Source: Pseudocercospora fijiensis CIRAD86 (lineage: Eukaryota > Ascomycota > Dothideomycetes > Mycosphaerellales > Mycosphaerellaceae). Taken from it: a DNA stretch of 64,000 nt. Position numbers and translations under genes: made by a program. Position 1 is the stretch's first letter; each line of letters begins with the position of its first letter. The notes under the pieces are model-generated. The model did not search any database, was not told where the DNA came from, and worked only from the letters and a program-made list of their open reading frames with translations. Location of the stretch: the NCBI RefSeq assembly GCF_000340215.1, contig NW_006921533.1:311616-375615 (forward strand), given 5' to 3'. This document shows positions 1-64,000 of the stretch, piece by piece.

Positions 1-1191
1 GACGATTACCACGGCTTTCTCGAATGACTTTGGATGCCAACATCCCCGCTCTTGCGATCCTGGCGTGAGGTCTGCTCTATGGGCGAGTGATATGGGAGGT
101 ACGGCGCATTCGGATCGGTCTTGAAGCACGAGTCGGGAGAGAAGGAAGCCACGGCAGAAGAGGTAGATGGCAAGCGCGTGGAATGTGCTGTGATTTGTTA
201 GCTAGAGGATGTCTGATCGCGCATGTCAGCAATCTCACAGGATCAGCAGAAAGAAGGCGACGACCAAAGCATGCTGGGCCTTCCACTGCACTGACAGCGT
301 CTTCTTGTCAGACTTGGAGTCCGCCGCTGTCACCGATCCATTCTCCATATGCGACAAAGTAAGAGGGACGGGGGTTTACCGAAGCATTACAAGAGAATTA
401 GACATGAATATGTAAGGAGATGTAGGAAGAAGCCTTGATCTGGCCAGTGGCAGGTGTTTCGTGAAGCAACCACGGCCACGATCTTGTGAAAGCATGCAGG
501 GACAGCACGCAGCCCGCCCCACGTGGCTGACTCGTGCCATTGGAATGCAGTGGAGTCCTCACCAACATCAAATCATGTCTTCAGACGTACAGCAGGAACA
601 CGGCGAGGGAAAGAAAAGGATGATATTTTCTTGCGCATGAAGCATTTCATTCAGCCGAGTCCTGGACTCAGTACCAGACAGCTCAGTGTAGGATATACAC
701 GATGACGATACCAGTCTTAATCTACGAGAGACATCAGAAGCAGAATCACCAAACCTCTCGCTCTCGCTCCACGCTTTGTGAACAGCACAGCAAACTTGGG
801 GGCATTTTGCTCTTCCCACTGTCGTGATTGAATGGCAACAGAAAAATGCGGGCGGACGAGCGAGCTTCAAACTCTGCTCTGCCCTGCCAGCAACGACAAC
901 ACATTAAGTGTATGTAAGTAAGATGCACTTCGGACTGCTGCCGTCGAGGCTCGTCGTCGTGGTGTCCAGTCGTATCTGGGGTCGAAATGTAACGTAAAGT
1001 ATGTAGGGCGGCGGTCTGGAAGGCCGCCGGAAAAAAACAGGTACAATGTCGCCGACTTTATGTTCATGCGCCGTCGTGAGGAGCCTGCTGCTCCCTTCCA
1101 GTGGTATGTGTATGTGCGTTCCGATCTGTGCAAAGACATTTGGTCGTAGACGTCGTTAACAGCTGGGGTGTTTTCTTCTCATCCGCATTGC
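1..1191. other. Left-edge intergenic DNA
   Basis: I find no convincing gene here. The open frames on both strands are short, overlap one another and have no recognisable domains or plausible splice structure. The part nearest 1191 is the 3' flank of the minus-strand membrane protein gene. A gene continuing in from the left cannot be excluded. Confidence 0.5.
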
Positions 1192-1761
1192 CTAGATCTT
1201 CTCGAACTTGTCATAGGTAGGTGCATTTCGCGCCTTCTCGACAAGTCCTCCGACTCGTTCCAGGTCGACAGACTCAAAACTCCTCCTATCCTGCTGTTGG
1301 TACGCGGGAAGGTTCTCTAGTGGCTCGAGACCAACCCCAGTATCTCCCACACGAACGACGACCACCCGGCCTGACACGCGCTTGCCAGTATCGTCATACT
1401 CCTCCGGGAATGTGATGTGGATTTGTGGAAGCGGGCCGGATGGCGGCGCGCTCGAGTTCTCGACGAGGTTCTGCTTCTCCTGGTAGACGTATATCGACTC
1501 CGAGGGTCGTGCCATAACACGGCGATGTGACGATGATGCTGCCGATGCGCTCGACATGCGCTTCTCGTCGTAGATGGGTAGTTCAGAATTGTTTCTCTGC
1601 GCTCTTCTTCGGTGTCGCATGTACAACAGGCCGGCGACGAGAAGGAGTGCGAGGATCAGCAAGACCAGAAGCACTATCAGAAGGCTGATCATGGTGGCTG
1701 GTGGTCCAGGTGATGGTCCTTGTGTATCCCTTCGGACGAGATTCGCAAGGTGGTTGAACAT
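1192..1761 (-). CDS. Small single-pass membrane protein, unknown function
   Basis: Single-exon gene of 189 residues; I do not recognise a named family. A strongly hydrophobic helix at about residues 24-47, rich in Leu, Ile and Val, is followed at once by a basic stretch (RHRRRAQR), which fits one membrane span with a cytosolic C-terminal tail. The tail has a Ser-rich linker, then a well-ordered-looking segment containing HITFPEEYDDTGKR and RVVVVRVGDTGVGLEPLE, and a charged C-terminus. There is no clear cleavable signal peptide, so it is probably signal-anchored. The clean frame and the ordered tail support a real gene. A second Met lies at residue 24, at the very start of the helix, so the annotated first Met is preferred but not certain. 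Confidence 0.7.
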   Translation of the reverse strand: MFNHLANLVRRDTQGPSPGPPATMISLLIVLLVLLILALLLVAGLLYMRHRRRAQRNNSELPIYDEKRMSSASAASSSHRRVMARPSESIYVYQEKQNLVENSSAPPSGPLPQIHITFPEEYDDTGKRVSGRVVVVRVGDTGVGLEPLENLPAYQQQDRRSFESVDLERVGGLVEKARNAPTYDKFEKI

Positions 1762-2861
1762 GGTTTTCTATAAAAGAGTGACTGGCTTTGATGGTGGTCG
1801 ACGTCCGGTGCTATTGTCGTCGACTCGAATGCGGTTTATTCGGACGGACGAGCTCGTGACAGCGGTGCCGGGTTGCGTATTCGTAAAGATTGTAAGCACT
1901 GCAACACAAGAAGTCAGCCATCGACCGTTCATGTGTTTCTCGCGCCCGTTCCACCGTTCAAATCCAGCGGTCGCAGTCGACATCCAGGAACATACCTGTA
2001 GGATGTCCGCGAGAATGGGCCGGCGCAGATATAAAAGAATGGCGTGCGTTCGACAGCTGAAAGAGTGAAGCTGTCGTCGCAGCGAAGAAGAGTCTTCTTC
2101 TCCAGGCTCCGTTGGCCCCTGGAAAGGTGTTGTTGTCGTTCAGATTCCAATCTCATTTCCGCACAGACCACTCGAAGATCCGCCAACCCAATAGAATACA
2201 ATAGCCCGTCGAACCCATGCTCTAATAAAAACTTGCACCTGCTGTGCTACTACCACTCACACCTCGACCAAACAATAACGCCCTTTCCTTCGCCCTTCTA
2301 CGGCCCTATATAAAATCATACCCCGTACCGTTGCAGCCTGCAGGTATATCTACTGTATAGAATATATAGTTTCTCTGCCATACGTCATTAGTCCAAATCT
2401 CGACGCCATCCCAAATCTACTACGCATCTATCAAACCCAACAGCCAATTAATGCGCAATAATCAAGCTCAATAATAAGAGTTTCTAACAGCACTCCGACA
2501 ATATATTCTAAATCCCAGCAGGAAAGCAACGAAGCGTTCGCATTCATATCCTAGCGCCAGGTTTGTAAATGCATCATGCTTGCCAGCGATAACACACATT
2601 CTAATAAGAAGTCAGATTTGAAACACAGTAGAACTCATCATGACGTGACGTCTTTTGTCTGTCACTGACCGCATGCGTTGCTCTGGAACTGAACGAAATA
2701 AATCAACAAAAATACACTCGACTCCACTCCCTGGCCCTACCGACGCCACTCAATGCCACGAATGCCTTTCCCTTTCCCTTTCCCTTCCCCTTCAATGCGC
2801 CTTCCTTTTCCTTGTTGCGTTATCCAAACCCCATGAAGAAAACACGACTCCGAAAAAAACG
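1762..2861. other. Intergenic region with polypyrimidine repeat
   Basis: This lies between the 5' end of the membrane protein gene and the 3' end of the large proline-rich gene, both on the minus strand. It should hold the promoter of the first and the terminator of the second. A CCCTTT-type polypyrimidine run lies at about 2765-2796. Around 2300-2640 the DNA is AT-rich without a long frame. I see no RNA gene. Confidence 0.5.
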
Positions 2862-5800
2862 CTATGCTGAATCCTTATGACGAGGTCCGGGGTAGTGATG
2901 AAATTTCGTTCCTCGAACATCCGACTGAGTCCTCCGTCGACTGCCACTGCTCTCGTTATTCCGCAGCTGCTGAGCAAAAGCGGGAGGGTGATTCCCACCA
3001 GCTGAACGTGTGCCGCCGTAGCCCAAGGTTCGTGAGTCTGGAGTGGCTGGCGCGATGGCGGGTCCTTGATACCGTGAATGGGAGGCAACTGCGGGCGGCT
3101 GTGGTCCTAGTCCTGGAGGCGGAGGTCCTAAACCATTCGATGGAGAGCCAGACCACCCTGGATGCGGATGAGGGGGAGGATGTTGTGGTAGGCCATGCGG
3201 CAACCCATAAGCAGGACTAGGCGGATGCGGTGGCCACGGTGGAGCTGGGACACCTGTAGGTCCTGGCAAGCTGTTGCGATGACCACCATAGTATTGACTG
3301 TGGTCGTAGCCATAGCGTGGTGATGGAGGTGGCGGTGGCGGTCCTGGTTGAGGAAAGGGTTGGTGCTGGGGCTCGTTGTAGGCAGGCAAAGGTGGGTAGG
3401 GGGTCAAGCCAGGATGGGTGGTGTGCGGTGTTCCAGTAGGAGGTCCACTCGTGAAGGCAGGACTTTTGGTGGGCTCGCTGGTATTGAGCCGGAAACGAAG
3501 CATCTGGCCACCATCCAAAGACGTAGTGTGACTCGCGCCTTTCCTCCTCTCCTTGTGTTGCTTTCTGCTTAGGCCATGGCGATCAGATTTGTTGGGTTTG
3601 AACTTCTCACGACCCTTCGAGCTGTCTCTTTGCGGCCGTCGAGCCCCAGCACTGTCGGCATTGCTTCCATCCTGGCTGCCACTGACATCTGTGTTGGTAG
3701 ACTGTCCAAGAGATGAAGCTCTCGATCGAGACTTCTTGGTGGGTACTTCTAGACTCAGGTCTCGTTTGGGCTCCTCTGAAGCCTGGCCTTCGTCCTGTGA
3801 TCGAGAGTCCGCTGCGCCTTCGCTGCTTGGTGGATCCCACTTCGGTAAAGTCTTTGGAGGATGGGGAGGATGCGTAGGTGATTCGTCTCTCGTGAATCCT
3901 TGTGCCGGGTGATTCTCTTCCGCTGTGCGCACGGGTGTCGACATTACGGAGGTCGTAACAGCGGCAGGCACCGGAGAGGCTTGTAAAGCTAGCTCCAAAG
4001 CACCAAGCGGCGAGGGCTGCGGAAACGCTTCAAGTTGGCCCTGAGATGCCAGAGCAGGTTGATGAGGCGGAGTCGATGCCCGAGGTACAGGACTCTCTTC
4101 AGGCTGAGTAGCGATGCGCTCAATGCTCAGCGGGCCTCCGTGAGAGAATTCATGAACGGCGCGATCCTGATATGATGGAGTTCTTGAGTGAGAGCCTGCC
4201 GTAAGTGGACGTCTATACTTCTCCCAGGAGGAATCTTCTCTGTCAGACGCCCCGGGTACGGACGACTCTGATCGGTCGCGTGCAGCGAAAGACCGGTCGA
4301 AGGAGTCGGTCGACGTGTGTCTCTGATGCTGTGGCGAGGCGAGCAGCGGGTGGTTACGGCTCTCGGAGACAAGTGCTTGCAGCGGGACCGGTTGGGCTGT
4401 GCTACCACGGCTAGAGCGTGAAGGGGATGGCAAGGGTGGCTCGCTCGGCCGCGACTCCGCCATGCTTTGCTGTCGGAGAGGTGACTGCAGCAGAAAAGGA
4501 AGCCCACCACGCTCATTGACGAATCTCTCAGTCCTAGGAGACATGGTCGCTCTGATGGGACCTTCATCTGCCTCGCGATCAAAGCTAATCGGTGGACGTA
4601 GAGGTGGAGGCGGTGGCATCTGAGCAGGTATTGGCGGCCCAGCGAGTGGTTGTCTCAACAGCTGGGGTCCAAATGGTGCAAACGGTGGTGGAGGTGCAGT
4701 GGCCCTGATCGAAGGTCGCGAAGCAAGATCTCCGAGGAGTTGCAAACCAAGAGCTTGTTCGTTGGGAATGACCGGGACTTCTCGCTCGACAGAGGCAGCG
4801 GCTTCAGCAAGAATGGAGGTATTTAAGAGATTCTGACGCCTAGCCAGAGCTGCTTCACGAGGTGTACTTTCCATAACTGTGAACCCCTCAGCAGCATCTT
4901 CTGTCTTCTCGTCATCGTCCAGATTTTTAAGCATGTTGTGCATGTCAAGACGACGTTGAAGGTCGAGTATCGCATTTTCGGATTCCATTGCGAGTCGACT
5001 TCTTGAATCGTACGCAGGATCCAGTGCAGCCTTCCTCTTCCAGCGATAGGCCATGCCTTTCAATTTCGGTATGACATCTTCGTCCTCGTCTTCTGTCTCG
5101 TACGAAGCGTTGCCGGCATCCAGTTGAGCTTGGCGTGCAATCAGAAGGAAATCATGATGTAGCGTGTCGACTTGATGCTCCCGACGATTCTCAATGTCGT
5201 TCTCGCACCTTGCTTTTCGGACTTGCCTCTCCCCATCCAAAGTCCTGCGCAGCTGTGCTTGGCAGAAGTCCCGCTGGGCCTCCAGTTGCGCTTTCCTCCT
5301 CGTCAGATACTGGTCGAGTAGTTGCTGCACGCCTTCCTCTTCTTCGTTTCCACAATATTCGGGAACCTCTTCATGCACGGTCGGTTTGGTCTCCAGCTCC
5401 TCGACGGTCTTGTCCGCAATCTCTGCGAGAATCGGCTTCAAGGCACGACTGATGTAGCGATATGCTTGTTTGAGCTGCTGTTGACGCCGCATTCGTGCTT
5501 CGACTTCAGGGACGGGATGTTCCGCTCGTCGTCGACCATAAGGCCGCTTCTTGCGCCCAACGTGACTTTGGCCGTCTTCATCTTCCACCTCAACCTCATC
5601 TTCATCGAGGCCGTCATCGGCGTCTGCAAGCTCATCGCCGCCGTCTGCTTCCTCGCCTTCCAGCATTTGATCGGCGTCGGCCATAATAACGTCAACATGC
5701 TTGGATGGATATAGAGGTGTTGGCTGTGATTCATCGGAGACTGGTGAGACAGGTTCCGATGCAGCGGGTGTAGCTGCTGGAGTGATCTCAGTCGATTGTG

Positions 5801-6404
5801 TCGCAGCCAGATAATCTTCAATTTCGTGCTCATCCGAGCTGTCGTCTTCTGATTCGCGATCCGACAAAAGCTCCGGTGGGACGACAACGACACGATCCTT
5901 GTCGTCATCCAAGTAGGCATCCAGATTCGTTTCGCGCATGTGTGGAAAGGCATATTCCAGGCCGTAAGGAATTCGTTCTGGCGTGGGCGGCGTTGATCGC
6001 TTACGCTTTCTTGTTGGCGAAGGCGATTCGTGCATCTTGGCTTGTTTCGACGGCGATGAGACGGGTTTGGATTTGACTTTGCCAGATGGACGGTCTACAG
6101 ATCGATGTGCTCCGAAAGACGTGTTGATGTCGGAGATTCCGTTCATTAACTCGCCAGGGTTTCGTCTGCCAGGGTTGCCAAGACCCGATGAGGCAACTGG
6201 ACGAGCATCGTCAAGTGAGGCTCGACGAGCATCATCGTCGCCGACGGAGCCATTCGTGGAAGGGGAAGTATTTGCATTGACTTTCGCTGCGGCACGGCGT
6301 GTTGTCATATGCAATGGCTCTGACGGATTTAATCGTCCAACGGGTTTGCCATCCATACTCGATCTCCTCCGGCCAGCGGTGCCCGCGGTGGATCTGGGAC
6401 TCAT
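2862..6404 (-). CDS. Large disordered protein with central coiled coil, unknown function
   Basis: Single-exon gene of 1,180 residues; I do not recognise the family. The N-terminal 300 residues are Ser/Pro-rich and acidic, with basic clusters (KRKRS) that could act as nuclear localisation signals. A central charged segment, about residues 300-520, is rich in Gln, Arg and Glu with heptad character (for example QQLLDQYLTRRKAQLEAQRD) and is probably a coiled coil. The C-terminal half is low-complexity: proline-rich tracts (PPPPPP, PPHPPSPAYG), SR-like basic segments and Gly/His/Pro-rich sequence. This architecture is typical of fungal nuclear scaffold or chromatin proteins, but no catalytic domain is visible and that role is inference. 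The start is the first Met of a long frame uninterrupted to the stop. Confidence 0.75.
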   Translation of the reverse strand: MSPRSTAGTAGRRRSSMDGKPVGRLNPSEPLHMTTRRAAAKVNANTSPSTNGSVGDDDARRASLDDARPVASSGLGNPGRRNPGELMNGISDINTSFGAHRSVDRPSGKVKSKPVSSPSKQAKMHESPSPTRKRKRSTPPTPERIPYGLEYAFPHMRETNLDAYLDDDKDRVVVVPPELLSDRESEDDSSDEHEIEDYLAATQSTEITPAATPAASEPVSPVSDESQPTPLYPSKHVDVIMADADQMLEGEEADGGDELADADDGLDEDEVEVEDEDGQSHVGRKKRPYGRRRAEHPVPEVEARMRRQQQLKQAYRYISRALKPILAEIADKTVEELETKPTVHEEVPEYCGNEEEEGVQQLLDQYLTRRKAQLEAQRDFCQAQLRRTLDGERQVRKARCENDIENRREHQVDTLHHDFLLIARQAQLDAGNASYETEDEDEDVIPKLKGMAYRWKRKAALDPAYDSRSRLAMESENAILDLQRRLDMHNMLKNLDDDEKTEDAAEGFTVMESTPREAALARRQNLLNTSILAEAAASVEREVPVIPNEQALGLQLLGDLASRPSIRATAPPPPFAPFGPQLLRQPLAGPPIPAQMPPPPPLRPPISFDREADEGPIRATMSPRTERFVNERGGLPFLLQSPLRQQSMAESRPSEPPLPSPSRSSRGSTAQPVPLQALVSESRNHPLLASPQHQRHTSTDSFDRSFAARDRSESSVPGASDREDSSWEKYRRPLTAGSHSRTPSYQDRAVHEFSHGGPLSIERIATQPEESPVPRASTPPHQPALASQGQLEAFPQPSPLGALELALQASPVPAAVTTSVMSTPVRTAEENHPAQGFTRDESPTHPPHPPKTLPKWDPPSSEGAADSRSQDEGQASEEPKRDLSLEVPTKKSRSRASSLGQSTNTDVSGSQDGSNADSAGARRPQRDSSKGREKFKPNKSDRHGLSRKQHKERRKGASHTTSLDGGQMLRFRLNTSEPTKSPAFTSGPPTGTPHTTHPGLTPYPPLPAYNEPQHQPFPQPGPPPPPPSPRYGYDHSQYYGGHRNSLPGPTGVPAPPWPPHPPSPAYGLPHGLPQHPPPHPHPGWSGSPSNGLGPPPPGLGPQPPAVASHSRYQGPAIAPATPDSRTLGYGGTRSAGGNHPPAFAQQLRNNESSGSRRRTQSDVRGTKFHHYPGPRHKDSA

Positions 6405-7631
6405 CGGAAGTGAGTCTGCACGCTGTTAGTACCTGTGCAGGCCGTGCGGGAGGGTGCAAGCACTGGTCGTGGTGGAGGAATATGGTGGATGAAGGGCAGG
6501 AAAGAAAGGCGGGAGAAAAGGGCTTCCCTGCACGGTCCGTGGCGACATACGCAGAGGGCGATCGTTGGGAGTGACGCTCTGCACGCCCGGCAACAATTGG
6601 CCGACAGCAGCGCAGTCGACGATGGCATCAGTGCGCTTGCTGGGCGTGCTGGAGGCGACGGTGGGGGGACGGGGGGCGGGGGGCGGGTTGCAGATGGGGT
6701 GGTGAGGCGGAGGTGCGGGAAATGATCAACGCCGCTTCACACGCAGCAGCGACAATGCACGAGCATGTCTGCCTCGAGCGTGTGAAGTGGCAGAGGACCA
6801 CCGAAAACGTACCTTGACCAGCGGCTGCCTCGCAGGCCCTTCTGCGTGGCGGAGGGAGACGTTGGTGGTCGATTTGTCGAGCGAGCGGCGTTGCAGGGCC
6901 AAAAACAATCAATGAAAACGTTTGGTCGCAGGCGGCCCGTCCGTCATGCCACCATCAAGCCCACGACGACGAGGCCAGCGCCGTCAGTTGCATGAGCGCC
7001 GGGGCTTGGTCGAGCGCGAGTTGCAAAGGGAGCTGCTGGTGCTCACGTTCGGTCTCACTGATCAAAGGTCAACCGACACCCTCACAACGAACCCAGAACC
7101 AATCGCATGTCTGCATCGGGTCTAGTGCCCGCCGGGCTTTGCCTCTCAAAGGCAACCTGGAGTCTTGGCACGCATCGAGACAACAACATCACCGTCCATA
7201 CATGATACCTACACATCTGTCTTCGACTCACGCACAACAACTCCGAAATGCATCAACTGCCGCCGCCGACGCTTCTTGACGTGAGCCACCCGATCCCATG
7301 TGAATTTGCCCAGTCCATTCGGGGAACGTGAACGGTGTTGAAAGGATGGAACGTAACAGGACTCTTCGTCATCTTGCCACAATCATGATAGCGTGTCATT
7401 GATGCTCTCGTAGCTCGCTATTTACAAGCGTGAGCGCAAAAAGCTCATATGCTACATATTCTCTCACGGGGAGAGCGAGCCAGCCTGCCTGGTGCGGCTT
7501 GGTCTTGGTGCTACGCAAAATACCTCCTCGAATCACTCTCGCCGTGCGCCTGCTAGCGATCACGATGCAGGAATTGATTGCTCCTCCTAATGCCTGCTCT
7601 CCACATATGATGACTTGCGTCGCTCGGTTCT
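6405..7631. other. Intergenic region upstream of the large proline-rich gene
   Basis: This holds the promoter of the minus-strand large gene and the 3' flank of RAD23. It includes a G-rich tract at 6663-6687. The short open frames here have no domains. Confidence 0.5.
6663..6687 (+). repeat. Potential G-quadruplex tract
   Basis: Four G-runs of 6, 6, 6 and 3 bases are separated by loops of only one or two bases. This matches the canonical G-quadruplex pattern. It lies about 260 bp upstream of the start codon of the minus-strand 1,180-residue gene, so the G-rich strand is the template strand of that promoter. Confidence 0.6.
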
Positions 7632-8925
7632 TCAAGCACCTGGTGCATCTCCTTCATCGTCCGGCTGGTCGAACAAGAAATTCGCCGCCAATTCCTCGTT
7701 CTTGTCGCACGCGAAATATGCTTGAATGACCAAGTCACGCTCGAAGCCGAGGCGGCAAAGCTTTTCCATGTGAGCCAACGTTCATCAATCGAATTACATT
7801 CAGGTACTTACTCGCTCAATAGCCTCACGCTCCTCCTCGGTGACCGATATTTGCTGAGCGCCTGGTGGAAGAGCAACGTCGTCCCCAGAATCCTCAGCAA
7901 GCAGCTGCATGAACTGCTCTGGATTCTGCGTGATGATCTGGGCCAGTTGTGGGTTACCAGCTGCAACTTGCTGAAGAATGGGCTCGAGCATTTGCGGCTG
8001 CTGCTGCACGACTTGCCGAAGCTGCTGGAATTGTGGGTTGTTGCGAAGAAAATCAAGTGAAGCACCACCTTCTGGAGCTGCAGCAGCCCCGCCTTGAGCA
8101 CCAGCTCCTGCTCCTGCTCCTGCTCCTGCTCCACGAGTAGCTCCACCTCGGCCTCCACCACCCTGCGCAGCCGCCTGCTCGAAGAGATTGACAGGCTCGT
8201 CACCTCCAGCCTGGGGTGCCTCAGTTGCAGTCGCAGTCGTAGCGGCTGCCTGCTGGGCTTGTTGCGAAGCTGGCCGCGGTGCTGCGGCAGCTGGACGCTG
8301 CTCTTGTCTCGCGCTCTCCGGAATGCCGTTCAAGAGGTACTCGACTGCACGATCGGGGTTGAAGAAGGCGGCGCGCATTGCAGCATCGATCTGGTCTCGA
8401 GGAAAGCCCATTGCTTCCATATTCGCAATTGCAGCGGCACGCTGCTCGCCCATGGCCAGCGCAGAAGGGTCGTTGAACGTCGCTACATCGCCGGAAGCTG
8501 TGGACGCTGGAGCTGGGGACGGAGTAGCTGGTGCTTGCGAGGCGGCTGACGTTGCGAATTGTGCTGGAGCGGCGGGCGGAGCTGGAGTGCTTGCTACTGA
8601 CTTAGCTGGGGTTGCTGGGTCGGCGGGCTTCGAAGGCGGTGCTTTTGGCTGCGCCCATGTCAATATCACCATCCAGGCTCGCATATACGTGCCTCCCATA
8701 TCTCACCTTCGATGTCATGCAGACAATGAAGCCCTTCTCTTCGATCTTGTACGACTCGATGGTGTTGTCATCTTGCAAAATCTTTCCCGAGTAGATGAGC
8801 TTCTGAGTAGACGGCTCCCATCCCTTCTCCTTGCTGATCTTCTCCTTGACAGAGCCGATGGTGTCGGTCGGCTCGGCCTCGACTTGGAACTTGGCCTGCT
8901 TGAGGTCCTTGAAGGTGAGCTTCAT
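7632..8925 (-). CDS. RAD23: UV excision repair protein Rad23 (ubiquitin receptor)
   Basis: Rad23 shuttles ubiquitinated proteins to the proteasome and binds Rad4/XPC in nucleotide excision repair. Three exons, 8925-8707, 8648-7812 and 7760-7632, give 394 residues; introns are 58 bp (GTGAGA...GCAG) and 51 bp (GTAAGT...AAAAG). Residues 1-73 form the N-terminal ubiquitin-like domain ([24 protein letters not shown]). A Pro/Ala-rich linker leads to UBA1 ([20 protein letters not shown]). The XPC-binding domain follows ([20 protein letters not shown]), then C-terminal UBA2 ([20 protein letters not shown]) ending in [12 protein letters not shown]. The second junction was chosen because it joins IER to LCRLGF exactly as UBA2 requires. 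It is divergent from the methyltransferase gene, with 321 bp between start codons. Confidence 0.96.
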
Positions 8926-9246
8926 GCTGGGCGATCAGCAGAGGGTGATGATGTGCGCGCGCTTGTCGCAACTCGTTCTGATGAAATGTGTTGCGAGGTT
9001 GGAGGACGATGGCGTGGGCAGTTGTGTTGAAGAATTTTGATGTGGAAGAAAATGTTGCAGTTGCTAAAGTGCAGGTGTCGCAGTCAACAAGAGTGGCGGA
9101 AGAGGTCAGTGTGGGGCTGGAAGTTGGAGCCTCGCCAGGGTCCCAACTCAGTTTGTCAGTTCACTTCCGCTTGTGCTTGTGTTTAAGTTTATCTCCTTGA
9201 CAACAACCAGACAACCAAACCACATGCATCCTCGCCCTCGCTGCTG
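8926..9246. promoter_or_regulatory. Bidirectional promoter, RAD23 / MTQ1-like
   Basis: A 321-bp divergent intergenic region is the only space for the promoters of both genes. No TATA box stands out. Confidence 0.5.
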
Positions 9247-10663
9247 ATGCCTCGTATTAGGCCGCAAGAGTTCCTCAAAGCCAGAGCAATCAACAAGGCT
9301 TTGCTGTCGCTGCTGCCCGTTTGCCGTGACCTCAGCTCCGCTCGAAATGAATTCAGATGGATGAAAGAGCATGCCATCAATGTCTCACACCGGCTCGGCT
9401 ATAATGATCACCCGACACTTCTCCGAAGTCTCGTGAAACGACGTGCTCAAGGCGAGCCGTTGCAATACATTCTTGAGAGCGAGTATTTCGGCCATCTCGA
9501 AATCAAATGTCGGCCGGGAGTCCTCATACCGAGGTGAATCTTCCGCCTGCTTGTCTGGAATCCATGCACTCATTGATGCCATATCATAGACAGGAAACAG
9601 CGGCCTCAGTGTCCTACCTTGCACAATTAGTCTCTCGAGCTTCGACCCAGGCAGACGGCAGGGGCAGGCGCCTTCGAGTTTTAGACCTCTGTACGTGAAG
9701 TGAACCGCACACATCCTCACTCGCTGTATAAAACGAACCGCACACATCCTCACCTGCTTTATCAAACGCCCTGTTTTACGAAGCTAGCTGGACCACTTGA
9801 GTTGCAGACAGTAGTGTCGTATCGGAGCTGCCTGTGATTTGTGATGCTTACGGATCGGTCTAGGCACTGGAAGCGGATGCATACCTTTGCTATTCCACCA
9901 TGAATACTATCGTAATGAGCACGCCGCAAACGACGAGCTGCAGCTGGTCGGAGTTGATATATCGCCGACTGCACTAAGTCTGGCCAGACAAAACTTGCTC
10001 CATCAGATCGCACTTCGACGCCACAGCTACGAAAGTGTCAAGCAAACCAGGTCTTTGAACAGCATCGGCTTCGTCCAAGCAGACGTGCTTCGAAATAATC
10101 AACATAGCCCATCCGAAGCCCTCGAAGAACATGGACATCCACCACCACTTCTCCATGCCCTTCATCGCCTCAACAGCAACGACAATCCTCCAAATTTCGA
10201 CATCCTAATTTCAAATCCACCCTACATATCCCCGAAATCCTTCAAGAGCACAACATCACGGTCTGTCCGGAAATTCGAACCAAAGTTAGCTCTCGTCCCA
10301 GATTCCGCAGACGAAACGGGCGACCTCTTCTATCCTCATCTCCTCCGAATTGCTTCCGAAGTGAATGCAAAAATGGTGCTTTTCGAAGTGGCAGATCTAG
10401 AACAAGCAAAGAGAGTCGCTGAACTGGCGCTGAAGGACTGGGAGAATGTCGAGATCTGGAGAGATGATCCGAACGTGGATTGTGATGGAAAGGGCACGAT
10501 TGAAATCAAGGGGAAATCTATTCCCGTCCGTGGAAGAGGTAATGGTCGTTCTGTATTTGCATACTCATCAGAGGCGTCAAAGTGGCGATTGCCTCTCCAG
10601 ACGGGCGGAGATACAATGGTAGTATCAGATCCAGACTGGCCGGATGTTACACCAGACAGATAA
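9247..10663 (+). CDS. MTQ1: HemK/PrmC-family protein N5-glutamine methyltransferase, probably mitochondrial
   Basis: Family members methylate the Gln of the GGQ motif in peptide-chain release factors; the yeast mitochondrial member is Mtq1. Exons 9247-9533, 9590-9690 and 9864-10663 give 395 residues. Exon 1 has the N-terminal helical domain ending EPLQYILESEYFG...GVLIPR. The first junction rebuilds the conserved PRQET, and the second rebuilds the SAM-binding DLCTGSGCIPLL (donor GTACGT, acceptor TAG). VGVDIS (motif II) and the catalytic signature ISNPPYIS are in exon 3. Release-factor specificity and mitochondrial location are inferred from family; the N-terminus is basic but I did not prove a presequence. 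Mtq2-type cytosolic enzymes are much shorter and lack the N-terminal domain. Intron 2 contains a short duplication. Confidence 0.88.
9702..9753 (+). repeat. Short tandem duplication inside an intron
   Basis: A 19-bp sequence, GAACCGCACACATCCTCAC, occurs at 9702-9720 and again at 9735-9753, giving a 33-bp period. It lies within intron 2 of the methyltransferase gene and helps explain that intron's unusual length of 173 bp. Confidence 0.8.
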
Positions 10664-11932
10664 TGGAGCTTCAAGGTCACATCAACCAGACGTGCGGCTC
10701 CGGCTAACGAGATCATCCCACAACTGCCAATGAACCTGCACAGCTCTGACCATCAAAATGCTACTGCTCACCTCCCAAAAACAAAAGCACAACGACAGAA
10801 CGCTGCAAATGCTCTCGGCAGACAGAGACGGGAGCAGAATGGATGGAGTAGGATGAGTCCTCCGCAGAAGAGAACACTAGGACACCAGAGCAAACTGCGC
10901 GATTTCAGCACGGTGGGGGCGGGTCCAAAAATCTTAAAAGGAGGGAAAACCAGAAGGAGGAAAGAAAGAACTACGCGGGAAAGAAGGAAAGTACTACGCA
11001 CCTCTCGCTCCGTTATTAGCACACGTCGACCAGATGCACGCGACGGACCTCGGTGGCTTGGAAGTCGATCAACTTATAGAAGCGAGTCGACTGCAGGTGA
11101 GGTGAGGTGAGGGAGGCAGGAGAGCCCACCGCTATGAGAAGTGCACGGCTTTCGCTATCCAAAAGTTATGAAAAAGATATCGAGTCACACCCACTTCTAC
11201 TATTAAAAATCTACAGCCATACTATTCGAAGCACATAGCTCTATCTACGAAAAAGATATCAAAAAGTTGTGCAAAAGATATTAAAAAGATACGGCTATAC
11301 TATACGAACTATACGCCTTCTACTATCAAAAAGTTATTAAAAAGTTATTAAAAAGTTATTAAAAAGTTATTAAAAAGTTATTAAAAAGATATAGCTATCC
11401 TGTTCGAACTGTATAGCTCCAACTATCAAAAAGTTCTTAAAAATTTATTAAAAAGATACGGCCATGCTATTCGAACTGCACGCCTTCTACTATTGAATCT
11501 ATTCTACCTGATGTGGCTTGCGTGTATAGAACTGAACTTAAAGTCGCTCGAGATGTTTAGCGTAAGTCGAACGTCCGCAGGTGTCATCGAAGCCCTCAGC
11601 CGTTCTGTCGAGTAGAGAAGAAAGATGGTGCTCACGTAAATCGTCAGCCTTGCTTTGGTCCGTCCTCATTAGCAGTGCTGGGTGAATCTGTCCAAGTATC
11701 ATCGTATCCTGTCCTTCTTCAGTAGAAATGGCCCTCGTTTCTTCCTCCACTGTTGGCACACTGCACGGAAATAGACACGAGGTATCACAGACAAAGGAAA
11801 CGCTTTCGAGATCTACGGTTACAAAGCACTCTCTAATACGATCTTGCTCTCCCTGGCGCTTGTATTCTGTTCTGTACAAGTTCGAGCGCTAGAGAACCCG
11901 ACCGCTCATCTCTCCTCGCATCCCCGAGGCTT
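10664..11932. other. Intergenic region with minisatellite
   Basis: This lies between the ends of the methyltransferase gene (+) and ATP2 (-), which converge. It holds the AT-rich minisatellite at 11157-11490. Frames at 10730-11110 and 11538-11879 show no recognisable domain and were not accepted. Confidence 0.5.
11157..11490. repeat. AT-rich minisatellite with nested 11-bp repeat
   Basis: The 11-bp unit AAAAAGTTATT is repeated five times head to tail at 11328-11382. Around it a longer module recurs about three to four times, built from AAAAAGATA, GCTAT, a CTAT(T)CGAACT-like core and CTACTATCAAAAAG. The copies differ mainly by C/T and G/A changes, and CpA/TpG are scarce, which suggests mild RIP. 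Confidence 0.75.
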
Positions 11933-13198
11933 CTATGACTTTTCGAGATCTGCAAGAATCTTCTTACCCTTCTCCTGTGCCTCCTCGAAGTTGCCGACCA
12001 TGTAGAAAGCACCCTCGGGAAGATCGTCACCCTCACCATCCATAATTCTCTTGAACGATGCAATGGTATCCTTGAGCTCGACAAGCTTGCCCTCAATACC
12101 AGTGAAAACCTGAGCGACAGTGACCCCGACACACTCATACGATAGCGTGTANNNNNNNNNNNNNNNNNNNNNNNNNNNNNNNNNNNNNNNNNNNNNNNNN
12201 NNNNNNNNNNNNNNNNNNNNNNNNNNNNNNNNNNNNNNNNNNNNNNNNNNNTGGTATTGCGATCAGCAGATACCAAGTGGATCGGAGCTCTCCGGCATCC
12301 ACCATGGGCCTTGGCGATGTTGTTCTAGCGACGCGTTAGTGGGCGTCAATAAAGGAAGCAAGTGTTGTACATACAATGAGTTCCTGAATGAACACAGTCT
12401 TGCCGACACCGGCACCTCCGAAGAGACCAATCTTACCACCACGGGCGTATGGGGCGAGCAGATCGACGACCTTGATACCAGTGACGAGCACCTCGGCGCT
12501 GGTGGACTGGTCCACGAATGATGGAGCTTCCTGGTGAATGGGTAGCTTCTTCTCGTGCTTGATGGGTCCACGCTCATCAATTGGGTCACCGGTGACGTTG
12601 ATGATACGGCCAAGAGTACCTGGGCCGACTGGAATCATGATGGGGGATCCCGAGTCGGTAGCGGTTTGTCCACGGACGAGACCCTCAGTTCCGTCCATGG
12701 CAATGCATCGAACGACGTTCTCGCCCAAATGTTGCTGCGACCGCATTAGCGCCGCGGTGCTACAGATATATCGGCATCTCATCTTTTACGTACTGCGACC
12801 TCCAGAACGAGCTTCTGACCGCCATTTGTCGTCTCGAGTGCGTTGAGAATGGGTGGGAGCTGTTCACTGCCGAACTTGACTGGGTGTTGTTAGCGATGGC
12901 GTTCTCGGTGGTTTGCTCGGCAGAGCTTTTCCTGGGCGTGCAGAGGGCGAAGAGGGCGCATACCGTCGACGACGGCACCAATGACCTGGTGGACCTTTCC
13001 GTCCTTGGCCGAGTCGGTGCTGGCGAAGCGCTGGGAGATGGCGGGCGCAAAGGCCTTTGGTTGCCATGCTTTCGATACTGGCTTGCCGAATGGACGGGCG
13101 CTGCGAGCAAACCTGGCGACGCCGCTGCGGAGGGTCAGTGTCGGGGTCCAATGGCTGGCCAAATGCATTTGCCGTGATGGAACTCACTTCTTCAGCAT
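11933..13198 (-). CDS. ATP2: Mitochondrial ATP synthase F1 beta subunit, interrupted by assembly gap
   Basis: Catalytic beta subunit of F1-ATPase in the mitochondrial matrix. Upstream exons are 13198-13188, 13124-12964, 12879-12794, 12734-12375 and one starting at 12324; together they give about 215 residues. They include a presequence ([18 protein letters not shown]), the start of the beta-barrel domain ([14 protein letters not shown]) and the P-loop [15 protein letters not shown], continued by NNIAKAHGG. The C-terminus ([14 protein letters not shown] ... [10 protein letters not shown]) is at about 12118-11933. From family length, some 240 residues in the middle, with most nucleotide-binding residues, fall in the gap. 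The bases flanking the Ns do not encode conserved beta sequence, so this is an incomplete assembly, not evidence for a broken gene. Confidence 0.95.
12152..12251. other. Assembly gap of 100 Ns
   Basis: Exactly 100 Ns, the usual placeholder for a gap of unknown size. Conserved ATP2 coding sequence stops at about 12298 on one side and about 12120 on the other, leaving roughly 30-46 bp on each side unrelated to the gene. Confidence 0.99.
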
Positions 13199-13701
13199 CT
13201 TGGCGGATGGTCGGAGTGTTGATGGGAGGGGAGATGGTGTCTGATGGACTGTGAAGGCCTGCTGTTGAAGCTCTCCGAGTGCTCCTTCGAGAAGCAAAAG
13301 CTTCGAGACGGAAGCTTCCGCGTCGGCTGAGATCGGGAGAGACCTGCTCAAATTCGCTTCTCACTCTTCTTCACTTCACAACAACAATCAATCTTGGGAC
13401 AAGAAGTCACGTTCGCAGTGAGCACCCTTTCATCTTTATATGTTGTGGAAATTGGTCAAGGTGTAGTGGCTGTTACGCGGGTGTTGACTACAGTGAAAGC
13501 ACACGGACCCTCCAGCCTGAAGCGGTGCACCTGATGAAAAGAGGTGGCACCATCACAACGAGTTTGGTAAAGACCTTGAAAAATCACTCACCGGTGAAGT
13601 GGCTTTGGCAATCTTTCAGCAAATTCGGGACGTCCAGCTTGCCGATCTGCCTACATGCTTCGTTACAGTCAAGACTACATGTCTCAAGCGGCTATATGCA
13701 T
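13199..13701. other. Intergenic region: ATP2 promoter and expansin 3' flank
   Basis: Both neighbours are on the minus strand. The region should hold the ATP2 5' UTR and promoter next to 13198 and the expansin terminator near 13700. No gene is seen. Confidence 0.5.
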
Positions 13702-14448
13702 CTAGTAGTTCCCGGAAGCGGCCTGCGAGTTCCCTCCCGTAACAGAAATGCCCTTGACGATAACTTGATCTCCATCGATGCTCTCGACCTTCACAGCAAC
13801 AGTGTCACTTCCTGTTCCGGAGCTCAATTCGAAGAAGTTGTAGTCTTTACGACTCAAACCACTGGTCCAGGTAGAGCCTCCATCGGAACTGACTTGTAGG
13901 TCTGCAGTGCGCTGGAACTTGTAAGCAGATGCATTCTCGGCCGGTGAAGTATGCTTGATTACCTTGTTGCCATTGACGACTTGCGCAGAGAACCAATTGG
14001 CGGAAACTCCCTCTTTCATGTGGACCCCAAGGGCGCTCGAGATGGGACAGTCGACATAGTCCCAGGTCACGTCAATGACACCTTTGCTTGCATCCGCGAG
14101 CTCGGCGAAAGCATCCTCGAACAGATCCAGGTGGTTTGTGCCACAGCCGGGACACTGGTCCACGACCTGTCGATTGTCAACCAAATCCAACAGTTTCCTC
14201 TGGACTTTGCTACTCACCATGGCAGTAATGCTGTTTCCATCAGGGCCAGTGACTTTGACGCAGCCTCCACAAGCTTCGCTGCCATCCCAGTTGCTGTCGC
14301 TCAAGGCGGTACCATAGATTCCGGAAGGAATGGTGTAGGTCGAGAAAGAGCACATGCCGCCCTGGACGTTACCGCCATAGAATGTTGCTTCGCCTGAGAG
14401 GGCCACGGCTGAGGCGACCAAAGTCGACAGAAGCGTGAAAGAGAGCAT
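13702..14448 (-). CDS. Secreted bacterial-type expansin (EXLX-like)
   Basis: Expansins loosen plant cell wall polysaccharides without hydrolysis. An N-terminal signal peptide (MLSFTLLSTLVASAVALS) precedes a six-strand double-psi beta-barrel domain with ATFYGG, ACGGCVKVTGPDG and VVDQCPGCGTNHLDLF. A C-terminal beta-sandwich (CBM63-like) follows, with SANWFSAQVVNGNKVIK and DGGSTWTSGLSRKDYNFFE. The unspliced frame is open, but 14217-14167 is a 51-bp intron (GTGAGT...GACAG) whose 17 codons interrupt a conserved block. Removing it joins ITAM to VVDQCPGCG and gives 231 residues, the usual size for this family. The substrate, probably plant or fungal wall glycans, is inferred. The family is widespread in plant-associated bacteria and fungi. 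Confidence 0.9.
   Translation of the reverse strand: MLSFTLLSTLVASAVALSGEATFYGGNVQGGMCSFSTYTIPSGIYGTALSDSNWDGSEACGGCVKVTGPDGNSITAMVSSKVQRKLLDLVDNRQVVDQCPGCGTNHLDLFEDAFAELADASKGVIDVTWDYVDCPISSALGVHMKEGVSANWFSAQVVNGNKVIKHTSPAENASAYKFQRTADLQVSSDGGSTWTSGLSRKDYNFFELSSGTGSDTVAVKVESIDGDQVIVKGISVTGGNSQAASGNY
14167..14217 (-). other. In-frame intron without stop codon
   Basis: The 51-bp intron of the expansin-like gene has donor GTGAGT, a TTGAC branch-like element and acceptor GACAG. It is a multiple of three and contains no stop, so it can be mistaken for coding sequence. The family alignment at VVDQCPGCG argues that it is removed. Confidence 0.8.
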
Positions 14449-15390
14449 CTTGGCAGAAGATTTTGTGCTGACAAGAATGGTATGGATAAAAGAATGACTT
14501 TCGTGATGAGATTGAGTAGCAAGCGTCGAGCTGCGTGTGAATTCAAGACTGGAATATCAAAGGAGTGACAGATGTTGTAAAATGAGAAGGGGCCATACCT
14601 GCCTATTTGCTGCTGCAGTAATGAAGCCGTCACCATCAATATTAAGAGGTATTCATATGGGTGCGGACCAGAACGTGGTCCATCCAATGAAAAGAGCCTT
14701 TCATGTGGGCTTGGTAAGGATCCAAGGTATCAGCTTTATACAGGCGACGGTCCTCAACGCCATGTGTAGCGGGAGCTTTGCAATGTTTCATGTTGTCGTG
14801 CAAACCAGATCTCCGTACGTGTGCTTCAGATGAGCTTGCGTCCAAGACATACACGCATGCGTGGGATATATGACTCTGACTCTGGAAGGAAGTGAAGTGC
14901 TGTTGGTGCGAGTGTTTCGGAGAGCGCCCCTCTTGAGAAGTATTGTTGCACTGTGCAGTGAGGTCTAAGGCCCATCGGATTGAAAGGAGAAGAAATTGCA
15001 TGAGCTCATATGCACCTGGACTCCTCTTTCAAGAAGGGGCGGTTTTTGCGAGCGTAGCGGAAAGCGGTGCGTGTTGCGCCAGAGCTTGCTACAGAGCGAC
15101 CTTCTTGAGCATTGTTCCCGTGGTCATTATTATTTCTAAGGCCTCCATGTCAACTGTCAAGGCAGTGGGAGTGATGACGATGCAGTCCCGAGAGGTTTGT
15201 TGTGTTGAGGATGGTGAGTCCAGTTCAGTTTGTGGCTGAGAGTTGATGCCTGAGGCCTGATGGCTAGCTCTGGCTCCGCGTGTGCAGCGGACCTCGCAGC
15301 TAGGACTTACAGTACAGAAGAATGAGCTGCTAGAGACTCCACGAGCAATTTGCTCCGACATGAGCAAGGCGAAAGAAGGTTCACCACAGT
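14449..15390. promoter_or_regulatory. Divergent intergenic region, expansin / FAR11
   Basis: A 942-bp region between two divergent start codons; it must contain both promoters. Short open frames lack domains. Nothing specific can be assigned. Confidence 0.45.
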
Positions 15391-18300
15391 ATGGACGAGG
15401 TGGAGAATCCAGATCTGCCAGCTGCCGGCGAGTCGAGTCCCACACTCAGACCGATAGTCGACGAAGATGATGGGAGCAACGACGGTGCAATGGAGAGTTT
15501 CCAGGCACCAGTAGACACAGCAGAAGCTGAGGTAGTGATCGGGACTGGCGAGACGGACGTGAAGCCTGCTCTGCCAGCATCGAGAGCAGCAGTTCCGGTT
15601 CCCGTGCGACCTCCATTGGAGCGAGAACATTCCGTTCCTCCCCCTTCACAACCTCCGCCAGCACTGGCCGCACAACCATCAGACCCGCCCGACTTCTCAG
15701 AACAAGCCCCGGACAGCTTGACCCTTGCCGATCTCAAGCGCATACGAAACAGCTTTCCGAATCCCCAAATCCCGCAGAAGCAGCAGCTGCTTGAAGACGA
15801 GAAAGTGTATGATTTCGACTACCGCGATTCACAGTCCTTTCCGGTGGAGCTTGAAGAATGGTTCAGCTACAGCGAGCAAGAAGAGTTCAACTTGCGCATA
15901 TGCAAGACCAAATTCAACGACGAATGGAGGGCGACTGAAGAAGGAAAGTCAGATTGGCTTGATGTCACTGAGGATGCACGCAGAGCGTTCACGAAGAAAT
16001 GGATCGAGGTGCTGCAGAACCCAAACGAGGTTGAGCCAGCAGACATCACGCTGGCGCTCATGATTTTGACATATATTGGTTTGGGTGTCTGGGAAGAGAC
16101 GGCAGGGCGACAAGAGGGCTGCGCGTTGGAAGACCTGTTTCCAAACAGTTCATTCGGAGGGTCACGTCTGGATGAATACGGCTCTTCTAGCTTGCAAGTG
16201 CAATGGATCCTTGCTATGGTCGACACGCTCCACTCATGCGATGGACTGAAAACGATTTACGACACCTTGAGAAGTGTGTGCGAAAGTGACTTCCAGAGCA
16301 TCCCGCCGGAATTGTTATCCCGTAATGAGAATCAACCGCGAAGAGGCGACGAGAGCTTGGAGTTGTGGTGCTGTCTAACCCTCATGTACCTCTTCGTGGA
16401 AGTCTCCAGGACTGTAGGAAACAGCCAGGCGTTGAGGCAAGACGTTCTAGCACTGGAGCCCAACTTCCTCAACTACCTCACCCAAATCGTGGCTCGACTT
16501 CGCTGGGATGAGTGCGCGCCCATTCCTCTTACCAAGATGCTGCTTCTGTCGTGGAAGACCATCCTGGTATCATTTGGCGGTCTCAAGGACGTTGAACATG
16601 TCAAATCATCTCTGCGAGACACGAAGGAGGAGGAGCAACAAGATGCTCGTGGTCAGCCTGTCATCACAGCATCACCTTTGGACTACCACCTCTTTCGCCA
16701 GGAAATCAGTTCCAAGTATCCCGCCTATCAGCCGCCGCCTCCATTGTTCCCTCTGGAACCGGAGAACAACACGATTTTGCCTCCGCTGAAGCATCGCAGG
16801 CCGAGTTATGCTGCTTCTATCGACACGGCGCATACGGGAGCACCAGCAGTCGGGACTGGATCGATTATGCATCAGCCCATTCACATTGCTACTCCCGCTC
16901 CATCGCCACCACCATCTCCCGGGGGTCCTGGCAAGGCGGGAAAGAAGCAAAACTACCAGACGAATCAAATGTTTCCATTTCTCTACCCGCCTCTCGATGC
17001 CAGTAGCAACGACCTCGGAGGGAAGGGAAGCACGGAAGTGCAGGACGCGCTCGTGGGTCGGAAGTGGGAAGGTGTAGACATCCCAACTAGCATCCTTGAG
17101 GCCGCAGAATTGTTCGCCAAACGAATGAGAGCAACCAGAGCTATGAAACAATTGTGGGAAGCGCGCGTCGATTTCATGAAGCAAGAACGTGGATGGAAGA
17201 ATCCCGACGACAGCATACCCGACGATGATGTGGATGATTTTGAGCTTGTGCCGGAACCCGCGCCACAGGAAACAGCTGAGCAGGGCCAGCCAGAAGCGCA
17301 GACCGACGAACAAAAACGACTGTCCAGGGTCAACAACTACTACCGAGACTCGTTGCCGCATCTTCAGAGCGTAGTCATAGTGTTGCTGAAAGCTGTGCTG
17401 CAGAACGTGACTGACCTCGTTACTAAGAACAACGGGCAAAATGGTCTTCAAGCCGGCATACAGTTCAACGACGCCAATGGTATTAATGGAACCAAGCCGC
17501 TGGAAAATGGCATCAACGGTCACGGCGATAGCATTGAGAACACCATGGAAGAACTTGACAAACAGCGATCGCAAGAGATTGCAGCCAAGGCATTGAGTGC
17601 CATACTACTTCTTCTCCTGAAGTGGTTCAAAGTATCGCATATTCTCCAATACGAGTACATGACTCAGTTACTACTGGATTCTAACTACGTCCCGTTAATA
17701 CTGAAGTTATGGCAAACTCAGGAGATTGGACGGGCCTGTCACTTCCGACTTGAACGAGAAGACAAGAACTTCTTCTACTTCTGCCAAGTCAACTCTCGCA
17801 ACAAACGTCCTCCCAATCCCTCAAACCCAGACCCCAACGATGCCCTGAGGGAAGATTCCGAAGACGAAGCCGCCCCACCACCCATAAAACTCAAACGCGA
17901 CTCAACCGACCAAATCCTCTCTCCCACAATGGACTCCCTCGACTTCACGCACCCCCCAGAAATCGACGAACTCGGCTACCCCCTCACCCCCCTCCCGCTC
18001 ACCCCCCTAAAAACCTATTCCTACCGCAACATCTCCACCTCAATCAACTACCTCCGCATCCTCCAAAAACTCACCCGCCGAAAAACCCACCGCGCCCTCC
18101 TCCTCGTCAGCTACAAATCCTCCAACCACCTCAAGAAAACCCTCAAAATCCCCCTCCATCTCCTAAGATACTACACCCTCAAACTCTTCAAATCCCAAGT
18201 CCCCTTCTGCGGGCGAAAATGGCGCCAATCCAACATGAAAATCATCACAGCCGTCTGGCTCTCCGTGCCCGCCGAGCTCCGCGATGATTGGCTGTCAGGG

Positions 18301-18630
18301 GGCGGGGGAGGGATGGGTGGAGCCTGCGTCGGCGACGTCGACGGCACGGTGGAAGACGCACTACCTCTGGAACAGAGTCTTCGCGCGTTGACGCATTGGT
18401 GGAATGTGAAAAATTTCGGGCCCGTGATGGGCGTGGAGGATCCGCGGAAGTTTTTCGACGAGGAGATGGATTTTTTTGCGCGCGAGTTGGAGAAGATGGA
18501 GGTGGAGGAGGGGTTGGGGAGGAGGGAGATGATGGTGGAGGAGCAGCAGCAGCAGCAGATGAATGGTGAGGGGGAGGAGGTGGTGGGACTGGAGGAGGGG
18601 GGGTGGCAGGGGCCTATGGAAGGGTATTAG
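15391..18630 (+). CDS. FAR11: Far11/STRIP-family subunit of the STRIPAK complex
   Basis: STRIPAK is a phosphatase-kinase scaffold that controls hyphal fusion, sexual development and cell-cycle arrest; the fungal member is Far11, HAM-2 or PRO22. This single-exon gene of 1,079 residues has an acidic, Pro-rich N-terminus, then the N1221 domain from about residue 108 (LADLKRIRNSFPNPQIPQKQ, YDFDYRDSQSFPVELEEWFS). The Far11/STRP C-terminal domain spans about 540-1000 (FPFLYPPLDASSNDLGGKGS, HILQYEYMTQLLLDSNYVPL, CHFRLEREDKNFFYFCQVNS). The C-terminus ends in an acidic Glu/Gly-rich tail with a QQQQQ run. The length fits the family. Codon choice changes abruptly near 18280 from A/C-ending to G/T-ending codons. 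Confidence 0.93.
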   Translation: MDEVENPDLPAAGESSPTLRPIVDEDDGSNDGAMESFQAPVDTAEAEVVIGTGETDVKPALPASRAAVPVPVRPPLEREHSVPPPSQPPPALAAQPSDPPDFSEQAPDSLTLADLKRIRNSFPNPQIPQKQQLLEDEKVYDFDYRDSQSFPVELEEWFSYSEQEEFNLRICKTKFNDEWRATEEGKSDWLDVTEDARRAFTKKWIEVLQNPNEVEPADITLALMILTYIGLGVWEETAGRQEGCALEDLFPNSSFGGSRLDEYGSSSLQVQWILAMVDTLHSCDGLKTIYDTLRSVCESDFQSIPPELLSRNENQPRRGDESLELWCCLTLMYLFVEVSRTVGNSQALRQDVLALEPNFLNYLTQIVARLRWDECAPIPLTKMLLLSWKTILVSFGGLKDVEHVKSSLRDTKEEEQQDARGQPVITASPLDYHLFRQEISSKYPAYQPPPPLFPLEPENNTILPPLKHRRPSYAASIDTAHTGAPAVGTGSIMHQPIHIATPAPSPPPSPGGPGKAGKKQNYQTNQMFPFLYPPLDASSNDLGGKGSTEVQDALVGRKWEGVDIPTSILEAAELFAKRMRATRAMKQLWEARVDFMKQERGWKNPDDSIPDDDVDDFELVPEPAPQETAEQGQPEAQTDEQKRLSRVNNYYRDSLPHLQSVVIVLLKAVLQNVTDLVTKNNGQNGLQAGIQFNDANGINGTKPLENGINGHGDSIENTMEELDKQRSQEIAAKALSAILLLLLKWFKVSHILQYEYMTQLLLDSNYVPLILKLWQTQEIGRACHFRLEREDKNFFYFCQVNSRNKRPPNPSNPDPNDALREDSEDEAAPPPIKLKRDSTDQILSPTMDSLDFTHPPEIDELGYPLTPLPLTPLKTYSYRNISTSINYLRILQKLTRRKTHRALLLVSYKSSNHLKKTLKIPLHLLRYYTLKLFKSQVPFCGRKWRQSNMKIITAVWLSVPAELRDDWLSGGGGGMGGACVGDVDGTVEDALPLEQSLRALTHWWNVKNFGPVMGVEDPRKFFDEEMDFFARELEKMEVEEGLGRREMMVEEQQQQQMNGEGEEVVGLEEGGWQGPMEGY

Positions 18631-19505
18631 TTAGTGGAGATAGATAGATAGATAGGAGGACGGGCTCTTCCTATAGAATTAATACCCTTGGACTGCCTTC
18701 GTACTTCACCGTATGTATCCATACGCAAAGCTACTAGTAGTACTCGTTCATTCCCCAACACAAGAATCTCTCGCTCATAGTAAGTAAGTAAGTAGGGTAG
18801 TAGTCAAGTAGAACTTTAGAAAATTTCAAAAAAAAAATCAAGGGACACACACATAAAGCTTGCATTCGAAGAATCTAGTAACGTCAAGTATCTCCCTTCC
18901 TTCTCCCATCTCCCAACTCCATCTCTCTCCATCCCATCCCATCCTATCCCATCCCATTCAATCCACACACACCTACACATCGATCCATCGACCACCCCGC
19001 TACCTACCCAAGATCCCACCATTAAGACCTTCAAATTTTTCTCGCGATGACGCCCACCACCACCACCACCACCACAACCCTGCCTATGAGAGGGGAAAAA
19101 AAAAACAAGTAAAATCGAGGCTTTGATTTCCCCCCTTCTTTCCCTTTCCGATTCTCATCTTTGCCATTGCCTGTAGTAGCAGCAGTAGTAGTAGTAGTAA
19201 TAGATAGATAGAAGCTGGAACATTTGTATAACAAATAAGATAGAAAAAAAAACCCCTAAACCCGCTAGAAATGCAACAACAACAACAACACTCCAAAAAA
19301 AACAGCAAATACCCCATCCCATCCATCCCATCCCATCCCATCCAGCCAGCCAGGAAAAAAAAATTGATGTCGTGTTGCTTGCTCTTTCCAAGACAGATGA
19401 ACGAGAAGAAAAAAACAGGGATTTGAGGGCGTCGCGTATGTAAAAGCATTCAATCGTGTGCTAAGAATATGGCAGAGAATCGCTTGATATGTAGCGCAGA
19501 TTAGA
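18631..19505. repeat. Intergenic microsatellite-rich region
   Basis: Convergent gap between FAR11 (+) and the next minus-strand gene. It contains GATA tetranucleotides just after FAR11, CCCAT-type pentamers at about 18928-18960 and again at 19312-19342, CCACCA at 19050-19075, AAC triplets at 19272-19292 and several A-runs. No gene is seen. Confidence 0.6.
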
Positions 19506-20999
19506 TCAAGAGTGGAAGAGATCCCATGCGCGTTCACAAAGTCGTAGAAATTCGGCCCTCTTGTCGGCATTGGACATGTTTGCTCGCCAGTCTTCTTCTT
19601 CTTCGTCATCTGATCCACGCACGGCAAATGTCGCTCGTTTCGGTTCGGAGCGGTTGTAGGCGGATGGTGGACTGCCATTGTCACGCTCGTACTCATCTCG
19701 AGCTCGTCTACGCCCATTCATTGATTGAGTTCGGGCGAGAATGTCTGGTCGGGAGTCGCGGTGATGCTGTGAAGCCTGCTGAGCGCCACCTGCTGATTGC
19801 TGATGTCCAGATGCTGGCATTGGAGAGGGTGGTGTGGGTGGTTGCACTCCTCCATAATGAACTACCTTTGGCATCAAGTCATCCCGACCTCCAGACAGAC
19901 CTTGAACTGCTTCCTCTGCCGACCGGAATCGTTCTCGGGCGCTGAGTGGAGGATGGTGTGATAGTTGCGCGAAGCCAGGTGACGGTACAGGCGGTGGGAC
20001 GTTTGAATGCGATGAATGTCCAGGTGAGTTGTTGTTGGGGTGTCGTGGTGCGTCGAGTCGATCATTGGCGAAGACGTCCGAGATTGGAGGTAGTCGGTTG
20101 TTCGTTTGTGTGGCAGGAAGGTGGTGTATATGACTCGTTTGACTCAAGCCACTCGGACCATGCTGAGCATGACGTGAAGAGGGATATTCTCCAGGTCGGA
20201 GTCCAGTGAACGTTTGATGTAGAGGTGCCGACTGTATCACTCTGTCGTGGGCAAATTGGGAAGCATTCGGGGCGGCAATTGACAGGCCGGGGGGTGGTCC
20301 CTTTCTTTTCGAAGTACTCGGGGTCCGCATGCCAGTCGATACGCCAAAAAGAGTGTTATCTTGTGTTCGTGGTCCGTCTGCTGTGTCGTTCCCACTCGAT
20401 GATTTCCCACCCTTCTGCCTCGCCTCGATAATCATACGTTGCTGGTCTCGTACATCCATACTCCGCTGAAGCTGTTCCCGCATACTCGGATCATTGGTCT
20501 GAAAGCCAGGCGATAAGCAAGCAAGGCCAACATCTTGGATGTGCAGGCCGGCAGAGTCCCGAGACCTGAGCGGGGCGGAGGTTTGTGAGGTCTGTGGTGC
20601 ACGGCCGGCGGATGTGGACATGCTCGAGGACAGATCCAGCCTCTTTGGTCGTGGTCGCGCTGAAGACAGAGCTGGTGAGCCCGGCTCCTTCTTCACCTTG
20701 ATCATGGGCGGTATCCCGTTTGGTCGCCTGCGCTGGGTTAGTGTGTCACGGAAGCATGAAGGAGGGGCCACGCACGAAACCGGCGAGCTCTTGCCATTCG
20801 AATTGGAGCGCTCTACTCTCGGTCTGCTCTCGTCACTCGGCGATGCATTGCTTCGGGCTCGTTTGGCGGCAGGCTCGTGGATGGATGCCGAGGTAGGTGT
20901 TGAGGCGGAAGGGGCAATGGCTGTGAAGTGGCGCGGTGACACACGCTCAACAGAGGGCGGGAGCGTGGTCGACGGTGCTGTTGCCACGGCGGTGGACAT
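19506..20999 (-). CDS. Disordered, probably nuclear protein of unknown function
   Basis: I do not recognise the family. I start at 20999 (MSTAVATAPS); the frame extends upstream to 21227, but that part includes a 6-bp tandem repeat and is more like 5' UTR. A 48-bp intron at about 20773-20726 (donor GTGCGT, branch CACTAAC, acceptor GCGCAG) is in frame and stop-free; removing it gives SSPVSRPNGIPPMIKVKKEP. The protein, about 480 residues, is mostly Ser, Pro, Gln and His. The most conserved-looking parts are KKEPGSP, KGPPPGLSIAAPN followed by DRVIQSAPLHQTFTGLRPGE, and a C-terminal acidic-helical segment (DDEEEEDWRANMSNADKRAE). A basic PAAKRAR stretch could be a nuclear localisation signal. A transcriptional role would be guesswork. 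Confidence 0.7.
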   Translation of the reverse strand: MSTAVATAPSTTLPPSVERVSPRHFTAIAPSASTPTSASIHEPAAKRARSNASPSDESRPRVERSNSNGKSSPVSCVAPPSCFRDTLTQRRRPNGIPPMIKVKKEPGSPALSSARPRPKRLDLSSSMSTSAGRAPQTSQTSAPLRSRDSAGLHIQDVGLACLSPGFQTNDPSMREQLQRSMDVRDQQRMIIEARQKGGKSSSGNDTADGPRTQDNTLFGVSTGMRTPSTSKRKGPPPGLSIAAPNASQFAHDRVIQSAPLHQTFTGLRPGEYPSSRHAQHGPSGLSQTSHIHHLPATQTNNRLPPISDVFANDRLDAPRHPNNNSPGHSSHSNVPPPVPSPGFAQLSHHPPLSARERFRSAEEAVQGLSGGRDDLMPKVVHYGGVQPPTPPSPMPASGHQQSAGGAQQASQHHRDSRPDILARTQSMNGRRRARDEYERDNGSPPSAYNRSEPKRATFAVRGSDDEEEEDWRANMSNADKRAEFLRLCERAWDLFHS

Positions 21000-21007
21000 G
21001 GCGAAGA

Positions 21008-21045
<38 letters not shown>

Positions 21046-22099
21046 TATGGCACGCAGGCGGAAGCAGAGGAGAGACCGGCGCTCGAGTCGTGTGTGTCGG
21101 CGGCGTGAGAGCGACGTATTGGATGCAGGCGCCGAGGACGAGGGTCGCTAGCGGGCGTCTGGTTGTGAATGTGTGGGCCAGCTGGGCGGTTCGGGTTCGC
21201 AGGACAGCGCACTAGATCTATACACACGCTCTGGCTGTCCGTGCAGGTGGAGGAGGAGGTCGCTGGAGTCGAGTGCGACGTCGATGAACGGAAGAGCAGA
21301 CGGCAGCGACTGCAACAACACTACTGCGGCGTCGCGCGAGCCGAGCGCAGACGGCGGCAGCGCAGCGTTGATGGTGAGACAGACCGATAGAGTGGACGAC
21401 ACCGGGCGCGCGCAGGGTTACGGGTATACGGTTACGCCGTTACGGATATTCTAGGTGAGTGCTAACCTCCAAAGATGCTTGTCAAACGAACGCACGGCAA
21501 GGGTCTGTCTCGCGTCAGTCGACAGCACCTCTGAATTGCCCTGCCCTGCCCTCTCCACTCCACACCTCCTCATACCGCGCATCCATACACAGAACGAACT
21601 ATTCTATCGATTTTCTAATCCCATCCCGTCCACCCACACAACATCCCTCAGCACAGCAACGAAAAGCACATCACAGTCACCAACGATGATGATCTCCACC
21701 CCACAACCAATAGCGCGCCGCCAAACCTGAAACACAGGGGATCAACAGCTCTCACTCCCGCCCAATCACTCCTCGCTCCTTCGAAACGCTGGCGGCCTCA
21801 TCATCCATCACCCTCGCGTCTCGCGTCTCGCGTGCCATTCCTCCACCAACAACCCTCTGTGCCGAAAAGAGCCCCTGTTGTGACGAAGAGACGATACGGA
21901 AAACAATATCGATAACCTTGACAGGGCCTCTTCCTCCTGTTCTAATCGGGATAAGCTCGGAAGCGAGAGAAGCGCTTTCGAGCTACCGCTGCTGTGGCAC
22001 GAGAGATGCAAAATAATGCGGGAGGGAATGATACAGCGACACGCCACGCCACATAAGGGTTTACGACTGTCTACGTACACTACTGTACCATACGACTCA
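21000..22099. other. Intergenic region between two minus-strand genes
   Basis: It carries the promoter and 5' UTR of the preceding gene, including the 6-bp repeat at 21008-21044, and the 3' flank of COG1. GT/AC-rich low-complexity DNA follows. I see no supported gene. Confidence 0.5.
21008..21044 (+). repeat. GGGGTC hexanucleotide repeat
   Basis: About six tandem copies of GGGGTC. The plus strand could fold into a G-quadruplex. It lies immediately upstream of the chosen minus-strand start codon at 20999, so in the transcript it is a C-rich 5' UTR repeat; if the longer frame were used it would encode a run of Arg-Pro. Confidence 0.85.
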
Positions 22100-24391
22100 T
22101 CAAGCCGAGCATCCCGTGGCGAGTAAACCAAAGAGAAGATACGTCCTCGCCCAAAACTCATCCACACTCTTCTCCAAACGCTCAATCAAAGCAGCATCAA
22201 GCTTGATTCGCCTCTTCAACTTCTCCACAAAACCAACCATCTCACTGCCTGACCCTTTCTCCACCAGTATGCGACGCAAATACATTCCATCAAACAAAAA
22301 TTCCACCAGTCGATCCTTCCCCGCAGCAGCACCAGACATTTTCTCCCCTTCCGCCGCCTTCGGAGCTTCCGCATGGCCATTAGTCAGTGCCACACCATCG
22401 TCACTCTGGTCCATCTCTTCCAATACCCTCCCCATCCCCATCCCCAACTTGTCGGCATTATGAATCTTCAAAGCTGCAACCGCAGCCGGACTCCAAAGAT
22501 CGTTGCCAACCGCAGACATTGCCGCTTGCAGAGATTTCAGGAACCGGAAGACTGCCGGAGATGGTTGGACTGGTAGTGGTGGCGATCCGTCCCACAATGT
22601 GATTGGTCTATGTGTTGGCTGGAGAATCTTCTGGAGATATGCCTTCACAACATCCTCCGAGATCCGGACTGCTATCTTCTCTTGCAAAATCACGATGAAT
22701 GCTGCGTTGGGCTTGATGGATTTGACATCCTCAATTTCTTCCTCCAGCCATCGTCTTCGCAGGTCTATTTCTCTCACCAAGCGGATTAGAAGGGTCGGAT
22801 CAAGTCCTGACTCGAAAGCCTTCTCAGTGGCGCTGTAGGCTTTCTGCAGGGACGAGGCTGTGGCTCTGGAAAGCCTCTTTTCGAGTTGCTGTGGATCTTG
22901 CTTGCTCAGGATGACTTGCAGTGGATCATCGTCTTCAAGATCGTCGAGGTCCAGGTCCAGGTCTAGATCCCACTTGCTGCTCCGCATCGAGCCAATGACT
23001 TCGTTATACTTCTGCAGTCTACCAAGCCAATCGTCAAGAGCATTGGTGAAGTGCGAAATCGTGTCTGTGCGGCCATGTTGTCTTTGCAGAACTGCATGAC
23101 GAAGCGCAATCGCTCCGCCACTGAGCTCCGTCGGCTCTGTGGCAAGATTCCACATATTCGTCGAGTGCGATGGTGACCGAAATGCTTGTTCGTTGGGCGT
23201 GAAATCCGTGATGGTGGCTGCTTGCTCGGCAAGGGCCTCGAGACGATCAAGAAATGCGGTGCGTAGGTCGTTCATCGCTTTGGAGTGCACTTCGCTTCGA
23301 AGCTGTGCATTCAGCGACAGATATTTCGAGACCACGTTCTGTCGTAGGGCTACAACAGTTTGAGCATCATTTTGGTTTTCCAAGGCCGACTTGAGAGCCT
23401 CGAGGAGACAAGATTGTGCTTGCTTCGTCCAGGATGCCGATGCCTCTGCCACATCTGATGCCGCGAGCTGATCATGTCTGAGCCAAGGGTGGAAGTTCCG
23501 AACATCTTCAGTAATCCATCTTTCATAGACATCAAGACTCAGTTCGTCTACAGAGCGAACGTCCTGATCTCTCACTAAGGTACCTTTGGTGATGTGGGAC
23601 AACGCATCTGCGAAACGTCTGGGAAACAACTCCCTTGAATCGAGCAGCGTGCGACTGTAGAGGTCCAGCATGTCCATAAGACTAGTTTCAGAAGGCGTCT
23701 CGGCGTGCACCTCCAACTGCTGGAATCTCGTCTGCAAGAAATATCGCAGGACATCCTTCGGCGTCGCATTCGATAGGAGTGAGTATGCGCACAATGTGTT
23801 CACCGTAACTTCCTTGTCGGCGTTGGACCTCACCAATGACCTCGATATGTACGCAAGCAGTCTCTGTCTAGCTTGCGCAAGTTTTCGTCTCCAATCTTCC
23901 AAAACGACCGGAGGAGGATTGGCCTGCTCGCTCAAACTTTTGTGCAGCAATCTCGCAAGCATGAGCAGTTTCGCCGCCACCAGTGCATCTCCATTCTTCC
24001 TCACCAATCTACCCGTCACTGCAATCGCATTCTGCAAGACCTTGGTCTGCGCCAGCGTTGCATATCGTGACCGCTCTTCTTGTCCTCTTTCACCCTTGAG
24101 TCTCTTGTGGTTGTCTCCAATCCTTTCCACAATTCGGGCATCGCACTTCCTCCCAATTTCTGCCATATGATTCTCTACCTCTTGAATCTGACGATCCATA
24201 TCGATAATCCTCTCTGCCGTTCCCAGTAAGTCGCGGTAGCTCGTTCCGACCAAAGATCGTAGTTTCTGGCGATTCTCCTCGATGTTCTGGCGGAGTTGCT
24301 GCTCGAGGTTCCGCACCACAGGCAGGGGATATTGAAAGGCATCCTCCCAGTTACCCAGCGCTCTGGGATCTGGCGGCTGCTGGGTCGCCAT
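22100..24391 (-). CDS. COG1: Conserved oligomeric Golgi complex subunit 1
   Basis: COG is the tethering complex for retrograde vesicles within the Golgi; Cog1 belongs to lobe A. Single exon; I start at the second Met (MATQQPPDPRALG) giving 763 residues, which has a better context than the Met six codons upstream. The N-terminal Vps51/COG1 domain is clear: NWEDAFQYPLPVVRNLEQQL, then KLRSLVGTSYRDLLGTAERI and IDMDRQIQEVENHMAEIGRK, with coiled-coil heptads. The rest is an all-helical CATCHR-type body with an acidic insert (DLDLDLDDLEDDD). The C-terminus ends in a hydrophobic WARTYLLFGLLATGCSA. In its last 450 bp the coding strand changes to G/T-rich. Confidence 0.92.
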   Translation of the reverse strand: MATQQPPDPRALGNWEDAFQYPLPVVRNLEQQLRQNIEENRQKLRSLVGTSYRDLLGTAERIIDMDRQIQEVENHMAEIGRKCDARIVERIGDNHKRLKGERGQEERSRYATLAQTKVLQNAIAVTGRLVRKNGDALVAAKLLMLARLLHKSLSEQANPPPVVLEDWRRKLAQARQRLLAYISRSLVRSNADKEVTVNTLCAYSLLSNATPKDVLRYFLQTRFQQLEVHAETPSETSLMDMLDLYSRTLLDSRELFPRRFADALSHITKGTLVRDQDVRSVDELSLDVYERWITEDVRNFHPWLRHDQLAASDVAEASASWTKQAQSCLLEALKSALENQNDAQTVVALRQNVVSKYLSLNAQLRSEVHSKAMNDLRTAFLDRLEALAEQAATITDFTPNEQAFRSPSHSTNMWNLATEPTELSGGAIALRHAVLQRQHGRTDTISHFTNALDDWLGRLQKYNEVIGSMRSSKWDLDLDLDLDDLEDDDPLQVILSKQDPQQLEKRLSRATASSLQKAYSATEKAFESGLDPTLLIRLVREIDLRRRWLEEEIEDVKSIKPNAAFIVILQEKIAVRISEDVVKAYLQKILQPTHRPITLWDGSPPLPVQPSPAVFRFLKSLQAAMSAVGNDLWSPAAVAALKIHNADKLGMGMGRVLEEMDQSDDGVALTNGHAEAPKAAEGEKMSGAAAGKDRLVEFLFDGMYLRRILVEKGSGSEMVGFVEKLKRRIKLDAALIERLEKSVDEFWARTYLLFGLLATGCSA

Positions 24392-25068
24392 CGTGACCGG
24401 GGAAAACAAGTTCGGCGTGGTGTGGAACTGAAACGGGTTGGTTTGGATTGAATCGCGAAGGTCCGTTCACATGAAAGTTGCGGTTGCGGTTGCGGCTCTT
24501 CTCCACGTGTACGCTTGGCACGAAACAACCACGCCTCACGCCTGACTAATGTGCATGTGAATGCTTTCTAGACTTTCTGCACTGAGATTGCGAAAATAAC
24601 CTCATACTCTAGCAATCTCGTCCTTATTTTTGACCACACACGGATGTGTTGCAGAGACTCTTTCAACTCAATCTACTGTTCTAAATCTGTGTTCTGGCAA
24701 TTGCGTCAGAATGATTGATCATTTCAACCAGAGCGTCACAGGCTAGAGTCCTCTTGAGAAACCCAGTCACTGTCACAATTCGGACTGAAATGAAGGATGT
24801 TGACGATGATTGCTTACATTGCGAGCAATGTCTTGAGAAGGCACGTTCGTGAATTGCAGGACCAACGTCTTCGTGATGCTGTACAAATCCCATTCCTCTG
24901 CTCTATTGAAATGCCTCTTGAGGCCGTGAAACGCCTTTTGCGCCTGGCTTATGCAAATCATACATTCGTCGCAGGCCAGCCAATGTGGAATTAATATGCT
25001 CTGTCCGGCGCTATGCCATAGCGCATTGGAGACTCAAAAATGCTTCGGCCGTGTTCGATGCCCGCTCT
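24392..25068. other. Intergenic region, COG1 promoter / RCF2 3' flank
   Basis: Both neighbours are on the minus strand. A repeated GCGGTTGCGGTTGCGG segment lies just upstream of COG1 near 24480-24497. No gene is accepted. Confidence 0.5.
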
Positions 25069-25936
25069 CTATGCCGCGTTTACTTTCTGGTCGCCCTCGT
25101 CTGGTTTATCGTGCCGTTGATCCTCGTGGTTGTTCTGGGCCTTCTTGGCTTTGCCGTTCTTCTTATTCATTTTTTCACGCTGCTTGACTGCCTCCTCTCG
25201 CTCCTTCATGCGCTCTTCTTCAGCAGCGACCATGTCCATCCATTGGTCCTCACCTTGGTATCGCTCGTGGTGGATCTTCTTTTCGATAATGTTCTTGTGG
25301 GTTGGGTCGTTCGGGTCGAGGTACTTGACAGTCTCCCATCGTCCGGTGCCCTTCACGCGATCGGTTCCTTCAAATGCCAGAGAAGCGATGACTGCCGCAA
25401 GAGTGAAGCCTTGTGCATACACACGAGCCTGCACAATCTTTTGCGGCGTGGTGAGGTATGGGTTGCGACCGACAATTCCCATAGCCGCAGAGATCGACAC
25501 CACCCACGAACCAACGACTAACCCATATCGGTTCTCGGATCCCCATCTCATGAGCTTCTCCTTGGCTGATTTTTGGGAGTCTAGCTGTTCTTGCAGCTGA
25601 GCCTGTTCGTCTCGGTAGTTCCTATCAGGCTGTCGCGAGGCTTCGTATTTTCTCGAGTACGAGTCGGCTGCAATTATTGCCGCAAAAGTTCCAGATGATG
25701 TTATCAAGAATGCGCGGAATGGCAGGCTGAGACTTCTAAAGGCCGGATATTTGGTTGAAGCTGCCCATACACCGAGAGCACCTGCTGCCGTGCCAGCGAC
25801 ACCACCACCAATGCCACCCTTGATTGTAGCACTACGAGAGCGTCAGTATTGCTTGCTATTGGCTTTGCTTTGAGATCGCCCAGGCGGAAACTCACTTGTA
25901 GTGCTCCTGCTCCTCTTCTTTCGTCAGGATCTTCAT
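25069..25936 (-). CDS. RCF2: Respiratory supercomplex factor 2-like, HIG1-domain mitochondrial protein
   Basis: Rcf2 is an inner-membrane protein that supports cytochrome c oxidase and respiratory supercomplexes. Exons 25936-25896 and 25831-25069, separated by a 64-bp intron (GTGAGT...CGTAG with an ACTGAC branch element), give 267 residues. A Gly/Ala-rich hydrophobic stretch lies near residues 15-40 (GGIGGGVAGTAAGALGVWAA). The HIG1 domain at about 108-168 shows RWGSENRYGLVVGSWVVSIS, then RNPYLTTPQKIVQARVYAQG, forming a two-helix hairpin. The C-terminus is a long charged tail rich in Lys, Glu and Gln, probably a coiled coil. The order, N-terminal membrane segments then HIG1, fits Rcf2 better than the short Rcf1. 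It is divergent from RRP36 with 327 bp between. Confidence 0.85.
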
Positions 25937-26263
25937 GATGATTGTTGCGTATTATAGGACTGTACTCGCAAAAGGTCGAATGGCAGAAGAGAAGTCGGTA
26001 GTGCGAGAAGCAATAATAAGAAGACAAATCTGGCTGGCGAGCGGATCAATCGCGCATCGATGACGGAAGATTCTCTCCTCGCCTGCTTCCTCCGTCGCGT
26101 GTCGTGTTATCCCGGATCGCAACCTTATTGGCGGCGGGCCGGCGGCACGGCTCGAAGCAGTTACCACCACCGAGAATTACTACACCCTTGATAGGGCTGG
26201 ATCAGCAGCGGGCAGCTTCCAAAGATTTCGTGTCTGCACTGCACATGTCATCTCTGTGCGAGC
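25937..26263. promoter_or_regulatory. Bidirectional promoter, RCF2 / RRP36
   Basis: A 327-bp divergent intergenic region holds the promoters of both genes. No specific element was recognised. Confidence 0.45.
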
Positions 26264-27280
26264 ATGACAGCGCAGCGACTGCGTAACGTTCGGCCGCAGC
26301 CGGCAGATGATGTCTCAGGCCATGGCGAGGAATCCGATATGGACTCCATCGGCGAAGAGAACGTTGAAATGGGCGACATGGACGACGAAAGCCGGAGCGA
26401 TGCCGAGGATTCTGCTTCAGATGCTAGCGAGGTACAGGCAGACTCGAAGCAGACATTGAGTGATGTTGTTCAGAATAGCGGATTATCATTTGATGCTCTT
26501 CAGACCGCTTTCAAGGATGCAGCAAACGCACAATCGCGAAAACGCAAGCGAGGTTCGCATACTTCGCAAGACCAGGAAGACAAGCTGCAAGCACTGAGAG
26601 AAAGACTCCGTCAAATCAAGGACCAAAAAGCTGTATCTGGCGCCTCTCGCCAGAACTCCAGATCAGACGCCAAGGTAAATCAAAATCAGGACGAGCACGA
26701 CTCAGACTCAGACTCGGATTCCGGTCCGTCAGAAGAAGGTGCTCCTTCGCGTACATCCAAGCACGCTCCCACGGCGCAGTCTTCCAAGTTTCAAGTGAGT
26801 CGCAAGCGTCAAGTCGTCGACGTGCCGAAGCGAGTGGTCCGCGATCCCAGATTCGATCCTCTACACCAAAAGTCCGCACATCCTGGAAATAGCGAAAAGG
26901 CATATAGCTTCTTGCTCGACTATCAAAAAGACGAGATCAAAGAGCTGAAAGAGGCTGCAAAGCGCACGAAGAACGAAGACGATAAGGAGAAGCTCAAGCG
27001 GAAGGTGGGCAGTATGGAGAATAGGCTGAAGGCGAAGGAAGCAAAGGAGCGAGAACAGGAGATTTTAAAGCGGCACAGGAAGGAAGAGCGGGAACGGGTG
27101 GAGCAAGGCAAGAATCCATACTATTTGAAGAAGAAGGATATCAAGGAGAAGGCTTTGGTGGAGAAGTTCAACAAGATGAAGAGCAAAGATCGGGAAAAGC
27201 TGATTGAGCGGAAGAGGAAGAAGGAAGGACAGAAGGAGAAGAGGCGGATGCCCAGTGCCAGGCGGATTCCTGCCGGTTGA
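26264..27280 (+). CDS. RRP36: rRNA-processing protein Rrp36
   Basis: Rrp36 is a component of the 90S pre-ribosome needed for early cleavages that release 18S rRNA in the nucleolus. Single exon, 338 residues. The N-terminal third is acidic and Ser-rich (DMDSIGEENVEMGDMDDE). The conserved domain begins near residue 180 with VVDVPKRVVRDPRFDPL and continues through KAYSFLLDYQKDEIKELKE. The last 120 residues are a long, very Lys/Glu/Arg-rich helix with NPYYLKKKDIKEKALVEKF and the ending RRMPSARRIPAG. All are hallmarks of this family. Confidence 0.93.
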   Translation: MTAQRLRNVRPQPADDVSGHGEESDMDSIGEENVEMGDMDDESRSDAEDSASDASEVQADSKQTLSDVVQNSGLSFDALQTAFKDAANAQSRKRKRGSHTSQDQEDKLQALRERLRQIKDQKAVSGASRQNSRSDAKVNQNQDEHDSDSDSDSGPSEEGAPSRTSKHAPTAQSSKFQVSRKRQVVDVPKRVVRDPRFDPLHQKSAHPGNSEKAYSFLLDYQKDEIKELKEAAKRTKNEDDKEKLKRKVGSMENRLKAKEAKEREQEILKRHRKEERERVEQGKNPYYLKKKDIKEKALVEKFNKMKSKDREKLIERKRKKEGQKEKRRMPSARRIPAG

Positions 27281-27417
27281 TTGATATCTGCGATGAATTT
27301 CACGAGTTCCAGCGCGAGCGTAGGGTGGAAATCCATATCGACCGCTCTCGAATTCTGCTCACTACCAAATCAAATCCAGTTGCACTACGACTTCCACAGC
27401 AATCGGCCTCAAATTCC

Positions 27418-28043
27418 TCACGAAGCGTGCCTGGCCCCCTCAGAAGGACTCCCCCCAAAATCATGACCACCAAAATCATGAGGCCTATCCACACCCTTCC
27501 CCTTCTGTCCCGCATACCTCCTACCCTCCTCTTCCCTCTCAGCCTGAACATGCCCCCACGCCCGACTCGAACAAGCACCATAAGTCTCCACCGCCTGCGC
27601 AGCACAATTAGAATACGGCCTCAACCTCACCACCACATCCTCACAATGCCGAAAAATACATTCGTAATGTCCAGGCGCCTCGGCTCGAAATCTCTGCCAC
27701 GTCCCCTCAGTCTTCGCAACCTATGCTTCTCTTACGAGATGGCAGAGATCTGGTCGGTAGAAGATTCGTTTTGCTTCTTCGATCTTCGGGAATGTTAGAG
27801 GAAGATGGGAAAGCAGAAGGGAGATAGATGGGTACGCACTAATTCGATTTCTTGCGCCGACGCTTGGCGAATGCGAAGTTGAAATTCGTAGTTTGGGATT
27901 ACGATTTCTTCCATGTAGCGATCGTAGTATTGTCTCCAGTCGGGGTGATCCATGGGTATGAGTGGGAAAATTAGTTCTACGCCGCGACACCATTGGATTC
28001 CGAGAGCGTGCTAGGGAGTCTCGCAGCGTAGTGGTGTGGACAT
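27418..28043 (-). CDS. Small conserved-looking protein with an in-frame TAG near the start
   Basis: I do not recognise the family. Exons 28043-27840, 27783-27736 and 27693-27418 (introns of 56 and 42 bp) give about 175 residues. Codon 11 is TAG (28013-28011), between ETP and HALGIQW. The frame after it looks coding: WCRGVELIFPLIPMDHPDWR, EAPGHYECIFRHCEDVVVRL and PYSNCAAQAVETYGACSSRA, with several Cys. CAG to TAG is the classic RIP nonsense change, and a RIP island starts about 350 bp upstream. Alternatives are that the TAG is the acceptor of an upstream intron, or that translation starts at MDHPDW. The 42-bp intron is short for a fungus. I rate gene presence as likely and its being intact as uncertain. 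Confidence 0.5.
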
Positions 28044-28384
28044 TTTTGGGGGGTTCAAGTGTTGCGAAGGTGAAGGAGGTTGTTATTCCATGTTCGAGTT
28101 GAGATGAGAGATTGGAGGGGTGACTGTTGGAGAAGGTACGAGTAATGGCTGGGCGGGAAGGAAGTTGGGGAGCATCTGCATTTTTGCGGGAGCTTCAGTG
28201 GGAAAACGAGCTCGTTATGAAAGGGCAGGAAGGCATCGACAGTCGTCGCGAGCACTGCTATCAGTCTAGGAATTCACAACAAGCAGGTCGCTTCAACCAG
28301 ACAAATCAGGGGGGAAACCCCCCCTGTCTGCACCTCGATCGATAGAAATCCAAGCACTTCCTTGAATGCAGCCTTGTTTGTAGT
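28044..28384. other. Short intergenic spacer beside a RIP island
   Basis: Ordinary-composition DNA between the small minus-strand gene and the AT-rich island. It should hold that gene's promoter. No gene is seen. Confidence 0.4.
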
Positions 28385-29215
28385 TTTTTTTTTCTTTTTT
28401 TTTAAGAAAAGTCCTTAAACTCTTTAGGCGCTAACTTTCAAAGATCTAAGAAATTAGATAGTATATGCCCTATAGTAAAACTTAAGACTTTAGGAAGTAT
28501 ATACTTCCTAGTAACGACCGTTTACCGTATAGATCCTTAGTCTTCCTTAGCCTCTTCCTACTCGTTACTAGACTAATAAGATATATAAGGCATTCGCTTT
28601 TTTTAAAAAAGATAGCGACCTTATCGTTACTCTAATTAAATTAAAATATTATATATACCTAATAAAAAACTAAATTTTATTCTATTCTATTTTAGAATCT
28701 TAAGTACTCTACTAATCTCCTACCTTATAACTACCTTTACTTTACTTTAAATATATAAAAACCTATAATATCCCTTTCTATAATCTATATATACTATCTT
28801 GCTACCTAATTTTATTATTAACTTTAAGTAGAGTAGTAAATTTCTCGCTATTTATAAATAGGATTTTCGGATATCTAAGATACTATATAGATAAATAGAT
28901 AGATAGATTTTTAGATCTCTAGAGCCTAGGATCGTAGCGCTAGTATAGAAATATACTATAGAGTTAAGATCTTTAGTAATTATAGTTAGATTGCTTAAAG
29001 ATTTTTAAGGATAGGAAGACGAGATTAAGAGTTAGGGGATCGATTACGTATAGAATCTAGACTAGGGATCGCTTTTAGAAGGATACCTAGGAGCGATATA
29101 TAGGTTCTTTATATACTACACAGTTGCTAACATCCACCTATAGGAGGGGAAGATAGCGAGCCAGCTGCCAGCATTCGTATTTTACCTAGGTCCTAGCTAA
29201 ACAGACATAGCAAGG
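28385..29215. repeat. RIP-degraded AT-rich island
   Basis: Composition changes sharply at about 28385, after a poly-T/A run, to AT-rich DNA nearly devoid of CpA and TpG and full of TpA, while CpG persists. That is the footprint of RIP on a repeated sequence. Stops are frequent in all frames and I cannot identify the original element. Normal composition returns gradually by about 29215. Confidence 0.8.
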
Positions 29216-29805
29216 CTCGATAGAGCAATATTAAGAAATAACGCCAACTCTAACATAGCATACACTTTCGTCGAAGAAGGACGAAAGACTCTCAAAATCC
29301 GCACCGCACCGCACCGCACCGCACTAAAATTTTCTCTTTTCGCATCTACGATTAGGGTATCTGTTCTATCCCCCGTACCTTATTCTACCCAAGGGCCGTC
29401 ACGCATCGCATCGCATCGCATTGTCTCCCTTGGCCCTCCATCAAAACCCTAGGTCTCTAGCACATGAACAGGAATAATCATATCATACAAAATCGTCCTC
29501 CCATATTTATATGAGAAAAAAAAAGTGCAGAAAGAAATGGAAAATCAAAAAAGGCTTGCTTGCTGATCCTCCCGTCCATCCAGTCGTGGCATGGTCATGA
29601 CAACAAAAAACTTTCCGGAGTAAAAGTACACAGGGTGGCGAATGATGCTTAAATACAGACACTAGCGTAGTTGTCGTGAGAATGGGATATCTGGTTTTTC
29701 GGCCGTTTCAATTGCTGGCGCCTATTTGGTGACGCATTAAGATGATGTTGATTGATAATCGAAGGCAAAGGCGTCGCGCAGTCATTACTCTTAGTCTAGA
29801 TGCTG
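29216..29805. other. Intergenic region with pentamer repeats
   Basis: This is the 3' flank of the AT-hook gene. It contains CCGCA-type repeats at about 29299-29323 and CGCAT-type repeats at about 29402-29420. No gene is seen. Confidence 0.5.
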
Positions 29806-30973
29806 TTATTGTGCGGTTCGAGGTTGGTCGGCAGGATCAGTAGGTGGTGGTGCCGTGGTGGTAGGAGTTGAACGTGGCAGGCCAAGAGGGTCTTCACGAT
29901 GTCGAGAAATGGCTGCCCTGGCAGGAGTGTCAGGCTGGGCTCCCGATCGAGCGTATGGCGAATCGTACTCTTGTTGTTGTTGTTGTCGTGAGGCGGAAGC
30001 TCGGGTCATAGGTGACTCCTGCTCAGACTTGGTAGAACCACGTGCACGCCTTCGCTTGCCGGACGATGAGCTCGAATGGGAATTGCTTGCACTTTGAGGC
30101 TCGCGTGCTGTCGGTGTTAGCATCGCGGCTATAGCCATGGTCGTACCAGTTGTTGGAAGAGCAGGCTTTACTTCTTCTGTTGCTGCTGTAGTCGCAGGGG
30201 CGGGACTGCTTTCCACTGGCTGCGAAGATGCCTGCGCCACCAGTCTTGGTCCTGATGTTGGGCCTGGCGCGCCGGGTGTTTGACTGGTCGCTCCAACGGT
30301 CTCGGCCTTCCTCAGTGCTTCTGCTTTTGTAGGACGACCTCGCTTACGCTTGATGGGGGGCTCCGATGGGGACTGCGAGGCATATATCGTAGGCGCTGAA
30401 GACGGCTGCAGCTTGGGCATGATCGCGCGGCCAGCGCCAGGTCCAGGTGCACCTGCCGAATACGATGCTCCTTCGTGTGGGAATCCTCTTTTGATGCCAC
30501 CCAGTGTTATCGGTCCTGTCGAAAGCGGTGTCGGTGTGTGCGGAGCTATGGGCGTTCCCATTTGCAAGGATGTCCGCAGGGCTTCAAAGGCGTATCGGCT
30601 AGAATTAAGCGAGCGTCCTGGACGTCAACACATCAGCAGTCGATCGAGCAGAGCAATATTCCAAGCACACGGCTTCATGCAGAAGCATTATTGCAACATG
30701 GACTGGTTGATGTTGCTGACTCCTGGGTAGATGACGAACGATATGCTTACCAGGCGGCAGTGGGATTTCTTCCCAACGTGGTTGGATGTTCAGGCTTCGC
30801 AGGACGTCGAATAAGACGTGCGCAGGTGGATTTGCATTTTTGATTATTTCTGCCAACAGGTAGTTCTGGAAGCATGTCAGAATGTTCTCGTGGCCAGGGA
30901 TGGAGGTGGGTTGGGCGGAGCAGGATACCTTTTCGTGATTAGACCATGGCTGTTCAGGAGGTGTACCTGCCAT
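29806..30973 (-). CDS. AT-hook protein of unknown function
   Basis: Exons 30973-30929, 30865-30751 and 30617-29806 give 323 residues. Intron 1 (63 bp, GTATCC...TTCCAG) is in frame and stop-free; removing it joins SNHEK to NYLLAEIIKNANPP, a continuous helix. Intron 2 is 133 bp (GTAAGC...GTCCAG). The N-terminal 75 residues form the conserved-looking part (LFDVLRSLNIQPRWEEIPLP then GRSLNSSRYAFEALR). An AT-hook, KRKRGRPTKAEALR, follows near residue 145, indicating binding to the minor groove of AT-rich DNA. The remainder is Ser/Pro/Ala/Gln-rich and disordered, with KRRRARGSTK as a likely nuclear signal. A chromatin or transcription role is inferred only from the AT-hook. Confidence 0.8.
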
Positions 30974-33225
30974 GCCGAGAAGAGGACGGGAGGGAGGGAA
31001 TACGAAGGGCAATGGTAGAAGACATGCGTCCCAGTGGTACAGTATTTCAACAATTAGCCGTCGGCGCGTAAGGTATCGTCACGTCGTCGCTTTTCTAACA
31101 AAGGAAACCAGCCGCGATAGTGAATGCTCGGAAATGCCAGCAGCACCAGCGATCGTTCAAACGAGTGTAAGAAGAGGCGCGCCCAACAATCAGAGAAGTC
31201 GATGCATCACGACACCAGCATCCGACCAGGTAGTGGAGGACGATGTTTGGATGGCGAGGTGAGAGCAGTGCACAGGCGAAAGGGAAGGCTGGTATATGCG
31301 GCTAGCCGTCTCCTGCAGACTGCAAAGTCCCCAATCCAGGTTTCAGAGTGTTAGCTGCTTGCATCTGCATTAATGCCAGCGCGTCCGAAATGATCGCAAT
31401 GCACGGCACAGGGTCATGCGTCGGTGAAGCCATTACTGCCGCGCAGCCACGCCGACGAGGTGTGCGTTCCCCGCCGCGCACCGCTGCATCTGCCGACGGA
31501 AGAAATACATGTATGTAGAATGCCGGGTGCGGCGCGCTCACGACTTGCAGCGGCCGCAGAGCGTCGGTGAGTGATGAAGAAGACATGCCAGGGCGGTAGA
31601 TCTACAAAACGCGTCGCGCGCGTCATTGGTTCCTCCGATGCCGAGGCGGCCCGTGCCCTGCCCCGCCCTTCTCACCGTGGACGCTTGAAGCTTCTGAGTT
31701 CGGTGCGAACTTTCCGCTGCGCTGGGCTGGTTGTAATAATAATGAGAAGCATCTCCCTCTTCGCTTCTCATCTGCCGGCAAGGTCACGTAATGCCGCGAC
31801 GGCGAGCGATACGGTACGCGACGCTCTCGTCCACTCGTTCTTGCGCAATACATACCTGATAGAGCGCTGACGGCCCATGTAGTATGCATGTGTGAAATGC
31901 CTCCCCTTGCCGCTGGACATCTGCGACACAGGCTTGTGCATCTCCTCCGCCTGGCGAAACGCCTGGGCCAGGATTGACAGCGGCCGTCGACTTGGACCGA
32001 AGTTTGAAGCCCCTTTCCTTCTGCCTGCGACAGCACGTGGTCGAAGCCTTTAGACTGGCCATGTGCAGGGACAGCGAACAGAGATTCAAATGCCGCTCCA
32101 CGAGCCCATCTCACCATCAGATATCGATCGATCGATCACTTCCTTCACCATGCGACGCCCCGAACCAGCACGAGTCCAGCTGTACGAGCAGCGACTCCAA
32201 GAAGGCCCATTCGACATGCTGCCCGCCTCCGCTCTGCCGCCATTTCAATGATATTGGACATTAAGCGCCCACGCCTTTGACGTGCAGATTCTGCATACAG
32301 TGAGGTTGCCTGCCCCTCAGGGCCATATGTTACGCACTTCATGATCGACCTCCACACCCGCGGACGACGCTGAGATACTGTAGGCAACTGCATTTCCATG
32401 CCGCGGCATTTGCAATTCCATCGGGCACTGGCGCCAGAGAGTGCCATAGAGTACGCTCCTGCGTGCGACACTTGACTTGAGTGAGCCGATGATGGCGAGC
32501 AAACTCCATGCGAGCTCTTCTTGTTCTGTGCTTGAAAGGCCACACGTCGCGATCAGAAGGTGCTGATCAGGGAATTTGTTCAAGAGGAATGGAATCGTTC
32601 ACTGCGAGCTCGGTTACTCCCGTGTCGTCCGCCAACAGCCACTTCCAATACTTTGCTTCTGCCATTCTTCCCTCTGCACAGTTTGCGCCACAACAACTAG
32701 TGTTTTCCACGCTCTTTCATTGTCTCTAGCAATTACATCAAATACATGAAGCGCACACCGACTTTGTGCGCATTGAACAAGAGCGAACAGAAGCGGGTAC
32801 GAAATTGTGTTCCACGGGCCATCTAGCACATAGCACGTACTCATCTTATATTCAGTAGTCACCTGTCTCTCCCACTGCGCGTACAAGCCATTCATCCGTC
32901 ACCGAAGATCGACTCGCGCCCACTTGAGTGCACCGTCCTGCCCGTCTGCGCAGCGATATCGAAGTCTGCCGCATCTCCCTGTGCCTGTACCTGTCTGCTG
33001 GCCCTCTACCCGTTGATCTCGACCGAAGGACTGCGACGAAGCCCTTGAGCTGCGCGAGCGCTGTCGGGTGGAGAGACTGTTGGCATGTGCGGCATAGCAG
33101 ACGTAGTGCTGAATTTCTGCTCGTGACGCTGGTCGTGGTGCGTGGTGCCTTCGCCTCTTACACCTCCGCTTGAAGCTTTGCCGCTTCACCGACCGGCTCA
33201 GTCGCCGCCACCACCACTTCCCACC
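30974..33225. promoter_or_regulatory. Long divergent intergenic region, AT-hook gene / SET2
   Basis: About 2.25 kb between two divergent genes. Many short frames overlap on both strands, but none has a domain or convincing splice pattern. I found no tRNA B-box. The SET2 leader includes an upstream in-frame Met at 33142 that I did not choose. Confidence 0.45.
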
Positions 33226-36176
33226 ATGGCCGACGGCGATGGCAAGCAAGAGAAGCTGGAGTTGGAGGTGCGCGACATGCATCTGAAGGAGGAAGAGACA
33301 GACGTGGACATGGACACCGTGCCTCTGGCGGACTCGGAGTCGCTTTCAGCCAAGAATGAGGCTTCCGCTGCCACCAGTCGCACCGGCACTCCAGCCAGCT
33401 TCAAACGGCAGTCAAAGTCTCCGATCAAGCAACAATCTGCTACAGACTCGCCCGCAATGAAGTCTGAGCAGCAAGAAATCATCGGCGGCGATGTCACCCT
33501 CAAGATGGAGCCCGGCAAGCCTCCGAAGCTTGCTCGGACAACATCGCACAAGGTCGAGAAGCGCCCACCACCGCTCTTCTCAGACTACGAGGACAAGACT
33601 TCTGAATCGAGCACTACCTTTGATGTCCTTCCAGAGTGCATATATGCCAACAAATACTTGGGTAGCACTGAGCATGCGCTCGAGTGCGACTGCGCAGAGG
33701 AGTGGGGTAAGTATTCCTGATTGAACGGGAGAGAAAATAAGTATTGTCTTCATGAATGCTAACAGCGTATTGTGCAGATCCCGCAACGAAGACCAATCAT
33801 GCCTGTGGCGAGGACTCTGACTGCATCAACCGCGCCACCAAAATGGAGTGCGTTGGGGATTGCAACTGTGGCATCGCATGCCAGAACCAACGCTTCCAGC
33901 GAAAACAATACGCAAACGTGTCCGTCATTCAGACCGAGAAGAAAGGCTATGGCCTTCGTGCGAATACCGATCTGCGAGCTAACGACTTCATTTTCGAGTA
34001 TATCGGCGAGGTGATAGGCGAAAATGTGTTTCGACGAAAAATGCAGCAGTACGACGAGCAAGGCATCAAGCACTTCTACTTCATGTCTCTCACCAAAGGC
34101 GAATTTGTGGACGCGACCAAGAAAGGCAACCTCGGACGATTCTGCAACCACTCTTGTAATCCGAACTGCTATGTCGACAAGTGGGTGGTGGGAGATAAGC
34201 TTCGCATGGGTATATTTGCCGAACGCAAGATCAAGGCCGGCGAAGAGCTCGTCTTCAACTACAACGTCGATCGATATGGCGCAGAACCCCAGCCGTGCTA
34301 CTGTGGTGAACCCAACTGCACCGGCTTCATCGGTGGCAAGACACAGACCGAGCGCGCAACGAAATTATCCAATGCTGTCATTGAGGCACTTGGCATTGAT
34401 GATGCCGATGCATGGGACACTGCTGTTGCGAAGAAGCCTCGCAAGAAGAAGGCAGGAGAGGATGACGAAGAATACGTCAACAATGTCGAGCCTAGAGGTC
34501 TCGACGAAGAAGGCGTCAACAAAGTCATGTCTTCTCTCATGCAGTGCAAGGAGAAGTGGATCGCCGTCAAGCTGCTCACTCGAATCCAGCGTGCAGATGA
34601 CGAACGAGTCCGCAACAGGGTCGTCCGCTTCCACGGTTACCGCATCTTGAAGACCGCTTTGTCAAACTTTATCGAGGATGTCAACGTCTGCCTACAGATC
34701 CTCGACGTTCTCGACAAGATGCCTAGGCTCACGCGAAACAAAATCCAGGACTCCAACATCGAAGAGACTGTCTCTTTGCTGGTAGAAAACGAGGATTCCA
34801 GAGTGTCTGCACAAGCCAAAGAGCTCTTGGACAGTTGGTCCAAGCTCGAGGTCGCCTACCGGATACCTCGCGTCAAGCGAGATCCTAACGCAGTTGTACT
34901 GGATCGAAAGGCCGAGCGCATGGATAGGCGTGATGGCGATCGGAGACGAAGCAAATCGCGGTCACGATCAAAGTCTCCCGAACGTATACAAGCGCCGACT
35001 GGGCCACGGAATAGTGCATCACAGCGCGCACCGTTTGCTCGTCCTCCACCACGATTCCGACCTCCGCCGCCGGTTGGACCACTGCCTCCAGGATGGTTTG
35101 AAACGACAGCTGCCAATGGGTCCGTCTACTACTACACACAGGCTGGTACCACAACATGGCAGCGACCCACTATGGCTGCAACTGCCGCACCCCCTCCACC
35201 GCCGCCGAAGACCGTGTCCGACCAACAAATGCTCCAGGATCTAATCAAGAACATTGTAGCATCCAAGAAAGAGCCCACGAAACAGCCATCAGCCACGGCA
35301 ACGCCAGTAGAGACGCCCAAGAAAGAGAAGAAGCAGGAGAAATGGCGATCCTTACCGGAGGAAAAGCAGAGGAGATTATACGAAAGCGCGCTTCAACCAC
35401 ACATTATGCATGTTGTTGGAAAGTACAAGCACAAACTCGCAAAAGAGGATCTGAAACGTTGGGCGAAGGAATTTGCAAAGCAGATGGTCGACTCGGACTT
35501 CAGGAAAAATCGCGTTGATGATCCAAATAAGGTCAGCGACAAAAGGGCCAAGGATGTGAAGAAGCATGCACAAGTGTTCTTTGAGAAGGCCCTCAAGAAA
35601 AAAGAGGCAGCTGAGGTGAAGAAGGCGGAACGAAGAGCGGGAAAGGAGAATGAAGGCAACACATCAGCGGGCTCTCCCCAGCCTGCTCCTGGCAGTCCGC
35701 TATTAGACGAGGCATTGTCTGACCACGACATGGACGATGCCGATGTGGACGGCACTCCTATCGACTCCGAGAGAAAGCGAAGACGTGAAGAAACGGCCTT
35801 GGATGATGAGGATCTATCTGCCAAGAAACAACGAACAGAGTCTGTAGAACCTGCAGCTCCGCCGCCACCACCTCCTCCACCTCCAGCAGAAGACAACTTC
35901 GACAGCGAGCAAGCCACACCACGCACGAATGACGACGATTTTGCGAATGACACCCCTAGCGCTGACTTGGAACTGGGATTCTCCATCAAGGGCGCAGCCA
36001 AAGGGCATAGTCGGCCCGCTTCTCAGAACGGCGACCGGTCCCACTTAGCAACACCCCCGACAACAGGCTCACCGGACCACGATGAAGCCGAGAAAGCACT
36101 GAAACGCTCGAATTTCGCCGGTATGAACCCGGATAGGATGCGGCATCTGGGGCTCATGGATGGTGCCAGTCGATAG
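33226..36176 (+). CDS. SET2: Histone H3 lysine-36 methyltransferase Set2
   Basis: Set2 methylates H3K36 co-transcriptionally while bound to the phosphorylated RNA polymerase II tail. Exons 33226-33706 and 33778-36176 (71-bp intron, GTAAGT...GTGCAG) give 959 residues. Order: disordered N-terminus; AWS Cys cluster at about 150-195 (CDCAEEW, CGEDSDC, CVGDCNCGIACQNQRFQ). The SET domain at about 200-325 has GYGLRA, FIFEYIGEVI, NLGRFCNHSCNPNC and EELVFNYNVDRYG. Post-SET is CYCGEPNC. A WW domain lies at about 590-625 (LPPGWFETTAANGSVYYYTQ), and the SRI domain at about 680-770 (LYESALQPHIMHVVGKYKHK). The catalytic Tyr and the NHSCNPNC motif are intact. I chose MADGDGKQ at 33226 because it has an ACCATGG context; a Met 28 codons upstream is possible. 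Confidence 0.97.
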
Positions 36177-36560
36177 CACTTGCTGTTCTGATGAGCATCT
36201 CATGTGGCGTTTTTTGGGGTACCCCATCTTTTTTCATTCCATGGAACATAGCGATATTTTGTCCAGAGCAAGCTCGGGTTTAGGACGAGCTTGATTGTTC
36301 TCATCATACCTACCAACCAACAAGTCTTCGTAGAGATGAAGCATATATGTAATGCTGTACAATAATCATATCTTTGCACCTGCATTGCGTTCCATCCTCT
36401 GAGCTGAGCTGAGCTTTTTTCTTTCTCGTAGTATTAGTAGACTCTCGAGTAGAATCCATCATCAAGCTCAACTCATTCATCAACGCGATAGTAGTCCCCA
36501 CCACTTCCTAGGTAGTCCATCCATCCATTCATCCCTCCCCCTCCTCACCCACCCACTCAC
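36177..36560. other. Convergent 3' region, SET2 / POP8
   Basis: 384 bp between two converging genes; it must hold both polyadenylation regions. It is C/T-rich towards POP8. No gene. Confidence 0.5.
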
Positions 36561-36980
36561 TCACTCATCAAACAACCCCTCCCCACCCCCCCTCTCCCCA
36601 CTCCAAAACCCCCACCCCCCAACCCTCCACCCACCATCCCCCCTCGACCCCACCCCCGCAACCACCACCGCGAGACTTTCCGCCGGAACCCGTATCCAAA
36701 GATCTCGATCCCCAAATTTCAAAATCTCAATCGGGATCGCGGTGCCATGGAGACCCAAAAATTTCGTGAGGCTGCTGGTGAGGTGGAGGTGGGTTGTGAG
36801 GATATCTGGGACTTGTGAGGAGGAGTGGAGGTAGTGGAGGTGGATGTAGGACCAGATGGGGTGGGGGATTGAGAATGAAGGAGGGGGAGGAGGGTGGGGT
36901 TTTGTTGTTGTTGGTGGGGGGGAGGGAGATGGGTTTTGGGTGCTGCTGGGTGCGTCTGTGGGTTGAGGATCTCGGTCCAT
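36561..36980 (-). CDS. POP8: RNase P/MRP protein subunit Pop8-like
   Basis: Pop8 is a small protein of RNase P and RNase MRP, which process tRNA and rRNA precursors. Single exon, 139 residues. The N-terminal 40 residues are Pro/Ser/Thr-rich; the conserved domain starts at IWSYIHLHYL and runs through VPDILTTHLHLTSSLTKFLG, LHGTAIPIEILKFGDRDLWI and RVPAESLAVVVAGVG, matching the Alba-like Pop8 fold. Codon usage flips near 36775 from almost wholly C-ending to almost wholly G/T-ending codons, the sharpest such switch in the window. The 11-kb element begins about 270 bp upstream of the start codon. Confidence 0.8.
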   Translation of the reverse strand: MDRDPQPTDAPSSTQNPSPSPPPTTTKPHPPPPPSFSIPHPIWSYIHLHYLHSSSQVPDILTTHLHLTSSLTKFLGLHGTAIPIEILKFGDRDLWIRVPAESLAVVVAGVGSRGDGGWRVGGWGFWSGERGGGEGLFDE

Positions 36981-37355
36981 AATGTGGGGATGGTAGTTTG
37001 TGAATTTTTTTTGTCGTTGTGATTGTTGTTGTTGTACTGAATGACTGTCCGACCGACCGGTAGAGGATGTTTTTTTTTTGTTTTTGGACGAGAAGATTTG
37101 GGTTCGGATTGGATGGTGAAGGTGACTTTTTTCGAGAACCGCTTTTGTTGATGGAGATGGGGAATGTGTATCGTTGCTTCACACGTTGGAAAGTTGAGGA
37201 GTTGATCTACCTCCTCTCAGGCGCTCCGAGTGTTGTAGATTCTTCCACGTGATTCTGTATCCTTAGGCATCGACACTAACCACATTAGGTATAGAGAAAG
37301 CTATAGCGGAGCGCCTGAAGTCAAACCGGGCTACCTCTATACACCTAATTATTGT

Positions 37356-37724
37356 TCAATTTACGAAGATTAAATACAGCGTCGCAACTACGCAAAATAG
37401 CGGTTTATATCCGCGGGCGTAGTTATGCGTTTTGATATAATCTGTCAGATTGCCTATACAAAGTAGTCGCGAAAATGTTAATAGAAGGATTAATTCTTAG
37501 TCTTCTAAGACGAGGCGATTATTGTTCCCGTTTGCTATCTACCCTACCTAGTGTTACTTACCTACAAACGGCATATATAGCGCTAAACAAAGCACATACG
37601 GTCCGTCGCATTAACTACCTCTCTAATCTCCGTACTTTAGAATGCCTAAAAAGTGTTGCTATTGCCTCTATCTCGCTGTCTAGGGCTACGCGCTACACTC
37701 TTTGCTATTTCTTTCTACTATTAT
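37356..37724 (-). pseudogene. ORF-A of the element: short decayed frame, unknown
   Basis: Reading TAG/TAA as former Gln or Trp, this gives about 122 residues ending in a true TGA (37358-37356). The probable start codon is now ATA (37724-37722 or 37721-37719), consistent with ATG to ATA. The middle reads like protein (LGILKYGD, CDGPYVLCLALYMPFVGK, NNNRLVLED). It is divergent from the helicase frame with about 145 bp between. No family is recognised. A TFSRL....NL stretch also occurs near the N-terminus of the DUF6589-like frame. Confidence 0.45.
37384..37426. repeat. Imperfect hairpin near the left end of the element
   Basis: Arms AACTACGC (37386-37393) and GCGTAGTT (37417-37424) are perfect inverted repeats, with an inner GCGG/CCGC pair, so the segment could fold into a two-part stem-loop. 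It lies inside ORF-A. Confidence 0.5.
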
Positions 37725-37748
37725 AGCGACTATAACTGTCTAGCGCTC

Positions 37749-37782
37749 GCATATATATATATACATATACGCGCGCGCGCGC
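37749..37782. promoter_or_regulatory. Alternating purine-pyrimidine tract between divergent element ORFs
   Basis: An uninterrupted alternating purine-pyrimidine run of about 34 bp: an AT/CA part followed by a CG part. Such tracts can adopt Z-DNA. It lies in the space between ORF-A and the helicase frame, where a divergent promoter would be expected. Confidence 0.55.
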
Positions 37783-37869
37783 TAGCTGCTTCGTATATGT
37801 TCTAAGTTCGACCTTGCTATCGCTACTTCCGCTACCGCTACCGCCCCGCCGTATCTATCGCCGATAACA

Positions 37870-40800
37870 ATGCCTCTACTATAGTCTAATATAAGCGAGA
37901 AGCAGCGCCGCGCCTAGGTAAAGAAAGAGAAGAAAGTAGCTTCGAAGAAAGCAGCTTCGAAGAAAGACAACTAGCCTATCGGACCTAAGCTACTAGGTCG
38001 CGCTGCCGTTAGTCGAGAATCGCTAGACTTTAGCTATTTGCTACTAGTCGAGTAGCTAGCTAGAAAGAGTAAATATAAAGCCTAGTTCTAGTAGCGCTAC
38101 GATAAGATCTTCGATCCTACGATATTACTTAAGCAAGTATAGCAATTAGTCTACGATGCGATACGTACCCTAGAAGCTATTAATATATATCGCGATATCG
38201 TTACCTAAGGACTGCGAAAGGTTCTCGACAAGATGCATCTAGGCAAGGGCTATATACTAAAGGAATCCTAGATCTATAGTGTCTAGGCTCTCGTATTTGC
38301 CTGCTCTAATATAATAATAATAGCGAAGACTAGCGAAGGCAAGAGTTTGCCTTTTTAGGCCTTTGGCCTATTAACAGGTATAGTAGTTATTAAGATTACA
38401 CTATTAAATCGTCTCGGTAAGGAGTATATAGAGGATATACGCGAGACTGCTCGACAAGCTAACTACCTAATTAATGTAGTTAATATTACCGTAGAGAATA
38501 AGAGCATAGATCGTAACCTGTTTTAGAAGATTATAGATAGCAAGGTCTACTATATTATCCTTAGTCTAGAAACTGTAGCTAGCGAGGACTTCCGAGCTAT
38601 TATTCGAGACCTAAAGGCCTAGGCTCGAATTGGTTTAGTTGTAATCGACGAGATGTACCTAGTAGCGAAGTAGAAGGAATTTCGCAAGGAATATACCTAG
38701 ATCTTCTCTCTACGGAAGCTGCTACGCACCGACACGGTATAGTTAGGCTGTTCTACTACTAGTAAGTAGATCGAGCTAAGCTAAGCTAAACTGAACTAAA
38801 CTAAGCTAAGCTAACTATCGCTAGTGTCTAAGGAAACAGAGGAATTTATAGCCAAGAATAGTAGCTTCCGACCTCTTAGAAATAAACCGTATAAGACTAA
38901 GGTTCTCCGTAGCAGTATTAATCGACTAGATACTATATACATCCTGCGCACTATTAATAAGGACGAGCTTAGCTGCTACGACTACTTATACTTCGTAGTT
39001 AATAATAGCGTCGGTCTAGAAAAGGAGGCGACACCTTAGGGCATTAAGAAGGCTCTACTATTTATTAATAGTCGGAAGTCGGTCTAAGAGCTCGCTAATA
39101 CTATTCGTAGCTAGCTCATTGCCGCGACTACTAAATACACCGATCCGAAGAAGCGATATACCTAGGACAACAAGGGCGTTAATGTATATACTACTGTCTT
39201 ATTCTATACTAGTAGTATAGCTAAGCGCGACTAGACCCGTCGATACAAGCAATATAGCCGTACTATAGATAGCCCCGATAGTCTATCGAACATTCGTATT
39301 ATAATCGCGACGACTGCGTTTAGCGTCGGTCTAAATATTCTAGATATCGAGATTGTCGCCTAGGTTAAGTATCCGATTACTCGAGACATTAAGGATCTAA
39401 TATAGCGGCTTAGTCGTATTAGTCGTGCCCTTCTATAGTAGGGCAAGCGAAGTATAGCCTTAGTCTTCTTGCTATACCTAGTTGATAATAGCAAGAAGTA
39501 GCCTCGCCCGGACTCTTATTACTCGGCGATTCGAGTTAACACTCGAAAATCCTAATAGCATCGCTATACGCTAGGCCGTTCCTTAGGTCTATTACAATTA
39601 TAGATCCCCGAAGAAGATGCTAAGGGAGACGGCGATGCGAGTGCTGCTAGCGATATAGATATAGATACAGATGCCGGCACAGATCCGCAGTATTAGACTA
39701 AAGCAGAGATAGCTGCCCGCGAGAAGATTCCAAAGATCTAGATACATTTCTAGAACGATCGATATCGAGACTATAGTATCTGCCCTCGCAAGGTAATCCT
39801 CTAGTACCTTAGCGAGGATAAGGTAATATATCTATAAGACCTACTATCGAGCGAGCACTGCTATAATGCCTATAACCCTAACCTAGATCTCCTTTACAAT
39901 AGCAGGCTACTAGTAGAAGCTATAGGTCCGATCTTCCGCAAGCTAGGAAATAGGATACGTCCGGCTATTGCCTTCTAGAAGCTATAGGCGTAGTTGTCTT
40001 CTAAGAATAACAAGTACCCGGAATAGACTTATCGTTGCATATTTAACCTCCCGTTAAAGACTATTCTAGAAGACCGAAGACTCTAGAGTATATATAATAT
40101 ATTTACTACTACTAGCTAGTTCGAGCAATAGGAGAATATAGTCGTTAATTAGCGGCTACTTAAGCAGAAATCGGTAGAGTTTATCGACTAGTTTAAAGCT
40201 CTAAATATCGACTAGCGCCTATTTGCGTTATATAAGCTAATTAATAAGATTAAGCGGATTGGTACGAGTGTCTTTACTAAGTAGAAGGCTAGTCTTAACG
40301 CGAAAGCTAAGAAGCGCGTAGACAAATAACAAGCTATCGCTACTACTGCTTCTGCCGCTGCTAGACTAACATCTAGTTCTCAATCCGCGGCCGGCCGATT
40401 ATTGCTAAATCCTCCGATAGTATCTCTAGCGTAGCGCCTTGCTATATAGAACGCCGCGCGAAATGCCGTCTAGGCCGGTATTATAGAGTCCTTACGCAGC
40501 GAGGCAGCGAGAATAGGTCTTCGTATAAATCAGATCGAGAGAGCGACTGCTACTACTTCCGGTCCTAGTGCCGGCCCTCGCCTACCTAGTCGCATAGTTA
40601 AGCTAAGGGTAGTACTTCTAGGCAATCTAGCCTCCGCATTTCTACCCGCTTCTGCCGTTGCTACTAGCACTACTCGTAGTCTAGACGATCCGCGTAATAA
40701 GCGTCCTGCCTCTACAAGCCTAGTAACAAGCTAGGTACCTCGATATAGAGCGCGCCGGATTAATTAAGTTAAATCGGAGCGAGCTAAGAGAGCCGAGCAG

Positions 40801-40944
40801 TTATTAAGTACAGTTACTCGTACTACTAAGGAGAGAGGTAGCCGTAAGCTACGTAGGAACCGTACGCTATTAGAAGCTAGTCTCCGTCTTATAGGCTAGT
40901 TACTAGGTAGCTCGCCGACAGGATTACTAAGCCGTCGCCGCTAA
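37870..40944 (+). pseudogene. RecQ-like DExH helicase, RIP-inactivated
   Basis: One frame stays in register for 1,025 codons; every stop before the terminal TAA is TAG or TAA where CAG, CAA or TGG is expected. Helicase landmarks appear in order. A Walker A-like TSEGKSLPF at about 38329 follows a Q-motif-like segment. The DExH box is now DEMY (His CAC to TAC) in a LVAKWKEF..EY context, as in RecQ DEAHCVSQWGHDFRP. Motif III is GCSTTS near 38742. ALLFINSRKSV opens domain 2, then IIIATTAFSVGLNI. Motif VI has become RLSRISR, explained by TGG to TAG-type G-to-S changes. A long helical C-terminus follows. I count more than 20 internal stops between 38221 and 39760, so it cannot be functional. Similar helicases occur as telomere-linked or repeated genes in fungi. 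Confidence 0.8.
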
Positions 40945-40976
40945 CTCTGCCTAGTTGAGCTACTTCTGCGAGAGCT

Positions 40977-41165
40977 AGCGGTGAAATAGCGCTAGAATTG
41001 GCGGTGAAATAGCACTAGAATTAGCGGTAAAATAGCACTAGAATTGGCGCTAGAATTGGCGCTAGAAATGGCACTAGAAATAGCACTAGAATTGGCGCTA
41101 GAATTGGCACTAGAATTGGCGCTGGAAATGGTACTAGAATTAGCGCTAGGATAGCAGTAGAGTTA
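40977..41165. repeat. About 12-bp tandem repeat (GCGCTAGAATTG-like)
   Basis: About fifteen degenerate head-to-tail copies of a unit close to GCGCTAGAATTG, varying by G/A and C/T. It begins just after the end of the helicase frame. Confidence 0.8.
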
Positions 41166-41324
41166 GCATTTGATAAGGTCCTTCCTTACTACCCTTCTAT
41201 TATATCCTTATAAGCTCGCTAAGTCCTTGTCCTATCCCCGGAAAAGTGAGCCGTAATACCACGCTCGATCGCAGGTTGTATACTATGCTATCTTCTAGAT
41301 TAGATATCGGTAGCAGCATTAAGC

Positions 41325-41660
41325 TGCTTCTGCGAGAGCTAGCGTGTAATGCCTAGTTTAGCTGCTTCTACGAGAGCTAGCGTATAGTGGAGCTAGCGTA
41401 TAGTGGAGCTAGCGTATAGTGCCTAGTTTAGCTGCTTCTACGAGAACTGGCATATAATATAGGATGCCTAGTTAAGCTGCTCCTACGAGAGCCGGCGTAT
41501 AATATAGGATGCCTAGTTAAGCTGCTCCTACGAGAGCTAGCGTATAATGCCTAGTTAAGTTGCTTCTACGAGAGCTAGCGTATAATAAACCAGCTATAGC
41601 CTATACTGGAATTAGTACTAGCGCTAGAATTGGCGCTGGAATTAGCATTTAATAAGGTCC
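41325..41660. repeat. About 35-45-bp tandem repeats (GCTTCTACGAGAGCTAGCG family)
   Basis: At least six copies of a unit containing GCTGCTTCTACGAGAGCTAG, followed by a TATAATGCCTAGTTAA-like stretch. The unit also occurs once near 40960, next to the helicase end. The GCGCTAGAATTGGC unit returns near 41610-41640. Confidence 0.75.
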
Positions 41661-41782
41661 TTCCTTATGTCCTTATAAGCTCGCTAAGCAGGCTCTTCTA
41701 TTATGTCCTTGTAAGCTCGCTAAGTAGGCTCTTCTATCGTGTCCTTGTAAGCTCGCTAAGCAGGCTTTTCTATTGTGTTCTT
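41645..41782. repeat. Tandem repeat with GTCCTTGTAAGCTCGCTAAG
   Basis: Four copies of a unit of about 40-45 bp containing TCCTTGTAAGCTCGCTAAGCAGG, with C/T variation. A related single copy lies at about 41200-41230. Confidence 0.75.
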
Positions 41783-42119
41783 TGCGACGAGGGTTTATAG
41801 ATAGTCGTAGGTGTCGATAGTATATAAGAGCTAGAGGCGAGAAGCGTGAATTCGAGGAAGCGACAAGGATGCCGAGTCCCGCTAAGACCCCGGATTTAGT
41901 ATAGTAGAGCGCTTGATTAGTGGGATTAAACGTTATAGCTGCTTCCTTCCGCGCATTTACAACACCGACTTTACGACTTTTACGACTTTTATAATAGTAT
42001 ATTACTAATGTAGCGAGATACGCCGATTGCGCGCATTTCTAGCAAATAGCGCTAACAAAAGTGTCTAACACGATAACGACGGCCGCCTTAGGCACTAAGA
42101 ACCGCCTCCGAAACCCGAG

Positions 42120-42690
42120 AAGTTACTAGCGAGAAGTTACTAGCGAGAAGTTACTAGCTAGACTAGCGAGACTAGTACTATACTTATTGCACCGCATACT
42201 CTTATAGACACTATAATATATACGGCAAGGATAGATACGTAGGGCGATAACATATATCGAGCGCTCGTAAAAGCACCCTTCGAGAAGCTACGATAGCCCT
42301 CTTACGTTAACGCCCTCTATTGCTTAGACTCTCCCTAGAACGATTATTCCGATAACTAGTTACTATATAAGGTAGAGAAAACGAATAGTAGCGTCCGGGG
42401 ATCTAATTAACTAGCGGCACTAAGCGGCTGCAGAAGTATACACTCCGAAGCACACTAGAATTACATATAGCCTATATGCTACGCGCAATACGTAACAATT
42501 AACGCATTCTATTACTAACTATAGTACGCGAGGTATGTAGGAAGGGACTTATTAAGCGAAACAACAATAGCTCATTCGCTAAAGCGATACTTATTAGTAC
42601 CTAGACAACAATAGAGTATAGCCGCGCCCTTAGTATTAGAGATACCGCAGAAAAGGGTTATCGAGCGCGTTGCAGTCGTATAGCAATGTT
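42120..42690 (+). pseudogene. ORF-C of the element: possible decayed frame
   Basis: Reading TAG/TAA as Gln or Trp gives about 150-190 residues without another interruption until a TGA near 42690. The translation is compositionally protein-like (NIYRALVKAPFEKLR, YVNALYCLDSP, LVLEIP.KRVIERVAV). No family is recognised and there is no clear start. It lies in the repeat-rich core between the two large genes. Confidence 0.3.
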
Positions 42691-42815
42691 GATGCGCTTG
42701 CTAGAAGAGGCGCACTGCAGTCGGATAACAGTCTTAATACGCTTGCTAGAAGAGGAGGCGCACTGCAGTCGAATAGCAGTCTTAATACGCAAAGGGCTGC
42801 AGTCGTATAGCAGCA
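42655..42815. repeat. Tandem repeat with GCAGTCGTATAGCAG unit
   Basis: About four copies of CTGCAGTCGTATAGCAGT-like sequence, linked by CTTAATACGCTTGCTAGAAGAGG-type spacers. Confidence 0.7.
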
Positions 42816-43582
42816 GTGAAGACTAAGCGCCTTCGGGCTTAAGTATACTAGAGGCCCTTACGCAACGACTAAGGTTATTATAACTAACAGTCCTAACGAA
42901 GGCGTTACGCCGACTTAACTAGATACGCGTATATTATCCTATAAAGAATCCGAACGTAGGAAGCCTATAGCCGCTACTTAAGGTATACCTTACTAAAGAG
43001 TTTTTACCGAGTTAGACCTATAGCAATGCTACGAACCTATTAACCCACTCTGTCTATTAACCTACTTAGTCTATTAACCTACTTAGTAGGAGAGTCGCTA
43101 TCGAGCCGCTACTTAAGGTATATCTTACTAAAGAGTTTTTACCGAGTCAGACCGTTAGCCGCATTATAGGTGTACCTTACTAAAGAGTTTTTACCTCCGC
43201 TAATCTACCCGAGACCCGCAGTTTGTTGCACTAAGACAAGACTGCGATGTTCTAACAAAAACTATGCTCTTTCGGTTAAATACGTAGTCGACGCCCGCTA
43301 AAGCTATAGAAAACAACCTACTCGCTAGGAGAGTCGCCTTCGCAACGTCTTACTCGGCAAAGCCTATCGGAGACCTTAAAAAAAGGACTAAACAAACCAC
43401 CTGCCGAGGAACCTCAACTATTAGACAAGCGGCTCTATCGGTAGCAAGCCGCAGAACTAGCAAGGAATAGTGTTAATCGCTATAGAGCTACCTATATACG
43501 ATAAGGAGGTATCGACACTGTTATATACGCCGATAGCTAGTATGTTGCTAGGGGTGTTGGTATATTAGTATGTTAGTGTATA

Positions 43583-43585
43583 TAG

Positions 43586-43615
<30 letters not shown>
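43583..43615. repeat. GAA microsatellite
   Basis: Uninterrupted GAA trinucleotides, about ten copies, inside the core of the element. Confidence 0.9.
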
Positions 43616-43616
<1 letters not shown>

Positions 43617-44029
43617 TGAACTAGGAAGCGTAGGTCTATATTAGCGCATCGCAGGTAAGGTTTGCCTCTACTAATAGGATTGCGCTATTTAGCTATAATA
43701 GTAAGGCAACAATAACGGCTATACATTATCGCACTTTTAACGCAATAGCCGCCGACTACTGCTAGTCGAATGCCTAAGGCTAGAATTACTAGCAGTTATC
43801 GAAATTACCGGAGGCCTCCTTTAGTATTAGGCGCTCTAAATTCATATAGGAACCAAGTCTACAGCGAAGCCAATAGCAGAGACCTCTACTCTAACTAAGA
43901 CTCCGACTGCCCCTAGTTAGAGTAACGCTAGTTGTCAAGCCATTATCGTACGCCTAGCCTAGCCTAGCTAGCTATTAAGCTATTATTATACGCCTAGCCA
44001 AACCCTTCGACTTTATAAGCACTACGACG

Positions 44030-44165
44030 AGGTACGCACTCTAGTTTACTAGGCACGCACTCTAGTTTACTAGGCACGCACTCTAGTTTACTAGGCACGC
44101 ACTCTAGTTTACTAGGCACGCACTCTAGTTTACCGCTACTACTTCGCCACTAGGCACGCACTCTA
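44030..44165. repeat. About 22-bp tandem repeat (GCACGCACTCTAGTTTACTAG)
   Basis: Six to seven copies of a unit close to GCACGCACTCTAGTTTACTA, nearly identical, which is unusual given how degenerate the rest of the element is. Confidence 0.85.
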
Positions 44166-44174
44166 GTCTACGGA

Positions 44175-44425
44175 GCTATTAGCTATTAAGCCATTATCGT
44201 ACGCCTAGCCTAGCTAGCTATTAAGCTATTATCGTACGCCTAGCCTAGCCAGCTATTAAGCAATCATCGTACGCCTAGCCTAGCTAGCTATTAAGCAATT
44301 ATCGTACGCCTAGCCTAGCTAGCTATTAAGCCATTATCGTACGCCTAGCCTAGCTAGCTATTAAGCAATTATCGTACGCCTAGCCTAGCTAGCTATTAAG
44401 CAATTATCGTACGCCTAGCACTAGA
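44175..44425. repeat. About 36-bp tandem repeat (ATTATCGTACGCCTAGCC)
   Basis: About eight copies of a unit joining AGCTATTAAGC, ATTATCGTACGCCTAGCC and TAGCT. Two further copies lie upstream at about 43935-44005, before the 22-bp array. Confidence 0.85.
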
Positions 44426-44597
44426 AGATGAAGCACTAGAAGATAAAGCACTAGAAGCTAACAGCCTATATTAATTGGCACAGCAAGGAACGGTAGCTAA
44501 GCGATAGATATAGTAGGTTGGATTTCTATATACCGAATATATTATCCTCTTAGTTAAGCTCGTTAAGATAGGTGGTTGTTTGCGGCTCTTATGCCTC

Positions 44598-47500
44598 TTA
44601 TATCCCCTTATCTCCTTGCTCCTCTCCTAACTACCTAGTACGACGGTCGACGGCACTAGCCTACGTAGAGTTACTACTATCGACGGTAGAATCCTCGATA
44701 GCGCTAAGGTCGCTAGTAGCTATCCGCTTAGCAATAGCAGTAGCCTCTATCTCCTCGTCTATCGATATAGTACTACGACCCTAACAGTACTACGCATTAC
44801 CCTCGTTAAAGTCGGCTACCTTCTCTAAGATCTATATACCTCCGAGCTGCTAGATATTATTAGAGACGTTGCCGCTAGGGTTTCCGTATAGCTTTGTATA
44901 CCTATTAGAGTACAACTTCTCGGCTCTGCTAAATACGTCGATAGATGTATCCTTATAGGTATAATAGCTGCTTAGCTTAATCCTAGTTAGATTAGTTATT
45001 ATAGTACGCAAGACCCTAGACGGCTCCCGATTCAAGGCTACCTTCTTGAATGTAGCCTGCATATTATAGGTCGAATTAGCGTGTCGGTTAATGTCCTCGG
45101 AATACTCGTAATTATAGAGCTCGAGACACTTATTAGCTACGACGGCATGTCCCTTATTGCCGTTTATAGAGACTACACTCGACGTTAGGATTGCTTTTTA
45201 AGCTACTAGATTAGTACTAGGACCAAGCAACTAGCGTAGGTAGGTTATCAGACGGCTATAGTTGCCTTAACGAGCACTAAAGAATAAGGGGATTAGGAAG
45301 TCGACTAATCTACGAAGATAGCCGATGTCTATATTCCGAATAGACTTACGTAACGTAAGGAATTGCTCGATCTCCTTTAGTATTCGAGCTATAGTCGTAA
45401 ACTGCGGATCTGTACCCGGTTAGCCGCGCTAGGCAGCTAGAGATAACGTATCGTTATATATCTTGTTAACAAGATAGATATACTAATTACGAGTAAGTCG
45501 AGAGATAGCGGCCTCTACCATTTCTATACGACTATCCTCGCTAGCGATAATCACTCGGCCTTTATCGATGAGCTACTAAATAACGAGACCGATAATGCGA
45601 GATCGGAAGCTCGTCTTTAATAGCTACTAAACCTCGAAGAACTTGGCCTTGTCCTTACTAATCTTATTGTCTCTATACTAAAAGGCAGTATCAGCCTTCA
45701 ACGTCTAGGATACTAGTAATAGCTCCCTATCTCTATTGTTGTCCTAATAGGTCCGCAACAATGTAAGGCCGCAGTTTATTATAGTATAGAACTAGGCAGG
45801 AGAGAACAAGAGATTGTCTCGCTTGTCGTACGTATCCTCACTCTCGACACTCTTATTACGGACAGATAGGCCGCGTAGAACAGTTATCTAGTCGCTATTG
45901 CAGATAATTAGCGGTCTATTAGGTCTATTCTTGAAGTCCTTATCTTAATCTAGGTCTATAAAGTTGAGAAGGATATCGTCCTAGACTGCGTATATACCTA
46001 TAATCGTAGCCTCGTCGTTAAAGGATAGTAGTATAGAAAGCACCTTAGTCTAGGTAGCCGGTATCTTATCGATAACTAGCTACTTCGGACGACTAATAGT
46101 ATTACTATTATCGTTATCGTCGTTACTAGCCTCTGCCGCCTCCTTCTTAAATACAGCTTTAACGGCCTTCGGGAAAGTGTATGCGATAGCCTCGTTAATA
46201 TAGAATAGGGCGGTCTTCTTACTAATCTTAGTAATCTCAACTATCTCGGTACTAGTAGTTAGATTAGCTACATCCTTTAGAACCTGTGCCTAGGCCTTGT
46301 CTTCGTATATGTTCTTAAAGATATTATCTAGATCGAGAGGCTTATCGTAATAGATTATACCCTTCTTTAAACCGCCCTCTAGGATGCTCTTATTCTCTAC
46401 AAGGTACGATATAGTAATACTTAATATTTCGTTAGTCTCGCTACCGCGCTAGATAGTATAGGTCTTTATACGATTGAAGTTGTCGATAGTCTTACTATAC
46501 TGCTTATTAGGATCGTTCGCCAGCTCGCTAATCTTCTATATCTAGACCTCTATATTCTTGCTTATAAGAATCCGTACGGTGCGATACGAAGGAACAAGCC
46601 CTAGGTTGCTAAGACACTCGAGTATTCGCCGGCTAGCACTATTGCTAACTAGAAAGATGCTAAGCGCCTTCGGGAAATACGAGGCGTTTACGTATACTAT
46701 CGAAAACAGGACCTACGAGGTAATTATTATAATCCGCTTCTAGATCTGGTTGTACTTGTCGATAAAGGTCTCCTAGTATTGCTTTTAATCTCGCCGTAGG
46801 TTAGGCAACAGTTCCTCGCTAAGAAGTCGATACTAGGTTAGTGCGATCTCTTTAATAGTAGTGCTTATACTACTAAGGTTAAACTTAGCATAACTAAAGT
46901 CTAGATTATATATACTAAAGTGGTCTCGGCTAATAAGGCTCTTTAGTTCTTTACGGACAATACGACCGCTAAATAGACGCTCTTCTAGAAAGACGTCTAG
47001 AAGCGACTAGAGATTTCTCTCGTACTGCTTTAAGCGCTTAGTCGACCGATAAGGCTATAACTAGCCGTCTTCTACTATAGATTTTGCTATACCTAGCTTG
47101 CCGACTAGATACTTAATAAGATATAGCATAGAGATACGGCTCTTCTTTATTAAGGCTTTAATCTCCTCGCACCGCTTATTAAGGGTTGTCCTAGTCTATT
47201 CGTTAGTCGCTACTCGGCGCTGTTCTATAGCAGCCTCTTCGTCTAATTCCTCTTTACTACTATCGCGAGCCTCGAGGTCCTCTTTATCGTTAGACATCTC
47301 CTCGTCGTCCTCGCTAAGGTCTTTATCTATAGATACCTTATCCTAAAAGTTACTAATCTTATCTATCCCGGCTAGTCTAACTAATTTATCTAGAGGGTTA
47401 GAGAGAATGCCGCCGCTGCTTAGATAGATTAGTAGATCGGTCTGTGCGCCTATAAGAACAGTCTGTTCCTTAGGTCCTCTAGGTAAAGCAGTATCGTCGT

Positions 47501-48238
47501 CGTCTAGGCTAGTTATATTCTTATTATAGTTATAGGCGACAGTACTACCGACTAGGTTATTATTAGATAGTAGAACCGAGGTTAAGGAGGATAGATCGTC
47601 GCTCGACATATTAGCAGCGGTAGCAGCTATAGTAGCAGCTATAGTAGCAGCGGTAGTAGTAGCGGTAGTAGTAGCGGTAGTAGTAGCAGTGCTAGTAGCG
47701 ACTTTTAGGTGTTTTAAGCTTAGCTTTAGAGTCGCGTCTACTATATAGCAGCAACTTAATAACCACACCTCGGGTAGACTTATGCTATATACAAAAGGTG
47801 TTTAGAAATAGTCTACGAAGGACCTCGAAGTATCGAGTCGGCTATAGGAAGGTTGTCGATTGCCTTCGAAGGCTATAAAGCGGTTAGTAGGCGTCGGACG
47901 GAATTTTCGCCTACTTAAATAATAATAGCCGGGATTAGGAGAAGGACCTCTAAGTGTTAGCTAGGCGATGCGGTGTATTTTATATTAAGGTGTTTCTAGC
48001 AGTGCAGCTAGCCGCCTAGCAATCTAGATAGCTACAGTCGAGTCGGCTTAGTAGAATAGCGAAAACTTAACGCGCTAACGTCGTACAGACTTTTTTAGTA
48101 GGTAGAATAAAGCGCAATTGGCAGGGCTACAATCTCCGCTATTCAGATTGTTGTATTTGTATAGTCGCGAAAAAGTGGTATATCGCAGGCTAGTTTAGCA
48201 CGGCTTGTTCTCAGGCTTGTAGGCGAAGAATTATTAGG
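44598..48238 (-). pseudogene. Large DUF6589-like protein, RIP-inactivated
   Basis: One frame runs in register for about 1,200 codons. All interruptions I translated are TAG or TAA at expected Gln or Trp positions (about a dozen between 46441 and 47345). The N-terminal part includes PCQTSLRYTTFSRL, CALFYLLKKSVRR and PSYSRLDTSRSF. An Ala/Thr repeat and an acidic stretch follow, then LGLVPSYRTVRILI, KTALFYINEAIAY and the block NRPLIICNSDQITVLRGLSV. Towards the end come RDRELLLVSQTLKADTAFQY and NSTYNMQATFKKVA. From memory, the ...LGLSVSY.TV, ...DQLTV.R and ...N...K patterns are those of the fungal DUF6589 family, whose function is unknown. No helicase or polymerase motif is seen. The N-terminus is uncertain because RIP fades there, and the C-terminus may extend past 44598. 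Confidence 0.55.
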
Positions 48239-48305
48239 TGTGTTTGTAATTGGCTGGTCGGAAGGTTCGGAAGCTAGCCCTAATTACTAATCTATCTATC
48301 ACGTG

Positions 48306-48517
48306 CACTCGGTCGCAGTTTGATTCTTCATGCCCACAAGCCTGATGGGAGGTAGGAGTTGATGGGAACGAGGCGAGGATGCACAAATGCCAAGCTCAAG
48401 GCTAGCAAAGTTTAATAGTGGTACAGATATGGACGCCTATGTCCTTCTCGACTCTCTATAGCAGTCGAGATGCATTGATCGCAATTATGCCACCCTTTCG
48501 AAGATCCACGAGATCGC
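48306..48517. other. Junction between element and PCF11 3' flank
   Basis: Composition returns to host-like here. It is the 3' flank of PCF11, so the element lies close to the gene's terminator. A few bases of element may extend into it. Confidence 0.4.
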
Positions 48518-50660
48518 CTACTCAAATCTCATTCGACTCCCCTGTCCTGCCATTGCCGTCTCTGCCTTTCGCTTTAACGAGTCCGGCGTTGAACTTCTCT
48601 CCCTCTGACCGGCGACACCTGCGAACGTCGCTGCTAATGAGCCGCCAACGGCAGGTACATGTACTTGAGAGCGCGTCATCTCAGCTAAGCACGTAGCATG
48701 CACAATCTTGCCGTTGTAGTATGTTGCATTCGCGAAGATCCAATCTTGCATATCCTCCGAATAACTGCTTTTCATCTCCTCAAAGCAGATACTGCATGTG
48801 TTCTTGGTCATACCCGCAGGAGCTCTCACAGATTGGTCTTGTGGGCCCTTCTGCACCTTGTTCGCCGCTTCACTGTCTGCAGTAGTGGCTGTTGTGGTTG
48901 ACGGATCAAATTCAGTATGGGTGATCCATGCCATCTCATCTACGTACCAATTCCGGTGATGTCCACGATTCAGATTGGGATCCGCGATGCGTTGATTCGT
49001 GCGAAAATGCCAATCCAGGTGTAAACTCTTCTTCTCTCGTCCCTCATCTGTCGCGAGGAATCGACGACCGCAGGTGCTGCACTGATTCGGCTGGGCGTCA
49101 TAGAGTGCAAAGACAAGTTCGGGCCGGAAGACTTTCAGCGATGCAGCGGTCACAGGTGGCACAGCAGCAGGTACGGGCTGAGCCGGAGGTAAGGTAGGCG
49201 TTCCAGTTTGTGATTTCGGAGGGAGTATGCTTTGGAGCGACTTCAGAAGGGAAGCTGTGGCATCCGGCGGAGGCGGCGCGACTGCCGCTGGAAGTGGAGC
49301 GTTGGGTGTAGCTTGCGGGACAGGCTTGATCAGGCCAGCTTTAGCAAGCGATGACAACAGATCCGCGGTGTCATTTAAAGGTGGTGCTGCGGCATGGTTC
49401 TGAATAGCGTTCAGCTGAGAATGAGTGGCATCGCGAAAGCCTGGCATAGCAGCCCGCATTTGCGGCGTGCTTGGCTTTGGCACGTTTGCGAGAAGTGCTT
49501 GCAGTCCATTCAGTGCAGTTGGCGTCAAGTTTGGTGGGGCGGGCTGCTGAGGAGGTTGTGGTGTTGCAGCAGGAAATGGCACTGGTGGCTGTTGGTAAGG
49601 CTGTGGGATCGGAACTGGAGGTTGCCATTGCGGTGTAGGCACAGGCGGCTGTGGAGTTGCTTGCGGAGGTGGGTATGAGCCAGGTGAAAGTCGCGACACC
49701 TGATTCTTGATTTCCTGCAGTTCCGGCGGGCTGACTCGTTGCGTATCTAGGAGAGTACGCAAGGCCTGCAGAGCACCAAGCTGCTTCTGGAGTCCATCAT
49801 CACCAGGACGAGTGGCTAGCTGATACTGGAATCGTGGGACAAGGCCGTCGATGTCACGCTTAACGGCATCGATGTCGTTTGCGTGACTCGTTATTGGTGG
49901 TTGATATGCAAATTGTGGAGGTTGCGGAGTAGGCTGAGGTGAATTAGTGAGTAGCCATGAGGAGTCGATGTTTGACATACCTGTTGATTTCCGTATGGCG
50001 GGAACTGTGGAGGGAATCCGTGAGGAGGAGGCGTCGGATACTGGCCGTTGTGCTGTGGAGGTGTGGCCATAGCTCGAAACGGCATTTGTGGCATTCCCTG
50101 CCGCTGCTGAACGGCAGCCTTTGCTCTATTAAGTGCATTGTCGATCGGACGAACAGTGTCGAGCGGGAAGACAGGACGTGGATCTATTGATCCGGGCACT
50201 GGCTCCTTCCATGTTTTTAGCATGCCCTCCATATGCCGCCGAGTCGCGCCATCCACCAGTGTATATGCATCCATGAATGTGCTGTAGAGGTTCCGGCCAA
50301 GATACACCGTGTAAGGCGTGCCGACATTCTTGACGATACTGTCCAGGAGGAAAAGTGCTGGCAGCTTGCGAGTGGGCGAAGTCTGTCACAGAGTCAGTGT
50401 GATCTTGGTGAAAAGTGAGAGATTGCTCCGCATTTCCTCAATTGCCTCGAATTCGAATGCCTTACCGTCTTGATATGGCCTTCAAGCGCCCGCGAGATAG
50501 CTTGTGCATGTTCTGTATTCTCCTTCGCGATGACCGTGAGGTTGCTGATCTCGTATCGGTTGTTGGACTGCAGGTCTCTCAAAGACTCTTCGAAATCCTT
50601 GGCCACTTCATCAGACGAAGACGCAACCGAGAATGAGCCTCTCGGAGATTTGGAAGACAT
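48518..50660 (-). CDS. PCF11: mRNA 3'-end processing factor Pcf11 (CFIA subunit)
   Basis: Pcf11 binds the phosphorylated RNA polymerase II tail and couples cleavage/polyadenylation to termination. Exons 50660-50466, 50382-49981 and 49933-48518 (introns of 83 bp, GTAAGG...GACAG, and 47 bp, GTATGT...CTCAG) give 670 residues. The N-terminal CTD-interacting domain spans about 10-140 (FEESLRDLQSNNRYEISNLT, PALFLLDSIVKNVGTPYTVY). A Pro/Gln-rich linker follows. The C-terminal part has two zinc-binding motifs flanking the Clp1-binding region: CSTCGRRF with HLDWHF, then WYVDEMAWI, and CSICFEEM with HATC. The order and motifs match Pcf11. The element's right edge is within about 200 bp of its stop codon. 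Confidence 0.95.
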
Positions 50661-51482
50661 GATGACCTCACGCGAAGAGATAGACAGGTGACGATGCAGT
50701 GATATGCTATCTATGATGGTTGCAGATGAGCAAATATGTTTTTTTTTTCTGGCGGATGGGTGCAAAAGGCCTTGCGCTCGCAGCTCAATTTACTGCGCGC
50801 GATACGCAGTGCGTGCTTTCAGTCTCAACAGCTCGCAAGAAGGAAGGAGAGTCCTGGCACGGACAAAATGCAGCAATATAGTTGCTAGCTAAAATTCAGC
50901 CTGTTGTTGTTGATGATGATGATGTCTCTGTTCCGAAGCTCTTGATGCCCACCACCTCTAGGCCTGCACCTGCCCGTGGCAGTGCCACAGCCACGAGTGA
51001 TCGCTTCCACGTCAATCTCTGAGCCGCCTCGATTTCTCTTCTCAGTCCTCGAACTCTTCTGATGCTTGTGATAACGCGGCGAGCGCGGCGGCAATGGGTT
51101 CTGCTTCTGCTCGGAGAGGGGTAGGCAGGAGCCGATGACAAGTCGCACGAAGTGGGTTTGGTGTCGAGACTTTGGAGAGAGTGAGTATAGTGACGATGAA
51201 AGAGTGAGGCTCCGCATACGATGACCATTAAAGAAAGCTGCTTCACTGCGCGCTGCTCGTGACTGCTCTGGAGACAAAGCGGGTAGCGGGTAGACGGGGC
51301 AAGCCGCGTTCCTCGGACCCTTGCCATTTGCGTCATTGTATCCTTCCCGTCGGTTTCTTGGGAAGACTTGGTCCAGATGATCGACGACTACACAACATCA
51401 CCTCTTCATCCACTGCCGTTCAATCTCAACTTTGCTATCTGAAGCAACCAAACATACTTGTTCACCTCACATCTAGGCCAAA
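50661..51482. promoter_or_regulatory. Divergent intergenic region, PCF11 / I9-like gene
   Basis: 822 bp between two divergent start codons. A TTG/ATG-rich run lies near 50900-50925. Overlapping short frames show no domain. Confidence 0.45.
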
Positions 51483-51988
51483 ATGAAATTCTCGATGGCC
51501 GCCATCCTAGTGGCCATTTGGGCTGCCTTCGCTCTCGCATCGGAGCCTCTCACAAACCAAATTATTGTCTCGTACCCGAAGGGCACTCCGCCTTGGGTGC
51601 TTGACCAAGCAAAGAAGGCGGTTCTGGATGCAGTACGTTGTTTCACGCTGTCTCAAAAGATGAAATGTGCTAATTACCTCACCCAGGGCGGCGTTCTTAT
51701 CTGTACGATGCGGGGCTCAAACACTCTAGAAAGGGATCACTAATCACCTGCATGATAGACGAATACACCTTGATCAAAGGATTTGCTGCAAAGGTGCCCG
51801 CGAAAATCATGGACGAGATTCGCACCCTAGGCGCTGATTACAACGTGCTCATCGAACAAGACCAGGTAAGAACGCCCACCCCGCTAACAGGCAACAGGTA
51901 TGTGGAACGAATGTTCCGCCGTGTTGCTTTTGTACTTGTCACTAACAGCGTTGCACAATAGACGGTGAGCATCAATGGCGCTTCTTAA
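51483..51988 (+). CDS. Small secreted inhibitor-I9-like protein with a micro-exon
   Basis: Exons 51483-51632, 51687-51702, 51759-51865 and 51962-51988 give 99 residues. Residues 1-20 are a signal peptide (MKFSMAAILVAIWAAFALAS). The rest is one inhibitor I9 / subtilisin-propeptide fold (NQIIVSYPKGTPPWVLDQAK, then LIKGFAAKVPAKIMDEIRTL), with no protease domain after it. Stand-alone I9 proteins such as yeast Pbi2 inhibit subtilisin-like proteases; this secreted version probably acts in the secretory pathway, vacuole or outside. Exon 2 is only 16 nt and encodes GGVLI plus one base; it is needed to keep frame and to complete the fold. Introns are 54, 56 and 96 bp with standard ends. Confidence 0.8.
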
Positions 51989-52414
51989 ATGCGTCTCATT
52001 TGCAGCGACAGGGCGAGTTGAGCAGCTCTGTGCACTGCACGATTCCTGCGCTCGCTACGTGGCAGACAGAAGCACAGAGGCATCGAATCATTTCGGGGCG
52101 GCTGTGGGAAAGGCTCACAGTCTAGCTGCCATGCTCTATCAACGTGAGCGTGGGTCCGACCATTCACAATTCATGATGGCGTTTGACGGCGAGCAATTTC
52201 CAGAAGAAGATGGTCTGGGAATTCTTGGCCTTCGAGTCAGCTTGACCTCTTTGGGAATGTGTACTCCATGCGATGCAGAATACCAAGATTCGGGCGCAGA
52301 CATTCGCTGCACAATCTTTAGCTGCCAGCCTTTCGGGCAAAGCTGAAACTCCCATCCGAAAGACTTCACTATTCAGGAAAGTACTTTGAGATTCCGTCGT
52401 TATTTTGAGTATCG

Positions 52415-52473
52415 ATCGACTGCGTACCCTGGGCTGGGCTGGACATGCTGATCGCGCAGGGTACGCAGTCGAT
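52415..52473. repeat. Perfect 17-bp inverted repeat with 25-nt loop
   Basis: ATCGACTGCGTACCCTG at 52415-52431 is the exact reverse complement of 52457-52473. The stem has 10 G/C pairs in 17 and the loop is 25 nt. It lies about 430 bp downstream of the I9-like gene. It could be a structured RNA, an imperfect mobile-element end pair or a foldback; nothing nearby decides. Confidence 0.85.
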
Positions 52474-52923
52474 GATGATAGCTCTATCACAGCTCTCGTG
52501 GCCCCAAGCGAGCGTGCGGGACTGCGGGGGTTCTCGAAAAGAAGGTTGCTCGGGTAGAGGCAAGCGCGTCGTGGGAAATGGACGACAAAACACCGGCTGA
52601 ACTGCACGAGTAGTAGTCTGTGCAGGTGCCGGAGCGAAAACCGGGGTTCACGTTCTGGCAGCGCGTGCTCTTGCAGCCGCGAGACACTTGTCCTATCGGT
52701 TCGCGCCGTATGGCGAGCACGCGTCGCCATTGGACACAGCGCAAGCCAGGAAATGCAGCATCAGCCTTGCGGGCTCCGTGGACCGTGGCGCTTCCGACAC
52801 GTGGGAGAAGTCATCTTAACAATGCGAGTCGGTCTCGGGATGCCGACGGCAAGTTATGCGCGCGCCCAATAGGGATGCACAGGTGCCGAGAAGCAAGGTC
52901 AGGACCTGGTACAGGCTGTTCTG

Positions 52924-52959
52924 GCCAATATTAATGCGCCCGATTGCCAATATTAATGC
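52924..52959 (+). repeat. Duplicated 14-bp CCAAT-containing sequence
   Basis: GCCAATATTAATGC occurs at 52924-52937 and 52946-52959, a 22-bp period. Each copy contains a CCAAT box, so it may be a promoter element for the bHLH gene about 500 bp downstream. Confidence 0.6.
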
Positions 52960-53467
52960 AGCGCTGCACGACGACTACGACAGAAACGGTTGGCCGCCCA
53001 CGTGAGCTCGCCCAAAACGTCGCGACAGCGTGAAGCGTGGGCGGGCGCCTTTCACAGGCTTGCCGGAGCACACTGGCAATGGCATCGCCTGCTACAGCCC
53101 ACGCGGCCACGCCGGGCACGCCCATGATGATGATGCGGCCCATCGGTGAGACCGCTCCGATTAGACTTCACGCCTGCGTGCTTGCCTGCCTTGCCTAGGG
53201 CCTAGGCGACGGCTTCTCGCAGCCCAGCTGGGGATGCGGTGGCTTCCAGAAGAAGTCTAACGGACGCTGGTAGCACGTATACAACGATGGCGATACGCGC
53301 GCCCAGCTACTCGTCCATCCTACTGACCCACCGCAACTCCCCTGAACTCGATCACGCAGAACGCTGGATGCGGTGTTTGAGCCGCATTTGAACCCTCTGC
53401 GACACTAAGAACCCTTGTTGCCCTCCAAAGCCAATACTGACCATTCTGCTGCATCTGATTCTGCTCC

Positions 53468-54445
53468 ATGACCACCGCCATTCTTTCCTCCGCTGTGCAC
53501 TCCTTCATGCTCCACCAGCCTTTCGATCAGATGCCCGACACAATTGTCAGCGCAGACCCATGGCGGCGCCTCCACATCCACGAGCAGATGACGCTCAATC
53601 ACTGGCAGCAAGGCCATGACATACCCATACCCAACCTTCACGACGCAGATTTCCGCATCTTCCACGGTGACTATGAGGACAGCATGCACAATGATGGCGG
53701 TCCACTGATTTCACCACCCATGGGCTACGTCCCAGAGACCAGCTGGGCGTCAGATGTCGATATGGGATCACCATCAACTGCAGCCTTTCCAGGCGACCCT
53801 TCAGACGCCTACCACACCACGCGACACACCGCGAACCACCACCTGCACATACCTCCACGACACGAGCGGATCACCTCTTCTGTACACAGCCCTCGCAGCT
53901 TATACGGAGGCCTGAGCCCACACACCTCTTACGCGAAACTCCAAGAAACATCCTCCTCCATCAGAGAAGAGAGACCAAACCTCACCCGTTCCATCACAGC
54001 CCCAGCAGCACCCGACCACCGACCGCGCAGGGCCCCCAACACTTCCGGCACCCCCTCAATCAAGCGTTCCGGCAGCGAGGACGAAGACGACGAATACGTC
54101 CCCAGCGAAGAAATCAAACCCCGAGGCCGAAAACGTCAACGCATCCCCCACACCGCCGTCGAACGCCGGTATCGCGAGAACCTCAACGCCCATCTCGACA
54201 AACTCCGGCAAACCGTCCCGTCCCTGGCATCCAAGCGTTCGGCCGGAGCTTCCAAGCCCGGTGATGGCCTGGGCGAAGGCGTCAAGCCTAGCAAATGTGA
54301 GATTCTGAACGGTGCGATCGAACATATCGGTGCGTTGGGGAAGGAGAATTCTGCGCTTCACACGGAGGTTCAGGCTCTGAGGTCGAGGTTGGAGGATTTG
54401 GAGAGCTGGTGCGGCGGGGCGGCGGCGCAGGGTTATGGGAAGTGA
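53468..54445 (+). CDS. bHLH transcription factor, SREBP-like basic region
   Basis: Single exon, 325 residues. The N-terminal two-thirds are disordered. The bHLH domain spans about residues 221-318: basic region RKRQRIPHTAVERRYRENLN, helix 1 AHLDKLRQTVPSL, a loop lengthened by a Gly/Lys-rich insert, helix 2 KPSKCEILNGAIEHIGAL, then a leucine-zipper-like run (ENSALHTEVQALRSRLEDLE). The Tyr in ERRYR, where most bHLH proteins have Arg, is the hallmark of SREBP-type factors, which can bind both E-boxes and sterol elements. There is no membrane segment or SREBP C-terminal domain, so it is not a canonical membrane-bound SREBP. Target genes are unknown. Confidence 0.88.
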   Translation: MTTAILSSAVHSFMLHQPFDQMPDTIVSADPWRRLHIHEQMTLNHWQQGHDIPIPNLHDADFRIFHGDYEDSMHNDGGPLISPPMGYVPETSWASDVDMGSPSTAAFPGDPSDAYHTTRHTANHHLHIPPRHERITSSVHSPRSLYGGLSPHTSYAKLQETSSSIREERPNLTRSITAPAAPDHRPRRAPNTSGTPSIKRSGSEDEDDEYVPSEEIKPRGRKRQRIPHTAVERRYRENLNAHLDKLRQTVPSLASKRSAGASKPGDGLGEGVKPSKCEILNGAIEHIGALGKENSALHTEVQALRSRLEDLESWCGGAAAQGYGK

Positions 54446-55132
54446 ATTTGTAGAATGCTATGTTTGGATATTCCGGCGGAAGGGTGGGTGGGCTTTGTGT
54501 GAGTGAGTGAGTCGGGCCTTTAGCGGGGGTGTTGTTGAAGAAAGGAGATTTTGGATATGGATATGGGATGGCGAGATCTCGTTAGGTAACTTAACCTTAC
54601 CTCCTTGCTGGGGAAAATGATGTTATGAGGGATGATGGCGTTGGAATTGGTTATTATTAGGTGGGGAAGGATTCTGGAATTTTTTTTTCTTCTTCTTTTC
54701 TATGGAGATACCCGAAAATGCATGCTTGTTCATGTTCAGATCTTGCTGTCTATGTACCACTTTTTATCTTCATCGTACCTTACCTTGTGGTCATAGTGAA
54801 CACGTATAGTAGTAGTACGAATCGAAGATAAAAGGTCGCCAGTTTCGTCAATGAAAGGGCCTGGGAAGAATTATGCATGTCAGTCAGCAAGGCGGTAAGT
54901 AGTAAGCTACTCCTGGACCAAGCTCGCGAAGCCTCAGCCCTGCGTCCGTAGAGCGATTCTAATTTTGCATTCCGAGCGAGAAATCCGAGGCCAGACAGTC
55001 TCTAAGAGCCCGCGTCCCTGGACGACACACACATAGACATTTTCATACTTCATAAGAGAAAAACATCCTTCCCATTCCCAAATTTCTCTTTTCTATCAAT
55101 GCTAACCCACAACAAAGCAGAGCAACGCGGCC
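54446..55132. other. Convergent intergenic region, bHLH gene / CTP1
   Basis: 687 bp between converging genes; it should carry both terminators. The first 400 bp are strongly G/T-rich on the plus strand, the last 100 bp are A/C-rich. No gene. Confidence 0.5.
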
Positions 55133-57280
55133 CTACTCATCTCTAAAAACCCACCTCCCCCCACCAGCACAGGCCTCCCGAAACCTCTCCTCAACAGCCC
55201 TCCTCTCCATCTCCCTCGCCTTCTCCCGATCCTCCTCCTGCTCCTGCGTCGTAGGGAAATCCGTCCTCCAGAACCCCGGCGGAGTATTTCTTCTTTCAAA
55301 AGCCTGTCGATGTTTCCCATATTGATGAGCAAAGCAATGAGCATGAGCTTGCGTAAGGGTTTCTTTACGTTTCTGAGAATTGAGTTTGCTGAACATGTCT
55401 CGCCATTGGGGTCCGAGGTACATGTCGAGAGCTTGCTCGTCGGTTTTGCCGGAGAGGGCGTTGCCGCCCATTGCGATGACTTTTGATAAGGCGCCTCCGC
55501 AGCAGTCGGGGCGAGTGCAGGCGTGTAGACCGCGTCGTTGGTCTCGGCCTCGTAGTGTATCCGCGAAGGCGAAGTCTGTGCCTTGGTATTGAGGGTTGAT
55601 TTTGAAATCTTCGAGTTTGAGAGATCCGACGGGACGGAGACGGAGAGGCTCGTCTTCGGGGTTTGCGCGAGGGGGCGAGTTATTGGTGCGTTTCAATGGA
55701 CTTCGTCGTTTTAGAGGAGATTTGCGCTTGATGTTGGAAACGGGTGTGATGAGGGGAGTGGGAGCAGCTGCCGGCTGATTGCGCTGCGGTTGTTTCTTCA
55801 GCAGATTCGGAGTTCTTTCAGTGGCAGGCTCGTTAAGCATGTCCTCCAATTGATCCTCCGCTTCCACTGCAGATACTGCCTGGGCTTTCGAGGGTCGTGA
55901 CGAGATCTGGCTGGATATGTCGCTAGCTTCAGATAGCAATATAGCGTGGCTTGCAGAACCTGTCCGCTTATTTTTGGGCTTTGCTTTGGCCTCTAATCCC
56001 TTGCTTCGTGGCACAATTGGAACATTAGTACTGATCTGCTGCAATGGTCCAGTCGTACCGCGGTCGAATAGGCGATCCAGGCGACTAGGCCGTTCTGTAG
56101 CACAAGCTCCTGCATTTTGAGGCCACGGCTCAGTTGTGCGACCGTGCAATGGGGCTTCATTTGGTTCAGAACGCGAAGCCTGATCGACGACGCCCCCATC
56201 CGAACGTGAAGAGCTATTTCTGGTCAACCGCGGTACCTGCCTGATGGCTTCCTCTGACGTTGCTCGTACTTGTAGGTCCTGGACTCGTCTCGGTCTTCGA
56301 GGCGTGATTATTGGGATCAGAGGTCTATCCAGATCTGAATAAATGCTGGCTACGGACGACTGATGTGCAAGCCCAGCATCAGCAACTGGATCCGAATCCA
56401 ACTCGATCACATTAATGGGAGATTGGTGCTCCTGCTTGATTCGTCTAGGTGGAGTGCCGGCGGTGGATCTGCCTCTCTTACGCTTCAAGCAACGAGCTGA
56501 AACGAAGATGGGCTCAAAGTCGCTGCTCGGTTCGTCCTCATTTGACTGCTTCGGATCATCGTCGCTCGATGGTACGATCGTGGTCTGGCTCGAAGGTACG
56601 CGAGGATTGGGTGAGTGTGGCTCTTTGGGAGGTTCATCTTCGCCTGTTTGATCGTGTGCTTGCGGTAGTTCCGACGGCAGATCTCCAGTGACATTCAGGG
56701 CAGCCTGCTCACTGTGGTTTCGACCCTGTACTCCAACGGCGCATGCTTCTGCAGCACCATCGCGTGCATCTTGATTTTCGGTCCGGTCGCCATTTTTCGC
56801 AGTCGAATTTGGGCGTTCGTTGTCTGTCTGGGCTGAGGTTGAAGCTGTAGTAGACTTTCGCTGACGGTCTTGGTGCTCAGCGTATGCTTTCCAGGCCTTT
56901 GCGCCATTCTTGTACTCTATTGCCTTTGTGCGGGCTGCTTCGGCCTTCATGTTGGCATACTCAATCTGCTGGTGGCAAGCGTCGTGTTCGGACTTGAGCG
57001 ATGCAAAGCTCGCCTGCAGATCAGCGTATTTGCGGCCGAGGGCTTCATATTTCTCCTTCAAATCTCGACCTTCCGTTGCCTTCACCTCCTCGGTTGAGCT
57101 TGTCGCTGGACTGGGATATTCCATTGGTTGGTCGCCACCTTGCTGAGCGACAGGCCCATGTTTTTGTAGAGACTCGATCTGTGCACGCAATTCGGCTTTC
57201 TCTTTCTCAGCATTCTCGAGTCTGATGAACATCCGCCCGATGCTCTGCTCGGCATTCGTAAGTTGTTGCTGGAGGCTCAT
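55133..57280 (-). CDS. CTP1: Ctp1/Sae2/CtIP-family DNA end-resection factor
   Basis: The family activates the Mre11-Rad50-Nbs1 nuclease to trim blocked DNA ends at double-strand breaks and in meiosis. Single exon, 715 residues. The N-terminal 150 residues form a coiled coil (SLQQQLTNAEQSIGRMFIRL), the usual oligomerisation region. The middle is disordered with SR/SP sites and short basic runs. The C-terminal conserved domain has GLHACTRPDCCGG (CxxC-like), LDMYLGPQWRDMF, the RHR-type YGKHRQAFERRNTPPGFWRT and DFPTTQE. Together these define the Sae2/CtIP C-terminus. The last 200 bp of the coding strand switch to G/T-rich codons. Confidence 0.92.
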   Translation of the reverse strand: MSLQQQLTNAEQSIGRMFIRLENAEKEKAELRAQIESLQKHGPVAQQGGDQPMEYPSPATSSTEEVKATEGRDLKEKYEALGRKYADLQASFASLKSEHDACHQQIEYANMKAEAARTKAIEYKNGAKAWKAYAEHQDRQRKSTTASTSAQTDNERPNSTAKNGDRTENQDARDGAAEACAVGVQGRNHSEQAALNVTGDLPSELPQAHDQTGEDEPPKEPHSPNPRVPSSQTTIVPSSDDDPKQSNEDEPSSDFEPIFVSARCLKRKRGRSTAGTPPRRIKQEHQSPINVIELDSDPVADAGLAHQSSVASIYSDLDRPLIPIITPRRPRRVQDLQVRATSEEAIRQVPRLTRNSSSRSDGGVVDQASRSEPNEAPLHGRTTEPWPQNAGACATERPSRLDRLFDRGTTGPLQQISTNVPIVPRSKGLEAKAKPKNKRTGSASHAILLSEASDISSQISSRPSKAQAVSAVEAEDQLEDMLNEPATERTPNLLKKQPQRNQPAAAPTPLITPVSNIKRKSPLKRRSPLKRTNNSPPRANPEDEPLRLRPVGSLKLEDFKINPQYQGTDFAFADTLRGRDQRRGLHACTRPDCCGGALSKVIAMGGNALSGKTDEQALDMYLGPQWRDMFSKLNSQKRKETLTQAHAHCFAHQYGKHRQAFERRNTPPGFWRTDFPTTQEQEEDREKAREMERRAVEERFREACAGGGRWVFRDE

Positions 57281-57607
57281 CTTGGGCCAACGGGAGGGGG
57301 GCTGAGCTCCATGGACGCATGAACCCCAGACATATGATCCTCATTCATTTGTTTTTCATTCTCTTTGTGGCATGCGAATATCGGCACGTGTGCAGCGTGG
57401 CCTCTTCCTGAAGTCTGGGCGGCGAATCCAAGGCAACGTTCGAGAGAGGACGATCGAGTGACGCGCTTTATTCTACACGCGACGCTTGCCGAGCAGCCGA
57501 AGTCCGAAATCCGAGAGCGAGATTACGTAATTGCACCGGACACAAAGGCACGGCACGCCGCACTGCGACCTTCGCTGTTCCGATCGCATGCAGGCTCACA
57601 CAGCGGA
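57281..57607. promoter_or_regulatory. Divergent promoter, CTP1 / F-box gene
   Basis: 327 bp between divergent start codons, holding both promoters. A frame from 57365 runs in register into the F-box gene, but its Met lacks support and the chosen Met at 57608 is the better start. Confidence 0.45.
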
Positions 57608-59342
57608 ATGGCTAAGAGGGAGCGAGATGATGATGCTGGCGCCTCAGAGGATGTGTTGCCAAGCAAGCGTCCGAAGCTGACCTCTTCAGACCGCTTGTCA
57701 TCCCTGAGCGATGAGCTGTTGCTAAAAGTGCTATCCTTCCTACCCACAGCCCAACTTACTGTATGCGAAAGGTATGTGACAGTGGAGGTTGCGATCAATC
57801 GTAAATATAAGCTAAAGAGCTAGGCTTTCTCACAAATACCGCAAGCTGGCCAGCGATGGACAACTATGGAAGTCTCATTACTATGACCGCTTCGTCCGTC
57901 CGAGGGCTAGCAGACTGCCCGGTCTCAAAGACCTAGATACGCCCAACAGCAGTCTCCACTTTGCTTCCAAGGCATCAAGATGGCTGGACGAAGATCATCT
58001 CGTAAGAGGCGGCAGTCGCACAAATTGGAAGAAGCAGTATAAGTTGCGGCAGAACTGGGTACAAGGAAGCGCTGCGGTCAACGAGATTCCTGTGGCAGAA
58101 CGAGAATCCTTACCTCCAGTACTTGTGGAAATGTCAGACGGGATAATATATATGGCAGATCGTGAGGACGGTCTGCGTGCTTGGACAGCGAAAGGCACGC
58201 GTGGCATAATTGCGCAGAAGCAGTTCAGGCGCTCGTCGACTTCCTCTCCCCCGACGTCGCTGGCAGTGGACTCGTCCGGTATCGACAGTTCTGTCTCCAG
58301 GGTAGTCGTCGGCTTCGAAGACGGTTCTTTTGGCGTTTACATTCTGGATCATCATGGACGAGAGTTCAGCCACAAGTACAGTCATGAACCATCTTCAAAT
58401 GGTGTCATAACTGCTACGGAGTTACGCTGGCCTTATGCCGTGACGATGACGGCCATGCAACTATTATCAGTTTATCAATTCCAGGAGAGCGATCCAAAGT
58501 CAGAAGTCAAAGATCCGCCACGGTTACTGCATTCCATGAAGTCACATACGGTATTACCACCATTGTCAGTGTCGCTCCGGACAACTTCGTCAGCCATCTA
58601 CGTCTCGATAGCATATTCAATGCCGACTTATCTCTCTGGCTGGACTGTCGGCATACAGGAAGTCAAGATTGACCTCAGTGGCACTCTCATCGACTCCCGA
58701 TTAGCGTCCGCAATTGATCAGCATTATCGACCTCTGGCCTTTGCGAATCGACCGATGATGTATCACTTGCCAGCAACCAACACTGGACTGCATGGAGGCA
58801 CGTCAGCACTGGAATTGAAGCATATCCATTCGAAACCGACATCTCTCTCTTACAATCACCCCTATCTCTTGACCTCTCATCGGGATAATACTTTGACCCT
58901 GTATCTAGTCACTTCTACGGCAAAGAGCCTGAACATCAGTCCCGGAGCTAGGCTATGGGGCCATACTTCTGCAGTATCTGGAGCACATGTCGGTGGCCGC
59001 GGCAAGGCTGTCTCTATCAGCAGACAAGGCGACGAGTTGAGGCTCTGGGAGCTGGAAGGCGGTTTCACAACATCGAGTGCACGCAAGCGACTCCACGGAG
59101 ACCTATCTGTCAAGGTCAGGCCTAATAATAATGCTGCGCAGGCGGATAGTCCACCGGATCAATCCAAAAGCCTACCGAAATCAGGACTTGACGTCGTGAC
59201 TCATTCTAGCACTGACACTGGCACGGATGAATCAGAGTTGACCATCAGCCGAGGTTGGATTGGCTTCGATGATGAGAATGTTGTGGTGCTAAAGGAGCAC
59301 GGCCAAGGGAAGCAGGCCTTGGTTGTTTACGATTTTACATGA
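57608..59342 (+). CDS. F-box protein with beta-propeller-like C-terminus
   Basis: Exons 57608-57771 and 57824-59342 (52-bp intron, GTATGT...GCTAG) give 560 residues. A Lys/Arg-rich N-terminus precedes an F-box at about 30-75 (SSLSDELLLKVLSFLPTAQL, CERLSHKYRKLASDGQLWKS), the site that binds Skp1 in SCF ubiquitin ligases. The rest has WD40/RCC1-like repeats without a strict signature: SDGIIYMADREDGLRAWTAK, VVGFEDGSFGVYILDHHGRE, LTSHRDNTLTLYLVTSTAKS, LWGHTSAVSGAHVGGRGKAV and SRQGDELRLWELEGG. It is therefore probably a substrate-recognition subunit with a propeller. The substrate is unknown. The spliced frame is open through a region without an internal Met. Confidence 0.85.
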
Positions 59343-59908
59343 GATTTGAAGAATTTACGACGAATGAACAATGCAGTAGGTTGTGGTGCAATGTATGTGG
59401 GTACTTTGGATGCCGTAAAGTCAGACGGTGACATGTCTTGCTATCGCCGATATCGCCATGCAATCCTTCTGGTGCCTGAGTGGCTCGTGCCGCACGTGGA
59501 GGAGAGTTCAGGGCCGAAGATCCGCTAGCGAACTTGATGTTGAGGACGTTGGAAAAGTGAAGCAGCGAACAAAATGCATGTGAAGAAGAAACACCGCTCA
59601 GTGCCGCGCTCTATACGGATAACTTTGAGCACGTGAGTGACAATTCGCGTCAATTCGTAATCAAATCTGTCTCCAGAGCTCCTGCAAGTCGAGCCTTCTC
59701 TGGCCGTGCACCGAGCTCAGACCCGCCCGCAAGTGACGTCCGTTTGGTGCGAATTTCAACGCACTGCCGCGTTTGCTTCCACAGCCAACCTCACCAACTC
59801 GCCATTCAACCAGAAAGTGCGATCAGCGGCACTGTATCAGCATCATCATCAATCCCTACAAAACTCTCGAAAGTCATCCACACTCAAACAGCAACGACCG
59901 CCGACGAA
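59343..59908. other. Intergenic region, F-box 3' flank / zinc-knuckle promoter
   Basis: 566 bp between two plus-strand genes. The last 250 bp are C/A/T-rich, a typical fungal leader. No gene is supported. Confidence 0.5.
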
Positions 59909-60876
59909 ATGGCCTCCTTCGGCGCACCCCAGACCGGTGGCAGAGCCTGCTACAACTGTGAGTCGCCCTGCCCAGGACTTTGATGGCCGCCTACCGCCTA
60001 CCTAGTAGTGCCAATCGCGCAGAACTTCTCGCTCGCTCGAGCACGAGCAGTGACCGGGAGCAGGCCGCGCCGTCGCCGCTGCCTCGACAATTGCAAGCTG
60101 CGTGAAAATTTGAGACTAATTCTTCGCAGGCGGCGACACCACCCACCAAGCCCGCGAGTGTCCAAACAAGGGCAACCCAACCTGCTACAATTGCGTAAGA
60201 TTCTGGCGCGCTCTTCCCTTCTGCCTCATTAACTGAAGATGATCATAGGGCGGCCAAGGTCACCTTAGTAGGGACTGCACCGAGCCTGCCAAGGACAAGG
60301 TACGCATGCTTTCGTTTGCCCTTGAGTGATAGCTGCTGACATCGTCACAGTCATGCTATGCCTGCGGCGAGACTGGCCACATGAGCCGCGAGTGCCCCAA
60401 CGGCGGCGGCGGCGGTGCTCGCTCTGGTGGCTTCGGCGGTGGCGCTGGATCTGATCAGGAGTGCTACAAGGTAAGCGTCTTCTCCCAGCGACTGGACTGA
60501 ACTAAAGCTAGTCCTTCGTAGTGCGGCAAGGTCGGACACATCGCGCGTAACTGCACCCAGGGCGGTTACGGAGGCGGCAACTTCGGCGGTGGTCGTGGTG
60601 GTTTCGGTGGTGGCTATGGTGGTGGCAACTCCCAGCAGTCGTGCTACACCTGCGGTGGCTATGGCCATCTCTCGCGTGACTGCGTCCAGGGTCAGAAGTG
60701 CTACAACTGTGAGTTCGGCCTCTCCTATTCTTTTCGCAATGCCAGACTGCTGATACTCTTCACCAGGCGGCGAACTTGGCCATCTCTCCAGAGACTGCTC
60801 AAGCGAGGCCTCTTCCGAGCGTACTTGCTACCGCTGCAAGCAGCCTGGCCACGTTCAGGCTTCTTGCCCAAACTAG
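59909..60876 (+). CDS. GIS2: CCHC zinc-knuckle nucleic-acid-binding protein (Gis2/CNBP-like)
   Basis: Family members bind single-stranded nucleic acids and act in mRNA translation and stress granules. Six exons, 59909-59957, 60130-60194, 60249-60299, 60351-60470, 60522-60708 and 60767-60876, give 193 residues. There are seven CCHC knuckles: CYNCGDTTHQARECP, CYNCGGQGHLSRDC, CYACGETGHMSREC, CYKCGKVGHIARNC, CYTCGGYGHLSRDC, CYNCGELGHLSRDC and CYRCKQPGHVQASC. Four of the five introns fall inside or right next to the first CxxC of a knuckle. Between knuckles 3 and 4, and 4 and 5, are Gly-rich RGG-like linkers. Seven knuckles match yeast Gis2 and human CNBP. The last exon is checked by the stop after QASCPN. 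Confidence 0.95.
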
Positions 60877-61899
60877 ACGAACACTTATGGATTTACGACC
60901 TTCATCTTGCATAGCGAAAATCGACAGCAGCCTTCACTGGATGAGACGACCCTGAGGACGATGGACAGTGTGTATGGTGGGTCAAAGGTCGTCCAGGTCG
61001 GCATTAACACAGGCGTGATGAGCACATTGCTCGCTATGATCAGCCTTTTACGTGATCTTCTAGCCTGGAGGGCTACTTGACGGCGCCCTCAAAAGGAAGA
61101 TGGGCGAATGTAGCGAGCTGGGAATGGAAAGGCTGGTAGTTCCAGAAGAACAGGCAGAACCATAGCTGAAATGAAGAAGCAAATGGCAAGAGAGTTTGTC
61201 TTAACTCGATCCTCGCCAATCATAAGTGGACTTTATCTTTATTAACCTTTTGCAAAGTGTCACGAACTGGCGGTCGTGGATCATAGCTGCCTCAAGTGTA
61301 CTCGCATCCAACACTCGTCCGAATTTGATCTTCACGAAGACCCATCCCATTGATGATGTTCTCAAACAGAACCGGTGGGCGTGAAAATTGCAAAGAATGC
61401 AGGACACAGAGTTCTTAGGCCGCATACCCATATTCTACCGCATACCGTTCCCCGCTTTCGAGAAGAAGAATCGCCATTGATGTTCCGAGGGCTCGCCTTC
61501 CGTTCGGCAACATTGGAAACCCTGCTCCGTACACAAGAAATGATTGCATCATTGCAGTCCATTGCACCTCACGTCCGAACATCACCAAGGTTGTTTGCCA
61601 GTGGACCAGTGTGACGTTTCGGCTCGGCCTCGGCCAGCCGCGTGGCGTCCGCAGCTCTGACCTCACAGCACGCAACTCGCGTCGATCGCAGCTGTTTGCT
61701 TCACGGCTTTTCGCTAATTGTCCTGCAGACGTCGTAGCCAAACCGGTTAAATGATGCGCCTTCGCCCGCCTTTCCGGGCAAGTACGCATGGTGCAGTCAT
61801 AGCGTAGAGCCTTCCTTCTTAAGGCTCCGGGCCTGATTCCAAGAAAAAGGTTTGTGCCAGTCCAGGTACTGTATTTCGGTTCCGCGACATCAATCAACC
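60877..61899. other. Intergenic region upstream of the arylsulfotransferase-like gene
   Basis: About 1 kb. Frames at 61375-61614 and, antisense, 61415-61897 overlap and carry no domain. I looked for tRNA A and B boxes near 61730-61800 and did not find a convincing pair. Confidence 0.45.
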
Positions 61900-63768
61900 A
61901 TGCCTTCGAATCTCATATGGACGGCGGGCATAGCTGCTGCTTGTGTTTCGACTGCAGCAGCGCAAGCCAACTATCTCAACAATGCCTCGAATCCGCTTTC
62001 GAGCTACTTCACCGTATGCTCCTACCTACTGCGTGTTCTCAGATTTCGCTAACAGCTTTCAAGAGGCCTCAATCCATGGCTCCGGCGGTGAACATCAGTA
62101 TAAGTGAAGATGGTCAAACCGACGGCCTGATCTTCCTAGGTCCATATGGAGCTTCTTACGCCGCAAGTGGAGCCCGGATCTACGATAAAATGGGAAATTT
62201 GGTATGGGATGGTTTTGGTGCCATTCCTGCCACTGCTCATAACGTACACGTCTGCCAATACCGAGGATCGCCTCATCTGTGTATCAATCAGTGCATGGAT
62301 CCGGTGGGATACGGCGTCTGTCAAGCTGCAATCCTGGATAGCAATTATCGCGTTGTACAGACTGTTCATACGGGAAGATCGGCTATGCCTGTGGATCAGC
62401 ATGAGTTTCAGCTTCTGGATGATGGAAAGACTGCGATTGTCTCGTTCTATCATACGGTTCCCCATGATATGGCTTATTACAATTTTTCTGGCGGTTTGCC
62501 GTATGTGATGCAGTCGGGTTTTCAGGAAATCGATGTTGAGTCTGGGGATGTGCTTTTTGAATGGTATTCTCTGAATCGTGAGTTTGCCCAATGCTGCAAG
62601 GCGTCAGACACAGCAGTCTAGTCTCTGCGGTTCGCCGTGGAGCGGCATCTTATCTTCACACAGTTGCTAACCAATGTATCCTAGATGTCGACATATCCGA
62701 AACTCACATTCTACCAAACTCCAGCGACGTATCAGGTAAGCAGAACGTGCTAATGCATTCTGTCAGCCTGCTCAATGAATACCAACAGGCTTTGGGACCA
62801 GCGGCACATCTGGCTTCGATTATTTCCACATTAACAGTATCGACAAGTCTCCGTCTGGCAATTTTCTCGTCTCGGCCCGTCATACACACACAATCTACTA
62901 CATCAACGCAACAGACCAAAACATAATCTGGAAAATGAGCTCCGAAGGGGATTCTACCTTCCCAATCGAACAAGGCTCCGCAAGCTTCAACTTCAGCTTC
63001 CAACACGATGCTCGTATCATAAGCGAAAATGCTACAACCATGGTAATATCATTCTTCGACAATGCCAGCAACGGATACAACCACGACATGGACACATCCC
63101 CAACATCTTCCGGAAAAATCGTAGCTATCGACTACGGAAAAGGCCTTGGAACTGCTTCCGCAAGACTCCTCAGTATAACTTACCCTCCACTAAGCACAAT
63201 CTCCGCATCCCAAGGAAACTCCCAAATCCTCCCGAACGGAAACATCTTCCACGGCTGGGGCGACGTCCCTGCCTTTTCCGAGCACACCCCAGACGGAACC
63301 GTCGTCCTCGCCGGCGAATTCTCTCAACCGGGTGGAGGAATGTTCAGCTACCGGGCCTTCACATTCGATAACTGGACATCCACTCCCTCCAACACCGTCC
63401 CTTCCGTCTACACCTACGCCCTCAACTCCACCGCTCCAACACACATCTACGCCTCCTGGAACGGCGCTACAACCGTCTCGACGTGGCGGTACTACGGCGC
63501 GCAAAAAATCGGGGATGATTTCGAAATCTTGGGGAATTCGAGTAAGAAGGGTTTCGAGACGGCGTGGGTTGCTCCGGGGTTTTATATGTGGGTTATGGTC
63601 GAGGCTGTAGCGGGGAATGGGTCGAGTTTGAGGAACTCTAGTTATCAGGCGACTTTTATGCCGAGTGAGCGGATGTTGCCTTCGTGTACGGAGTCCGGGT
63701 GCGATGTGCTGCCGACGAGTGGTGTGTATTTTGCTCCTGATGGGTCGGTGTATCGTGGTACGGATTAG
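61900..63768 (+). CDS. Secreted arylsulfotransferase-family protein
   Basis: Exons 61900-62013, 62064-62577, 62685-62735 and 62789-63768 give 552 residues. A signal peptide (MPSNLIWTAGIAAACVSTAAA) is followed by a beta-propeller of the Arylsulfotrans_2 type: FTRPQSMAPAVNIS, GLIFLGPYGA, HVCQYRGSPHLCI, VDQHEFQLLDDGKTA, FDYFHINSIDKSPSGNFLVS, FQHDARIISENATTMVISFF and NGNIFHGWGDVPAFSEH. Bacterial homologues transfer sulfate between phenols; in fungi these secreted glycoproteins are common but their reaction is mostly unproven. Many N-glycosylation sites (NAS, NAT, NFS) fit secretion. Introns of 50, 107 and 53 bp have standard ends, and each junction restores family sequence (NHVDISETHIL, SGFGTSGTSGFDYF). 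The coding strand flips from A/C-rich to G/T-rich codons near 63490. Confidence 0.88.
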
Positions 63769-64000
63769 CATTGCTCGGTGGATGGGATAGAGGTAGTTCT
63801 TAATGTGATATCTGATAGAAAATTGGTGGATTGATGCAGTTTTCTCATCTTGCGTGATCACTGTGTCTGCGTCTGAGCATGAGCATACATAATGAAGCCG
63901 ATCGAGTGGGGCGAATTCTTCAGGAATGTACATGTGGGATGGGAAGGATTAAATGAGGTCGAGACATCCGGATTTGTTTCAGGCCAGCATGAATTCTATT
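63769..64000. other. Right-edge flank
   Basis: 3' flank of the arylsulfotransferase-like gene, G/T-rich, no gene seen. Confidence 0.5.

What the first reader, a model, noticed from the sequence alone, without database searches (positions are those of the whole stretch)
37246..48305. An 11-kb RIP-silenced composite element pairing a RecQ-like helicase with a DUF6589-like giant protein
Seen: one compositional block with two very long frames on opposite strands, pointing inward, a repeat-rich core and a small divergent frame at the left. Known: RecQ-like helicases occur as repeated or telomere-linked genes in fungi, and RIP acts only on duplicated DNA. Inference: the unit was a multi-copy mobile element carrying its own helicase and a partner of unknown function. 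I know of no named fungal transposon class with this pair and no recognised transposase, so it may be undescribed.
Basis: partly seen in the sequence, partly recalled or inferred. Interest (0 to 1): 0.88.

Follow-up and report, generated by a model that had tools for sequence, protein, structure and literature searches.

The report
Dead fungal transposon with a helicase
This 11-kb block is a mutated, inactive copy of a family of large fungal jumping genes that carries a DNA-unwinding enzyme beside a protein of unknown function, which is probably the enzyme that moves it.

Summary
The block is one RIP-inactivated DNA transposon, window 37207-48355 (11,149 bp). It runs CTACCTCC...GGAGGTAG with a 16-bp imperfect terminal inverted repeat (TIR) and is flanked by an 8-bp target duplication, GAGTTGAT. 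Of 30 end pairs read, 29 resolved: 24 show an exact 8-bp duplication, 1 matches 7/8, 1 is an exact 9-bp one, 3 show none. Joined flanks of one short member match uninterrupted copies of another repeat (empty sites). Inside are two convergent genes, a RecQ-like helicase and a PF20231 (DUF6589) protein; both show third-codon-position bias between diverged copies, so both were kept as proteins. DUF6589 scores 102 times in the host genome, each time with stops; the exact TIR pattern occurs 199 times, its reversed control 0. Families whose genes differ by 15-17% in transversions share a core differing by about 1%, so they seem to exchange modules. Host: almost certainly Pseudocercospora fijiensis. 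That DUF6589 is the transposase is inferred by elimination, not shown. Helicase-carrying DNA transposons (KolobokH, AcademH) are known; the 8-bp duplication argues against Kolobok; AcademH membership could not be tested.

The parts
37207..48355 (.). whole element, RIP-inactivated TIR DNA transposon, 11,149 bp
   Evidence: consistent ends in other copies, TIR and duplication, RIP indices
37199..37206 (.). left copy of the 8-bp target duplication GAGTTGAT
48356..48363 (.). right copy of the 8-bp target duplication GAGTTGAT
37207..37222 (+). left terminal inverted repeat (16 bp, 2 mismatches to the right one)
48340..48355 (-). right terminal inverted repeat
37600..41007 (+). RecQ-like helicase frame (start not determined); RecQ match 38296-38760, weak Helicase_C match 39247-39429
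   Evidence: codon-position bias 38300-39600
44400..47609 (-). DUF6589 gene frame (exact start and end not determined), likely transposase
   Evidence: PF20231; codon-position bias 44900-47100
45024..46088 (-). stretch matching PF20231 DUF6589 (profile 55-388 of 410)
40983..44461 (.). intergenic core with many tandem arrays; 41.7-44.0 kb nearly free of transversions against a diverged copy
47649..48324 (.). right subterminal block shared at about 87% identity with diverged families

Best explanation
It is a dead copy of a large DNA transposon with terminal inverted repeats. Shown: ends CTACCTCC...GGAGGTAG, insertion with an 8-bp target duplication, two convergent genes that were both kept as proteins, many copies in several families with short gene-less members, and inactivation by RIP. 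Inferred: the DUF6589 protein is the transposase and acts on the ends shared by full-length and short members; the RecQ-like helicase is an accessory, perhaps for unwinding the ends, repairing the gap or copying the element during replication. Inferred: families recombine with one another, so that core and right end stay similar while gene segments differ.
For: Ends and duplications: 24 of 29 resolved pairs exact at 8 bp. Empty sites for one short member in 40 of 40 scored places. Exact TIR pattern 199 against 0. Genes; transversions by codon position 1/2/3 98/706, 70/705, 200/705 in DUF6589 and 58/404, 41/405, 104/404 in the helicase. Linkage: 27 of 35 window-like helicase places and 12 of 15 RecQ-profile places have a DUF6589 within 40 kb, nearest convergent in 25 and 10, about 0.14 expected per place. 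Short members with the same ends and duplications carry no room for either gene. RIP. Mosaic.
Against: No catalytic residues or fold of DUF6589 were shown. No intact copy was seen (102 of 102 with stops). No relative outside this genome was found. Only 16 of 39 DUF6589 places on the contigs whose ends were listed have an exact-pattern end within 15 kb, 2 have both, so many are fragments, have degraded ends or belong to families with other ends. 3 of 29 pairs have no duplication and one has 9 bp. 8 of 35 and 3 of 15 helicase places had no listed DUF6589 within 40 kb, and 2 and 2 had a nearest one that is not convergent.
Confidence: 0.75

Rival explanations
1. It is an AcademH element, the already described helicase-carrying lineage of Academ transposons, with DUF6589 being the Academ transposase under a Pfam name. 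This is compatible with the mechanism above and would make the element a known kind.
For: A citing paper says AcademH encodes helicases and occurs at low copy in Basidiomycota, Ascomycota and Mucoromycota (PMC10799480, passages). The element here has a helicase.
Against: None decisive. From memory, Academ target duplications are not 8 bp (3-4 bp, or 9-10 bp in one lineage); I could not check this, as the source paper is not held. Here 24 of 29 pairs have 8 bp.
Confidence: 0.35
2. The element is moved in trans by a hAT transposase of the host genome, and DUF6589 and the helicase are passengers.
For: 8-bp duplications are typical of hAT, and this host carries a hAT family with 8-bp duplications and an un-RIPed hAT transposase frame (PMC6710886, passages and section 6).
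Against: The Pfam scan of the two frames showed no hAT domain. Both genes were selected as proteins and stay paired across diverged families. The TIR of the published hAT is in a figure that I could not see, so the ends were not compared.
Confidence: 0.12
3. The two genes belong to two separate elements, one nested in or next to the other.
For: Nested insertions are common: several copies span 16-40 kb or more between the same ends, and one copy has its DUF6589 gene interrupted by several kb.
Against: One TIR pair and one duplication enclose both genes, and the convergent order recurs in diverged copies.
Confidence: 0.02

Closest known systems
KolobokH (Kolobok superfamily; PMC9587614, passages)
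   Same: A fungal DNA transposon with a RecQ helicase; one Kolobok family of a red alga even has the helicase on the complementary strand. An element of about 10,470 bp called KolobokH in Cladobotryum has two RecQ-like genes and an uncharacterised gene (PMC10989895, passage).
   Different: Kolobok duplicates TTAA (recalled); here the duplication is 8 bp with no preference. KolobokH has the helicase downstream of the transposase; here the genes converge. The Cladobotryum elements adjoin telomeric repeats; many copies here lie far inside contigs.
AcademH (Kojima 2020, not held; seen only in citing papers)
   Same: Helicase-carrying DNA transposons of fungi and animals.
   Different: Transposase relationship not tested; duplication length of AcademH recalled only.
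Histone-H3-carrying hAT of P. fijiensis (PMC6710886, passages and section 6)
   Same: Same host, RIP-damaged, many copies, 8-bp duplication, about 9.5 kb.
   Different: It has DUF659 and H3-like sequences and a 20-bp TIR; the element here has DUF6589 and a RecQ-like helicase and a 16-bp TIR, and no hAT domain was seen.
Telomere-linked RecQ-like helicase repeats (PMC4522978 and PMC3017866, passages)
   Same: Repeated, RIP-affected or AT-rich RecQ-like genes in Dothideomycetes.
   Different: Described there as subtelomeric; here they lie within TIR-bounded elements and pair with DUF6589.

Membership tests
TIR DNA transposon (class II) | terminal inverted repeats | tested here: met
   16-bp TIR, 199 exact pattern hits against 0
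TIR DNA transposon (class II) | target duplication of fixed length and empty sites | tested here: met
   24 of 29 pairs exact 8 bp; empty sites tested for one insertion
TIR DNA transposon (class II) | DDE/D transposase | not tested
   DUF6589 fold not predicted (step referred); profile searches against solved structures gave nothing meaningful
Kolobok / KolobokH | TTAA target duplication (recalled) | tested here: not met
   8-bp duplications without preference
Kolobok / KolobokH | RecQ helicase | tested here: met
   TIGR00614 E 5.1e-8, below curated cut-off
AcademH | helicase gene | tested here: met
AcademH | Academ-type transposase | not testable with these tools
   no Academ profile at hand; source paper not held
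hAT | 8-bp target duplication | tested here: met
hAT | hAT transposase domains (DUF659, hAT dimerisation) | tested here: inconclusive
   not among Pfam matches of the two X-read frames at E up to 1; RIP damage could hide a weak match
Starship | DUF3435 tyrosine recombinase | tested here: inconclusive
   not among Pfam matches of the two frames scanned; other frames were not scanned
Helitron | no target duplication, no TIR; Rep/HUH protein | tested here: not met
   TIR and 8-bp duplication present; no Helitron domain in the two frames scanned

The most novel reading that the evidence does not exclude
DUF6589 proteins are the transposases of an undescribed superfamily of eukaryotic DNA transposons (8-bp duplication, CTACCTCC ends) in which a RecQ-like helicase is a constant partner, and whose families evolve by swapping gene modules around a shared non-coding core.
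Probability: 0.35. Interest if true: 0.78.

Novelty: new variant of a known kind. Interest (0 to 1): 0.6.

Why it matters
It gives a Pfam family of unknown function a likely function (transposase), with ends, target duplications and empty sites on which this can be tested. It adds a case of helicase-carrying TIR transposons, where the role of the helicase is open. The mosaic families suggest that large fungal transposons exchange modules by recombination, which would mislead classification from any single part.

Tried and rejected
Protein relatives: two searches with the DUF6589 frame and with an alignment of ten copies found nothing at E 1e-3 and 1e-2, each scoring only the roughly 7,990 candidates sharing most words. 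The same database returned 2243 proteins for the flanking Set2-like gene, named fungal ones among those listed, best 94% identical and from Pseudocercospora eumusae, so the blank reflects shared words lost to RIP at least as much as absence. Scans of viral contigs and genome contigs with four aligned stop-free pieces: 94 and 145 pattern matches, none a relative; neither collection is fungal. Solved structures: best E 0.34, not meaningful; none. 5.8S rRNA for host identity: none found. Literature: DUF6589 in 0 held papers, four TIR strings in 0, PF20231 in 4 papers unrelated by title (listing only).

Rejected: frame length as evidence; a small left gene; two nested elements; Kolobok (duplication); Helitron. 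Not excluded: AcademH, movement in trans by hAT.
Full report
What is there. The block at 37-48 kb differs in composition from its surroundings and carries a strong RIP signature. Copies of the same family differ from it almost only by transitions: in the closest loci, L002 and L003, transversion rates are 0.000 in the DUF6589 gene and 0.002 in the core. So the family spread recently and was then mutated by RIP.

Ends. Matches to the left end start at window 37207 in most copies (query 108), and matches to the right end stop at 48355 or 48356 in the near copies; diverged copies stop some 30-40 bp earlier. The termini are CTACCTCC...GGAGGTAG, with a 16-bp inverted repeat that has two mismatches here. 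I fetched the ends of 28 further pairs and six single ends and one whole diverged copy. Of 30 pairs, 29 resolved (C2:4732 has no left end). Of these, 24 have an exact 8-bp duplication, C2:4600 has 7 of 8, C2:1311811 has an exact 9-bp one, and C6:4349, C6:3720 and C4:2873 have none. The ends fetched for C6:3720 were approximate, so it may not be a true pair. No target preference is apparent.

Short members and empty sites. The exact pattern CTACCTCCNNTYAGGC occurs 199 times and its reversed control 0 times. Only the first 100 places were listed; among them ten inward pairs lie under 1 kb apart. Seven were fetched: six have exact 8-bp duplications, one 9 bp. For one further short member, 823 bp at C9:1367353-1368175, the flanks joined with one copy of the duplication match across the junction in all 40 scored places (107 candidates) at 93-96% identity, missing at most 4 bases at the left and 1 at the right edge. 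It therefore inserted into one copy of another high-copy repeat. Only this insertion was tested.

Genes. With stops read as X, the + frame matches RecQ (TIGR00614, E 5.1e-8, below its curated cut-off) and weakly Helicase_C, and the - frame matches PF20231 DUF6589 over cut-off (E 3.1e-22). A diverged complete copy, C4:5517k, 11,334 bp, has the same ends with a perfect 16-bp TIR and an exact duplication. Between it and the window, transversions fall on codon positions 1/2/3 at 98/706, 70/705 and 200/705 in the DUF6589 gene and at 58/404, 41/405 and 104/404 in the helicase; in the core they show no such pattern, 12/753, 4/754 and 12/748 by phase. Both proteins were therefore under selection before RIP.

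Linkage. From the 71 matches I kept one piece for each of 35 places. From the 31 matches I kept 15 with several stops; I dropped the stop-free ones and C6:3577066, which has one stop and adjoins an apparent host gene. Three loci are in both lists. Against 133 DUF6589 places (31, 102, with some overlap), 27 of 35 and 12 of 15 have a DUF6589 within 40 kb, and the nearest is convergent in 25 and 10; about 0.14 is expected for a random place. One of the eight without a partner, C4:1520940, lies in an 18-kb TIR-bounded copy with an exact duplication that holds DUF6589 pieces split by several kb. So some misses are limits of the search.

Copy number. PF20231 scored over its cut-off 102 times of 177 candidates, each time with TAG or TAA inside, and in none of 14 control genomes, all prokaryotes. 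No intact copy was seen; the search scores only the best candidates. On C1-C3 and part of C4, 16 of 39 of these places have an exact-pattern end facing them within 15 kb (random mean 1.5, maximum 7 in 500 placements); 2 have both ends.

Mosaic. Between the window and C4:5517k the transversion rate is 0.149 in a helicase piece, 0.172 in the DUF6589 gene, 0.014 in the core and 0.044 in the right subterminal block, with abrupt changes near 41.7, 44.0 and 47.7 kb. L005 and L008, whose DUF6589 relatives are 39% and 37% identical over the stretch compared, have cores differing by 0.016 and 0.026. The reverse also occurs: L004 and L007 match the window in the DUF6589 gene (0.000) but differ in the core (0.022, 0.034). 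In L017, L018 and L020 four of five windows of the DUF6589 domain differ by 0.8%, while 46.7-47.2 kb differs by about 15% (no value for L018 at 46.95 kb). In L101 the helicase changes from 0-0.5% to 10.5% within 800 bp. Exchange between families explains these patches best. Selection on the core alone would not explain patches inside genes or the reverse cases. The core and its flanking stretches were matched in 38 scored places of 290 candidates.

Host. The genome has 73.9 Mb in 30 contigs, the largest 11.88 Mb. A histone profile scored 150 places of 772 candidates, 148 of them with stops, the best and stop-free one on contig C6. This matches published P. fijiensis: 74 Mb, largest scaffold 11.8 Mb (PMC4981457, passages), 784 RIP-damaged H3-like copies carried by a hAT, original copy on scaffold 6 (PMC6710886, passages and section 6). 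The gene left of the element is 94% identical to a P. eumusae protein. The identification is strong but inferred.

Mechanism. Shown: ends, duplications, empty sites for one insertion, short members, two selected genes, RIP. Inferred: DUF6589 is the transposase, since in the complete copies examined the only other recognised gene is the helicase and short members share the ends. The part played by the helicase is conjecture from the existence of KolobokH and AcademH. A serious alternative is movement in trans by the host's hAT transposase, which also makes 8-bp duplications.

Comparison. KolobokH is nearest by helicase type (PMC9587614, passages), but its TTAA duplication (recalled) does not fit. 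AcademH is helicase-carrying and reported from Ascomycota (PMC10799480, passages); its source paper is not held, so membership is open and weighs on novelty. The P. fijiensis papers seen (PMC4981457, PMC13041039, PMC6710886, PMC4981473; passages) contain no word beginning with 'helicase' in the main text. DUF6589 is in no held paper. Many relevant papers and Repbase are outside the library, so 'undescribed' is not established.

Noticed in passing
G000:C1:6597812-6599921: Seven TIR-pattern ends in the same orientation at exactly 349-bp spacing: a tandem array of an end-bearing unit.
   Followed up: no
window 28001-29000: GC 0.36 and RIP-like indices (TA/AT 1.42), with no frame of 100 aa or more overlapping 27800-29500: perhaps another degraded repeat.
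   Followed up: partly
window 11001-12000: Mildly RIP-like indices (TA/AT 1.17).
   Followed up: no
window 33756-36176: A Set2-type histone H3K36 methyltransferase frame without stops ends about 1 kb left of the insertion, so the element lies beside a host gene.
   Followed up: partly
G000, many contigs: Histone-H3-like sequences with stops, 148 of 150 scored of 772 candidates, as published for P. fijiensis.
   Followed up: partly
window 40983-44461: The core holds many different tandem arrays with periods of 12 to 48 bp; their role (binding sites, recombination) is unknown.
   Followed up: no
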